Program-made: the position numbers and the translations under genes | The notes under the pieces: generated by a model | What the model saw: only the letters and a program-made list of their open reading frames with translations | Told to the model about the DNA's origin: nothing | Database searches by the model: none | Source of the DNA: Mesobacillus sp. AQ2 | GTDB taxonomy: Bacteria; Bacillota; Bacilli; Bacillales; Cytobacillaceae | Assembly: GCF_030122805.1 (NCBI RefSeq) | Contig: NZ_CP126080.1 | Coordinates: forward strand, 252,501-304,000 | Length of the DNA: 51,500 nucleotides | Reading direction: 5' to 3' | In this document: piece after piece, positions 1 through 51,500 of the stretch | Numbering within the stretch: the stretch's first letter is position 1 | Layout of the letters: the number at the start of each line of letters is the position of its first letter

Positions 1-13
1 TAGAATCGCACAG

Positions 14-40
14 CGAAACAGGGTTTCGTTTTTTTTTTTT
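14..40 (+). terminator. Rho-independent terminator of an upstream unit
   Basis: A 6-bp stem CGAAAC/GTTTCG around a 3-nt loop is followed by a run of 12 T. It ends a transcription unit that lies mostly outside the window. No coding sequence is visible before it. Confidence 0.7.
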
Positions 41-51
41 GGCTTTTTATT

Positions 52-93
52 ACCGGTCTGCCTTATTCAAAAGGGGAAATGGCCGGTTTTTTT
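52..93 (+). terminator. Possible second terminator hairpin
   Basis: ACCGG (52-56) can pair with CCGGT (83-87), followed by seven T. The loop is long and only partly paired, so this is weaker than the hairpins on either side. It may be a backup terminator. Confidence 0.4.
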
Positions 94-120
94 GCCCGGA
101 CTGGATAAATCGTGTAAACT
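92..120 (+). promoter_or_regulatory. Candidate sigma-A promoter for the tsaE operon
   Basis: TTGCCC (92-97), a 17-bp spacer and TAAACT (115-120) give a plausible vegetative promoter. Transcription would start near 127, just ahead of the hairpin at 138-157, which would then lie in the tsaE leader. Confidence 0.4.
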
Positions 121-137
121 ACATATAGAATCGTCAT

Positions 138-164
138 CCTTAGGAGGCATCCTAAGGTTTTTTT
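138..164 (+). terminator. Strong hairpin with T-run before tsaE
   Basis: CCTTAGGA (138-145), loop GGCA and TCCTAAGG (150-157) form a perfect 8-bp stem followed by seven T. It looks like an intrinsic terminator. It lies between the candidate promoter and tsaE, so it either ends the upstream unit or attenuates the tsaE operon. Confidence 0.65.
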
Positions 165-200
165 GTATTATAAAATTGATTGTTAGTTGGTGATAGATAT

Positions 201-653
201 ATGGCGACTTATCAATTCATTTCCACGCAGCCCGAAGAGACAAAGGATTTTGCGAAGAGGCTGGCTGCTCTTTTGAAAGAGGGTGACGTGATTGCCCTTG
301 AAGGTGATTTAGGTGCGGGAAAGACGACTTTTACCAAAGGGCTTGCTGAAGGGCTTGGTATTACCAGGAATGTGAATAGCCCTACTTTTACGATCATTAA
401 GGAATATCAGGGACGGCTTCCTTTATATCATATGGATGTGTATCGCGTGGAAGATGCGTTTGAAGATCTTGGTTTTGAAGAATACTTTGAAGGTAATGGT
501 GTAACAGTTGTGGAATGGGCACATTTAATTGAAGCACAGCTGCCGCAGGAACTATTGCTGCTTCAGTTGTACCTTGATGATAATGGTGCAAGAAGAATTG
601 TCGCCGAGCCAAAGGGCGAGCGGTATCAAGAATTGTGTAAGGAGATTTTTTAA
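201..653 (+). CDS. tsaE: tRNA t6A37 threonylcarbamoyltransferase complex ATPase TsaE
   Basis: TsaE is the small P-loop ATPase that works with TsaB and TsaD to transfer threonylcarbamoyl onto A37 of ANN-decoding tRNAs. The Walker A motif GDLGAGKTT lies about 45 residues in, followed by the family motif SPTF and by YHMDVYR and VEWAH. At 150 aa it has the usual length. I chose ATG 201 because GGTGAT (188-193) sits 7 nt upstream; a TTG at 180 would add seven residues without a clear ribosome-binding site. The stop codon touches the tsaB start (TAAATG). The order tsaE-tsaB-rimI-tsaD matches B. subtilis ydiB-ydiC-ydiD-ydiE. Confidence 0.95.
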   Translation: MATYQFISTQPEETKDFAKRLAALLKEGDVIALEGDLGAGKTTFTKGLAEGLGITRNVNSPTFTIIKEYQGRLPLYHMDVYRVEDAFEDLGFEEYFEGNGVTVVEWAHLIEAQLPQELLLLQLYLDDNGARRIVAEPKGERYQELCKEIF

Positions 654-1355
654 ATGAAGGTATTATCGATAGATACGTCCAATTATGTTTTGGGTATTGG
701 TCTGCTGGATGGCGAAACGGTTTTGGGCGAGTATATCTCCAACATTAAAAAAAATCACTCCGTTCGGGTGATGCCGGCGATCCAGACACTGATGGAGGAG
801 TGCAATGTCAAACCGGGTGATTTATCGAAGATTGTTGTGGCTGAAGGACCTGGATCGTACACGGGTGTCCGAATCGGTGTGACGATTGCCAAGACGATGG
901 CCTGGACACTGAAGATTCCATTATCAGGTGTCTCAAGCCTTCAGGTGGCTGCAGCATCAGCAGGACGTTATTTTGACGGCTATGTGTCTCCTTTTTTTGA
1001 TGCGAGGAGAGGCCAGATTTATACCGGTTTATATAAATTCGAAAATCAAAGGTTGGAAATTGTGAAAGAAGACCAGCTTGAGATGTCAGCTGAATGGGTA
1101 AAGGCTTTGAATGATATGGATAGCAGGGTTTTGTTTACGAGCAATGATTTTGGTCTGCATGAGGAGCTCATTAAGCAGGAGCTTGGGGATAAGGCTGTTT
1201 TTGCAGAGATCACCGAGTTGAACCCAAGGCCTGCAGAACTTGCTTTGTTAGGAAGGGATAAAGAGGCTGTTGACCTTCATACCTTCGTCCCTAACTATAT
1301 CCGCCTGGCTGAAGCAGAGGCAAATTGGCTGAAAGCGCAAGAGACTAAAAAATAA
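654..1355 (+). CDS. tsaB: tRNA t6A37 complex dimerization subunit TsaB
   Basis: TsaB is the ASKHA-fold pseudo-enzyme that pairs with TsaD as scaffold of the t6A-modifying complex. The N-terminus MKVLSIDTSN is the phosphate-1 loop of the fold. The block EGPGSYTGVRIG followed by AKTMAW is diagnostic for the family. The length of 233 aa is normal. The start ATG directly abuts the tsaE stop, so the two are probably translationally coupled. Downstream rimI follows after 13 nt. Confidence 0.95.
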   Translation: MKVLSIDTSNYVLGIGLLDGETVLGEYISNIKKNHSVRVMPAIQTLMEECNVKPGDLSKIVVAEGPGSYTGVRIGVTIAKTMAWTLKIPLSGVSSLQVAAASAGRYFDGYVSPFFDARRGQIYTGLYKFENQRLEIVKEDQLEMSAEWVKALNDMDSRVLFTSNDFGLHEELIKQELGDKAVFAEITELNPRPAELALLGRDKEAVDLHTFVPNYIRLAEAEANWLKAQETKK

Positions 1356-1368
1356 GTGGGAAGCGAAT

Positions 1369-1818
1369 ATGAATAAAACGATAACGTTCCGGAATATGAC
1401 GGTTGATGATCTAGATGATGTGATGGAGGTTGAGGTCAATTCGTTTACTGTTCCATGGAGCAGGGAAGCTTTTTTCAATGAGTTGACGAAGAATCAGTTT
1501 GCTCAGTATCTAGTGGTGGAAGTGGATCAGAAGGTTGTGGGGTACTGTGGTGTGTGGATCATTGTGGATGAGGCACATATCACGAACATCGCTTTGCTGC
1601 CGGAATACAGGGGAATGAAGCTGGGCGAGGCACTGATGGCAAAGGTAATGGAGCTTGCACGCGAAATGGGAGCATTGAGGATGACGCTCGAAGTGAGGGT
1701 AAGCAATAATAGGGCCCAAAATCTCTATCGAAAGTTTGGATTCGAAGAAGGAGCCATCAGGAAGCAATATTATACAGACAATATGGAAGATGCTTTAGTA
1801 ATGTGGGTGAATTTATAA
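1369..1818 (+). CDS. rimI: Ribosomal protein bS18-alanine N-acetyltransferase RimI
   Basis: This 149-aa GNAT acetyltransferase resembles RimI, which acetylates the N-terminal alanine of ribosomal protein S18. The acetyl-CoA loop is seen in [15 protein letters not shown] (R-x-x-G-x-G/A type), followed by [19 protein letters not shown], the classic GNAT motif B. It sits between tsaB and tsaD as in B. subtilis (ydiD). Its TAA stop overlaps the tsaD start (TAATG), which implies coupling. The actual substrate is inferred from family and position. Confidence 0.9.
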
Positions 1819-2837
1819 TGAAAAAAGACCAATTAATCATGGGAATAGAGACGAGCTGTGATGAGACTGCAGTCGCAATCGTTAAAAATGGACAGGAAAT
1901 CCTCGCGAATGTCGTGGCCTCTCAGATCGAGAGCCATAAGCGGTTCGGCGGAGTGGTACCTGAGATCGCATCTAGGCACCATGTGGAACAGATTACGCTT
2001 GTGTTGGAGGAAGCGCTAGCTCAGGCTAATGTGGATGTTAAGGATTTGGATGCGATAGCCGTGACTGAAGGTCCTGGCCTCGTTGGTGCTTTATTGATTG
2101 GTGTCAACGCTGCGAAAGCCTTAGCGTTTGCAAATGGAATCCCTCTTGTTGGAGTCCATCATATCGCAGGTCATATATATGCTAACAGACTTGTTGCCGA
2201 GATGAAGTTTCCGCTGCTTTCGCTCGTTGTGTCTGGAGGACATACGGAACTTATTTATATGAAGGAGCATGGCCATTTCGAAGTGATTGGCGAGACAAGG
2301 GATGACGCCGCAGGCGAGGCTTATGATAAGGTAGCGCGTACTCTCAATCTTCCGTATCCTGGTGGTCCGCATATCGACAGGCTGGCTCATGAAGGACAAG
2401 CAACCATTGACCTGCCGAGGGCATGGCTGGAGGAAGGGTCTTATGATTTTAGCTTTAGCGGGCTGAAGTCGGCTGTGATCAATGTTGTGCATAACGCACA
2501 GCAGCGGGGAGAAGAAATTGCTCCTGAAGAGCTTGCGGCAAGCTTCCAGGAGAGTGTCATTGATGTACTCGTCACGAAGACCCAAAAGGCTGTAAAGGAA
2601 TATGGTGTGAAACAAGTTTTGCTTGCCGGAGGAGTTGCAGCCAATAAAGGCCTGAGAGAAAAATTATCCACAGAATTTGCAGGTTCAGATGTGGAAATTG
2701 TCATTCCTCCGCTGTCTTTATGCACTGACAACGCAGCGATGATTGCCGCTGCAGGTAGTGTCATGTATGATAAAGGGCAAAGAGCAGCACTGACATTGAA
2801 CGGAAACCCTGGTCTGGAGATAACTATCCACAACTAA
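1818..2837 (+). CDS. tsaD: tRNA t6A37 threonylcarbamoyltransferase catalytic subunit TsaD
   Basis: TsaD (Kae1/Gcp family) is the catalytic ASKHA subunit that joins threonylcarbamoyl-AMP to tRNA A37. Visible motifs are [13 protein letters not shown] at the N-terminus, the metal-binding [37 protein letters not shown] and [13 protein letters not shown]. It is 339 aa, the usual length. I chose ATG 1818, which overlaps the rimI stop and has GGTGA upstream; a GTG at 1803 would add five unsupported residues. The last codons contain a DnaA-box-like CTATCCACA. It is the last gene of its operon, closed by the terminator near 3005-3036. Confidence 0.96.
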
Positions 2838-3004
2838 AGTCGCAGTTAAAAAGTATTTTTGTCAGACTCTTCTGTGGATATGTAAACGAAAACAGTGTTA
2901 GATTGTGTATAATGTGGATAAGAAATGCTTGTTTTGTGGATAATGTGGAAAAGTCTCTGGATAACCTATAAATCAATCTTCATTATGTGAATAACTATGT
3001 GAAC

Positions 3005-3036
3005 AAAAAGTCCCGGTTGCCAATCGGGACTTTTTT
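3005..3036 (+). terminator. Terminator of the tsaE-tsaB-rimI-tsaD operon
   Basis: AAAAAGTCCCG (3005-3015) pairs perfectly with CGGGACTTTTT (3025-3035) around a 9-nt loop, ending in a T-run. It lies inside the DnaA-box region. Confidence 0.85.
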
Positions 3037-3096
3037 GTTGGATAAAAAGTAGAATTCTGGGTTTTTAAAATGGAAATAATATTTGTTTTTTTCCAG

Positions 3097-3173
3097 TTTG
3101 CGAATAAAAAGGCTGGTTTTGCGAATAAAAACAGCATTTTTGCGATTAAATACACCGTTTTTGCGCACAAACC
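3097..3173. repeat. Degenerate 20-nt intergenic tandem repeats (TTTGCGAATAAAAA type)
   Basis: Four units of about 20-21 nt start at 3097, 3117, 3137 and 3158, each opening with T3-5 GCG followed by A-rich sequence. The first two share TTTGCGAATAAAAA; the last two have decayed. They lie between DnaA boxes and the ABC-F terminator. No gene is evident. I know of similar short GCGAATAAA arrays in other Bacillaceae spacers but no assigned function. Confidence 0.6.
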
Positions 3174-3236
3174 AAATCATTAGTAAACAATCCACAACTT
3201 TCTGTGGATAACCATCATCAATAAGTTTTCACATAC

Positions 3237-3268
3237 AAAAAAACCGGACACATTCATGCCCGGTTTTT
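3237..3268 (-). terminator. Terminator of the ABC-F gene
   Basis: AAAAACCGG (3239-3247) and CCGGTTTTT (3260-3268) form a 9-bp stem. Read on the minus strand the hairpin is followed by a T-run, placing it just after the stop of the ABC-F gene. Confidence 0.8.
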
Positions 3269-3274
3269 CCAAAC

Positions 3275-5203
3275 TTACGCCAATTCTGTCCACTCTTCCA
3301 TCAGTTCGTCGAGTTTTTCCTTGGCGGTTTCAATTTTGGAATTGATTTCTCCTGCTTTTTCATGATCCTGGAATACTTCGGGGTCACAAAGCAATTCTTC
3401 ATATTCTGCAACTTCTGTCTCGAGCTTATCGATCAACGCTTCGACCTCTTCCATACGCCGTTTGCGCTGGCGCTCGAGCTTCTTTGCCTCTTTATCCTGC
3501 TGATAGGAGGTCTTGTCCTGTTTGACTGATTCGGTGACTATGCCAGCTGCTATGGCCGCCTGTCTGGCCAGTTCCTCAAGTTCTTCCTGCTCTAACTTCT
3601 TCTCGACATAATAATCATAATCACCTAGATATTCTGTTGCCCCACTACGATCGAGCTCAAGGACCTTGGTAGCGATCCTGTTGATAAAGTAACGGTCGTG
3701 GGAGACGAACAGGATGGTGCCTGGATAATCGATCAAGGCGTTCTCAAGCACTTCCTTGCTGTCCAGGTCCAGATGGTTTGTCGGTTCATCCAAAATTAGG
3801 AAATTGGACTTTTGCAGCATCAGCTTGGCTAGTGCCAACCGTGCTTTTTCACCGCCGCTCAGGGTGTAGACGATTTTTAACACATCATCGCCTGAAAAAA
3901 GGAAATTGCCCAATACGGTGCGGATTTCCTTTTCCGATTTCAGTGGATACTCGTCCCACAGTTCATTTAAAACTTTTTTATTCGAGCTCAGCTCTGCCTG
4001 TTCCTGATCGTAATAGCCGATTGAGACATTTGAGCCGTACTGAATATTGCCGGTAATCGAAGGCAGTTTTTCGACGATTGTTTTTAGTAAGGTCGATTTT
4101 CCGACGCCGTTTGGCCCAACAAGTGCAGTACTGTCGCCACGCGAAAGGTTAAAAGAGATATTTTCGGATACGGCTTCATTCTGATAGCCGACAGCAAGTG
4201 TATTTACCTTCAGGACGTCATTCCCGCTCTGGCGTTCGATCTGGAAGCTGAAGGAAGCTGACTTTTCATCTCCCATCGGCCTGTCCATCCGATCGATTTT
4301 CTCGAGTTGTTTCCGGCGGCTCTGGGCCCGTTTCGTTGTCGAGGCCCTGGCAAGGTTCCGCTGGATAAAATCCTGCAGCTTGGAGATTTCATCCTGCTGC
4401 TTTTCATATAACTTCAGGTCGCGCTCGTAATTTGCTGCTTTTTGTTCTAAATATAAGCTGTAATTGCCCGGGAACTTCGTCAGCTGGTGACGGGAGATTT
4501 CGTATACTTGGTTCACAACCTTATCAAGGAAATAACGGTCGTGTGAAACAATCAGAATCGCACCATCATAGCCCTGTAGATACTGCTCTAGCCAGGAAAG
4601 TGTGTCAATGTCCAGATGGTTGGTTGGTTCGTCAAGAATCAAAATATCTGGACGTGTCAATAACAGCTTGGCGAGCGCAAGCCTTGTTTTCTGTCCTCCG
4701 CTTAAAGTGGAGATTTTTGTGGAATAATCAAAAGACTGGAAGTTCAGGCCGTGCAGGACCGAGCGGATGTCAGCTTCATACTGATAGCCGCCTTTTTCTT
4801 TGAACTGGACCTGCAAAACGTCATAATCCTTCAATACTCTTTCATACTCGGACTCGTTCGACAGGATGCTTGGATCAGACATTTTTTCCTCAAGCCGGCG
4901 CAGGTCTTTTTCCATGCTGTGCAGATGATCAAAAACGGCCAGCATTTCATCCCAAATACTTTTCTCGGATTCCAGCCCGGTATTCTGGGCAAGATAGCCG
5001 ATTGATGTTCCTTTCGGGCGGATGATCTCGCCGCCGTCATGGGATTCATAGCCGGCAATGATTTTCAGGAGGGTTGATTTCCCAGCCCCGTTCCGGCCGA
5101 CAAGAGCAACACGATCATTGGTCTGTATTTCAAACTTGATATTCGATAAAATAAGATCAGCCGCAAAATATTTTGATAGCTGATTGACTTGTAATAGAAT
5201 CAT
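3275..5203 (-). CDS. ydiF: ABC-F family ATP-binding protein (YdiF-like)
   Basis: This 642-aa soluble protein has two ABC ATPase domains and no membrane segment, so it is an ABC-F ribosome-acting factor, not a transporter. The first Walker A is GRNGAGKST near residues 36-44 with signature LSGGQ and Walker B LLILDEPTNHLD-type sequence. The second Walker A is GPNGVGKST with LSGGE and FLILDEPTNHLD. The interdomain linker carries the expected basic, helical RNA-facing stretch. A charged coiled-coil C-terminal extension of about 90 residues follows the second domain. AGAGGTGA lies upstream of the ATG. The gene is divergent from moaC and convergent with tsaD, as in B. subtilis. Whether it rescues stalled ribosomes or protects against antibiotics cannot be read from sequence. 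Confidence 0.92.
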   Translation of the reverse strand: MILLQVNQLSKYFAADLILSNIKFEIQTNDRVALVGRNGAGKSTLLKIIAGYESHDGGEIIRPKGTSIGYLAQNTGLESEKSIWDEMLAVFDHLHSMEKDLRRLEEKMSDPSILSNESEYERVLKDYDVLQVQFKEKGGYQYEADIRSVLHGLNFQSFDYSTKISTLSGGQKTRLALAKLLLTRPDILILDEPTNHLDIDTLSWLEQYLQGYDGAILIVSHDRYFLDKVVNQVYEISRHQLTKFPGNYSLYLEQKAANYERDLKLYEKQQDEISKLQDFIQRNLARASTTKRAQSRRKQLEKIDRMDRPMGDEKSASFSFQIERQSGNDVLKVNTLAVGYQNEAVSENISFNLSRGDSTALVGPNGVGKSTLLKTIVEKLPSITGNIQYGSNVSIGYYDQEQAELSSNKKVLNELWDEYPLKSEKEIRTVLGNFLFSGDDVLKIVYTLSGGEKARLALAKLMLQKSNFLILDEPTNHLDLDSKEVLENALIDYPGTILFVSHDRYFINRIATKVLELDRSGATEYLGDYDYYVEKKLEQEELEELARQAAIAAGIVTESVKQDKTSYQQDKEAKKLERQRKRRMEEVEALIDKLETEVAEYEELLCDPEVFQDHEKAGEINSKIETAKEKLDELMEEWTELA

Positions 5204-5231
5204 TATTTTTCACCTCTAATGCCTTAGGGAT

Positions 5232-5260
5232 AGTGTAACCCAATCCTATGGGCTCGGCAA
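5232..5260 (-). promoter_or_regulatory. Sigma-A promoter of the ABC-F gene
   Basis: On the minus strand TTGCCG (5260-5255), a 17-bp spacer and TACACT (5237-5232) form a good vegetative promoter about 30 bp from the start codon. Confidence 0.65.
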
Positions 5261-5300
5261 TATGTGCGGCCTGCTACAGGCGGTAAGGCAGAAAAATTTC

Positions 5301-5350
5301 ATCTTCTATATGTGAAGATAGAAACAAAGTTCACACACAAGTTTGTGAAA
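5301..5350. promoter_or_regulatory. Two inverted repeats upstream of moaC
   Basis: ATCTTC (5301-5306) and GAAGAT (5314-5319) form one dyad. TTCACA (5330-5335) and TGTGAA (5344-5349) form a second, containing the nested palindrome CACAAGTTTGTG. They lie 35-80 bp before moaC and could be operator half-sites or a leader hairpin. The arms are in the opposite order to the Rex operator, so I do not assign a regulator. Confidence 0.35.
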
Positions 5351-5383
5351 ATAGTGTATTATTTGGTTGAAAGGAGCTTGAAG

Positions 5384-5878
5384 ATGGCAGAATTTACGCA
5401 TTTTAATGAAGAGGGAAGAGCGAAGATGGTCGATGTCAGTGAAAAACCTGAGACGGTCCGTACGGCAGTCGCCCATTCAAGCATTACCGTTAATGAAGAT
5501 ATATATGTAAGGATTACTGAAAATAAGATGAAAAAAGGTGATGTCCTGGCAGTCGCGCAGGTTGCTGGCATCATGGCAGCCAAGAAGACGTCCGAAATCA
5601 TTCCGATGTGCCATCCGATTCCATTAACAGGAATTGACCTTTCGTTTGAATGGGAGCAAAATGGAAATGATTATATTTTAAATATCGCTGCAGCAGTTAA
5701 AACAAAAGGGAATACAGGGGTAGAAATGGAAGCGTTAACAGCAGCATCTGCATGCGCGCTGACTGTTTATGATATGTGCAAGGCCGTTGACAAAGGCATG
5801 GTGATCGGCAAAACCTATCTTGTGGAGAAAACTGGCGGGAAAAACGGCGATTTTAAGAGAGATGAGAAGTTAAAATAG
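5384..5878 (+). CDS. moaC: Cyclic pyranopterin monophosphate synthase MoaC
   Basis: MoaC acts with MoaA in the first step of molybdenum cofactor synthesis, turning the MoaA product into cyclic pyranopterin monophosphate in the cytosol. The 164-aa protein shows the family hallmarks [16 protein letters not shown] at the N-terminus, [27 protein letters not shown] and the C-terminal GGKNGDF block. I chose ATG 5384, with AAGGAG 7 nt upstream; an open frame reaches 5264 but the added residues are not MoaC-like. rex follows after 25 nt. The moaC-rex order matches B. subtilis ydiG-rex. Confidence 0.95.
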
Positions 5879-5903
5879 AATACGAACAGGTGGAGGATGG
5901 AGA

Positions 5904-6560
5904 ATGACGAATGATGCTATGAAGATTCCGCAGGCAACTGCAAAACGCTTGCCGCTGTATTACCGATTTTTATTGAACTTGCATTCTTCAGGCAAGCAGA
6001 GGGTATCGTCCGCGGAACTGAGTGAAGCGGTAAAAGTGGATTCGGCTACGATCAGAAGGGACTTTTCCTATTTCGGGGCTTTGGGTAAAAAGGGTTACGG
6101 CTACAATGTGAATTACCTGCTGACTTTTTTCCGAAAGACGCTCGACCAGGATGAACTCACGAAGGTTGCGCTGATCGGTGTTGGTAATTTAGGAACGGCG
6201 TTTTTGAATTATAATTTTTCCAAAAACAATAATACAAAAATTCAAATTGCCTTCGATGTCGACCTGGATAAGGTTGGGACGCAGATTGGCGATGTGCCTG
6301 TCTATCACATGGATGACCTCGATAAAGTTGTTGTCGAGGAAGGCATCCAGGTGGCGATCCTGACCGTGCCGTCAGCGGTAGCACAGCCGATTACGGACAG
6401 ACTGGTACAGGCGAATGTGAAGGGGATCCTGAATTTTACGCCCGCGAGGCTGAATGTACCGTCTTCAATCAGGATCCATCATATTGATCTGGCAGTAGAA
6501 TTGCAATCATTGATTTATTTCTTGAAGCATTATCCGACAGACAGTGATTCTGAAGAATAA
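5904..6560 (+). CDS. rex: Redox-sensing transcriptional repressor Rex
   Basis: Rex represses fermentation and respiratory genes and leaves DNA when the NADH/NAD+ ratio rises. The winged-helix N-terminus carries [16 protein letters not shown] and [14 protein letters not shown]. The Rossmann fold follows with the nucleotide-binding [18 protein letters not shown]. The C-terminal helix with [19 protein letters not shown] forms the domain-swapped dimer. It is 218 aa, close to the B. subtilis protein. The ribosome-binding site is GGAGGATGGAG. Its presence near a hydrogenase island is notable, but the gene is part of the conserved core. Confidence 0.96.
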
Positions 6561-6566
6561 AAAATG

Positions 6567-6593
6567 GCTCCTTCGATGAAGGAGCTATTTTTT
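6567..6593. terminator. Bidirectional terminator between rex and ydiK
   Basis: GCTCCTTC (6567-6574), loop GAT and GAAGGAGC (6578-6585) are flanked by A-run and T-run, so the hairpin can stop transcripts from both sides. The ydiK stop codon lies inside its right arm. Confidence 0.8.
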
Positions 6594-6785
6594 ATCCATT
6601 TGTTTCAGTTTGAAATGGAACAGGATCATTCTGATGCCGGAACCGAAATCGAACGTTGCGAGCAGGACGAGCAAATAACTGAAAAATCCCCAGCCAGTAT
6701 CGTTGACATTTTGGATGGCGAAATAGGTGAATAAGCTGCCTAACAAGATGTAGACAATGCCTGAAAACATAGGCGATTGCTTCAT
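6585..6785 (-). CDS. ydiK: Small membrane protein YdiK (DUF4305-like)
   Basis: This 66-aa protein has two hydrophobic segments (about residues 8-24 and 33-54) and a basic C-terminus, so it is a small integral membrane protein. Position and size match B. subtilis ydiK, which also sits beside ydiL. Function is unknown. It is separated from ydiL by only 3 nt, so the two are probably one transcript read towards rex. Confidence 0.75.
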   Translation of the reverse strand: MKQSPMFSGIVYILLGSLFTYFAIQNVNDTGWGFFSYLLVLLATFDFGSGIRMILFHFKLKQMDKK

Positions 6786-6788
6786 GAC

Positions 6789-7520
6789 TTAAAATCCCCC
6801 AATAAAGCTTTGTATTTTCTCTGCTTCTTTTATCATTCTCTCAATGTCTTCCCTGAATACGGATTGAAGCAGTACAACCATTGTATTCATTGTAACATGG
6901 GCGATGATCGGCACGATGATCCGCTTTGTTTTTACATAAAGGAAGGCAAACGTAAAGCCCATCGCAGAGTATAGGATCACATGCTCCGGCTCCATATGGG
7001 CCAGTGCGAATATGACGGAACTGATCAAGGCTGCTAAGAAAAAGTTCATTTTCCTGTGCAGACTGCCAAAAATAATCTTCCTGAAGACGATTTCCTCCAA
7101 AATCGGACCGATGATCGAGCTGACGAGAATCACAACCGGAAACCTTTCAATCAGTTTGATGATTTCCTGAGTATTCTCCGAGCCCATCTCAATTCCAAGC
7201 ATGCTTTCGATGCTGCCTGCAATCGACTGCGCGAACAAGGCCAGGAATACCCCGGCGAAAGCCCAGGCAGCCGAACTTGCCGGCGAAGAAACTTCACGCA
7301 AATCAGCATTTATGGTTCTTTCCTTCCTTAAAATCAGCAGGATGATCAGGAGAGTCAGTGAAAAGCTGATCACAAGCCAGTATGGAATCGCAAGGGTTTG
7401 CATTTCATCAAGGCTTTTTCCCATCGCAGCACCGATGAAAGCAATGATTGGGACCCCGACCAGGCTTGAAAGCTGCATAACAATATAGGCAATAATGACG
7501 TACCAGTATTCTTTTTTCAA
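6789..7520 (-). CDS. ydiL: CPBP family intramembrane metalloprotease (YdiL)
   Basis: A 243-aa polytopic membrane protein with the CPBP/Abi motifs: EEIVFR (EExxxR) near residue 140, FALAHMEP (FxxxH) and a third motif HVTMN. These residues are the metal-binding and catalytic site of the type II CAAX-prenyl-endopeptidase-like family. Start is TTG 7520, with AAGGAG 9 nt upstream on the minus strand; no better start exists. In B. subtilis ydiL occupies the same place before groES. The substrate is unknown. Confidence 0.88.
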   Translation of the reverse strand: MKKEYWYVIIAYIVMQLSSLVGVPIIAFIGAAMGKSLDEMQTLAIPYWLVISFSLTLLIILLILRKERTINADLREVSSPASSAAWAFAGVFLALFAQSIAGSIESMLGIEMGSENTQEIIKLIERFPVVILVSSIIGPILEEIVFRKIIFGSLHRKMNFFLAALISSVIFALAHMEPEHVILYSAMGFTFAFLYVKTKRIIVPIIAHVTMNTMVVLLQSVFREDIERMIKEAEKIQSFIGGF

Positions 7521-7633
7521 TCGAAAAAACTCCTTAATAATGCAGAAATGTATGTTCTGAAATTTTACGTAATAATATGCTGGCCTGTAAAATAAAATAC
7601 GGGGATAGCTTTGCTTATCTATACACTCTCTAT

Positions 7634-7663
7634 ATTCTACTAGTAAATGATTTGAAAGTTCAA
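7634..7663 (-). promoter_or_regulatory. Sigma-A promoter of ydiL-ydiK
   Basis: On the minus strand TTGAAC (7663-7658), an 18-bp spacer and TAGAAT (7639-7634) fit a vegetative promoter about 110 bp before the ydiL start. Confidence 0.55.
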
Positions 7664-7760
7664 ATTGTAGGGCCAGGATGAAAAAGTTGGTTGTTCGAAC
7701 TTAGTATTCCCTGACTACCAGATACTTGTTAAGGTGAATTAAAAATGATTGGAGGTCCAA

Positions 7761-8288
7761 ATGGTTTATTTGGAAACATCCCGACTGATTTTGCGCGACT
7801 GGTTAAGCGCAGATTTAGAGCACTTTTGCAAAATGAATGCAGACCCGGATGTGATGAATTATTTTCCTCGTGTTTTATCCTCGGCAGAAACTGAGAGATT
7901 TTATCAGGTGATTCTTGCCGAGTTCAAAGAATACGGCTTTGGGTTATATGCGGTTGAAGAGAAGAGAACAAAAGAGTTCATTGGATTCATAGGGTTTCAC
8001 AGGGCAACATTCGAATCAGATTTTACCCCGTGCATCGAAATTGGCTGGAGGCTGAAGAAAAATGCCTGGGGCCAAGGTTATGCAACAGAAGGTGCCAGGG
8101 CCTGTTTGGAATATGGATTCAAGAACCTGGGCTTTAGCGAGGTCGTCAGTTTTACAGCAGAAATCAATAAACCCTCTGTCAATGTCATGAAAAAAATCGG
8201 CATGAAACCTGTTAAAACATTTCTTCACCCAAGAGTGGATCAGGATAGTCCGCTGAAGAAGCACGTCCTCTACCAAACCAGGAAATGA
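7761..8288 (+). CDS. GNAT family N-acetyltransferase (RimJ/RimL-like)
   Basis: A 175-aa acetyltransferase of the RimJ/RimL type. It opens with LETSRLILRDW, and the acetyl-CoA loop is KKNAWGQGYATEGARACLEYGF, followed by INKPSVNVMKKIGM, typical of the family. Such enzymes acetylate protein N-termini or small amines; the substrate here is unknown. I chose ATG 7761, just after GGAGGT (7751-7756), although the spacing of 4 nt is short. A TTG at 7749 would overlap the ribosome-binding site. It is a single gene between the ydiL promoter region and groES. Confidence 0.85.
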   Translation: MVYLETSRLILRDWLSADLEHFCKMNADPDVMNYFPRVLSSAETERFYQVILAEFKEYGFGLYAVEEKRTKEFIGFIGFHRATFESDFTPCIEIGWRLKKNAWGQGYATEGARACLEYGFKNLGFSEVVSFTAEINKPSVNVMKKIGMKPVKTFLHPRVDQDSPLKKHVLYQTRK

Positions 8289-8367
8289 CGCGGTCAGCAG
8301 AGATTTCACCAGCATTCGACACCATCAGGACCCTCGTAAATTTTCATGAAAAATTTTAGCTTCACGC

Positions 8368-8396
8368 TTGCAAAAAAAATAGAGATTCATTATTAT
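8368..8396 (+). promoter_or_regulatory. Sigma-A promoter of groESL
   Basis: TTGCAA (8368-8373), a 17-bp spacer and TATTAT (8391-8396) place the transcription start near 8403, immediately before the CIRCE operator. Confidence 0.8.
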
Positions 8397-8406
8397 ATAA
8401 ATTGTG

Positions 8407-8433
8407 TTAGCACTCTATTGAGGCGAGTGCTAA
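8407..8433 (+). promoter_or_regulatory. CIRCE operator (HrcA binding site)
   Basis: TTAGCACTC (8407-8415), a 9-nt spacer and GAGTGCTAA (8425-8433) match the CIRCE consensus exactly. HrcA binds this element and represses the chaperonin operon until heat or misfolded protein titrates GroEL. Confidence 0.97.
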
Positions 8434-8471
8434 TAAAAAAATCTACATATAATTTGAGGAGGTTGTTTCAC

Positions 8472-8756
8472 TTGATCAAGCCACTAGGAGATCGCATTAT
8501 TATCGAGCTTGTTGAGTCTGAAGAAAAAACTGCAAGCGGTATCGTTTTACCCGACACAGCGAAAGAAAAACCTCAAGAAGGTAAAGTCGTAGCTGTTGGA
8601 ACTGGCCGTGTACTTGAAAACGGTGAGCGCGTTGCTCTTGAAGTTGAAGTCGGAAACCGCATTATCTTCTCAAAATACGCAGGCACAGAAGTGAAGTACC
8701 AGGGGACTGAGTACCTGATCCTACGTGAAAACGACATTCTTGCTGTAGTTGAATAA
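8472..8756 (+). CDS. groES: Co-chaperonin GroES
   Basis: GroES is the heptameric 10-kDa lid of the GroEL chamber. The 94-aa protein begins [12 protein letters not shown] and includes the mobile loop [21 protein letters not shown], then [16 protein letters not shown] and DILAVVE. I chose TTG 8472, since GAGGAGGT lies 9 nt upstream; the frame is open further 5', but that part overlaps the promoter and CIRCE. The first gene of the CIRCE-controlled operon, 57 nt before groEL. Confidence 0.97.
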
Positions 8757-8798
8757 TCACTGCGATTATAGACAGAACGCTATAAATTAAAATTCTGA

Positions 8799-10442
<1,644 letters not shown>

Positions 10443-10507
10443 TCTGCCCTCGAACCCCTATATATGGGCTTTGAAGTGGTTTGATAACAAAATGCTAACA
10501 TCCTATA

Positions 10508-10554
10508 AGAGGCTTCTCATTAGTTCATTGAACTTTTGGGAAGCTTCTTTTTTT
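10508..10554 (+). terminator. groESL terminator
   Basis: AGAGGCTTCTC (10508-10518) pairs with GGGAAGCTTCT (10538-10548) with two G-U pairs, followed by T7. The loop contains a second small dyad, AGTTCA/TGAACT. Confidence 0.75.
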
Positions 10555-10694
10555 CTTGTTGAAATTGAATTATTTGAAAAAGAATATGGATTCCCCCACA
10601 ATAAAAAGAAAACAACTCTTAATGATCCTATCTCGACGGAAAAGACTAATTGTCTAATTAAGCAAGATCCATCAAAAACGAAAGGAGCTTTGCT

Positions 10695-11720
10695 ATGAAG
10701 GAAAAAAACCGGCAAATTGTATTAGCTAACAGACCTAAAGGCATGCCCGATGAGGAGACTTTTCATTTTATAGAACAGGACACGAAAGAGCTTGAGGAAG
10801 GGGAAGTTTTACTTCGTACGCTTTATGTGTCTGTTGATCCATATATGAGAGGAAGAATGCAAGATGCAGAATCGTATATTGAACCTTTTCAGCTTGGTAA
10901 AGTGATCGAAGGCGGTTCAATTGGAGAAGTGATAGAATCCAAGTCTGAAAACTTTCAACAGGGTGATATCGCAATTGGGATGTTTGGCTGGCAAACGCAT
11001 TATGTTGCAAAAGAGAAGGAAATCAGAAAAATCGATCCGTCGTTAGCACCGATTACGACGCATTTAGGGATATTGGGAATGACGGGGCTAACCGCTTATT
11101 TTGGATTATTGGATATTGGGAAGCCCAAAGAAGGAGAAACGGTTGTTGTCTCTGGAGCAGCAGGAGCAGTCGGCTCTGTTGTAGGACAAATTGCCAAAAT
11201 AAAAGGCGCCAGAGTAGTTGGAATCGCGGGGGCGGAGGACAAGATTTCATTCTTGAAGGATCAACTGCAATTTGATGAAGCGGTTAATTATAAAACAGCT
11301 GCGGATTTGAAGGAAGCAATCGGCCAGGCATGTCCCGATGGAGTTGATGTTTATTTTGATAATGTTGGCGGAGAGGTATCGGATGCAGTTCTGACGAAAC
11401 TGAACCGATATGCACGCATACCTGTTTGCGGAGCGATTTCTTCTTATAACCTGGAAAGTGTGGATTTAGGGCCTCGTGTGCAAACCACGCTTATTAAGAA
11501 AAGCGCGCTCATGCAAGGTTTTACGGTAGGTAATTTTTCAAATAGGTTCCATGAGGGTGCAACTCAGCTTGGGAAATGGCTGCAGGAAGGCAAGCTCAAA
11601 TATCAAGAAACGATTGATGAAGGGTTTGAAAATATTCCGAATGCATTCCTTGATCTCTTTAAAGGTAATAATACCGGAAAGCTGCTTGTAAAAGTGGCAG
11701 ACCGTCAACATGAAAAATAA
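10695..11720 (+). CDS. NADP-dependent oxidoreductase of the MDR family (YfmJ/PTGR-like)
   Basis: A 341-aa zinc-independent medium-chain reductase. It carries the substrate-domain motif LYVSVDPYMRGRM, GMTGLTAYFGL, the NADP-binding loop VVVSGAAGAVGS, and YFDNVGGE, as in alkenal/one reductases, leukotriene B4 dehydrogenases and B. subtilis YfmJ. Such enzymes reduce carbon-carbon double bonds of reactive enals and enones using NADPH. The substrate is not evident. AAAGGAG precedes the ATG. It is the first gene of the variable interval after groEL and a single-gene unit ending at the hairpin at 11832-11873. Confidence 0.88.
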   Translation: MKEKNRQIVLANRPKGMPDEETFHFIEQDTKELEEGEVLLRTLYVSVDPYMRGRMQDAESYIEPFQLGKVIEGGSIGEVIESKSENFQQGDIAIGMFGWQTHYVAKEKEIRKIDPSLAPITTHLGILGMTGLTAYFGLLDIGKPKEGETVVVSGAAGAVGSVVGQIAKIKGARVVGIAGAEDKISFLKDQLQFDEAVNYKTAADLKEAIGQACPDGVDVYFDNVGGEVSDAVLTKLNRYARIPVCGAISSYNLESVDLGPRVQTTLIKKSALMQGFTVGNFSNRFHEGATQLGKWLQEGKLKYQETIDEGFENIPNAFLDLFKGNNTGKLLVKVADRQHEK

Positions 11721-11831
11721 CCGCATCAGGCAGGATTTTTTCATTATTGTTCGTTAGACAATAAGTTATCAATACGCAGACACTTGTTCAGTTCACAACA
11801 ATAAAAAATAGATTTAAAATAAACCTGTTAT

Positions 11832-11873
11832 AAGGCCATTCTTAGTTCATTAAACTGATGGGTGGCCTTTTTT
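11832..11873 (+). terminator. Terminator of the oxidoreductase gene
   Basis: AAGGCCATTC (11832-11841) pairs with GGGTGGCCTT (11860-11869), including two G-U pairs, followed by a T-run to 11873. Confidence 0.8.
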
Positions 11874-12030
11874 CCATGTAAGCAATCATAAAACATTTTC
11901 AATTTAAGCCTTTCATCTATCAGAATCGTTCGTATTGAACCTGTGTTTTATGTGTAAGCAGCTCGTACTCTTATATAACAAATTAAAATTCATAATAAGA
12001 TGCATCCATTTTCATATCACGATTTAAATT
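11874..12030. other. AT-rich spacer, nothing recognised
   Basis: With the terminator above it makes up a gene-free stretch of about 310 bp between the oxidoreductase and the convergent Cys-rich gene. I see no further hairpin with a T-run for the minus-strand gene, no RNA gene and no convincing small coding frame. Confidence 0.4.
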
Positions 12031-12678
12031 CTATGTGGAGGAAATAGCGGGAAGTTGGAAGGCACCTGCAAAGATTATGCTTCTGCATATAATTTGAAGT
12101 CCACAAACTGCACCCGGCCGATTATTATTAAACACACCATATGCTGCAACTGAAATCGTGTCACAGTTCAAATCAGGGAGAGTGGTTGGTGGAGTTGCCG
12201 AACAACCAATAACATGGTCTACACATACTTTACCTGAACAACTTATACGTCCAAGTCCGGAATTATCTAAGGCTGGCTGACAAGCAGGGTCATTTCCTGT
12301 TGTTTCTAATCCTCCGCAATCACCTATTACTGATACGCTTCCAATGAACGGGATGCATCCTGTAACCCTTACTTGATATAATGGTACTGTTACAGGACCA
12401 CAGTCAGTATCAACAGTCTTGTCGCATTCCTCTATATAGGTTCTTAATTGATTCGTATTATAAATTAACCTTATATCGTCAACCACGCCCATAAACCCTT
12501 CAGGAATTTCTGCCTCACAGCAAAAACTGACGTTTCGATTAACTGGTCCACACTGAGGGTCACCAGATTGATCAGGAGTAACTGGATTAAAATCCAAACT
12601 CTCAGCAGCATCCTGTTTAGGCAGTGGTGGGAGCTGGTTTTTAACCTCACCCTTCTCGTTAATAAATTCTTTTGGCAT
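12031..12678 (-). CDS. Cysteine-rich protein of unknown function, possible spore-surface protein
   Basis: I do not recognise this 215-aa protein. It contains 14 cysteines (6.5%), spread as single residues and pairs (a CC near residue 53, then CSGKVC and VCGLQIIC towards the end), with many Gly, Asn and Thr and a predicted beta-rich character. There is no signal peptide or membrane segment. The N-terminal 40 residues are polar and Pro-rich. AGGGGTG precedes the ATG on the minus strand. In Bacillaceae, cytosol-made Cys-rich proteins without signals are often spore coat, exosporium or appendage proteins assembled in the mother cell; that assignment is inference. It is a single-gene unit. Confidence 0.6.
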   Translation of the reverse strand: MPKEFINEKGEVKNQLPPLPKQDAAESLDFNPVTPDQSGDPQCGPVNRNVSFCCEAEIPEGFMGVVDDIRLIYNTNQLRTYIEECDKTVDTDCGPVTVPLYQVRVTGCIPFIGSVSVIGDCGGLETTGNDPACQPALDNSGLGRISCSGKVCVDHVIGCSATPPTTLPDLNCDTISVAAYGVFNNNRPGAVCGLQIICRSIIFAGAFQLPAISST

Positions 12679-12833
12679 TTTATTAACACCCCTTATGTTT
12701 ATTCTTTAATATGGATATGCATATAACACCTTACTTGAGTGGACGAATGTAGTAGTTAGCAAAGGTATTTCCTTAAAAGCACAGCTTAAGAATTTTCATA
12801 ATAGTAGTATAATAATATCGAGGTGATAAAAGC

Positions 12834-13478
12834 ATGAAGGATATAACCTTAAGCTCATTGCTGGATGTCATCGGGGAGTTATTTTCTGATGAAATCTCGA
12901 TTGCGGTTTCGAATACGAATGAATATATTTATTATCGTCCAAGCAAGAGGGTGGATTTGAAGATTGCTGCTGGCGATCCTGTGAAGGAAGGGACGATTGC
13001 CTATAAGGCGCTGAAGTCGAAGCAGAAGGTTTCTGAGTTTATTAACCGGGATGTTTTTGGCATTCCTTATCATGGCATGGCGGTTCCGTTTTTACATAAT
13101 GGCGAGCTTGAGGGCTGTGTGACGGCGATTTATCCGGCGCTGACCGATGGGAAGTCAGTTGTCACCCTGAAAACCCAGGATGGCTGGATCCCGGTTCCTT
13201 TTTCGAAAGTGATCCATATTGAGGCAAAAGATAAGAAGACCCATGTCTATACTGATGAAATATCGGGAACACATAAATACTCCCTGCAGGAGTTTGAATA
13301 TTTGCTTCCGAAGGATTCCTTTATCCGATGCCATCGTTCATTCATTGTGAATGTGAACCATATCAAGACGATTTATCCCGATACTCATTCCACTTTTCTG
13401 TTGTCGATGGATAATGGTGAGCATGTGCCGGTCAGCCAATCCTACTCCAGTTATTTTAGAAAACTGCTGGGATTCTGA
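12834..13478 (+). CDS. LytTR-domain transcriptional regulator with N-terminal sensor-like domain
   Basis: The last ~108 of 214 residues form a LytTR DNA-binding domain: IHIEAKDKKTHVYT, then FIRCHRSFIVNVNHIKTIYP, the family signature. The first ~100 residues are not a response-regulator receiver: there is no phospho-acceptor Asp cluster. They look like a small alpha/beta sensor domain (GAF/PAS-like) with VKEGTIAYKALKSKQKV and GIPYHGMAVPFLHNGELEG, so it may sense a metabolite rather than a kinase. GAGGTGA precedes ATG 12834. It lies 128 bp before the CoA-transferase in the same direction and probably controls it. Confidence 0.8.
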   Translation: MKDITLSSLLDVIGELFSDEISIAVSNTNEYIYYRPSKRVDLKIAAGDPVKEGTIAYKALKSKQKVSEFINRDVFGIPYHGMAVPFLHNGELEGCVTAIYPALTDGKSVVTLKTQDGWIPVPFSKVIHIEAKDKKTHVYTDEISGTHKYSLQEFEYLLPKDSFIRCHRSFIVNVNHIKTIYPDTHSTFLLSMDNGEHVPVSQSYSSYFRKLLGF

Positions 13479-13540
13479 GTTTTTCTGCTTTGGTACCTAA
13501 ATTTGCTGTTTTGTCGGAATCTTTTGTCTAGTGTTCTAAA

Positions 13541-13576
13541 AACCATTTCTTGATAGTGCTAATGGGTAAAATGGTT
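13541..13576 (+). promoter_or_regulatory. Inverted repeat upstream of the CoA-transferase gene
   Basis: AACCATTT (13541-13548) and AAATGGTT (13569-13576) are perfect 8-bp arms 20 nt apart. They surround a TTGATA that could be a -35 element. The position, between a LytTR regulator and its likely target, makes this a candidate operator. LytTR proteins usually bind direct repeats, so the match is not diagnostic. Confidence 0.35.
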
Positions 13577-13606
13577 ATAACTATTCATTAAGCGAGGGAT
13601 CGAGAT

Positions 13607-15127
13607 ATGGAACAGCAATTAGACCGAATTAGAGATCAGCGTCTGAAGGACAAAGTTGTGACTCCTGAACAGGCAGCTTCCTTCATTGAAAATGGAATGA
13701 CTTTAGGCTTAAGTGGATTCACGCGTGCGGGTGATGTGAAAGCGGTACCATTTGCCCTGGTTAATAGGGTGAATGAAGATGAAAATTTTAAGGTTAATGT
13801 ATATACCGGAGCTTCACTGGGCTCAGATGTAGATAAGCTGTTCGCTGAGGCAGGCATCCTCGGCAAAAGATTGCCATTCCAGGCAGATCCGACAATGCGC
13901 CGCGGCATCAATCAGGGAGACTTTCTATTTGTGGACCAGCATTTATCGCATACAGCCGAGCTGATTCGCGCGGATGTCATGGAAGTAGACGTCGCAATTT
14001 TGGAAGCGGTTGCAATCAGTGAAGACGGCATGGTCATTCCGACGACTTCAATAGGGAATTCCATGGCATTCGCCCAGAATGCGAAGTCGATTATCATTGA
14101 GATCAATACGGCCCAGTCAACAGAACTCGAGGGACTGCACGATTTATACGAACCAGGAAAACAGGGTGAAAGGCAGCCTATCCCGCTTACTAAACCAGAC
14201 GATCGGATTGGAACCATCGGGATCCCGGTCGATGTAGACAAGATTAAAGGGATTGTGTTCACGAATCAGCTGGACTCACCTTCAACGATTGTTCCTCCGG
14301 ATGAAGAAACGGTCGTGATGGCGCAGCATTTAATCGAATTACTTCGAAATGAAGTTCAGAGCGGCCGGCTTACGGAAAACCTGGCCCCATTACAATCAGG
14401 GATTGGTTCTGTTGCCAATGCTGTTCTGCATGGAATGCTGGATTCAGAGTTTGAGAACTTGGAGGTCTATTCAGAGGTGCTTCAGGATGCGGTGTTTGAC
14501 CTGATCGATGCGGGGAAGGTCAAATTTGCTTCCTGCTGTTCAATCACGCTTTCCGAGGGAAAAATGCAGCAGGTGTTCTCGAATTTTGAAAAATATCGCG
14601 AGAAGTTGATGATGCGGCCTCAGGAGATTTCCAACCACCCTGAAATCATCCGCCGTCTCGGGTTGATTTCCATCAATACAGCTTTGGAATTAGACATCTA
14701 CGGAAATGTGAATTCGACTCATGTCCTCGGCACGAAAATGATGAATGGAATCGGCGGTTCCGGCGATTTTGCCAGAAACGCGCGCCTGGCCATCTTTGTC
14801 ACTAAATCGATTGCCAAAGGAGGGAATATCTCAAGCATCGTGCCTTTCGTCTCACATGTGGACCATACAGAGCATGATGTCGACGTGATTGTCACCGAAC
14901 AAGGGTATGCAGACTTGAGAGGCCTCGCACCAAGGGAAAGAGTACAACTGATTATTGAAAACTGTGCGCACCCAATGTACCGCGAGCAGCTGCGCGCCTA
15001 TTACCAGGAAGCACTGCAAAGAGGCGGGCAGACACCGCATGTTTTGGAAAAAGCTCTATCATGGCATACCAGTTTTGCCAGCAAGGGTACAATGTTAGAA
15101 AAGTCGGCGGAAACGGTTCAAGTTTAA
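13607..15127 (+). CDS. Acetyl-CoA hydrolase / acyl-CoA:carboxylate CoA-transferase (class I)
   Basis: A 506-aa cytosolic class I CoA-transferase of the Cat1/YgfH/AarC (succinyl-CoA:acetate or propionyl-CoA:succinate) type, often annotated acetyl-CoA hydrolase. Visible family features are LGLSGFTRAGDVKAVP near the N-terminus, the oxyanion-type QSGIGSVANAVL near 263-275, the block VYSEVLQDAV with probable catalytic Glu290, and GIGGSGDFARNA, VTEQGYADLRGL near the C-terminus. The enzyme moves CoA between acyl-CoA and carboxylates and would feed acetate or propionate into metabolism. A hairpin closes the gene at 15146-15180. The exact acyl pair cannot be read from the sequence. Confidence 0.9.
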   Translation: MEQQLDRIRDQRLKDKVVTPEQAASFIENGMTLGLSGFTRAGDVKAVPFALVNRVNEDENFKVNVYTGASLGSDVDKLFAEAGILGKRLPFQADPTMRRGINQGDFLFVDQHLSHTAELIRADVMEVDVAILEAVAISEDGMVIPTTSIGNSMAFAQNAKSIIIEINTAQSTELEGLHDLYEPGKQGERQPIPLTKPDDRIGTIGIPVDVDKIKGIVFTNQLDSPSTIVPPDEETVVMAQHLIELLRNEVQSGRLTENLAPLQSGIGSVANAVLHGMLDSEFENLEVYSEVLQDAVFDLIDAGKVKFASCCSITLSEGKMQQVFSNFEKYREKLMMRPQEISNHPEIIRRLGLISINTALELDIYGNVNSTHVLGTKMMNGIGGSGDFARNARLAIFVTKSIAKGGNISSIVPFVSHVDHTEHDVDVIVTEQGYADLRGLAPRERVQLIIENCAHPMYREQLRAYYQEALQRGGQTPHVLEKALSWHTSFASKGTMLEKSAETVQV

Positions 15128-15145
15128 TTTTTAACAATAGATGTG

Positions 15146-15180
15146 AACTCCCCAGCCATCTTGAGGTTGGGGAGTTTTTT
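15146..15180 (+). terminator. Terminator of the CoA-transferase gene
   Basis: AACTCCCCA (15146-15154) and TGGGGAGTT (15168-15176) form a 9-bp stem followed by T6. It separates the CoA-transferase from the hydrogenase operon; only about 90 bp remain before hypA and I see no clear sigma-A promoter there, so partial read-through is possible. Confidence 0.85.
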
Positions 15181-15268
15181 ATGTTCCAGCTCCTATCGGA
15201 GGCTCACAGGTCTTTTCCAAAAAGACAGGCATAAAAATAAGATGAGGGATATCTTGGGTGGTGTTAGG

Positions 15269-15637
15269 ATGCATGAAATGTCACTTATGTCAGAAATCAT
15301 TGAAATCGTTTCAGAGGACGCTGCTGCAAGAGGTTTTAAAAAGCTGGATCAGATTGATGTCATAGTGGGGGATTTATCCAATGTCCTGCCCGATGCCCTT
15401 GAGCTGGCGTTTCTCTTTTTTCAGAGACAGGAAGGCAGTTTGATTGACGAAGATAGCAGGCTGCATATTATTCGGGAAGAAGCAAAAGCCTGGTGCCCGG
15501 AATGCCGGTGTAATTTTCAGCCTGATTACAGGATTGCGCTTTGTCCGGAGTGTGGCATTCCCGGCAGCCTGCTGGTGAGCGGTGAAACGTTCAGGGTTGA
15601 ATCTTATGAAGGAAGGGATGAAGGCGATGAAAATTGA
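15269..15637 (+). CDS. hypA: Hydrogenase maturation nickel metallochaperone HypA
   Basis: HypA hands nickel to the hydrogenase large subunit together with HypB. The 122-aa protein has the nickel-binding N-terminus MHEMSL (Met1, His2, Glu3) and a zinc site made of two CPEC motifs (Cys76/79 and Cys92/95). I chose ATG 15269 because the MHE motif must be N-terminal; the longer open frame is not HypA-like. The ribosome-binding site is weak (GGTGGTG). First gene of the hydrogenase operon; it overlaps hypB by 11 nt. Confidence 0.96.
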   Translation: MHEMSLMSEIIEIVSEDAAARGFKKLDQIDVIVGDLSNVLPDALELAFLFFQRQEGSLIDEDSRLHIIREEAKAWCPECRCNFQPDYRIALCPECGIPGSLLVSGETFRVESYEGRDEGDEN

Positions 15638-16286
15638 GCTTGGCGCAGATGTGTTAAAGGATAACAATCTAGCTGCCGTTTATAATAGAAAACTATTTAA
15701 AGATCACAAAACACTTGTCATCAATCTCATGAGTTCACCTGGTGCCGGTAAAACGACCCTGCTGGAAGAAACAATCAAGTCATTGCGCCACGATTTTACT
15801 GTGGCCGTAATTGAAGGAGATCTGGCCACGGACCGTGATGCGGAGCGCTTGCGGTCTTTAGGGGTAAAAACAATTCAGATTAACACAGTGGGAGGCTGCC
15901 ATCTTGATGCGAGGATGATTGCCAAAACACTTCCGGAATTTGACCTGGAAGACATTGATATTCTCTTCATCGAAAATATAGGGAACCTGGTTTGTCCTTC
16001 AGGCTATGATTTAGGACAAGATTATAAAGTCGTCGTATTAAGCGTACCGGAAGGCAATGATAAAATCCCGAAGTATCCTGTGATGTTCAGGCGTACGGAT
16101 CTGACGATTATCAATAAGGTCGATCTCCTTCCATATGTCTCATTCAGTGTTGAGGAAGCTGAAAGAGACTTAGAGACTATTAATCCTGCGGCAGAGCTGA
16201 TGGTTTTGTCCGCGAAGACTGGTGAAGGTCTTGAAGGCTGGGTCAACTGGATCAAGGAAGCGTACAGGCAATGTACGGAGCAGTGA
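15627..16286 (+). CDS. hypB: Hydrogenase nickel-incorporation GTPase HypB
   Basis: HypB is the SIMIBI-class GTPase that drives nickel transfer from HypA. The 219-aa protein has the P-loop SPGAGKTT at 37-44, the metal-binding Cys91-His92 at the G-domain dimer interface with Cys123, and the guanine-specificity motif NKVD at 163-166. There is no histidine-rich nickel-storage stretch and no N-terminal CxxCGC motif, so it is the short form. ATG 15627 has GGAAGG about 10 nt upstream; an in-frame ATG at 15618 is too close to that site. It overlaps hypA and hypF. Confidence 0.95.
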   Translation: MKIELGADVLKDNNLAAVYNRKLFKDHKTLVINLMSSPGAGKTTLLEETIKSLRHDFTVAVIEGDLATDRDAERLRSLGVKTIQINTVGGCHLDARMIAKTLPEFDLEDIDILFIENIGNLVCPSGYDLGQDYKVVVLSVPEGNDKIPKYPVMFRRTDLTIINKVDLLPYVSFSVEEAERDLETINPAAELMVLSAKTGEGLEGWVNWIKEAYRQCTEQ

Positions 16287-18607
16287 GCATCAGGGTGACG
16301 GGAAGGGTGCAGGGAGTTGGGTTTCGGCCATTCGTTTATTCCCTTGCGAAAAAATTTCAATTGACGGGAACCGTCCAGAATAATCTTGACCATGTCATGT
16401 TGATTCTGGAAGGAAACGAAGATGAGCTAGAAAAAGCCGTAGCAGAACTAAAAAATTCGCCGCCACCTCTGGCAAAGATCGATAGAATTACCGCAACTCC
16501 AATTCCCCCTGTCTATTTTCAAGAATTTACGATTATTCCAAGCAAAAAAATTGATTCCTATTCCTTACCATGGATTTCTGCGGATGCGGCGATTTGCGAG
16601 GATTGCTTGCAAGAAATGAAAGATCCAACCGATCGGCGATATCAATATCCATTCATCAACTGCACACAATGCGGCCCGCGCTACACGATCATCCAGGTCC
16701 TGCCTTATGATCGTCCCAATACAACAATGAGTGAATTTACGATGTGTGAGCAATGTCAGGAAGAATATGATGATCGGTTGAACCGGCGGCATCATGCCCA
16801 GCCTATATGCTGTTCTGCTTGTGGGCCTGACATACGACTTTTTCATCAAAGCGGGGAATTGGCAGCACAGGATGAGGAGGCACTTTTTGAGACAGGTGAA
16901 CTTTTAAGAAGCGGCCATATTGTTGGGATAAAGGGAATCGGCGGTTATCATCTCGCATGTGATGCCCATCAAGAGAGGGCAATAGCTGAAATAAGAAAAA
17001 GAAAGAACCGTCCCCGCCGGCCTCTGGCGATTATGGCAAGGGATTTGGAAGTTGTTAAAAAGCATTGTCATCTTTCGAAAGAAGAAGAGGAAATGCTCAC
17101 CAGTACAGTCATGCCTATCGTGGTGTTGCGGAAAAGAAAGGAAAGCACCCTTCCGGAAGTGCTGTCACCAGGATTGTCCACGATTGGAATCATGCTGCCG
17201 TATACTCCCTTGCATCACAGGATATTTGAAACAAGCGGACTCGAAAGTATGGTCATGACCAGTGCCAACCCTTCAGGACTGCCGATTCCTTACAGAGAAG
17301 AAACTATCGACGGCTATTTATATGATTTTCTATTAACCCACAACCGGGACATTCACCTTCCGATTGATGATTCTGTCGTACAGTTTGACGGTGAGCATAT
17401 GCTCTTTCACAGGAGGGCACGAGGATTTGTGCCGGACCCTTTTCACACTCAATCAGAAGTTGATGGAATTCTTGCTTTTGGCGGAAATCAAAAAAATACC
17501 TTTGCGCTTGGGAAGGAAAAGGACATCGTGGTCAGTTCCTATATTGGCGATTTGGACAACGAAGAAATGATTCGTTTTTTTAAGGACCAGATCTATCACT
17601 ATCAAAAATGGCTGGATGTTGAAGTGAAGCATATAGCAATTGATCAGCATCCACTGTACGCATCAACGGAACTGGCAAAAGAATATGATTGCAACATCAT
17701 ACCCATTCAGCATCACCATGCCCATCATGTTTCCTGTATGGAGGATAACGGCATCGAGGAACCTTGTTTCGGGATCATCCTTGATGGAACCGGCTATGGC
17801 GATGACGGGAATATCTGGGGATTTGAGTTTCTCTACGGCGATGCCGATTCCTTTGAACGTCTTGGCCATCTGGAATATACCCCGCTTCCAGGCGGGGAGA
17901 AAGCCGTGAAAGAAACATGGAGAAATGCAGTCGGAATGCTCTATCAATACTGGCAAGAAGACGGAATAGAGATAGCAATGAAGCTATTCCCTGACAAAGC
18001 CAATGAAATCAACATTCTAAAAAAGATGATCTTGAATCAAATTCACACCCCGATGGCAGGTACTTGCGGAAGAATATTTGATGCAGTCAGTGCGATTCTG
18101 GGAACTTGTTTAACTTCCTCATATGAAGGGGAAGCGGCAATCAGATTATCAGATTACATGATGAAAGAGATGGACCATCCAGCTGACACTTATCCATTCC
18201 ATCTAAAAACAAACCAGGCAAATCAACTTCAACTAGACCTTTCCCCAATGCTCTCTCAAATCATCCAGGATCAATCCAACAGCGTCAGTACGGCCAAAAT
18301 CATTCACACTTTTCATTCAACTATTGTTTCCTGCTGTGAGGAGATGATTGAAAGATTAGCAGAAAGAAACCCGCACCTGAACAGGACGGTCATGTTGTCA
18401 GGGGGCTCATTCCAGAATTTATTTTTAACGAAAGAAATAAAAGCGAGGCTGGAGGCAAAAGGGTTTGCCGTTAAGACGCATAAAAACGTTCCCTGTCATG
18501 ATGGCGGCTTATCATTAGGGCAAATCATCATAGCTTCTCATGCTATTAAAAGTAAGGTGGTGGATCAATGTGTGCCTGGGAGTACCCGCAAAGGTGATGG
18601 AGATTGA
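16271..18607 (+). CDS. hypF: Carbamoyltransferase HypF (hydrogenase cyanide-ligand synthesis)
   Basis: HypF converts carbamoyl phosphate and ATP to carbamoyl-adenylate and passes the carbamoyl group to the HypE C-terminal cysteine, the source of the active-site cyanides. Domain order in the 778-aa protein is complete: acylphosphatase (GRVQGVGFRPFVY, residues 11-23), two zinc-finger-like modules with four CxxC pairs (about 105-185), a YrdC-like domain (about 195-380), and a Kae1-like domain with the metal-binding HHHAHH. The start at 16271 overlaps hypB by 16 nt; an in-frame GTG at 16283 is the alternative. The 3' end overlaps hypC. Confidence 0.96.
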   Translation: MYGAVSIRVTGRVQGVGFRPFVYSLAKKFQLTGTVQNNLDHVMLILEGNEDELEKAVAELKNSPPPLAKIDRITATPIPPVYFQEFTIIPSKKIDSYSLPWISADAAICEDCLQEMKDPTDRRYQYPFINCTQCGPRYTIIQVLPYDRPNTTMSEFTMCEQCQEEYDDRLNRRHHAQPICCSACGPDIRLFHQSGELAAQDEEALFETGELLRSGHIVGIKGIGGYHLACDAHQERAIAEIRKRKNRPRRPLAIMARDLEVVKKHCHLSKEEEEMLTSTVMPIVVLRKRKESTLPEVLSPGLSTIGIMLPYTPLHHRIFETSGLESMVMTSANPSGLPIPYREETIDGYLYDFLLTHNRDIHLPIDDSVVQFDGEHMLFHRRARGFVPDPFHTQSEVDGILAFGGNQKNTFALGKEKDIVVSSYIGDLDNEEMIRFFKDQIYHYQKWLDVEVKHIAIDQHPLYASTELAKEYDCNIIPIQHHHAHHVSCMEDNGIEEPCFGIILDGTGYGDDGNIWGFEFLYGDADSFERLGHLEYTPLPGGEKAVKETWRNAVGMLYQYWQEDGIEIAMKLFPDKANEINILKKMILNQIHTPMAGTCGRIFDAVSAILGTCLTSSYEGEAAIRLSDYMMKEMDHPADTYPFHLKTNQANQLQLDLSPMLSQIIQDQSNSVSTAKIIHTFHSTIVSCCEEMIERLAERNPHLNRTVMLSGGSFQNLFLTKEIKARLEAKGFAVKTHKNVPCHDGGLSLGQIIIASHAIKSKVVDQCVPGSTRKGDGD

Positions 18608-18803
18608 GGAGCAGAAAGCTCTGGTGGATGTGATGGGGTCAAGGATGCATGTCGGGATCCTGTTTGTCCCAGAAGTAAAAAAAGGAGACTATGTATTGCT
18701 TCATGCCGGACAGGCGATGACCGTAGTAGACGAGACCTTTGCACGCGAAAGCATCGAGGAATGGAGGAATATTATAAATGGAAAGTTTGGAGACGCTCTC
18801 TGA
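18570..18803 (+). CDS. hypC: Hydrogenase assembly chaperone HypC
   Basis: HypC carries the Fe(CN)2CO unit from HypD to the large-subunit precursor. The 77-aa protein begins MCLGVPAKV, where Cys2 is the essential ligand, and has the conserved VLLHAGQAM at 42-50. The start must be GTG 18570: only this puts Cys at position 2, and the overlapping ATG at 18568 is out of frame. AGGTGGTGG lies upstream. The gene begins inside hypF (overlap 38 nt) and ends inside hypD (overlap 26 nt). Confidence 0.95.
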   Translation: MCLGVPAKVMEIEEQKALVDVMGSRMHVGILFVPEVKKGDYVLLHAGQAMTVVDETFARESIEEWRNIINGKFGDAL

Positions 18804-19884
18804 TCCAGCTCTGGCCCGTCAGTCACTGGAGGCCGTGATTGAACTGGCTGGAGAGTTTAAAAAGAAATTTGGAAGAGTGCCAGTATTGATGGAAGTATGC
18901 GGCTCACATACAATGGCTTTTGCCAAATCGGGGTTAAAAACCAGGTTGAAGGATCATGTCAGGCTGATTGCCGGTCCCGGATGTCCGGTGTGTGTGACAG
19001 ACCAGAAATCAATTGATGCAATGATTCAATTGGCTGAAGGTTCCAACAGGATCCTGTGTACGTTTGGCGATATGATGCGCGTGCCTGGTTCCCGGGTGAG
19101 CCTGATGAAGTCAAAAACGGACGGCAAGGATATCCGGGTGATCTATTCACCATTGGACAGTGTGAAGATCGCCGAGGAAAATCCCAATAAGGAAGTCATT
19201 CTCCTCGGGATTGGCTTTGAGACTACGATCCCTATTTTGACTCTTGCCATTTGCGAAGCAGAAAGAAAAGAGTTGAAGAATTATAGTGTATGGATGACAA
19301 CGAAATTGGTGGAACCGGTTATGAGAGCTCTTCTGGATTCAGGAGAGGTCAAGCTGGATGGCTTTATTTTACCAGGACATGTTTCAGTCGTCTTAGGAAA
19401 AAAGAGCTTTGATTTTTTAGTGGAGGATTACCAGGTCTCTGGCGTAATAACCGGATTCGAACCCGTGCAGCTTTTAAGCGGCATCTATAAATTGCTGGAG
19501 CTCCTTCTCGAGAATAAGCAGGATGTATTAAATGACTATCCTTCTGTTGTAAAAGATGAGGGCAATCTTCACGCACAAAAATTGCTTAAGCAATATCTGC
19601 AGCTCCATGATGAAGATTGGCGTGGAATGGGCACGATTCCAGAAAGCGGTCTTGTCCTTAAGAACGAGTACGCACAATTTGATGCAAAAAAGCGGTATGA
19701 AGTATCTGTAGGAGAGCCGAGGAAAACAAAATGCCGCTGCGGTGAAATCATCAGGGGATTAATCAATCCCGAAAGCTGTGTTTTGTTTAATAAAGGGTGT
19801 ACACCAGCGCATCCGATTGGGCCTTGTATGGTTTCAACGGAAGGCACTTGTGCGGCACATTATCAATATATGAGAGGGGAATAG
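18778..19884 (+). CDS. hypD: Hydrogenase iron-cofactor assembly protein HypD
   Basis: HypD is the [4Fe-4S] scaffold on which HypC-bound iron receives its CN and CO ligands. The 368-aa protein shows MEVCGSHTMAF (Cys41), GPGCPVCVT (Cys69, Cys72) and the C-terminal iron-sulfur region with CRCGEIIRG, PESCVLF, KGCTPAHPIGPCMVS and EGTCAAHY. The GFETT motif is also present. ATG 18778 lies within hypC. It is 4 nt away from the hypE start region, which continues the translational coupling. Confidence 0.96.
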   Translation: MESLETLSDPALARQSLEAVIELAGEFKKKFGRVPVLMEVCGSHTMAFAKSGLKTRLKDHVRLIAGPGCPVCVTDQKSIDAMIQLAEGSNRILCTFGDMMRVPGSRVSLMKSKTDGKDIRVIYSPLDSVKIAEENPNKEVILLGIGFETTIPILTLAICEAERKELKNYSVWMTTKLVEPVMRALLDSGEVKLDGFILPGHVSVVLGKKSFDFLVEDYQVSGVITGFEPVQLLSGIYKLLELLLENKQDVLNDYPSVVKDEGNLHAQKLLKQYLQLHDEDWRGMGTIPESGLVLKNEYAQFDAKKRYEVSVGEPRKTKCRCGEIIRGLINPESCVLFNKGCTPAHPIGPCMVSTEGTCAAHYQYMRGE

Positions 19885-19886
19885 AC

Positions 19887-20891
19887 TTGGTCCAGAAAAT
19901 TGGTTTAGCGCATGGGGAGGGCGGTGAACTTACCCACCTGCTGATTCAGGATGTGTTTGTTAAGTCATTTGGCCATGGAGTCCTGACGAAACTGGATTCC
20001 GCTATTCTGCCTGGGATGATCAATAATATGGCTGTGACGACCGATAGCTTTGTCGTGAATCCGATCTTTTTCCCTGGAGGCAATATTGGAAAGCTGGCGA
20101 TAACAGGGACCGTAAATGATTTAGCTGTTTGCGGAGCAATCCCGCGGTTTATTACTGCAGGCTTCATTCTTGAAGAAGGGTTTCCGGTAAAGGACCTGAA
20201 GAAGATTGTCCAGAGTATGGCAGAAGAAGCGGAACGGGCGGGTGTCCATATTTTTGCCGGTGATACAAAGGTTGTCGAAAAGGGAAGTGCGGATGGTCTT
20301 TTCATCAATATAACCGGCATTGGGGAACTGCAGGAGATGCACCGTCCAAATCCGGAAGAAATGAAAAAAGGGGACGCGGTAATCGTAAGCGGTACAATAG
20401 GGGATCATGGCGTCTCAATTCTTGCCGCCCGAAATGAACTGGGACTGATGACAGATGTCACGAGTGATTGTTCATCATTGAATCATCTTATTCAAAAACT
20501 CATAGATGAAATACGAGGGGTTCGAATCATGCGGGATCCCACAAGGGGCGGACTGGCCACTACCCTTGTCGAGATATGTGAAGACTTTCAGGTGACGATC
20601 GAGCTTGAAGAAGGCTCGATTCCAATACGGAAGGATGTCCAGGGAGCATGTGATATTTTAGGATTCGATCCACTTTATTTAGCCAATGAGGGGAAAATTG
20701 TGCTGATAGTAGAATCGAGTTTGGCAGAGAATGCGATGAAAATAATGAAACAAAACGAATTCGGCAGGGATGCTGAAGTGATTGGCCAGGTATCATCGCT
20801 GGAGTCCGGTAAACTGTTGTTGAGGACTCCTTTTGGTACAACACGCAGGCTGCAGCGTCTCTCTGGCATGCTCCTGCCAAGAATATGTTAA
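19887..20891 (+). CDS. hypE: Hydrogenase maturation protein HypE (thiocarbamoyl dehydratase)
   Basis: HypE dehydrates the carbamoyl group received from HypF to a thiocyanate on its last residue and gives CN to HypC-HypD. The 334-aa PurM-like ATPase starts at TTG 19887 with GAGGGGA 7 nt upstream, giving MVQKIGLAHGEGG. FAGDTKVVEKG, MRDPTRGGLATTL and the C-terminal PRIC, where the final Cys carries the cyano group, are all present. A longer frame is open to 19797 but overlaps hypD. 56 nt separate it from the cytochrome b5 gene, the largest gap within the operon. Confidence 0.95.
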   Translation: MVQKIGLAHGEGGELTHLLIQDVFVKSFGHGVLTKLDSAILPGMINNMAVTTDSFVVNPIFFPGGNIGKLAITGTVNDLAVCGAIPRFITAGFILEEGFPVKDLKKIVQSMAEEAERAGVHIFAGDTKVVEKGSADGLFINITGIGELQEMHRPNPEEMKKGDAVIVSGTIGDHGVSILAARNELGLMTDVTSDCSSLNHLIQKLIDEIRGVRIMRDPTRGGLATTLVEICEDFQVTIELEEGSIPIRKDVQGACDILGFDPLYLANEGKIVLIVESSLAENAMKIMKQNEFGRDAEVIGQVSSLESGKLLLRTPFGTTRRLQRLSGMLLPRIC

Positions 20892-20947
20892 TTATTCCTG
20901 GGCTACCGCATAGGATAGGAGGAAAGCTGCCTTAAGGAGAGGAAGTT

Positions 20948-21469
20948 ATGAACAACATCCAGTTAATCAGATTACAGCTGAATCACCTTATCACCCAGGC
21001 ACGGCAAGACTTGTATTCACTTTCGAGAACGAGTGATTACTATAAAAACCAGCAAATTCTGCAGCGCATATGGGACTCGCTGTCTTCTATTCATTTTTTA
21101 AGTGAACTCCTTGCTAATCAGGCAAGTAAAAACTCTGGGCCAATACAGAATTCGATTCCGCAGCCTGCTACTACAAACCAGCCGCAAATACCGCCCATCA
21201 CTCCCCTGCCAAATCCAAATAACACAACAAACAATCAACGATCTTTTACGATACAAGAGTTAGCAGCATTCGATGGCAAAAACGGAATGCCTGCTTATGT
21301 TGCAGTGAATGGCATCGTCTATGATGTGACGAACAATCGTGCCTGGGCGGCAGCGACCCATTTCGGTCTGGTTTCGGGAAGGGAATATTCCCGGGAATTT
21401 GCCTCCTGTCATGCCGGACAGCAATCCATCCTTGCGATGCTGCCAGTGGTGGGGAGGTTAATGCAATGA
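20948..21469 (+). CDS. Cytochrome b5-like heme-binding domain protein in the hydrogenase operon
   Basis: This 173-aa protein has three parts. Residues 1-62 are helical and polar-amphipathic, without a signal peptide or a clear membrane span. Residues 63-98 are a Pro/Asn/Thr/Gln-rich linker. Residues 99-171 are a cytochrome b5-type domain: FTIQELAAFDGKNG, AVNGIVYDVT, then THFGLVSGREYS and LPVVGRL. His138 and His155 sit where the two axial heme ligands are found in short bacterial b5 domains; the classic HPGG is absent. AAGGAG precedes the ATG. The stop overlaps the small-subunit start (ATGA), so it is made together with the hydrogenase. It may accept electrons from, or anchor, the enzyme. I know of no characterised protein with this architecture. 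Confidence 0.75.
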   Translation: MNNIQLIRLQLNHLITQARQDLYSLSRTSDYYKNQQILQRIWDSLSSIHFLSELLANQASKNSGPIQNSIPQPATTNQPQIPPITPLPNPNNTTNNQRSFTIQELAAFDGKNGMPAYVAVNGIVYDVTNNRAWAAATHFGLVSGREYSREFASCHAGQQSILAMLPVVGRLMQ

Positions 21470-22371
21470 GCCAGTTTATTTTACCGCCAGAACCGTTAAC
21501 GAATGAGGCGATTGCTGAGAGACTTACAAATACAGCTATCAAACAACTTGATCGGGGTTTGATCAAGAAAAGAAACTTAGTATACCTGGAATTGAACGGA
21601 TGCTCAGGGAATATTATTTCGTTATTGAATGGGCAAAATCCTGATTTCGAATATGCGTTAAATTCAATGGTCGATTTGCGGTACAGCAACAGCCTTATGG
21701 CAGCTGAAGGAGAACAGGCAATTGCAAAACTGATGGAGGTAATGAATGATGATTTCATATTGGCTGTTGAGGGAGCAGTCGCTCTAAAAAATAACGGTCT
21801 TTACAATATTATCGGCAGCCGGCAAGGAAAGCCGCTTACGGGTCTTGAGGCTGCCCGGATGCTTGGAGACAAAGCGGAGAGCATCCTCGCTGTTGGTGCA
21901 TGCGCGACACATGGCGGTGTTTCTGCTGCCAGGCCGAATCCATCTGAGTCAATGGGCCTGCAAACTGTTCTTCCAGAAAAGAAGATGATTAAACTGCCAG
22001 GGTGCCCTGTCCATCCAGACTGGTTTTTGGGAACACTTGCCCATATGCTCCTTTATGGAGAACCAGAAACGGATAATCTTGGCCGCCCGCTGATGTTTTA
22101 CAGCACCCTCATCCATGATCGCTGCCCGAGGAGGCCGTTTTTTGACAGGGGGATATTTGCAGAGAAATTGGGAGATAAAACATGTCTTTTCAAGCTTGGA
22201 TGCCGCGGGCCGGTGACAAGGATTGATTGCCCGACCAGGCAATGGAACGGACATGTGAACTGGCCGATAAGGGACGATACCCCATGCATCGGCTGTGCGC
22301 AATTTGGTTTTCCGGATGCGATGGCCCCGTTTATCAGCTATGACACGACAAGGGTGGTGAAGGATGAGTAA
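21466..22371 (+). CDS. hupS: [NiFe]-hydrogenase small subunit, group 2-like, no Tat signal
   Basis: The small subunit carries electrons from the NiFe site through three Fe-S clusters. In this 301-aa protein the proximal-cluster residues are Cys46, Cys146 and Cys180, but the second position of the usual CxxC is Asn49 (motif CSGN). The distal set His217, Cys220, Cys240, Cys246 and the medial set Cys255, Cys274, Cys277 are present, the latter with a Pro in place of a fourth Cys, as for a [3Fe-4S] cluster. CSGN and NPSES..GLQ resemble cyanobacterial HupS and mycobacterial Huc (group 2a). There is no twin-arginine signal and no C-terminal anchor, so the enzyme is cytosolic. It overlaps the b5 gene (ATGA) and the large subunit by 8 nt. 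Confidence 0.92.
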   Translation: MSQFILPPEPLTNEAIAERLTNTAIKQLDRGLIKKRNLVYLELNGCSGNIISLLNGQNPDFEYALNSMVDLRYSNSLMAAEGEQAIAKLMEVMNDDFILAVEGAVALKNNGLYNIIGSRQGKPLTGLEAARMLGDKAESILAVGACATHGGVSAARPNPSESMGLQTVLPEKKMIKLPGCPVHPDWFLGTLAHMLLYGEPETDNLGRPLMFYSTLIHDRCPRRPFFDRGIFAEKLGDKTCLFKLGCRGPVTRIDCPTRQWNGHVNWPIRDDTPCIGCAQFGFPDAMAPFISYDTTRVVKDE

Positions 22372-23770
22372 GCGAATTGTCATTAACCCACTAACACGGA
22401 TCAGCGGCTTTATGGAAATTGATGTAACGGTAGAAAACAATCAGGTGGTCGAGGCAAAAACAAAAGGCAATTTATTCAGAGGGTTTGAGCAAATGCTGAT
22501 CGGGAGAAGTCCATTTGATTCCGTTTATTTTACCCAGCGGATCTGCGGGATTTGCTCGGCTGCACATTCGATGGCTTCTTCTTTGGCGTTGGAGGATGCC
22601 CTGAAGATTGAGCCGATGGAACAGGGGAAGTACTTAAGGGATATCATTCATTGCTGTGAATTTCTGCAAAATCATATACGCCACTTTTATCAATATACAG
22701 TCCCCGATTTTGTGAAAATAGAACAAAATTCGCTGTTCCAAGCCGATCATGATGACTTCCGGCTGCCAACTGAAATCAATGACCGGATATCCAAGCATTA
22801 CTTTGAGTCTCTCACAATCAGCAGGCTTGGCCACCAGATGCTCGCGGTCCTCGGAGGAAAAGCCCCACATAACCATGGGGTTTTCATTGGCGGGATCACG
22901 ACCCAGGCAACCGCAGAAAAGGTGGTCCACCTGGATTCGATTTTACAGAAGATATCTGCGTTCATTGATGAAAAAATGATTCCGGATGTATATGATATCG
23001 CCCGATATTATCAAGAATACTACCAGTTGGGCAGCGGATACGGGAATTTGCTGTCATATGGCTCTTTTAATAGCTATAAAGAGCTCGGGACTTTATATGT
23101 TGATCCACTTGTATTGACTGGGGAAGGTATGCAGGCTTTTGACGAAAGTAAGATCCTGGAGAAAATTGATTACTCTTACTTTACATCAACAGAACAAACG
23201 TATTCACCTGGTGAAGTCGTCCCGGAACCTGATATGGATAAGAAGAATGCGTATTCCTGGGTAAAAGCGCCAAGATATAACGGGCTTCCATTTGAGGTGG
23301 GGCCGCTGGCAAGACTGATACTAAGCGGGAATTATGATAATGACATCTCCGCTATGGACCGGACCATTGCCAGGGCGCTTGAAACGAAAAAAATCGCTGA
23401 GATCATGAAGTTATTGCTCCAGCAGATCATCCCGGGAGTGGATGTGCAGAAAAAATATGAACTTCCAGAATCAGCTTCTGGAAGGGGATTGGTCGATACA
23501 ACAAGAGGAGCCCTGGGACACTGGCTTAAGATAAAAGATAAGAAGATCTCATTCTATCAAATCATCACTCCTTCAACATGGGATTTTTCAACAAGGGATG
23601 ATAATGGCTACAGAGGGACCGCTGAACAAGCGCTGATCGGGACACCCATCCAGAATCCGGATAAGCCTGCCGAAATCGGAAGAATCCTGCGTTCTTTCGA
23701 TCCATGCATGTCCTGTGCGACTCATGTATACACTCCGGGAAAACAAGTGAAAACAATAAAGGTGTTCTAA
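22364..23770 (+). CDS. hupL: [NiFe]-hydrogenase large subunit
   Basis: This 468-aa subunit holds the NiFe(CN)2CO centre that splits H2. Motif L1 is RICGICSAAH with Cys61, Cys64 and His68; motif L2 is DPCMSCATH with Cys448, Cys451 and His454. The sequence runs 14 residues past His454, which the maturation peptidase should remove after nickel insertion. INPLTRISGFMEI at the N-terminus and GGKAPHNHG are typical of uptake-type enzymes. All four terminal Cys ligands are intact, so the enzyme should be active. Its start overlaps the small-subunit stop, and its TAA overlaps the peptidase start (TAATG). Confidence 0.95.
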   Translation: MSKRIVINPLTRISGFMEIDVTVENNQVVEAKTKGNLFRGFEQMLIGRSPFDSVYFTQRICGICSAAHSMASSLALEDALKIEPMEQGKYLRDIIHCCEFLQNHIRHFYQYTVPDFVKIEQNSLFQADHDDFRLPTEINDRISKHYFESLTISRLGHQMLAVLGGKAPHNHGVFIGGITTQATAEKVVHLDSILQKISAFIDEKMIPDVYDIARYYQEYYQLGSGYGNLLSYGSFNSYKELGTLYVDPLVLTGEGMQAFDESKILEKIDYSYFTSTEQTYSPGEVVPEPDMDKKNAYSWVKAPRYNGLPFEVGPLARLILSGNYDNDISAMDRTIARALETKKIAEIMKLLLQQIIPGVDVQKKYELPESASGRGLVDTTRGALGHWLKIKDKKISFYQIITPSTWDFSTRDDNGYRGTAEQALIGTPIQNPDKPAEIGRILRSFDPCMSCATHVYTPGKQVKTIKVF

Positions 23771-24225
23771 TGGAGAAGGTCATCGTTTTAGGCATTGGGA
23801 ATATGCTGATGATGGATGATGGGATCGGTATTTACTTGGTAGAGGAGCTATCCAGGACGAATTGTGACCCGGATGTTTTGTTTTTGATTGGTGAATCGGA
23901 TATTGATTATTGCCTGGAGCAAATAATGGGCGCTCCAATAGTGATTATTATTGATGCTGCCGTTTCAGGGAAGACACCAGGCAGTCTTACGGTTTATGAG
24001 CTTGCTGATTTGCATGAACACTGCGAGTTGGCTTTTTCCCCGCATGATTTCCACCTGTTTAATCTATTATATGGGCAAAAAGAATCCATCAGGGGATACC
24101 TCTTGGGCGTGGAGCCTGATGAAATCAGGTTTCATATCGGATTAAGCAAAACCTTACAAGATCAATGGGAAAGAATATTGGAGGATGTAACACAAACTAT
24201 AGACGAATTGATAGGAAAGAATTGA
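23770..24225 (+). CDS. Hydrogenase maturation endopeptidase (HyaD/HycI family)
   Basis: This 151-aa protease cuts the C-terminal extension off the nickel-loaded large subunit. The N-terminus VIVLGIGNMLMMDDGIG carries the family motif GxGNxLxxDDG with the nickel-sensing acidic residue. Further nickel ligands are expected in IIIDAA and in SPHDF, where the His lies in the usual position. ATG 23770 overlaps the large-subunit stop; the frame is open upstream but that part runs inside the large subunit. It is the last gene of the ten-gene operon, followed by the hairpin at 24260-24294. Confidence 0.93.
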   Translation: MEKVIVLGIGNMLMMDDGIGIYLVEELSRTNCDPDVLFLIGESDIDYCLEQIMGAPIVIIIDAAVSGKTPGSLTVYELADLHEHCELAFSPHDFHLFNLLYGQKESIRGYLLGVEPDEIRFHIGLSKTLQDQWERILEDVTQTIDELIGKN

Positions 24226-24259
24226 GTGTATCAGGGTGTGACCAGTTGTATATCGCTTA

Positions 24260-24294
24260 AAAGCCCGGCTTCAACTTCTGTTGAGCCGGGCTTT
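24260..24294 (+). terminator. Terminator of the hydrogenase operon
   Basis: AAAGCCCGGC (24260-24269) pairs with GCCGGGCTTT (24285-24294), extended by CAAC/GTTG near the loop with one bulge. The T-run is short (TTTC). Confidence 0.75.
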
Positions 24295-24445
24295 CGACAT
24301 TATTCGCCATGGATAGGGTGAAAATTACTTACTAACCGATATGGCAGACAGCGGTATTTCTGATAGAATATAAATATAGACGATATGACTATTGCAATTA
24401 CGGTTAAAACCTAGCATATTGGTAAATAGGAGGTGCATGTGCGAT

Positions 24446-25147
24446 ATGCGACACGATATACAAGCGAATGAACAGGCATTCTCAACGAAGGAAGTGGCAG
24501 AGGAGATTGGGATTGCGACGCCTACTGTCCGAAAGTATGGCCAGATTTTGGAGAGAAATGGTTACGAGTTTTTGAAAGATGGTGACCGCCGGATCTTCGT
24601 GCAATCCGATATCCAAGCACTTGTAGCGTTACGCGATACGGACAAGCCGCTGGATGAAACAGCCAAGGACCTTGTGGCACAGCAAAGAGAGAAGCTGGAA
24701 GGAGCGGGCGGTACAGAAATCGCTCTTAACGATACATACGAAAATCTGCCTCAGGACCCGAATCAGTTAAAAGAGGTTTTACTTTTTGTTGTCAATGAAT
24801 TGGCAGCGGCGCGTGAAATGAATGTGCAGCTGAAAAACGATATGGCCCAGCTGAAAACGAATGTCTCACAGCTTCAGCAGGATCATCATGTGATCAGTTC
24901 GAGTATTGGGAATTCAGCCCAAAGAACCAATGCGAAAATCGAGAGGATCCTGGAACAGCAAAATGCCCAATACGAAGACTTGTTGGAACAGGAAAGGGAG
25001 CGAAGTGAACTCCTGCAAAAAGAGCTGCAGAAAATGCGCGAGGAACAAAAGAATGAGTGGAATTCTCAAATTGATTTTAACAAACGTTTAGAAGAGGAAA
25101 TCCGGAACAGAAAATGGAGCTGGCTATTTTCGTTGTTCAAGAAATAA
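24446..25147 (+). CDS. MerR-like HTH, coiled-coil protein with C-terminal amphipathic tail (RacA/DUF3967-like)
   Basis: About 233 aa. Residues ~12-65 form a MerR-type winged HTH (FSTKEVAEEIGIATPTVRKYGQILERNGY, then RRIFVQSDIQAL). A long, Glu/Gln/Lys-rich coiled coil covers roughly residues 100-220. The end RKWSWLFSLFKK is a basic-aromatic amphipathic tail suited to membrane contact. The architecture recalls RacA, which tethers the chromosome to the pole in sporulation, and DUF3967 proteins. The start is uncertain: AGGAGGTG (24428-24435) is 3 nt from ATG 24437 and 12 nt from ATG 24446; I prefer the latter. It stands alone, between the hydrogenase terminator and a convergent gene. Confidence 0.75.
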   Translation: MRHDIQANEQAFSTKEVAEEIGIATPTVRKYGQILERNGYEFLKDGDRRIFVQSDIQALVALRDTDKPLDETAKDLVAQQREKLEGAGGTEIALNDTYENLPQDPNQLKEVLLFVVNELAAAREMNVQLKNDMAQLKTNVSQLQQDHHVISSSIGNSAQRTNAKIERILEQQNAQYEDLLEQERERSELLQKELQKMREEQKNEWNSQIDFNKRLEEEIRNRKWSWLFSLFKK

Positions 25148-25396
25148 ATTAGCGGTATTTATAAGTATAAGAGAATGCTATTAAACACAAGCGCATATTG
25201 CCAGCCGATATAAAGCAATGTACAAAAAGCATTGGGACTGGTGTCTGTCTGTATATCGCCAGACGATACGCTATGGCAAATAAAGTCGAAAATGTTTGAT
25301 CCACTTTCAAAATTCAACAATTTCCCGAGAAATATCTACAAATTTTTAAAGTGGTATCGACAAAATCAGCATCATACCATGACCTTATACATAATA

Positions 25397-25426
25397 GAAA
25401 TCCCCTATGAAATCATAGGGGATTTC
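25397..25426. terminator. Perfect 14-bp hairpin between convergent genes
   Basis: GAAATCCCCTATGA (25397-25410) and TCATAGGGGATTTC (25413-25426) are exact complements separated by AA. T-rich sequence follows on the plus strand and a weaker one on the minus strand. It lies 23 bp from the stop of the ECF gene and probably terminates that transcript, perhaps also the opposite one. Confidence 0.65.
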
Positions 25427-25448
25427 TTTATTACTCTGATCTTACTGA

Positions 25449-25973
25449 TTAGAACAACTTCTTGATTCGTCCTGCAAGAGGAATCACAATCAATCCTGCG
25501 AGTACCACCTGCATGATGTTGCCCGGGATGGAGCCGAATGGCTGGATCCAGTTGCCGTAAAGGACGACTTCTGCAAAATAGTAACCAACAATCTTGATCA
25601 GCATCGCGACGATCACTGCGAGCGAATAAACAACTACCTTTTTGCCTGGCATTTTTTCAGCCATCAAGCCTGCCAGATAACCCATCAAACCAACGATGAT
25701 GAATGTGAATGGAGCCCATACAGCCCAGCCGGAGATCAAGTCGAACAATCCCATTCCGAAAGCTCCTGCAATTGCTCCTGTTTTTCTGCCGAAAACAAAC
25801 GCGGCGATGAATAGAGGAACGTTACCAAGGTGGATCAAACCGCCATTTCCCATGATTGGAAGCTTGATGTTGATAAACATGGTTGCTACCACGGTCAACG
25901 CGATAAAAAGAGCATTAATCACAAGAGTCTTTGTTTTAGACATGCTTGTAGATGTAGAGTATGCTGCATTCAT
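25449..25973 (-). CDS. ECF transporter S component, substrate unknown
   Basis: A 174-aa integral membrane protein with about six hydrophobic segments. TLVINALFIALTVVATMF, GGLIHLGNVPLFIAAFVFG and GAIAGAFGMGLFDLISGW are typical of vitamin-capturing S components of energy-coupling factor transporters; the H-x-G-N motif recurs in several of these families. It needs the shared EcfA-EcfA'-EcfT module, which is not in this window. The start is ATG 25973, with AGAGGT 7 nt upstream; the frame is open for 12 more codons without support. No riboswitch was recognised upstream, so the vitamin cannot be inferred. Confidence 0.8.
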   Translation of the reverse strand: MNAAYSTSTSMSKTKTLVINALFIALTVVATMFINIKLPIMGNGGLIHLGNVPLFIAAFVFGRKTGAIAGAFGMGLFDLISGWAVWAPFTFIIVGLMGYLAGLMAEKMPGKKVVVYSLAVIVAMLIKIVGYYFAEVVLYGNWIQPFGSIPGNIMQVVLAGLIVIPLAGRIKKLF

Positions 25974-26324
25974 ATAATTACCTCTTTCCTTATGATGTCC
26001 TTTTCGCAAGATGCCCTTCTATACGAAAATATTATTTTAATTACTATCATACTCCTTATTGGGAAGTTAATAAATACTTAAAAATATACACACATACCGA
26101 ATATTTGAAAATTTAAAGTAAGCTTTTGTTTTGATTTAGAAGATTTATTTCGCTTTTATGACTCATTGAACGTACACATGACGGGCACCATAACTTTAAT
26201 TCGGAAAAACGTATAAATCGGTCAAAGGATGTTTTAAAACAACGCATATATACGAATTTTGCCATTCAAGAGATGTATGTTTTTTTGAAAAAGATATGTA
26301 TCTTAAGAAATCCAGATTACAAAC
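25974..26324. other. AT-rich spacer, nothing recognised
   Basis: This region upstream of the ECF gene holds only its ribosome-binding site and AT-rich sequence. I looked for riboswitch folds and small genes and saw none. A short palindrome, AAGATATGTATCTT, lies at 26290-26303. Confidence 0.4.
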
Positions 26325-26346
26325 AAAAAAGCACCCAATGGATGCT
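26325..26346 (-). terminator. Terminator of the repeat-protein cluster
   Basis: Read on the minus strand, AGCATCC (26346-26340), loop ATT and GGGTGCT (26336-26330) form a stem followed by T6. It ends transcripts coming from the three repeat-protein genes. Confidence 0.7.
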
Positions 26347-26413
26347 CTTGAATATGAATGGAGCGGGATGGAAGAAAAACAAAATGCCGCAGAGTGATAA
26401 TGACTCTATAATC

Positions 26414-27010
26414 TCAACAAGTTGGAGCATCAGCATCTTTTTCGGAAGATTTACTATGGTCCTGAGAAATTTGACTATCAACCGGATCATCAGATGAGTT
26501 GCTGTTTTCCTCGGAAAGAGAGCTGTCAGTCGCATTATCAATGGCACTGCTGTCATTTTGCGCGAGTGCACTATCCGTAGGAGCATTTGCTGAACTGCTC
26601 CCGCCCTGTGCAATGCTGCTGTTAGTAGGGTCATCTGCAGCGTTACTGTGATCCTGAGCAACAGCGCTATTAACCGGGTCATCGACTGCGTTACTGTGTT
26701 TTACAGCAACCGCAGAATGGTCTACATGGCCGATGGAGATTTGTTCAGGGTTTTGATGCTGGCTTAAATTAAGATGGAGATTGAGCTGAAGAGGATAGTT
26801 CTGTAAGATGTTCTGCAGCTTGCTGTTAAAATCCCGACCTGAATGCGTTTCTATGAGAGTCGAAAGGTTCTTGTTGATTTCCTTCTTCAGTCTTGGCTCC
26901 AGATATTCAGCCATCATCTTTTTGAATTCTTTCCTGATTTTCTTCGTTAATTCACCAGACAGCTCCTCCAGGATTTCTTTCTTCATTTGTTCCTTAGTCC
27001 ATTTATCCAT
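26414..27010 (-). CDS. 16-residue-repeat protein, paralogue 1 (with N-terminal helical domain)
   Basis: I do not recognise this 198-aa protein. Residues 1-85 are a charged, helical segment (MDKWTKEQMKKEILEEL then further Lys/Glu heptads), likely a coiled-coil. Then comes the cap ISIGHVDHSAVAVKH, shared with its two neighbours. Five 16-residue repeats follow, of the form S-N-A-x-D-D-P-x-x-S-A-V-A-Q-x-x, and then a short tail ending in Cys. The small, alternating Ala/Val/Ser pattern suggests a beta-solenoid or beta-roll with one coil per repeat. There is no signal peptide. AGAGGTGA precedes ATG 27010. Third gene of the minus-strand trio. Confidence 0.7.
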   Translation of the reverse strand: MDKWTKEQMKKEILEELSGELTKKIRKEFKKMMAEYLEPRLKKEINKNLSTLIETHSGRDFNSKLQNILQNYPLQLNLHLNLSQHQNPEQISIGHVDHSAVAVKHSNAVDDPVNSAVAQDHSNAADDPTNSSIAQGGSSSANAPTDSALAQNDSSAIDNATDSSLSEENSNSSDDPVDSQISQDHSKSSEKDADAPTC

Positions 27011-27055
27011 AAAATTCACCTCTTTTTCTAATACTTCTCAGCGGCTGGAAATGAC

Positions 27056-27098
27056 ACAATCGATCCCCACTGCACATGGGCTGTGGGGGATCGATTGT
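27056..27098. terminator. Perfect 13-bp hairpin between repeat-protein genes
   Basis: ACAATCGATCCCC (27056-27068) and GGGGATCGATTGT (27086-27098) are exact complements around a 17-nt loop. It follows the stop of paralogue 2 by 12 nt. No good T-run follows on the minus strand, so it may be a weak terminator or an mRNA-stabilising stem that sets the ratio of paralogue 1. Confidence 0.55.
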
Positions 27099-27109
27099 TA
27101 TTTCTTATT

Positions 27110-27460
27110 TTAAAAAACTTCCGTGGACTTGCTGTCGTCGAGGGCGACAGAGCTGTCGAAAGGATTGTCGGATGCATTGCTGTCGTCTTGAGCAAGAGCA
27201 CTATCGAGAGTATTATCCGCAGAATTGCTCTTACCCTGTGCAACTGAAGAATCAACAGGATTTTCAGCTGCATTGCTCTTTCCTTGAGCAACAGAACTGC
27301 TTACCGGGTTATCTGAAGCATTACTGAACCTTTGAGCAACGGCACTTGTATCGGGGTTGTCGGATGCGCTGCTGCCTTTTAATGCAACGGCTCCATTTTC
27401 AATGTAGCCAATAGCAAATTGCTTGCAGCTTTGGGACTTGTTTTTTTCATCTTTGTACAT
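27110..27460 (-). CDS. 16-residue-repeat protein, paralogue 2
   Basis: A 116-aa protein of unknown function made almost entirely of the repeat domain. A short polar N-terminus (MYKDEKNKSQSCKQ) leads to the cap FAIGYIENGAVALKG, then five 16-residue repeats such as SNASDNPVSSSVAQGK, and a 7-residue tail SKSTEVF. The last repeat and tail are nearly identical to paralogue 3, pointing to a recent duplication. No signal peptide, one Cys. AGGAGTGAATTTAG precedes the ATG, matching the leader of paralogue 3. It lies 38 bp after paralogue 3, so they are probably cotranscribed. Confidence 0.7.
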   Translation of the reverse strand: MYKDEKNKSQSCKQFAIGYIENGAVALKGSSASDNPDTSAVAQRFSNASDNPVSSSVAQGKSNAAENPVDSSVAQGKSNSADNTLDSALAQDDSNASDNPFDSSVALDDSKSTEVF

Positions 27461-27498
27461 CTAAATTCACTCCTTTTTTTTACTAGTAATGAACCATT

Positions 27499-27945
27499 TT
27501 AAAAAATCTCTTTGGCCTTGCTGTCATCCAGTGCAACAGCGCTGTCGAATGGATCGTCAGAAGCGTTGCTGTCATCCTGAGCCAGGGCACTGTTATCAGT
27601 GTCGTTTGCAGAGCTGCTCTTATCCTGGGAAACAGAACTATTCGTTCCGTCATCCAATGAATTGCTTTGGCCCTGTGCAACAGCACTGTCATCTGGATTG
27701 CCAGAAGCATTACTGTAATCCTGTGCAACGGCACTATTGGTTGGGTTATCTGATGCATTACTGTCATCGATGGCAATGGCCCCATTAGTGATGTAGCCAA
27801 TCGCGATCTGCTCTGGTTCCTGCTCCTGCTTATACCACTTTTTATCCTCTTTCTTGTCGCATTTGTCTTTCTTTTTGGATTTTTTGCGGTCTTTTTCGGG
27901 ATAATCCCACTGTGGCATTGGATACTTCTTGTACTCTCTATACAT
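27499..27945 (-). CDS. 16-residue-repeat protein, paralogue 3 (basic N-terminus)
   Basis: A 148-aa protein of unknown function. The first ~45 residues are rich in Lys, Tyr and Trp (YREYKKYPMPQWDY, then KKSKKKDKCDKKEDKK), quite different from the other two. The shared cap IAIGYITNGAIAIDD follows, then five 16-residue repeats and the tail SKAKEIF. I chose ATG 27945 with AAAGGAG 8 nt upstream; a GTG at 27954 is too close to that site. First gene of the trio, read away from the SoxB-like gene. The basic head could bind an anionic polymer or surface. Confidence 0.7.
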   Translation of the reverse strand: MYREYKKYPMPQWDYPEKDRKKSKKKDKCDKKEDKKWYKQEQEPEQIAIGYITNGAIAIDDSNASDNPTNSAVAQDYSNASGNPDDSAVAQGQSNSLDDGTNSSVSQDKSSSANDTDNSALAQDDSNASDDPFDSAVALDDSKAKEIF

Positions 27946-28307
27946 TTCATTCACTCCTTTTTACTAGATTCCTTAGCATTATATTTTCGTTTCTTTTTTT
28001 TGAATGGACAAACAAACTAATTGGTTTTTAAAAATGTAAAATGTACGTTTGTATCAGTAAAGCCCCGATTTTCATTTGCTGCCAGATAATAGCAGGCAGG
28101 CCGTTTAGTTTTGGAGTAAAGTCAGCAAGTTTTTCGCAGGAATAACTTACAATTACAAACTGATATTCATGTTAATAACTATTCTGGATAAATATAACTA
28201 TTTTCAGGAATGTAATGACCACCAAAACATTGATAAATAAAGCCTTTTTTATAAAATTAATGATAACTGAATTATTAGGTAAAAAGACTGAATATTAAGA
28301 ATCGTCG
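27946..28307. other. Divergent spacer, little recognised
   Basis: This spacer lies between paralogue 3 and the SoxB-like gene. On the minus strand a TATAAT (27984-27979) lies about 35 bp before the paralogue 3 start, but no matching -35 is seen. The rest is AT-rich with no RNA fold or small gene that I can support. Confidence 0.4.
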
Positions 28308-28336
28308 TTGACTTTATTAAATACCGCTGATAGTAT
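28308..28336 (+). promoter_or_regulatory. Sigma-A promoter of the SoxB/DsrE unit
   Basis: TTGACT (28308-28313), a 17-bp spacer and TAGTAT (28331-28336) form a near-consensus promoter about 90 bp before the start codon. Confidence 0.7.
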
Positions 28337-28426
28337 CCTGAACTGACAAGCAAGTTGAAAGGGGAATTGAGATGGCGACTTGAAGATTGCTTGATATATT
28401 TAAATTTTTGAGGGGGAAATACAAAG

Positions 28427-30254
28427 TTGAAGACTTCCATTTATCGTAAAGTGGCTGCAAGTATTATAACAGTCGCTTTTTTAACCACTGGGTATACAGC
28501 TTATGCAAACCTGACCGAATTAAAAGAGAATAGACATGCAAATCCTTTGGAGGGGGAAGAGCATATTCAACAGTCGGGCTGGGATGAAAGCGCTGACAAA
28601 TCGGTGACACTTATGCAGCTTGGAGACCTTCATGGGCATCTTATACCCAGGAAAAACCTTAATACCGAAAACTTTGAAGGGACTGTGGGCGGGCTTGCCC
28701 GAATTGCAACGGTAATCAAGGAAATTAGAAAAGAATCTTCCCAAAACCTGTTGTTTAACATAGGGGACACACTCCATGGCGGAGCAGAGGCACTTTATAC
28801 TGAGGGCAAGGCAATGACAGATATTTTAGATAAATGGCGGATTGATGGGTATGCTTCTGGAAACTGGGATTTTCTTTATGGAACCGAACGCTATCTTGAT
28901 CTTTTCGAGAATGGGCGCTGGGGAGCTGTCGCGGCAAATCTATATTACGAGGGCGAGCCATACGCCGACAAGGCTGGTGAGCGGGTCCTTCCGCCTTACC
29001 GGGTAATCAAGCGGGCTGGTCTTAGTGTGGGAATTGTAGGTTTTACAAGTGAACGCGGACCAACTGTTGGAACAAGCACGACAAAAGGTTTCCGGTTTAC
29101 TGGGGAAGGTGAAGAATTGCCTGAAATGATTCATGAATTGCGTGAAAAAGAAAAGGTAGACTTAATCATCATGATTTCTGAGCTCGGTCTGGCCAAGAAT
29201 CTTCAGCTGGCAAACCGCTATCCTGGGGTAGACGTTCTTCTGTCAGCGGATATGCATGAAGAGACTCCTAGGCTGATTGAGACAAAGTCAGGCACCCTTG
29301 TTTCCGAGGTGAGCCATGATGGAATAGCTGTCGGGCAGCTTGATCTCCAGGTAGGAGAAGAGGGCATTACAGGCTGGCGCTATGAATTACATAAAATCGA
29401 CGAAAGCATAAAAGAGGATGAAGGCACTTCAAAACTAGTCGAAAAGGAACGAGCCATGTTTGTGAAAGGCAAAGGGTTTCACTCACACGAAAAATCCAAT
29501 AAATAAGACAATTTTGTATAAACCTATTGATACAGTTATTGGTGAGGCAAAAAAACCTCTCTATCGAGGGAATTTTTCTGATCATGAAATGCCGGGTGTA
29601 GTGGAGGGTTCTTCTCATAACTTCCTGGCAGATGTGTTCCGGAAAGAAGCTGGAGCCGACATTGGCACAATCCGGGGTTTTCGTTATGGGACCCACGTTG
29701 CAACTGGCGATATCCGTCTGGAGGATATTTATCACTTTATCCCGGTGGCCCCTTTCATTGCGAAGGGAACGATAACAGGGAGCCAGCTTCACGACCAGAT
29801 AGAGAGGAGCCTGAACGGCTCACTAAATCCGGATCCATTCAAATGGACAGGAGGATGGGTCCAGGCATACAGCGGTGTTCGTTATGAACTTGATCCATAT
29901 GCTCCTGCCTTCGGTAAAGCAAGTAATATTGAGATATTTGATCAAAAGAAAAGAATCTGGCAGCCTCTTGATATGGACAAACAGTACACTGTTGCCGGGT
30001 ATTGGTATCCAGGCCGGCCGGATGACATTGGAACTGGACTTAAGATCAATGATAATGCTCAGACAGTAAATGGTCCTGACGGCAATCCGCTGGACGCGAC
30101 CGAAGTAGTGGCAAGATACTTATCTAAAAATCAGGCGGATCCTGAATTGGGGCGAGTTAAGCTACTTCATAAGCTGCCTGAACCAGCCTTTGGAAATAGG
30201 GAAATCCAGCCACTGAATGGAGTGCCTGAAAGAGTCGGTACAATTCAAAACTAA
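28427..30254 (+). pseudogene. SoxB/5'-nucleotidase-like secreted metallophosphoesterase, frameshifted
   Basis: Two frames make one protein. Frame A (28427-29506) starts at TTG with AGGGGGA upstream. It has a signal peptide ending AYA and a calcineurin-like N-domain with DLHGHL, GDTLHGG and GNWDF. Frame B (from about 29490 to 30254) carries the 5'-nucleotidase C-domain: PIDTVIGEAKKPLYRG, GSSHNFLADVF, FIPVAPF. Removing one A from the A5 run at 29490-29494 joins them as HENPINKTILYKPIDTVIG. GNWDF with following YG resembles the SoxB motif HWEFTYG. Two usual metal-ligand histidines are replaced (SH by SE, GHTH by ADMH). It is either a pseudogene, a base-calling error, or a two-part product; I favour one of the first two. 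Confidence 0.75.
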
Positions 30255-30288
30255 GATTCATACCCATTACTAGATAGGAGAGATCAAC

Positions 30289-30765
30289 ATGCGAGAGAAG
30301 ATAGTCTTTATTGTAATGACAGCATTGCTTTTAACTACAGGCCTTTCCTGGGCTGCAGCCAAAACAGACGGAGAAACGGGACGGCCAAGTACGACGCCGC
30401 AGGGACATTATCAGGTTGTCTGGCAGGTCTCTGATCCTGCTGGAACAAATGAAAGCACTTGGGCTGGAGTTTTGAACAATATTGAAAATTCACTTTCTGA
30501 AATCGGTGAGGACAAAATGGAGATTGAAGTGGTAGCTTTCGGAGCAGGCATCCATATGCTTAGCAAGGAAAAAAGTTCTCCAGAGCTTCAAGAGCGTATC
30601 CGGAAACTTCAAGAACGAGGCGTGGTATTTGCAGCCTGCGCAAACTCAATGGCGAAAAACGGCTATGTTATGGAAGATATGGTCGAGGGAGCAATCCAAG
30701 TGCCATCAGGAGCAGCAGAAGTGATTCGCAAACAGCGACAGGGCTGGATTTATATGCAGTCTTGA
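30289..30765 (+). CDS. Secreted DsrE/DsrF-like sulfur-relay family protein
   Basis: A 158-aa protein with an N-terminal signal segment (residues 1-23, ending SWAAA) followed by a DsrE-like fold: YQVVWQVSDP, a central VLNNIENSL helix, IEVVAFGAGIHML, and GVVFAACANSMAKNG. The Cys in AACANSM sits where DsrE-type proteins keep a reactive cysteine. Such proteins bind or transfer sulfane sulfur, or act in redox. It follows the SoxB-like gene by 34 bp and is closed by a hairpin, so the two form one unit. A sulfur-related role outside the membrane is inferred; no other sox genes are in the window. Confidence 0.75.
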   Translation: MREKIVFIVMTALLLTTGLSWAAAKTDGETGRPSTTPQGHYQVVWQVSDPAGTNESTWAGVLNNIENSLSEIGEDKMEIEVVAFGAGIHMLSKEKSSPELQERIRKLQERGVVFAACANSMAKNGYVMEDMVEGAIQVPSGAAEVIRKQRQGWIYMQS

Positions 30766-30789
30766 TCATTAATAACTTTTTATATTAGG

Positions 30790-30816
30790 AGGACTCTCAT
30801 CAATGAGGGTCCTTTT
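30790..30816 (+). terminator. Terminator of the SoxB/DsrE unit
   Basis: AGGACTCTCAT (30790-30800), loop CA and ATGAGGGTCCT (30803-30813) form an 11-bp stem with one G-U pair, followed by TTTT. Confidence 0.75.
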
Positions 30817-31017
30817 AGTTAAGTGAATTTGTATTGCTTCCGAAAATTATTGCTTATATAATAATAAAGTTTAAATTTACTATTGTCTGACATTTTAGCA
30901 CGTGTTAATATCAGAATATTAAAAATAATAAGAAAAACATTCCTAAGGAGGATTGGCAGCTTTTTCATTCACCAAGAAGATACATAACTATTTTTATGAA
31001 TTTGGGGAGGATGAAGG

Positions 31018-32013
31018 ATGAAAAAGAGTTTGGCTGTTTTATTGAGTGGTGCGATGCTGATGCTTGCCGCGTGCGGCGGGGGTGGTAACCAGGCGAGCGG
31101 AGAGAAGAAGGAAAAGACGGTGAAAATCGGGATTACCCAGATTGTGGAGCACCCTTCTCTTGATGCTGCGAGGGAAGGATTTATCGCTGCCCTTAAGGAT
31201 GCCGGTTATGAAGAAGGCAAGAACCTGGAGATCGATTACCAGAATGCCCAGGGTGACATGAATAACAATGCGTCGATTGCCCAAAAGTTTGTTTCAGATA
31301 AAAGTGACCTGATTTTAGCGATTGCGACACCGAGTGCCCAGGCAGCAGTCCAGGCGACGAAGGAAATCCCGATTCTGTTCACTGCGATCACGGATCCTGT
31401 CGGCGCTGAACTCGTCCAGTCAATGGAGAAGCCGGGCGGAAATGCGACTGGAACCTCTGACACACATCCTGATGCCATCAAGAATACCATTGCTGCCATC
31501 AAAAAGTTCGTCCCGGGAGCGAAGAAGGTCGGAATTATTTACAACAATGGTGAACCCAATTCGGTGGTGAATGTTAAAAACGCTAAGGAAGCTTTGGAGG
31601 CTGAAGGACTGGAAGCCGTTGAATCGACGATTTCGACAAGTTCTGAAGTGAAGCAGGCAGCCGAGTCGATGGTTGGACGTGTAGATGTCCTGTATATTCC
31701 AAAGGATAATACCGTCGTTGCGGCGCTTGAGTCGGTAATCACTGTTGCGAATGATAAAGATATTCCTATGTTCGCGGGGGAAGGTGATTCAGTGAAACGG
31801 GGAGCATTCGCATCCTATGGGCTGGATTATCATGACCTTGGCTATACCACTGGAAAAATGGCAGTGGAGATCCTTGAAGGCAAAAAGCCGGCTGACATCC
31901 CGGTTGGTTACCCTGAAAAGCTTGAGCTGGTCGTTAATAAAAAGGCAGCTGAAGAAGAAGGAATCACGCTGACAGATGAGTTGCTGAAGGACGCAAAAGT
32001 TGTAGGAGAATAA
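31018..32013 (+). CDS. ABC transporter substrate-binding lipoprotein (TrpX-type, PF04392-like)
   Basis: A 331-aa lipoprotein with lipobox LAAC (Cys19) and a Gly-rich spacer. The mature part has the ABC_sub_bind pattern: KIGITQIVEHPSLDAAREGF, ATPSAQAAVQATKEIPILFTAITDPVGA, VGIIYNNGEPNS, and YIPKDNTV. Relatives bind tryptophan or other amino acids in Firmicutes, normally with a permease and an ATPase gene right behind. Here the next gene is a lipase after a hairpin, so the protein is an orphan that would need a remote transporter. No T-box leader was recognised. GGGGAGG precedes the ATG. Confidence 0.85.
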   Translation: MKKSLAVLLSGAMLMLAACGGGGNQASGEKKEKTVKIGITQIVEHPSLDAAREGFIAALKDAGYEEGKNLEIDYQNAQGDMNNNASIAQKFVSDKSDLILAIATPSAQAAVQATKEIPILFTAITDPVGAELVQSMEKPGGNATGTSDTHPDAIKNTIAAIKKFVPGAKKVGIIYNNGEPNSVVNVKNAKEALEAEGLEAVESTISTSSEVKQAAESMVGRVDVLYIPKDNTVVAALESVITVANDKDIPMFAGEGDSVKRGAFASYGLDYHDLGYTTGKMAVEILEGKKPADIPVGYPEKLELVVNKKAAEEEGITLTDELLKDAKVVGE

Positions 32014-32021
32014 TAGTCTGA

Positions 32022-32047
32022 GAGCCTGCCGGGTTGGCGGGTTCTTC
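32022..32047 (+). terminator. Probable terminator of the lipoprotein gene
   Basis: GAGCCTGCC (32022-32030), loop GGGTT and GGCGGGTTC (32036-32044) pair with G-U wobbles. The T-tract is weak. Confidence 0.5.
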
Positions 32048-32166
32048 TTGTTCAAGAAGTGAGATAATACTATCTTCCCAATCAAAATGAAGCAAAGTAC
32101 CCTTCTAATCCAACATGCTTTTTAATATTTTTAAATGATGTGTGTAAAAAGGAGGAGGGGTAAAGT

Positions 32167-33624
32167 TTGAGAAGGAGCAAAAGGATTATGTCATTATTAA
32201 TGGTTTTATTGTTGATGGTTCCTGTTGCCGCTAAAGCAGGTGATCTGGGCGGGGGTTCCTCCGGGGTTCCAGGCACATGGTATCTGGGGGCAGATCCTTC
32301 CTGGATTGATCCGGCTAAATCGCCGATCGTCTTCATTCATGGATATAACAGTTCGGCCTCCGTGTGGTGGGACGGCAATGATATGTATGAGACTGCACTG
32401 GCCAATGGCTATCAGACAGCATTTATCGATTTATACCCCGAAAAGGACATGTGGGAAAATGGAGCGATGCTGGCCGGAAAGCTAAAGCAAATTTATGAGC
32501 ATTTCGGCAATAAGAAGCTGGTCGTGGTCGGCCACAGTAAAGGCGGGGTTGACACACAGACTGCGCTCGTCCACTATGGCGCCCACCAGTATGTTTCAAA
32601 TGTCATCACCCTCTCCGCGCCGCATCATGGCACCCAGCTGTCAGACCTGGCTCACAGCAGTTCTGCCTGGTGGCTTGCGGCATTGCTTGGAAGCAATAAT
32701 GATGCTACACGGTCACTGCAGACTGGAAATATGAGTTATTTCCACAGCATTACCGATAATCACGCGAATGCAGCCAAGAACCGTTATTACACACTGGGCG
32801 GCTATAAATGGGGCTCTTTTGGCAGTGCATTGTACTGGGGTGGGCTTTATTTAAGCAGTTATGGCTCGAATGATGGTGTTGTGACAGTCTCCAGCTCCCG
32901 CTTGCCAGGCGGAACCATCGTCCGGGAAGGAGCCTGGAACCATACAACAGTCCGGGAAGGCTCATATACATTTTCAGTATTCAAACCATATACAATGTCA
33001 GCACAGCCAGCCGCTGCCGGTACATTTTCACCAGAAGAAGCAGTGGCGGAGCCTGATACAACCCAGATTGTCCGAGGCGGGAAATCGGAAAAAGCCATCA
33101 ATGACCGCTTCATCATTGAGGAAGGGGCAGAGCGTTTCCAGATGGCTTTTCTGAGTGAAAAAAAGCTGCCATCACTCAAGCTGAAAGGTCCTGATGGCAA
33201 AGAATACAGCGTGATGAAAATCGAGCAGGACAGCAGTGATTTCTTCAAAGGAGCATGGGTCCACCTGTTTGAAGTCGATCGGCCAAAGGCTGGGATGTGG
33301 AAGGTAAACGGGCCGGGCGCTGCCTACTTGATGGTAGTTGGTATCAATAGCCCGCTTAGTATTGAATTGAAAAAAGACCAAAGCCAGAAGATGAAAGCTT
33401 CTTATAAAACAAACTGGATCAAATTTGACCATGACAATGAAAAGAAACTCAAAGAAGCAGGTAAAGGTGTTAAAGCAGGCAAAATCGCCGATGGGGATTT
33501 TGACCAGCCTGGCGTTTACAACCTGACAACAGAAGTCACCGGAGTTGACAGTAAAGGGAAACCATTCGAACGGACGATCGTTGAATCGATCTATGTTGAC
33601 GAAAATGGAAAGATTCACAGATAA
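32167..33624 (+). CDS. Secreted triacylglycerol lipase-like alpha/beta hydrolase
   Basis: A 485-aa exported hydrolase. Residues 1-24 are a signal peptide ending AKA. The alpha/beta-hydrolase domain has the oxyanion HGYN (58-61), nucleophile elbow GHSKGG with Ser124, a likely acid in GSNDGVV, and the catalytic His in WNHTTVREG. After residue ~285 comes an extra C-terminal region of about 200 residues that is beta-rich and Lys-rich, perhaps for wall or substrate binding. The fold resembles the family I.4/I.5 Bacillus lipases. Start is TTG 32167 with GGAGGAGGGG upstream. A hairpin at 33635-33660 follows. Confidence 0.85.
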   Translation: MRRSKRIMSLLMVLLLMVPVAAKAGDLGGGSSGVPGTWYLGADPSWIDPAKSPIVFIHGYNSSASVWWDGNDMYETALANGYQTAFIDLYPEKDMWENGAMLAGKLKQIYEHFGNKKLVVVGHSKGGVDTQTALVHYGAHQYVSNVITLSAPHHGTQLSDLAHSSSAWWLAALLGSNNDATRSLQTGNMSYFHSITDNHANAAKNRYYTLGGYKWGSFGSALYWGGLYLSSYGSNDGVVTVSSSRLPGGTIVREGAWNHTTVREGSYTFSVFKPYTMSAQPAAAGTFSPEEAVAEPDTTQIVRGGKSEKAINDRFIIEEGAERFQMAFLSEKKLPSLKLKGPDGKEYSVMKIEQDSSDFFKGAWVHLFEVDRPKAGMWKVNGPGAAYLMVVGINSPLSIELKKDQSQKMKASYKTNWIKFDHDNEKKLKEAGKGVKAGKIADGDFDQPGVYNLTTEVTGVDSKGKPFERTIVESIYVDENGKIHR

Positions 33625-33634
33625 ACAAAGGGGG

Positions 33635-33660
33635 CGGCTGGCATGGGCCAGCTGTTTCTT
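33635..33660 (+). terminator. Terminator of the lipase gene
   Basis: CGGCTGGC (33635-33642), loop ATGG and GCCAGCTG (33647-33654) form an 8-bp stem with one G-U pair, followed by a T-rich tract. Confidence 0.65.
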
Positions 33661-33816
33661 ATTTACAGGAATGAAATTCTTTTAATAGCCTGTTCTGCCT
33701 ACTGCCATTATCTATGCTGTGTCTTAATGACTAATTTTCACATAAATGATGGAGTGGCGGAGTTGCCGTCCGATATAGAAGATAAGCAGAGTTTTTAACA
33801 TCAGGAGGAGAAAGTG

Positions 33817-34191
33817 ATGCACGTTTTGGATTTGATTGCCAGGATCAACAATCGTGTCGAGGAATTGGATTTTGCTGCTGCGAGATTGTATATGGAAGAG
33901 AACATTGAAATCCTTAATGAGAACCGCAGCCATTTAAAGTCGAATGCCAGAGAGTTGCTTGAATTTTTGACAAAACGCATGGAAGCCGGCCAACAGCCGC
34001 TAACCAGGAAGGACATGGCAGTCATTAATGCTGTGAACAACTATGCATCCAAATTTGACTTGCGAGGTTTGAAGGTAGTCATCAAGGATCACTCGCTGCT
34101 GTTTTTGCGGAGCGATATCGAATCGTATTTGAACACAGACGCGAGGATCATTCTCGAGGGCATGGGTGCGATTCCAAAGGCTGCAAGCTAA
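33817..34191 (+). CDS. Conserved small alpha-helical protein of unknown function
   Basis: I do not recognise this 124-aa cytosolic protein. It is predicted to be almost wholly helical (MHVLDLIARINNRVEEL, AARLYMEENIEILNEN, LKSNARELLEFLTKRMEAG), with no Cys, signal peptide or membrane segment. The helix-turn pattern of paired amphipathic helices hints at a repeat-like adaptor, but no motif decides this. AGGAGGAG lies 6 nt before ATG 33817; a GTG just in front is less likely. It has its own hairpin terminator and precedes the MoxR operon. Confidence 0.65.
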   Translation: MHVLDLIARINNRVEELDFAAARLYMEENIEILNENRSHLKSNARELLEFLTKRMEAGQQPLTRKDMAVINAVNNYASKFDLRGLKVVIKDHSLLFLRSDIESYLNTDARIILEGMGAIPKAAS

Positions 34192-34214
34192 ATAGATAAA
34201 TAGATGAAATGTTG

Positions 34215-34247
34215 ACGGCCTCTCAATTGAAGGCCGTTTTCTCTTTT
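34215..34247 (+). terminator. Terminator of the small helical protein gene
   Basis: ACGGCCT (34215-34221) and AGGCCGT (34231-34237) enclose a 9-nt loop and are followed by TTTCTCTTTTT. Confidence 0.75.
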
Positions 34248-34406
34248 TATGAAACTTTCTTTTACGAATTCACGTCTATCGCAAAGCAGAAATATTTTCA
34301 TAACAGCAATTACAGGATTTTGACAGAAAAATAGAGAATATAGACTTATTGGAAATAAAAATAAAACGTATTTTCGTAGATAAATAGATATAAGGGGGAA
34401 ATTTCA

Positions 34407-35360
34407 ATGAGGGACCAGATGAATCCAACGGTTGATCGAATTCTGGGTAATATCGATAAGGTGATGACAGGCAAGCGGAACGTGGCGGAGTTAAGCCTTA
34501 TTGCGCTGCTCGCTGGAGGACATGTGCTGCTTGAGGACGTGCCGGGTGTCGGCAAGACGATGATGGTCCGCGCGCTGGCGAAGTCTGTCAGTGCCAAGTT
34601 CAGAAGGATCCAGTTCACTCCTGACCTGCTGCCTTCAGATGTGACAGGCGTTTCGATTTATAATCCAAAAGAAATGGAATTTGAGTTCAGGCCGGGACCA
34701 ATCATGGGCAACATCATCCTGGCTGATGAAATCAACAGGACGTCTCCGAAAACTCAATCAGCTCTGCTTGAAGGAATGGAAGAGCATAGCGTTACGGTCG
34801 ATGGCGTAACGCATATTCTCGACAAGCCGTTTTTTGTCATGGCGACACAGAACCCGATTGATTATGAGGGAACGTATCCGCTGCCTGAAGCCCAGTTGGA
34901 CCGTTTCCTCCTGAAAATGAAAATGGGCTACCCGGCGCTTGATGAGGAAATGGAAGTGCTTGACAGGGCGCAGCGCAATCTTCCAATCGAGGATTTGCAG
35001 CCGGTGGTCTCGCTTGAAGATTTACGCGACCTGCAGCAGAGCATAAAAGAAGTCATCGTCGACGAAACGCTCAAGCGATATATTGTAGAACTGGCAAGCC
35101 GGACACGCGGCCATTCAAGTGTCTATCTTGGTGTAAGCCCACGTGGATCGATTGCCTTGATGAAGGCGGCCCAGGCGTACGCTTTCATATACGGAAGGGA
35201 TTATGTCATTCCGGATGATGTCCAGTATCTGGCACCCTATGTCTTCGCCCACAGGATCATTTTGAAATCAGAGGCAAGGTTTGAAGGGGTCACCGCTGAG
35301 GATGTCGTCAACAGGGTGATGGCGAGAGTGCCTGTGCCGATCCAAAGGCTCGTGAAATAG
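34407..35360 (+). CDS. yeaC: MoxR-family AAA+ ATPase
   Basis: A 317-aa MoxR-type AAA+ ATPase, a group that acts as chaperone for metalloenzymes or surface complexes. Walker A is EDVPGVGKT (43-51) and Walker B is NIILADEINRTSPKTQSALLEGMEE-type; sensor motifs MATQNPIDYEGTYPLPEAQLDRFL follow. It lies 1 nt before a DUF58 gene and upstream of a transglutaminase gene, the usual MoxR-DUF58-TgpA trio, matching B. subtilis yeaC-yeaD-yebA. The client is unknown. AAGGGGG precedes the ATG. Confidence 0.9.
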   Translation: MRDQMNPTVDRILGNIDKVMTGKRNVAELSLIALLAGGHVLLEDVPGVGKTMMVRALAKSVSAKFRRIQFTPDLLPSDVTGVSIYNPKEMEFEFRPGPIMGNIILADEINRTSPKTQSALLEGMEEHSVTVDGVTHILDKPFFVMATQNPIDYEGTYPLPEAQLDRFLLKMKMGYPALDEEMEVLDRAQRNLPIEDLQPVVSLEDLRDLQQSIKEVIVDETLKRYIVELASRTRGHSSVYLGVSPRGSIALMKAAQAYAFIYGRDYVIPDDVQYLAPYVFAHRIILKSEARFEGVTAEDVVNRVMARVPVPIQRLVK

Positions 35361-35361
35361 T

Positions 35362-36579
35362 ATGAAACTATATTTTCAAAAGTTCAAAGAAATATGGAAG
35401 CTGATCGTTTTGCTGTTCTTGATTCTGCTTACTTTTTCGTATGCGATGTTCCAGGGCGGTTTTGTCAGCTGGTTCCTTTTTTACAGCTTCGTGCCATTCG
35501 GGCTGTATGCACTGAGTCTTGCTTTATATTCTTTAAAAGAAATAAAGGCGGAGAGAGTATACACAAAACAGGAGTACAACGCTGGCGAAAAGTTCAGGGC
35601 GAGCATCGTCCTTGAAAGAAATATCCCATTCCCGCTGTTTTACGCAATCGCCGAAGAACAGGCAGGAGAGACGCTTGCCGGGAACCGGGATCTGCAACAG
35701 GCGAATACCATGGTATTCCCGGGATTCAATCGGGTATTCAGCTTCGACTACTCGATCGAGAACCTGCCCCGGGGCGAACATGTCCTGACAGGTATCAAGC
35801 TGAAGACGGGAGATTTGCTCGGCTTGATTGAAAAAGAAAAAATCCTGCCGGCTGAAAACCGGATTCTTGTCTATCCTGCTTATCAGGATTTGGTTTACCG
35901 CCCGGTCGCACACCATTTTGACCAGGGCATGACTGCCTCGAAGGAGCGTGTCCAGCGAGATACATCGATGGCCATTGGTGTTCGTGAGTACCAGCCGGGG
36001 GATCGGTTTTCCTGGATCAACTGGAAAGCGACAGCAAGGCGAAATGATATCATGACAAAGGAATTCGAACAAAGGCAATCACATGATGTGACACTTTTGA
36101 TGGACTGTGCGCCGGACCCGCGATTTGAAGTGATCGTTTCGTTTACCGCTTCCGTCCTCAGGGCGATTTTGCGCAAAGGGGCCCAGGTCGGACTGCTGAC
36201 ATCGAGCAATGAGCGTGTGGCTTTTCCTGCCCGCGGCGGGGAGAGCCAGCAGCAGCAGCTTCTCTACCATCTTGCCAAAATCCAGGATGGCAGTCCGGTC
36301 CCATTCGACCGAGTTCTGGAAGCAGAAACCTTCCTAGCGCAGCAGAACAATTCAATCATGCTGGTTACCGCCCAACTCACGAAAGAGTTGATTGAAAAAG
36401 CGGCGTTCTACAATCAAAGAAACGGAGCGGTCAGTATTTTCCTGATTAAAAATAGCCAGGAATCACCGTCAAAAACAGAAATAAACTTAAGGTCATCGGC
36501 AAATGCAAGGGGAATCCGGCTTGTCATGGTACATGACGGCCAGTTCCCGGAAGCCTTCTCGGAGGTGAATAAGGGATGA
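35362..36579 (+). CDS. yeaD: DUF58 domain protein
   Basis: A 405-aa protein with two hydrophobic N-terminal segments (about residues 14-58), then a soluble region. The DUF58 core is recognised from IGVREYQPGDRFSWINWKATARRNDIMTKEFE and the following VTLLMDCAPD, which resembles a von Willebrand A-type metal site start. DUF58 proteins nearly always accompany MoxR ATPases and are thought to be their partners. Its stop overlaps the start of the transglutaminase gene (ATGA). Confidence 0.88.
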   Translation: MKLYFQKFKEIWKLIVLLFLILLTFSYAMFQGGFVSWFLFYSFVPFGLYALSLALYSLKEIKAERVYTKQEYNAGEKFRASIVLERNIPFPLFYAIAEEQAGETLAGNRDLQQANTMVFPGFNRVFSFDYSIENLPRGEHVLTGIKLKTGDLLGLIEKEKILPAENRILVYPAYQDLVYRPVAHHFDQGMTASKERVQRDTSMAIGVREYQPGDRFSWINWKATARRNDIMTKEFEQRQSHDVTLLMDCAPDPRFEVIVSFTASVLRAILRKGAQVGLLTSSNERVAFPARGGESQQQQLLYHLAKIQDGSPVPFDRVLEAETFLAQQNNSIMLVTAQLTKELIEKAAFYNQRNGAVSIFLIKNSQESPSKTEINLRSSANARGIRLVMVHDGQFPEAFSEVNKG

Positions 36580-38801
36580 CAATCGCTAAGCCGAAAAAAG
36601 ATGCAGCCTTCTTCTTGCTGTATATCTTCAGCTTTTTGCTTTTATGGGAATGGCTGAGGCCATTAAAGGAACTGACTGATACAGGCCATTTGAGTGTCTT
36701 CCTTGGCTTTGTATTTGTCTCGCTGATGATGTCGTACTTCAACATGCCGGTGATTCCGGGAGCACTCGTGAAAATCATCATCATCTTATACTCAGTCCAC
36801 TTCATGTATTATGAAGGAACATTTTTCAGTTTGAAATGGTTCACCGAGCTTTTCACCGAGGCGATGTCGAATGCCATTTATATAGTGAATGCGGACTGGA
36901 CAGAGATTTCTAATGTGTTTCGGACATTGTTATTCTTTACTCTGCTCTGGCTGATGGCTTATCTGATTCAATATTGGCTGATCAACCGAAAACAGATTTT
37001 TGTGTTTTTCTTCATGACGCTAGTTTACATTACGGTTCTTGACACGTTCACTCCATATGAAGCAGATGCGGCGATTGTCCGGACAGTCATTGCCGGTTTT
37101 GCCGTGCTGGGAATGCTGTCGTACCACAGGATTGCTGACAAGGAAGCAGTGAAGAAGAACCTCAACAGCGTGAAAAAATGGATGGTGCCTTTGGTGGCCA
37201 TGATTGTTTTAAGTGTGGGGATTGGCTATGCTGCTCCTAAAGCTAACCCGATCTGGCCGGACCCTGTCCCATTCATTACCTCCTATAACCAGGATTCCGG
37301 GGAAGGCAGCGGCGGGGTTAAGAAGGTTGGCTATGGAACAGATGATTCGTCTCTTGGCGGACCATTCATCGGTGACGACCGGGTTGTTTTTACCTCCGAA
37401 GCAGATGGACGGCATTACTGGAGGATTGAAACGAAAGATGTCTATACGGGAAAAGGATGGATCACAGAAAAATCCGAAGCGGCAACACCGGTTGAATTTT
37501 TACCAGAACAGGCAATTCCGATGCAGCCTTTCGATGCAGGTGTGAAAAGAGAAGAGCGTAACAGCAGGGTCATTCCGAAAATCGGGTACCCACACCTTGT
37601 CTATCCGCTCGGGGTAAAACAAGTGAAGGCTTCTGCAGGTTACTCGTCATTGCAGTTCATGCTCGATCCCGAGACAGAGAAAATTACTTCCCTTCCTGAG
37701 GGACAATCAGGGTCATTCGGCCCGTACTCACTCACATTCGATTATCCTGTCTACAGTGTCGACAAGCTCAAGGCGGCTGGGAAAGAGGATATTGCAGGAG
37801 AGGAGAATGCGGCTTTCCTGGCAAAATACACACAGGTGCCAGAAGGGCTTCCAGAGCGGGTTGTGAACCTGGCTGAGGAAATTACGAAGGATAAACAGAC
37901 GTGGCTTGAAAAAGCCCAGGCAATTGAAAAATACTTCCGTTCGAACGAATTTGTCTACGATCAAACGGATGTTGCTGTCCCGGCTGATGACCAGGACTAT
38001 GTCGATCAGTTCCTGTTCGATACACAGCGGGGCTATTGCGACAATTTTTCCACATCGATGGTTGTCATGATGCGTTCTGTTGGCATTCCAGCCCGCTGGG
38101 TAAAAGGCTATACCGAAGGGGATTATATCGATACTCTTGATAGCGGCCGCCGGCTTTACGAGGTCACAAATAATAACGCCCACTCCTGGGTGGAGGGATA
38201 TTTTCCCGGTGTCGGCTGGGTTCCATTCGAACCGACTCAAGGATTTTCAAATAATGTCCAGTTCGAATACAACAACGACAACAACACTGAATCCACTACA
38301 GAGGAAAAGGATGAAAACGTAACGGCACCAGAGGCGCCAAAGAAGCCGGAACTGCCGGAAGAACAGGCACAGGTTGGCAAGCCTGAGGTTTCCTTTTCAG
38401 AAGGTCTGAAAAATGCCGGTGCGTTCCTGAAGGATAATTTCTGGAAAATTCTGCTGACAATGCTGGTTCTTGCTATGTTCGTTGCGATCATGTACAGGCT
38501 TCGCGGGAAATGGCTTCCGGCACTGTATATCCTTCTCTATAAGTATAAAAAGCAAAACAAGTACCTGGAGAAAGCCTATATTGCCCTGTTGAAGCAGCTT
38601 GGACGATACGGGCTTAGGCGGGAGGATGGCCAGACATTGCGTGATTACGCCTATTATGTGGATTCATTTTTCTCGACAAGCGATATGAGAAGACTCACCT
38701 CCAAGTATGAAGAATATCTCTATCGCGGCGAATTGAATGAAGAGATGTGGCAAGACGTGAAAAAGCACTGGGAAAACATGATTCGGAAATCTGGGGCTTG
38801 A
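36576..38801 (+). CDS. yebA: Membrane-bound transglutaminase-like cysteine peptidase (TgpA/YebA type)
   Basis: A 741-aa membrane protein. Several hydrophobic helices fill residues 1-220. A large extracellular part then carries the transglutaminase-like core with Cys in RGYCDNFSTSMVVMMRSVGIPARWVKGY, His in NNNAHSWVEGYF and the acidic residue in WVPFEPT. One more membrane helix lies near residue 630 (ILLTMLVLAMFVAIMY), and a cytosolic DUF4129-like tail of about 95 residues ends the protein. The domain order matches the TgpA family. It may cross-link or cleave proteins at the cell surface. The guaA promoter -35 overlaps its stop codon. Confidence 0.9.
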   Translation: MTIAKPKKDAAFFLLYIFSFLLLWEWLRPLKELTDTGHLSVFLGFVFVSLMMSYFNMPVIPGALVKIIIILYSVHFMYYEGTFFSLKWFTELFTEAMSNAIYIVNADWTEISNVFRTLLFFTLLWLMAYLIQYWLINRKQIFVFFFMTLVYITVLDTFTPYEADAAIVRTVIAGFAVLGMLSYHRIADKEAVKKNLNSVKKWMVPLVAMIVLSVGIGYAAPKANPIWPDPVPFITSYNQDSGEGSGGVKKVGYGTDDSSLGGPFIGDDRVVFTSEADGRHYWRIETKDVYTGKGWITEKSEAATPVEFLPEQAIPMQPFDAGVKREERNSRVIPKIGYPHLVYPLGVKQVKASAGYSSLQFMLDPETEKITSLPEGQSGSFGPYSLTFDYPVYSVDKLKAAGKEDIAGEENAAFLAKYTQVPEGLPERVVNLAEEITKDKQTWLEKAQAIEKYFRSNEFVYDQTDVAVPADDQDYVDQFLFDTQRGYCDNFSTSMVVMMRSVGIPARWVKGYTEGDYIDTLDSGRRLYEVTNNNAHSWVEGYFPGVGWVPFEPTQGFSNNVQFEYNNDNNTESTTEEKDENVTAPEAPKKPELPEEQAQVGKPEVSFSEGLKNAGAFLKDNFWKILLTMLVLAMFVAIMYRLRGKWLPALYILLYKYKKQNKYLEKAYIALLKQLGRYGLRREDGQTLRDYAYYVDSFFSTSDMRRLTSKYEEYLYRGELNEEMWQDVKKHWENMIRKSGA

Positions 38802-38827
38802 CCGTTAAAATATTATACTGATACAAT
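38798..38827 (+). promoter_or_regulatory. Sigma-A promoter of guaA
   Basis: TTGACC (38798-38803), an 18-bp spacer and TACAAT (38822-38827) place the start near 38834, just ahead of the riboswitch. The -35 overlaps the stop codon of the preceding gene. Confidence 0.75.
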
Positions 38828-38849
38828 GTGTGCAACTATATAGAATCAA

Positions 38850-38920
38850 CCTTCATATATCCTCGATAATATGGATCGAAAGTATCTACCAAATCACCGG
38901 AAATGATTTGACTATGAAGG
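38850..38920 (+). ncRNA. Guanine riboswitch upstream of guaA
   Basis: The purine aptamer is closed by CCTTCATA (38850-38857) and TATGAAGG (38913-38920). The conserved core bits ATAATATGG, TATCTACC and TTTGACTATGA are present. The cytosine in GACTATG, at the ligand-pairing position, marks guanine (adenine types have U). Guanine binding should favour the downstream terminator and reduce GMP synthase when guanine is plentiful. Confidence 0.92.
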
Positions 38921-38944
38921 CAGGCTTCTTTTTGTTCGTAACGG

Positions 38945-38997
38945 GCTGGAATTCTGCTTTCCTATTATTTTTGGATGGCAGGATTCTGGCTTTTTTT
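38945..38997 (+). terminator. Riboswitch-controlled terminator before guaA
   Basis: The arms 38945-38962 and 38973-38990 pair over 18 positions with a few G-U pairs and one mismatch, followed by T7. It lies between aptamer and guaA, so it is the expression platform. Confidence 0.85.
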
Positions 38998-39070
38998 ATG
39001 CGTAACAAGCCATACTACTTACATAACCATCTAATGGAAGTACCGCGTCTATTTTAAATGAGGTGAATTT

Positions 39071-40618
39071 ATGAAAAACGAGCTGCAAGACCAGGAAATG
39101 ATTATAGTATTAGACTTTGGCAGCCAGTATAACCAGCTGATCACAAGACGGATCAGGGAGTTTGGCGTCTACAGTGAGCTTCATCCGCACACGATTACAG
39201 CGGCTGAAATCAAGGAAATGAACCCAAAGGGAATCATTTTTTCAGGAGGGCCGAACTCTGTTTATGATGAGGGAGCCTTCCGATGTGATGAAGAGATTTT
39301 CGAGCTGGGCTTGCCGATTTTGGGCATCTGCTACGGAATGCAGCTTATGACAATGCATTTCGGCGGGAAGGTCGAGAAGGCAAAGAACCGTGAATACGGA
39401 AAAGCCCTGCTGACTCTCCATAACCAGAACACATTATTCGAAGGGACTCCGGGTGAACAGGTTGTCTGGATGAGCCATGGCGACCTCGTCACCATGTCAC
39501 CGCCAGGATTTTCTGTAGATGGAGTCAATCCATCCTGCCCGATTGCAGCAATGAGTGACGAGAGCCGTAAGCTTTACGCGGTCCAATTCCACCCTGAGGT
39601 TCGCCACTCCATGTATGGGAATGACCTGTTGAAGAACTTTGTCTTCAAGGTGTGCGGATGCGAAGGCAACTGGTCGATGGAAAACTTCATTGAAATCGAA
39701 ATGGAGAAAATCCGCCAGCAGGTAGGAGACAAGAAGATTCTATGCGCATTGAGCGGCGGTGTTGATTCCTCAGTTGTGGCCGTATTGATCCATAAGGCGA
39801 TTGGCGATCAGCTGACATGTATTTTCGTTGATCATGGATTATTGCGCAAAGATGAAGCAGAAGGTGTCATGAAGACTTTTGCTGATGGCTTCAACATGAA
39901 CGTTATAAAGGTGGATGCCAAGGATCGTTTCCTCAGTAAGCTCGAGGGTGTATCCGATCCGGAGCAGAAGCGTAAAATCATCGGAAACGAGTTCATCTAT
40001 GTTTTCGATGATGAAGCGGAAAAGCTTAAGGGCATTGAATTCCTGGCACAGGGAACATTGTATACCGATATTATCGAAAGCGGCACTGCAACGGCACAGA
40101 CAATCAAGTCCCACCACAATGTCGGCGGTCTTCCCGAGGATATGCAGTTCAGTTTGATCGAGCCGTTGAATACATTGTTCAAGGATGAAGTCCGTGCGCT
40201 TGGCACCGAGCTTGGCATTCCTGATGAAATCGTCTGGCGTCAGCCATTCCCTGGACCTGGACTCGGCATCCGTGTTCTTGGGGCCATTTCTGAAGAAAAA
40301 TTGGAGATTGTCCGTGAGTCGGACGCCATTCTTCGGGACGAAATCAAGAAGGCGGGCCTTGATCGTGAAATCTGGCAGTATTTCACCGTTCTTCCGGATA
40401 TTCGCAGCGTAGGTGTCATGGGGGATGCGAGGACATATGATTACACAATTGGCATCCGTGCAGTAACATCCATTGATGGAATGACATCTGATTGGGCAAG
40501 GATTCCGTGGGATGTCCTTGAGATTATCTCCACAAGGATCGTCAACGAAGTCGATCACGTCAACCGCGTCGTTTATGATATCACCAGCAAACCGCCTGCA
40601 ACTATCGAATGGGAATAA
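39071..40618 (+). CDS. guaA: GMP synthase (glutamine-hydrolysing)
   Basis: GuaA converts XMP, ATP and glutamine to GMP. The 515-aa protein is the two-domain form. The N-terminal glutamine amidotransferase has the nucleophile in LGICYGMQL and the His/Glu pair in [12 protein letters not shown]. The synthetase domain has the P-loop [14 protein letters not shown], and the C-terminal dimerisation part has [22 protein letters not shown] precedes ATG 39071. It is controlled by the guanine riboswitch at 38850-38920. The gene order guaA-pbuG is that of B. subtilis. Confidence 0.97.
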
Positions 40619-40637
40619 AATACGAACAATTATTAAA

Positions 40638-40664
40638 AACGGACATGAAAATGTTCGTTTTTTA
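40638..40664 (+). terminator. guaA terminator
   Basis: AACGGACAT (40638-40646), loop GAAA and ATGTTCGTT (40651-40659) are followed by a T-run that runs directly into the pbuG -35 element. Confidence 0.75.
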
Positions 40665-40693
40665 TTGACTCAGGGCAAAAGTCCTGTTAGAAT
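40665..40693 (+). promoter_or_regulatory. Sigma-A promoter of pbuG
   Basis: TTGACT (40665-40670), a 17-bp spacer and TAGAAT (40688-40693) fit a strong vegetative promoter starting about 20 bp before the aptamer. Confidence 0.75.
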
Positions 40694-40721
40694 GAAACTG
40701 AACTTAATAATTTGTCATAAT

Positions 40722-40791
40722 TCGTCGTATAATCTTGGGGATATGGCCCAGAAGTTTCTACCGAGCTACCGTAAATGGCTTGACTACGAGG
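40722..40791 (+). ncRNA. Guanine riboswitch upstream of pbuG
   Basis: The aptamer shows GTATAATCTTGGGGATATGG, GTTTCTACC and GGCTTGACTACGA in the right order. P1 is formed by TCGTA (40725-40729) with TACGA (40785-40789). The C in GACTACG marks guanine or hypoxanthine specificity. It controls the purine permease. Confidence 0.92.
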
Positions 40792-40867
40792 TATATAAAT
40801 CATGGCTGGCAATCTGTCATACTTTCAATGTATTGCCTGGCCATCATTTCTGCTATTGCCTTTAGTC

Positions 40868-40898
40868 AACGCCCGGTAACCCGTGGCGTTTTCTTTTT
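40868..40898 (+). terminator. Riboswitch-controlled terminator before pbuG
   Basis: AACGCCCGG (40868-40876) pairs with CCG-T-GGCGTT (40881-40890) with one bulge, followed by TTCTTTTT. Confidence 0.75.
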
Positions 40899-40937
40899 GG
40901 CCTTATTTCCTGAAACTATTCAGGGGGAAAAGAAAAA

Positions 40938-42269
40938 ATGAAGAAATATTTCGAGTTTGATAAGCTTGGCACGAATTATCGCCGCGAATTCATTGGCGGA
41001 ATGACCACGTTCCTTGCAATGGCGTATATCCTGATTGTAAATCCTAATGTACTCACACTGTCAGACATAAAGGATCTTCCGGAAGCATTGAGAATGGATG
41101 CTGGTGCTGTATTCGTGGCAACAGCTCTTGCAGCGGCGATTGGCTCCATCATTATGGGTTTGATCGGAAAATACCCAATTGCCCTGGCGCCGGGTATGGG
41201 CTTGAATGCCTTCTTTGCTTACACAGTTGTTCTAAGCCACGGTGCACCATGGCAGCATGCGCTTGCAGCAGTGTTTATCTCCAGTGTGTTCTTCCTGCTG
41301 CTGACGATTACAGGCTGGCGTGAAAAATTGATCAATGCCATCCCAGTTGAACTAAAGCACGCAGTCGGAGCAGGGATTGGATTGTTCATCACCTTTATCG
41401 GATTGAAGAATGCAGGTATCATCGTCGATAATCCGGCAACGCTTGTTGGGTTAGGCGACCTGACAAACGCCAACACATTGCTTGCGCTTTTCGGATTGTT
41501 AATCACCGTCATCATGCTGACAAGAGGCATTCACGGTGCGGTATTCTTCGGAATTATCATCAGCGTCATCGTTGGTATGGTTTTTAATCTTATTGAAACA
41601 CCTGAAAAAGTAGTTGGTGCAGTACCAAGCGTAGCGCCAACCTTTGGAGCAGTTTTCACGGCATTCGGCGATCCATCTTTCTACACATCAACGATGCTCG
41701 GTATCATTTTGACTTTCCTGTTCGTCGATTTCTTTGATAATGCAGGTACACTGGTTGCAGTTGCCAATCAGGCAGGCTTAATGAAAGAAAACAAGCTGCC
41801 TCGCGCAGGACGTGCGCTATTTGCAGATTCAATCGCATCCCTTGTTGGTTCCATCTTCGGAACATCGACAACAACATCGTATATTGAATCATCTGCAGGT
41901 GTAGCTTCAGGAGCGCGAAGCGGATTTGCTTCTTTAGTAACAGCAGGATTCTTCCTGTTATCGCTATTCTTTTTCCCGCTGCTTTCAGTGGTCACTTCAG
42001 CCGTAACAGCACCAGCATTGATCATCGTTGGTGTACTGATGGTTTCTTCACTTGGGAAAATCGAATGGGGCCGCTTTGAAATCGCAGTACCATCATTCCT
42101 TACAATGATTGCGATGCCATTGTCATCCAGCATCGCAACTGGGATTGCGGCAGGATTCATCTTTTATCCAATCACCATGCTCGTGAAGGGGAAATCAAAA
42201 GATGTCCATCCGATTATGTACCTGTTCTTCGTCATCTTCGTTCTATACTTTGTGTTTTTAACAGAATAG
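40938..42269 (+). CDS. pbuG: Hypoxanthine/guanine permease PbuG (AzgA-like NCS2 family)
   Basis: A 443-aa purine transporter with about 12-14 membrane segments. The N-terminal FIGGMTTFLAMAYILIVNP, ALAPGMGLNAFFAYTVV, and the conserved IFGTSTTTSYIESSAGVASGARSGFASLV are typical of AzgA-type purine permeases. It imports hypoxanthine and guanine in B. subtilis. Guanine riboswitch control agrees with this role. AGGGGGAAAAG precedes the ATG. A terminator follows directly. Confidence 0.94.
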   Translation: MKKYFEFDKLGTNYRREFIGGMTTFLAMAYILIVNPNVLTLSDIKDLPEALRMDAGAVFVATALAAAIGSIIMGLIGKYPIALAPGMGLNAFFAYTVVLSHGAPWQHALAAVFISSVFFLLLTITGWREKLINAIPVELKHAVGAGIGLFITFIGLKNAGIIVDNPATLVGLGDLTNANTLLALFGLLITVIMLTRGIHGAVFFGIIISVIVGMVFNLIETPEKVVGAVPSVAPTFGAVFTAFGDPSFYTSTMLGIILTFLFVDFFDNAGTLVAVANQAGLMKENKLPRAGRALFADSIASLVGSIFGTSTTTSYIESSAGVASGARSGFASLVTAGFFLLSLFFFPLLSVVTSAVTAPALIIVGVLMVSSLGKIEWGRFEIAVPSFLTMIAMPLSSSIATGIAAGFIFYPITMLVKGKSKDVHPIMYLFFVIFVLYFVFLTE

Positions 42270-42278
42270 ACATTTCGG

Positions 42279-42306
42279 TCCAGCGGATGCCGCTGGATCT
42301 TTTTTT
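42279..42306 (+). terminator. pbuG terminator
   Basis: TCCAGCGG (42279-42286), loop ATG and CCGCTGGA (42290-42297) form a perfect 8-bp stem followed by T7. Confidence 0.9.
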
Positions 42307-42342
42307 GGCAAAATTTGAAGACTGCCAGGTAAACACTTCAGA

Positions 42343-42371
42343 TTGACTTCTAAATTCTCCTTATATACGAT
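42343..42371 (+). promoter_or_regulatory. Sigma-A promoter of glcT
   Basis: TTGACT (42343-42348), a 17-bp spacer and TACGAT (42366-42371) lie 35 bp before the glcT start. Confidence 0.6.
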
Positions 42372-42405
42372 ATTCCCATAGAACAAGCTGAAACGGGGAA
42401 ACGGC

Positions 42406-43245
42406 ATGGACAGAATCGAAGTGAAAAAAGGCTTGAACAATAATGTATTGATTGCTGACCATCCAACATTCGGGGAAGTCATCATGATTGGCAAGGGAAT
42501 TGGCTTCAACCGGAAAAAGGGAGACCTGATCGAAGAGGGCCAGGCGGAGAAAATGTTTGTCCTCAAGGATGAAAAAGAGCAGGCAAACTACATCAAGCTT
42601 TTGCCTTTTGTTGAAAATGACCTGCACGAAGCAATCATATCTTCCATTGAATTAATCAAGAAACGGACAGCTGGCCAGCTGAATGAACACATCCATGTCG
42701 CCTTGACGGACCACTTGATGTTTGCAGTAACAAGGATTTCAAAGGGGATGGAGTTCAAAAATCCATTTTTGGTGGAAACAAAGACACTGTATCCAATGGA
42801 ATTTGAGATTGCTAAAGAAGTGGTTCAGCTTATCAAGGATCGATCCGGAATTGAACTTCCTGATGGAGAAATCGGTTTTGTTGCCCTCCATATCCATAGC
42901 GCCATCATGAATCGCAATCTGTCTGATGTGAACAAACACTCACAGCTTGTGACAAAACTGGTACAAATGATTGAAGAAAACCTGGATGTCGAAATCGATA
43001 AAGAAGGAATAGACTATACGAGGCTTGTCCGCCACATACGTTTTACCATCGAGAGGGTCAATAACGGAGAAAAAGTAGAAGAACCGGAAAAATTTGCAAC
43101 CCTCTTGAAAGAGGAATACCCTCTGTGTTACAATCTTTCGTGGAAACTCATTAAAGTGATGCAGCAGACCTTGAAAAAACAAGTATTCGATGCCGAAGCC
43201 GTGTATCTGACGATGCATCTGCAAAGGCTTCAGAAAAAAAGTTAA
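42406..43245 (+). CDS. glcT: Transcription antiterminator GlcT of the BglG family
   Basis: GlcT binds the RAT element in the ptsG leader and prevents termination when glucose is available. The 279-aa protein has the RNA-binding CAT domain at residues 1-58 (NNNVLIAD, GKGIGFNRKKGD), then PRD1 (about 60-170) and PRD2 (about 175-279), with the phosphorylatable histidines expected in EHIHVALTDH, ALHIHSAI, RLVRHIRFTIER and TMHLQRL. PtsG-dependent phosphorylation inactivates such proteins. It lies directly before its target, as in B. subtilis. Confidence 0.95.
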   Translation: MDRIEVKKGLNNNVLIADHPTFGEVIMIGKGIGFNRKKGDLIEEGQAEKMFVLKDEKEQANYIKLLPFVENDLHEAIISSIELIKKRTAGQLNEHIHVALTDHLMFAVTRISKGMEFKNPFLVETKTLYPMEFEIAKEVVQLIKDRSGIELPDGEIGFVALHIHSAIMNRNLSDVNKHSQLVTKLVQMIEENLDVEIDKEGIDYTRLVRHIRFTIERVNNGEKVEEPEKFATLLKEEYPLCYNLSWKLIKVMQQTLKKQVFDAEAVYLTMHLQRLQKKS

Positions 43246-43260
43246 ATAAGCAGTTATATC

Positions 43261-43291
43261 TTACGTGTTACTGATTCGATCAGGCATGAGT
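43261..43291 (+). promoter_or_regulatory. RAT (ribonucleic antiterminator) of ptsG
   Basis: The sequence from TTACGTGTTACTGATTCG through CAGGCATGAGT is close to the RAT I know from B. subtilis ptsG. It overlaps the left arm of the terminator at 43282-43371, so GlcT binding excludes terminator formation. Its upstream promoter must lie at the 3' end of glcT; I could not assign it. Confidence 0.88.
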
Positions 43292-43371
43292 AAAGAATGT
43301 AATTGAATTGGAGTTTTATGGGTACTATATCCGTATGCTTCTTTTCGATACACCTTACTCATGCCTTTTTT
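43282..43371 (+). terminator. ptsG leader terminator controlled by GlcT
   Basis: AGGCATGAGTAA (43282-43293) pairs with TTACTCATGCC (43355-43365), followed by T6. The left arm overlaps the RAT sequence. Confidence 0.85.
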
Positions 43372-43389
43372 ATTTGTTTTTTTAATGTT

Positions 43390-43403
43390 TGTAACCGCTT
43401 TAA
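43390..43403 (+). promoter_or_regulatory. Possible cre-like site before ptsG
   Basis: TGTAACCGCTTTAA resembles the CcpA site consensus TGWAARCGYTWNCW with mismatches, including A at a usual C. It lies between the leader terminator and ptsG, an odd place for a promoter operator, so it is weak evidence. Confidence 0.3.
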
Positions 43404-43429
43404 GAGAAAAAATTTCAGGAGGTCTTCCT

Positions 43430-45505
43430 ATGTTTAAGAAAGCTTTTGGTGTTCTTCAAAAAGTAGGTAAAGCGCTGATGCTTCCGGTTGCACTTCTCCC
43501 GGCAGCTGGTATTCTGCTTGCACTTGGTGCTGCGCTTAGAAACCCTGCTTTGTTAGAGCTTGCTCCATTTTTAAATAACGGCGGCGTCGATCTGGTTGCT
43601 GCTGTTATGCAAAAAGCCGGAGATATTGTCTTCGGAAACCTTCCGCTGTTATTCGCGGTTGGTGTAGCTGTTGGTTTAGCGGGCGGTGAGGGTGTTGCCG
43701 GTCTTGCTGCCATTATCGGATACCTGATCATGAACGTGACAATGGGTACTGTTTTAGGTATTACTCCAGAAGATGTCAACGGACTGAACTACGCAAATAT
43801 CTTAGGTGTCCCAACGCTTCAGACAGGGGTATTTGGCGGTATCATCGTGGGTATAATTGCCGCAGCTCTTTACAATAAGTTTTTTGAAATCGAATTGCCA
43901 TCCTATCTTGGATTCTTCGCAGGAAAGCGTTTCGTTCCGATTATCACTGCGGGAACAGCCATCCTGCTTGGATTGGTAATGATGGTTATCTGGCCTCCAA
44001 TCCAAAACGGCCTGAATGCATTCTCGCAAAACATGGTTCACGCAAACTTGACTTTATCAGCATTTATCTTTGGTGTGGTTGAACGTTCATTAATTCCTTT
44101 CGGTCTGCACCATATCTTCTATTCACCATTCTGGTATGAATTTGGTCAGTACACTACTCAGGCTGGAGAAGTTGTTCGCGGGGATCAGCGTATCTTCATG
44201 GCCCAAATTGCAGATAACGTACAAAATCTTACTGCAGGTACATTCATGACAGGTAAATTCCCGTTCATGATGTTCGGTCTTCCAGCTGCAGCATTGGCTA
44301 TTTATCATGAAGCACGTCCTGAAAGAAAAGTGGTAGTCGGCGGTCTAATGGTTTCTGCTGCCCTGACTTCATTCTTAACAGGTATTACAGAACCACTTGA
44401 GTTCTCATTCTTGTTCGTAGCACCAGTGCTTTTCGGAGTACACGCCATTTTTGCTGGTCTATCATTCATGACAATGCATCTATTAAATGTAAAAATCGGT
44501 ATGACTTTCTCTGGTGGTCTTATTGACTACATTCTGTTTGGATTGATCAACCCGCAGACAAACGCATGGATTGTAATCCCTGTAGGCCTAGTCTTCGCGG
44601 TCATCTACTACTTCGGGTTCCGTTTCGCAATTCGTAAGTTCAACCTGATGACACCAGGCCGTGAAGCAGTTGAAGAAGATGGGGAAGAAGGCGGAGTGAA
44701 GGGACAAGCTAGTGACCTTCCATATGAAGTCCTTGATGCAATGGGCGGTAAAGAAAACATCGCTCACCTTGATGCATGTATCACACGACTTCGTGTATCA
44801 GTTAATGATATTGGCAGCGTCGATAAAGATCGCTTGAAAAAGCTGGGTGCTGCTGGAGTCCTTGAAGTCGGCAACAACATCCAGGCAATTTTCGGACCGC
44901 GTTCAGAGACTATTAAAGGTCAGATGAAGGACATCATGAGCGGTAAAAGACCTCGTCCTGTAGAAACGAACCAGGCAACAGAGGTTGAGCAGCAAATTGA
45001 AGAAGTGAATCCGGAAGCATTGCAGACTCATCATGATGCAGATTCCGCAGCTGAAACATTCGTTTCTCCTATTAAAGGGGAGATTAAACCAATTACAGAA
45101 GTCCCAGACCAGGTATTCTCTGGAAAAATGATGGGTGACGGTTTTGCAATCGTACCTGCTGAAGGTACAATTGTTTCACCGGTCGACGGAAAGATCGTAA
45201 ACCTTTTCCCAACAAAGCATGCAATCGGAATCCTCTCTGACTCTGGACGGGAGATCCTTATTCATGTGGGTATCGATACGGTTAATCTGAAGGGACAAGG
45301 GTTCGAAACACTTGTTTCTGAAAATGACACTGTCACAAAAGGACAGCCGTTATTGAAGGTGGATCTTGATTACATCAAGGAACACGCAACGTCTATCATT
45401 ACTCCAATCGTATTCACTAATCTATCTGAAGGCGAAAGCATTGTCATCAACAAAGAGGGCAATGTGGATGTGAAAGACGAGAATATCATTACGATATCTA
45501 AATAA
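43430..45505 (+). CDS. ptsG: Glucose-specific PTS permease EIICBA
   Basis: PtsG imports glucose and phosphorylates it. The 691-aa protein has all three parts. EIIC (to about residue 420) holds the membrane helices, with [16 protein letters not shown] near the start and [18 protein letters not shown] has the phospho-cysteine in [14 protein letters not shown] has the active His in [18 protein letters not shown] chose ATG 43430, with AGGAGG upstream; the frame is open further 5' only across the leader terminator. It is controlled by GlcT through the RAT element. Confidence 0.96.
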
Positions 45506-45513
45506 GGTAAATA

Positions 45514-45549
45514 AACAGCTGGTCTCCCGGATGGAGATCGGCTGTTTTT
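45514..45549 (+). terminator. ptsG terminator
   Basis: AACAGC-T-GGTCTCC (45514-45527) pairs with GGAGATC-G-GCTGTT (45533-45546) around CGGAT, followed by a T-run. Confidence 0.85.
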
Positions 45550-45701
45550 ATATACAGAAGGAAAGTGAACAATCGAAACTTTTCCCAATTATTTCAAGGT
45601 ATAATCGTATTGACTCTGTGCATGTCGGGTGATAGTATATAGAAACAGTCGCGAACAGGTTAACAACATTTTGGTGATGAAAAAATAAAATCAAAAAGCT
45701 G

Positions 45702-45731
45702 TTGACATTCAACGCTGTGATGTGATAAATT
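45702..45731 (+). promoter_or_regulatory. Promoter of the first rRNA operon
   Basis: TTGACA (45702-45707), an 18-bp spacer and TAAATT (45726-45731) precede the rRNA leader. A 17-bp spacing with ATAAAT is the alternative. Upstream A-tracts could act as an UP element. The 45550-45700 stretch holds nothing else I recognise. Confidence 0.6.
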
Positions 45732-45766
45732 ATTAAAGTCGCTTCTGAGCGGCGCACACAATTTGC

Positions 45767-45872
45767 TCTTTGAAAACTAAACAAACAAGCGTCAACAAAC
45801 AATAAATTATCATGCTTCTATTAATAGAAGACATGAGCCAACGTTTTAACTTATGAGCTAACTCATAACTCT
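45767..45872 (+). repeat. rRNA operon leader, first copy (identical to 50984-51089)
   Basis: This leader and the one at 50984-51089 are the same, from TCTTTGAAAACTA through to the 16S start. The boxA-like GCTCTTTGAAAAC opens it. AAAACTAAACAAACAAGCG (45773-45791) is the exact complement of 47498-47516 behind 16S, so the two form the processing stem that RNase III would cut. Confidence 0.85.
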
Positions 45873-50582
<4,710 letters not shown>

Positions 50583-50657
50583 ATGATCATTCGATTCTCT
50601 TGATTTCTTCTTACAACATTATCTAGTTTTGAGGGCGCAAATCCTCAAACCAAATAG

Positions 50658-50773
<116 letters not shown>

Positions 50774-50774
50774 G

Positions 50775-50806
50775 AAAAGACAGAGATTTTGATCCCTGTC
50801 TTTTTT
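50775..50806 (+). terminator. Terminator of the first rRNA operon
   Basis: AAAAGACAG (50775-50783) pairs with CTGTCTTTT (50796-50804), followed by more T. Confidence 0.85.
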
Positions 50807-50920
50807 AATCCCCATATCATTCTTTTCCAGTTACTGCTGGTTGTTAGGTAACACCTGAGGTGTTATTATAGTAACTCAGCTCCGCTTGATTGATTGTTTA
50901 AAAGACTTTCAAAAAAAGTG

Positions 50921-50949
50921 TTGACGAGCTGGTTCAAAGGTGGTAAGAT
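50921..50949 (+). promoter_or_regulatory. Promoter of the second rRNA operon
   Basis: TTGACG (50921-50926), a 17-bp spacer and TAAGAT (50944-50949) precede the second leader. The sequence upstream of the shared leader differs from that of the first operon, so the two operons have distinct promoters. Confidence 0.65.
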
Positions 50950-50983
50950 TTAAAAGTTGTCATTTGAACGACAACAATATTGT

Positions 50984-51089
50984 TCTTTGAAAACTAAACA
51001 AACAAGCGTCAACAAACAATAAATTATCATGCTTCTATTAATAGAAGACATGAGCCAACGTTTTAACTTATGAGCTAACTCATAACTCT
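50984..51089 (+). repeat. rRNA operon leader, second copy
   Basis: Direct repeat of 45767-45872; the copies are offset by 5217 bp and diverge just upstream at the boxA (TGTTCTTTG against TGCTCTTTG). Confidence 0.85.

Positions 51090-51500
<411 letters not shown>

Follow-up and report, generated by a model that had tools for sequence, protein, structure and literature searches.

Regular pairing of a cytochrome b5-type gene with a cytosolic [NiFe]-hydrogenase branch in Bacillota: a candidate electron-transfer subunit

We analyzed a stretch of DNA of 51,500 nucleotides from Mesobacillus sp. AQ2 (the window), in which hydrogenase maturation genes are followed by a gene for a cytochrome b5-type protein (hereafter b5) and by the structural genes of a [NiFe]-hydrogenase. 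The b5 gene lies directly 5' of the small-subunit gene. The features of the locus are as follows:

15269..20891, + strand: hypA, hypB, hypF, hypC, hypD and hypE, 5' of b5 (Pfam/NCBIfam matches for HypA, F, C, D and E)
15582-16286, + strand: hypB, identified by reading its sequence
20948-21469, + strand: b5 open reading frame, 173 aa
20948..21130, + strand: N-terminal two-helix hairpin of b5, residues 1-61 (AlphaFold2 helices 3-27 and 31-61, pLDDT ~97)
21131..21238, + strand: disordered linker of b5, residues 62-97 (AlphaFold2 pLDDT <50 at 71-95)
21239..21466, + strand: cytochrome b5-fold domain, residues 98-173 (b5 fold from residue 98 in the AlphaFold2 model)
21359..21361, + strand: His138, candidate first axial heme ligand (invariant, 54/54 and 120/120)
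21407..21412, + strand: Cys154-His155, with His155 as candidate second axial heme ligand (invariant, 54/54 and 120/120)
21452..21457, + strand: Shine-Dalgarno-like GGGAGG of the small-subunit gene, within the last b5 codons (from the sequence)
21466..22371, + strand: [NiFe]-hydrogenase small subunit, 301 aa, without Tat signal (PF01058, PF14720; TIGR00391 over cut-off)
21601..21612, + strand: proximal-cluster motif C46-S-G-N49, with Asn for the second Cys (from the alignment)
22364..23770, + strand: [NiFe]-hydrogenase large subunit, 468 aa (PF00374, 364.5 bits; RICGIC and DPCMSC motifs by eye)
23770..24225, + strand: hydrogenase maturation protease (PF01750, TIGR00072 over cut-off)

The b5 stop and the small-subunit start share four nucleotides (ATGA), with the GGGAGG 8 nt ahead of the small-subunit ATG, and the protease start and the large-subunit stop have 1 nt in common (TAATG). 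The original prediction had read the first of these overlaps as translational coupling; in agreement with it, a stop/start overlap of 1, 4 or 8 nt between b5 and small subunit was found in each of the 28 Bacilli loci that could be tested.

The sole profile match of the gene upstream of the small subunit was Pfam Cyt-b5 (PF00173), which scored 24.9 bits (cut-off 23.7) over residues 102-171. Together with the AlphaFold2 model, this confirmed the architecture proposed earlier, namely a helical N-terminus, a linker and a b5-like domain. A structure search matched the model to b5 proteins of archaea and to the sulfite oxidase b5 domain; because the match list also held many unrelated two-helix hairpins, we assigned no family to the N-terminal hairpin. 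Within b5, conservation is lowest in the hairpin, which has a median pairwise identity of 19% among 41 loci (a set that leaves out L052 and L057, whose b5 is not upstream); L053 and L119 have different short stretches in its place. The linker ranges in length from 6 to 153 aa and is composed to 64.8% of Pro, Asn, Gln, Ser, Thr and Gly, as measured in 54 sequences, those of the window and L002 being nearly alike. We saw no transmembrane-like stretch in b5, the small subunit or the large subunit, whose top 19-residue Kyte-Doolittle means were 0.99, 1.19 and 1.05, respectively, and the earlier view of a hydrogenase lacking a membrane anchor is upheld.

b5 contains four histidines, at positions 13, 49, 138 and 155, and the last two had been put forward as axial heme ligands. 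His138, Phe139, Cys154 and His155 showed no variation in either sequence set (54/54 and 120/120). In 6nzx and 6vz6, two b5 proteins of solved structure, a His aligns with His138. In the profile alignment, His155 stands one residue ahead of the second His of these two proteins; it falls at or beside a gap in single-sequence alignments with solved b5 proteins, and in a mixed alignment it is one residue ahead of the second His in 15 of 17 stand-alone b5 sequences. The profile and mixed alignments did not support homologous positions for both histidines. Judged by homology, heme ligation is secure for His138 only, and given the one-residue shift of His155 we can only infer that it is, most likely, the second axial ligand. 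Both proposed ligands therefore stood as invariant residues, but the second is shifted relative to its counterpart in solved b5 proteins.

In comparisons with PDB entries, the large subunit scored 342 bits against 5jsu versus 171 against Huc (7uus), and the small subunit 185 bits against 1frv versus 96 against Huc (7uur). A midpoint-rooted small-subunit tree was built from hand-picked rows, comprising 62 of the 74 related loci and 6 references; the 12 other loci were omitted as near-duplicates, broken or short. HoxB and HucS split from the other rows with support of 100/98, and the small subunit does not cluster with HucS, which itself sits on a long branch, while the Streptantibioticus row is very long. 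The PDB scores and the tree ruled out the group 2 assignment made in the original prediction, and on this sequence evidence the hydrogenase belongs to a Tat-less group 1 branch.

Of two further elements of the original prediction, the lack of a Tat signal held up, and so, as far as the ORF families shared between loci go, did that of a linked cytochrome b. Inspection by eye of small-subunit residues 1-40 found no twin-Arg motif, and among the ORF families common to at least 5 of 61 loci none looked like a membrane cytochrome (first 90 residues, by eye). As for a dedicated cytochrome b elsewhere in the Mesobacillus genome, the over-cut-off Ni_hydr_CYTB (PF01292) gene was rejected as it sits in a formate-dehydrogenase-like operon, as judged by eye. 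The proximal-cluster positions of the small subunit are C46, N49, C146 and C180, and thus not four Cys. C[SAT]GN is present wherever b5 is in the locus (53 of 53 loci); CxGN was nevertheless discarded as a b5-specific mark, because L028, L031 and L061 have it and no b5 in the locus. Nor is the Asn a novelty: in the consulted portions of earlier reports it is described for groups 1f and 2a (PMC5364354) and for Nostoc punctiforme (PMC4070099), and Asp is described at the proximal cluster of group 1h (PMC7174314).

b5 was found directly upstream in 51 of the 74 related small-subunit loci and elsewhere in the locus in 2; the other 21 have no b5 in the locus. Across 397 genomes of the same order, the 28 with a full-length b5 are also the 28 whose small subunit is near full length (at least 69% identity), and the two genes are adjacent in 28/28 (Fisher p 1.4e-43, kinship ignored). 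This count excludes a 24-residue small-subunit remnant (83% identity) in G082, which has no b5, and a similar second piece in G324; 21 of the 49 genomes of the order with any small-subunit match hold distant matches (at most 44%) or the 24-residue remnant. The Mesobacillus genome itself has one Cyt-b5 domain and one small subunit. Among 255 clostridial genomes, 13 have the small subunit and all 13 have b5, which is intact and directly upstream in 10. The distances of the b5 domain and of the small subunit are correlated (r 0.80, 41 loci). b5 was present in 53 of 61 loci versus 40 each for the hypD and hypE clusters (some contigs end early), and b5 therefore goes with the structural genes.

The pairing has exceptions. 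A small subunit without hydrogenase-type b5 in the genome was seen in G398 (L028, 78% identical) and G675 (L031, a MAG) and, on more distant branches, in G420, G677, G679, G680 and G681. Conversely, G663 and G590 have a hydrogenase-type b5 and no small subunit, b5 is unlinked to the hydrogenase in G490, G678 and G422, and in G669 it is decayed at the hydrogenase locus. A natural fusion of b5 and small subunit, considered as contact evidence, did not occur among the matches listed, 120 of 4794 small-subunit homologues (at most 317 aa). Taken together, these results show that the structural genes of one Bacillota hydrogenase branch are regularly accompanied by a gene for a b5-type protein. They bear out the earlier claim of a dedicated gene pair, and homologues of b5 in the 397 and 255 genomes are not found mostly away from hydrogenases.

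We also examined the heme and menaquinone capacity of the carriers. Ferrochelatase had no match in 20 of 27 genomes tested, and none of the 27 had AhbD over the family cut-off; tandem AhbD-like genes occur in G403, G409, G417 and G421. Many clostridial b5 carriers are without recognized heme synthesis, and some carriers, including G399 and G412, which are complete chromosomes going by their titles, seem by their gene content unable to make heme by known routes. Neither menaquinone marker (MenD over cut-off, MqnA) was found in 16 of 25 hydrogenase genomes, several of them MAGs; all 16 carry b5, and 2 of them have an AhbD-like match above 300 bits. MenD or MqnA was present in all five Bacilli genomes tested (G000, G397, G398, G400 and G401). 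Because the markers are missing in 16 of 25 genomes, a general menaquinone link of the hydrogenase is not supported by gene content. This result and the lack of a transmembrane stretch also weigh against the suggestion, made at the outset, that b5 docks the enzyme at the membrane.

On balance, we consider it somewhat probable that b5 is a dedicated, tethered, soluble heme electron-transfer subunit of the cytosolic hydrogenase, replacing membrane cytochrome b. H2 would be split at the NiFe site of the large subunit, and electrons would then reach b5, in a putative physical complex, by way of the small-subunit Fe-S clusters: first the proximal one (the Asn variant), then the medial and the distal one. 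A b-type heme in the b5 domain would be held by His138 and, most likely, His155. The hairpin and disordered linker may tether the b5 domain and let it move back and forth from the hydrogenase to the next acceptor in line; aerobic Bacilli and fermenting Clostridia may have different acceptors.

The electrons of classical group 1 hydrogenases go to a cytochrome, either membrane cytochrome b or cytochrome c3 in the periplasm. HyaABC and HoxKGZ of this group have small and large subunits homologous to those of the window enzyme, and share with it the ligands of the medial and distal clusters, the protease and the Hyp genes. They have, however, a membrane cytochrome b, whereas the window enzyme shows none nearby, no Tat motif, a soluble b5 gene upstream and a proximal CxGN; b5 would fill the place of that membrane cytochrome. 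A b5 domain flexibly linked beside a redox enzyme is also found in sulfite oxidase (fold match 1sox), whose b5 domain undergoes hinge motion, although there it is in one chain with the Mo enzyme and here it is a protein separate from the hydrogenase. The archaeal proteins 6nzx and 6vz6 and PGRMC1 (4x8y) share the b5 fold, and differ in a second His one residue later, no preceding Cys, no hairpin or linker and no hydrogenase tie in what was seen of them.

Other explanations have to be weighed against the tethered heme carrier. It is fairly unlikely, in our view, that b5 carries no electrons and instead helps to assemble the hydrogenase or controls it as a heme/redox sensor, with Cys154 as a switch. 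Such a role would suit a gene placed between the hyp and structural genes, an invariant Cys154 and a hydrogenase-type b5 that is at times unlinked or orphan, but the b5 gene overlaps that of the small subunit and is present in more loci than hypD or hypE, even if some contigs end early. We find it quite improbable that b5 is a membrane/menaquinone adaptor as HucM is for Huc, docking or oligomerizing the enzyme and passing H2 electrons to the quinone pool. On a mycobacterial plasmid a DUF1641 gene, which we take to be HucM, lies directly upstream of the small subunit, in the same place as b5, and the five Bacilli genomes all have a menaquinone marker. Moreover, Huc is described in the consulted part of PMC10017518 as reducing menaquinone without an integral membrane subunit. 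Against such an adaptor stand the lack of a transmembrane stretch in b5, the 16 marker-free genomes (several MAGs) that all carry it, and a hairpin that is its least conserved part and is replaced in two loci.

For the clostridial carriers, a heme-free b5 fold, serving as an apo scaffold or binding another ligand via His138, Cys154 and His155, appears very unlikely. The scarcity of ferrochelatase and AhbD, the shifted second His and the partial heme pathway that is all that the consulted part of PMC9431212 reports for its species would favor it, yet His138 and His155 are invariant in clostridial genomes too, and these carriers might take up heme or make it by a siroheme-type route, with tandem AhbD-like genes in four genomes. 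That b5 is a chance neighbor or a passenger gene is barely credible: it is missing from 21 of 74 loci and two genomes hold an orphan b5, but co-occurrence is 28/28 and 13/13 and the overlapping start recurs in 28/28.

The gene pairing has been mentioned before. The consulted part of PMC9431212 describes 'group 1a' Clostridium enzymes that lack a Tat signal in every species covered, and notes a predicted cytochrome b5 gene near the hydrogenase in C. carboxidivorans, C. drakei and C. scatologenes. The original claim that no such pair had been described is thus not strictly true, though the text consulted only mentions the b5 neighbor; the motif, architecture and co-occurrence analysis is added here. 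L052, from Clostridium sp. OS1-26, falls in the same tree branch as the window enzyme. Among the open-licence matches listed, PMC9431212 alone bore on the b5-hydrogenase pairing; the parts seen of PMC3551663, PMC5609068 (b561), PMC5186783, PMC12976888 and PMC12542780 had no bearing on b5.

In both aerobic Bacilli and fermenting clostridia, hydrogenases of this Bacillota branch seem to rely on a soluble b5 that is a protein of its own. If true, this would be a new type of electron output for H2 oxidation and would explain how Tat-less group 1 enzymes are linked to metabolism. A more far-reaching version, which we hold as a tentative possibility, is that b5, rather than a membrane cytochrome b, is the electron outlet of the whole cytosolic group 1 branch. 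The b5 heme site would be of a new type, with the second His shifted by one residue and an invariant Cys ahead of it that binds heme covalently or tunes it; c-type CxxCH heme sites have the same Cys-His order as Cys154-His155. The same module would then serve menaquinone-using aerobes and fermenters without quinones or recognized heme synthesis, feeding a cytosolic acceptor new for hydrogenases.

Huc (group 2a) is similar to the window enzyme in that it is Tat-less, has the CSGN proximal motif and has an accessory gene immediately 5' of the small-subunit gene, but it lies on another tree branch and its upstream partner is a DUF1641 protein, not b5. The consulted part of PMC10017518 reports that Huc oxidizes atmospheric H2. 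The Asn-variant proximal motif is common to both enzymes.

The b5 gene and the hydrogenase genes form a real, conserved and uncharacterised module of two parts. We scanned for the small subunit in one genome per species and obtained 74 loci (L002-L075), 53 of which contained a b5 gene by profile search; in 51 of the 74 this gene immediately precedes the small-subunit gene on its strand. In L052 it followed the large subunit, and in L057 it was on the opposite strand, about 1 kb away. The profile found no b5 in the other 21 loci (L028, L031, L055 and L058-L075), one of which, L031, is on a contig that starts 206 bases before the small-subunit match. The overlap between b5 stop and small-subunit start recurred in all 28 Bacilli loci with b5 and a small-subunit start aligned from residue 1 (1 nt in 21, 4 nt in 6, 8 nt in 1), and a GGGAGG-like site was found within the last b5 codons of these loci. 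In two loci, L056 and L129, the hydrogenase genes are in broken frames (b5 also in L129), reflecting decay or sequencing error. Loci L003 and L022 are of Bacillus type (small-subunit identity 96% and 83%); the names given in their record titles, Chryseobacterium sp. ISL-80 and Pseudomonas sp. ISL-84, are probably wrong.

His138, Phe139, Cys154 and His155 of b5 were invariant in 54/54 proteins (the window and the 53 loci) and in 120/120 database homologues among the matches listed (of 768). Both candidate axial histidines originally named are therefore invariant, and in profile alignments His138 falls on a His of 6nzx and 6vz6, but His155 falls on a Pro, one residue before their second His. Stand-alone b5 sequences have Pro-His-Gly at columns 155-157 in 15 of the 17 aligned, where hydrogenase b5 has His-x-Gly; among 20 stand-alone loci examined, 18 had Pro-His, two neither and none Cys-His, so that Cys-His, offset by one, marks the hydrogenase b5 family. 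The simplest reading of these alignments is that the loop is one residue shorter and that His155 would still ligate heme. In c-type CxxCH sites Cys and axial His stand in the same order, and by analogy a thioether bond from Cys154 to heme is conceivable. The linker varies from 6 to 153 residues (64.8% P/N/Q/S/T/G), and median pairwise identity is 68% for the b5 domain and 19% for the hairpin; a well-kept domain on a variable leash suggests that b5 may be a mobile carrier. The version with the very long, low-complexity linker (153 aa) occurs in L030 and L128 (genome G220), whose hydrogenase is more distant (68-69%); the G220 small subunit groups with that of Ammoniphilus (L033), and the module may thus have been replaced as a unit.

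Among 397 genomes of the order to which the window's genome belongs, b5 matches of at least 124 bits occurred in 28, and the same 28 carried a near-full-length small subunit with at least 69% identity, at neighbouring coordinates in each; in G132 both genes are in broken frames. Six further genomes had domain-only b5 matches without such a small subunit, and G082 had a small-subunit remnant of 24 residues without b5. Ten genomes sampled from the genus of the window had both genes (5) or neither (5). In the class of G403 (Pseudobacteroides; 255 genomes), all 13 genomes with a small subunit of at least 377 bits had a Cys-His b5, intact and directly upstream in 10; in G610 its gene comes after that of the large subunit, in G490 it is on a separate contig, and in G669 it is decayed at the hydrogenase locus with an intact copy elsewhere. 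Twelve other genomes of this class had a b5 match: G663 and G590 have Cys-His b5 without the small subunit (PF00374 match partial in G663, none in G590), and the remaining 10 showed no Cys-His. Shared genomes of 28/28 and 13/13 speak against homologues lying mostly away from hydrogenases; the Fisher tests (P = 1.4e-43 and 4.6e-20, respectively) overstate the association because kinship is ignored. In an additional set of 14 genomes, comprising exceptions and more distant branches, Cys-His b5 was linked in G676 and G421 and unlinked in Heliobacterium mobile (G678) and C. bowmanii (G422); G680 had only the stand-alone type, and no b5 was found in G398, G675, G420, G677, G679, G681 and three others. 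One clostridial genome that lacks this small subunit has an orphan Cys-His b5 (L112, 4958-5545, minus strand), whose linker consists of QPQNGT-type repeats. In the region 241-4691 of L117 (G669), an unlinked Cys-His b5 gene shares its strand with genes that by eye resemble CbiM/CbiO/CbiQ cobalt/nickel transporters; this b5 has an additional C-terminal domain, also present in loci L113 and L115.

The hydrogenase had been assigned to group 2; this assignment does not hold, since group 1 structures outscore Huc by far for both subunits and the small-subunit tree separates its branch from HucS. In this tree, which is midpoint-rooted and has some long branches, b5 carriers fall in a single Bacillota branch of 47 rows (support 99/95; inner core of 42 rows, 100/98), separate from E. 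coli Hyd-1 and Hyd-2, Cupriavidus HoxK and HoxB, and mycobacterial HucS. Its members include one MAG from Chloroflexota, a record that bears the label Bacteroidota, and four loci with no linked b5 (L028, L031, L055 and L058); H. mobile is just outside. The window small subunit keeps its medial and distal cluster ligands and has C46-S-G-N49 at the proximal cluster. We found C[SAT]GN there in 53/53 loci with b5, and the Asn in 118/120 small-subunit homologues among the matches listed. HucS has the identical CSGN motif, and all three Huc clusters are described as [3Fe-4S] (PMC10017518). As a novelty the Asn variant is ruled out, being known from groups 1f and 2a (PMC5364354). One enzyme is described as retaining activity after every natural-type substitution at its cluster ligands (PMC4070099); the variant might render the enzyme uptake-biased or air-tolerant. 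In a neighbouring branch, the Heliobacterium chlorum small subunit (L059, 9156-9929) reads S-G-D-N at the expected C-x-x-C, so the first proximal Cys, too, seems lost.

Consistent with the initially noted lack of a cytochrome b partner, no membrane cytochrome was found among ORF families common to at least 5 of 61 loci. In the window's genome a single Ni_hydr_CYTB gene scores over the cut-off; it belongs to a formate-dehydrogenase-like operon (genes by eye), 4.4 Mb from the hydrogenase on the contig, or ~0.4 Mb if the contig is circular. A menaquinone link is compatible with all five Bacilli tested. Across 25 genomes, several of those in the marker searches being MAGs, MenD was over cut-off in 5 and MqnA present in 4 others; the 16 with neither (weak MenD-like matches in three) all carry b5. 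Ferrochelatase matched in 7/27 genomes, one marginally (G418). AhbD-like genes were below cut-off in every genome searched, and such matches are not specific because Bacilli with ferrochelatase score high too; tandem AhbD-like pairs in G403, G409, G417 and G421 may represent a siroheme-type route. G399 and G412, complete chromosomes by title, carry b5 and have neither ferrochelatase nor a strong AhbD match, and the same puzzle of how, if at all, such a b5 would obtain heme is raised in PMC9431212. As the most likely role of b5 we slightly favour that of a soluble heme relay on a tether, serving a group 1 hydrogenase that lacks a Tat signal; the one-residue offset of His155 made us a little less confident of this.

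The pairing itself, originally thought to be undescribed, has a precedent: PMC9431212 reports group 1a small subunits without Tat signal in eight Clostridium acetogens and, in three of these, a predicted cytochrome b5 gene in the neighbourhood. Among the matches listed in open-licence literature, we found no description beyond that paper; as far as we have seen, the pairing is already mentioned in print and is uncharacterised in the literature searched.

Elsewhere in the window, three adjacent ORFs (26414-27954, minus strand) carry degenerate SNASDNPxDSAVAQ-type repeats, with no Pfam match and no DNA-level tandem array found there. Further downstream are the following features:

28427-29506, plus strand: ORF with a calcineurin-like phosphoesterase domain, in a different frame from the neighbouring ORF
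29514-30254, plus strand: ORF with a 5'-nucleotidase C-terminal domain, adjoining the phosphoesterase-domain ORF
30289-30765: DsrE-family gene, after the 5'-nucleotidase C-terminal ORF

The first two look like a single gene split over two frames, and their domain order is SoxB-like.
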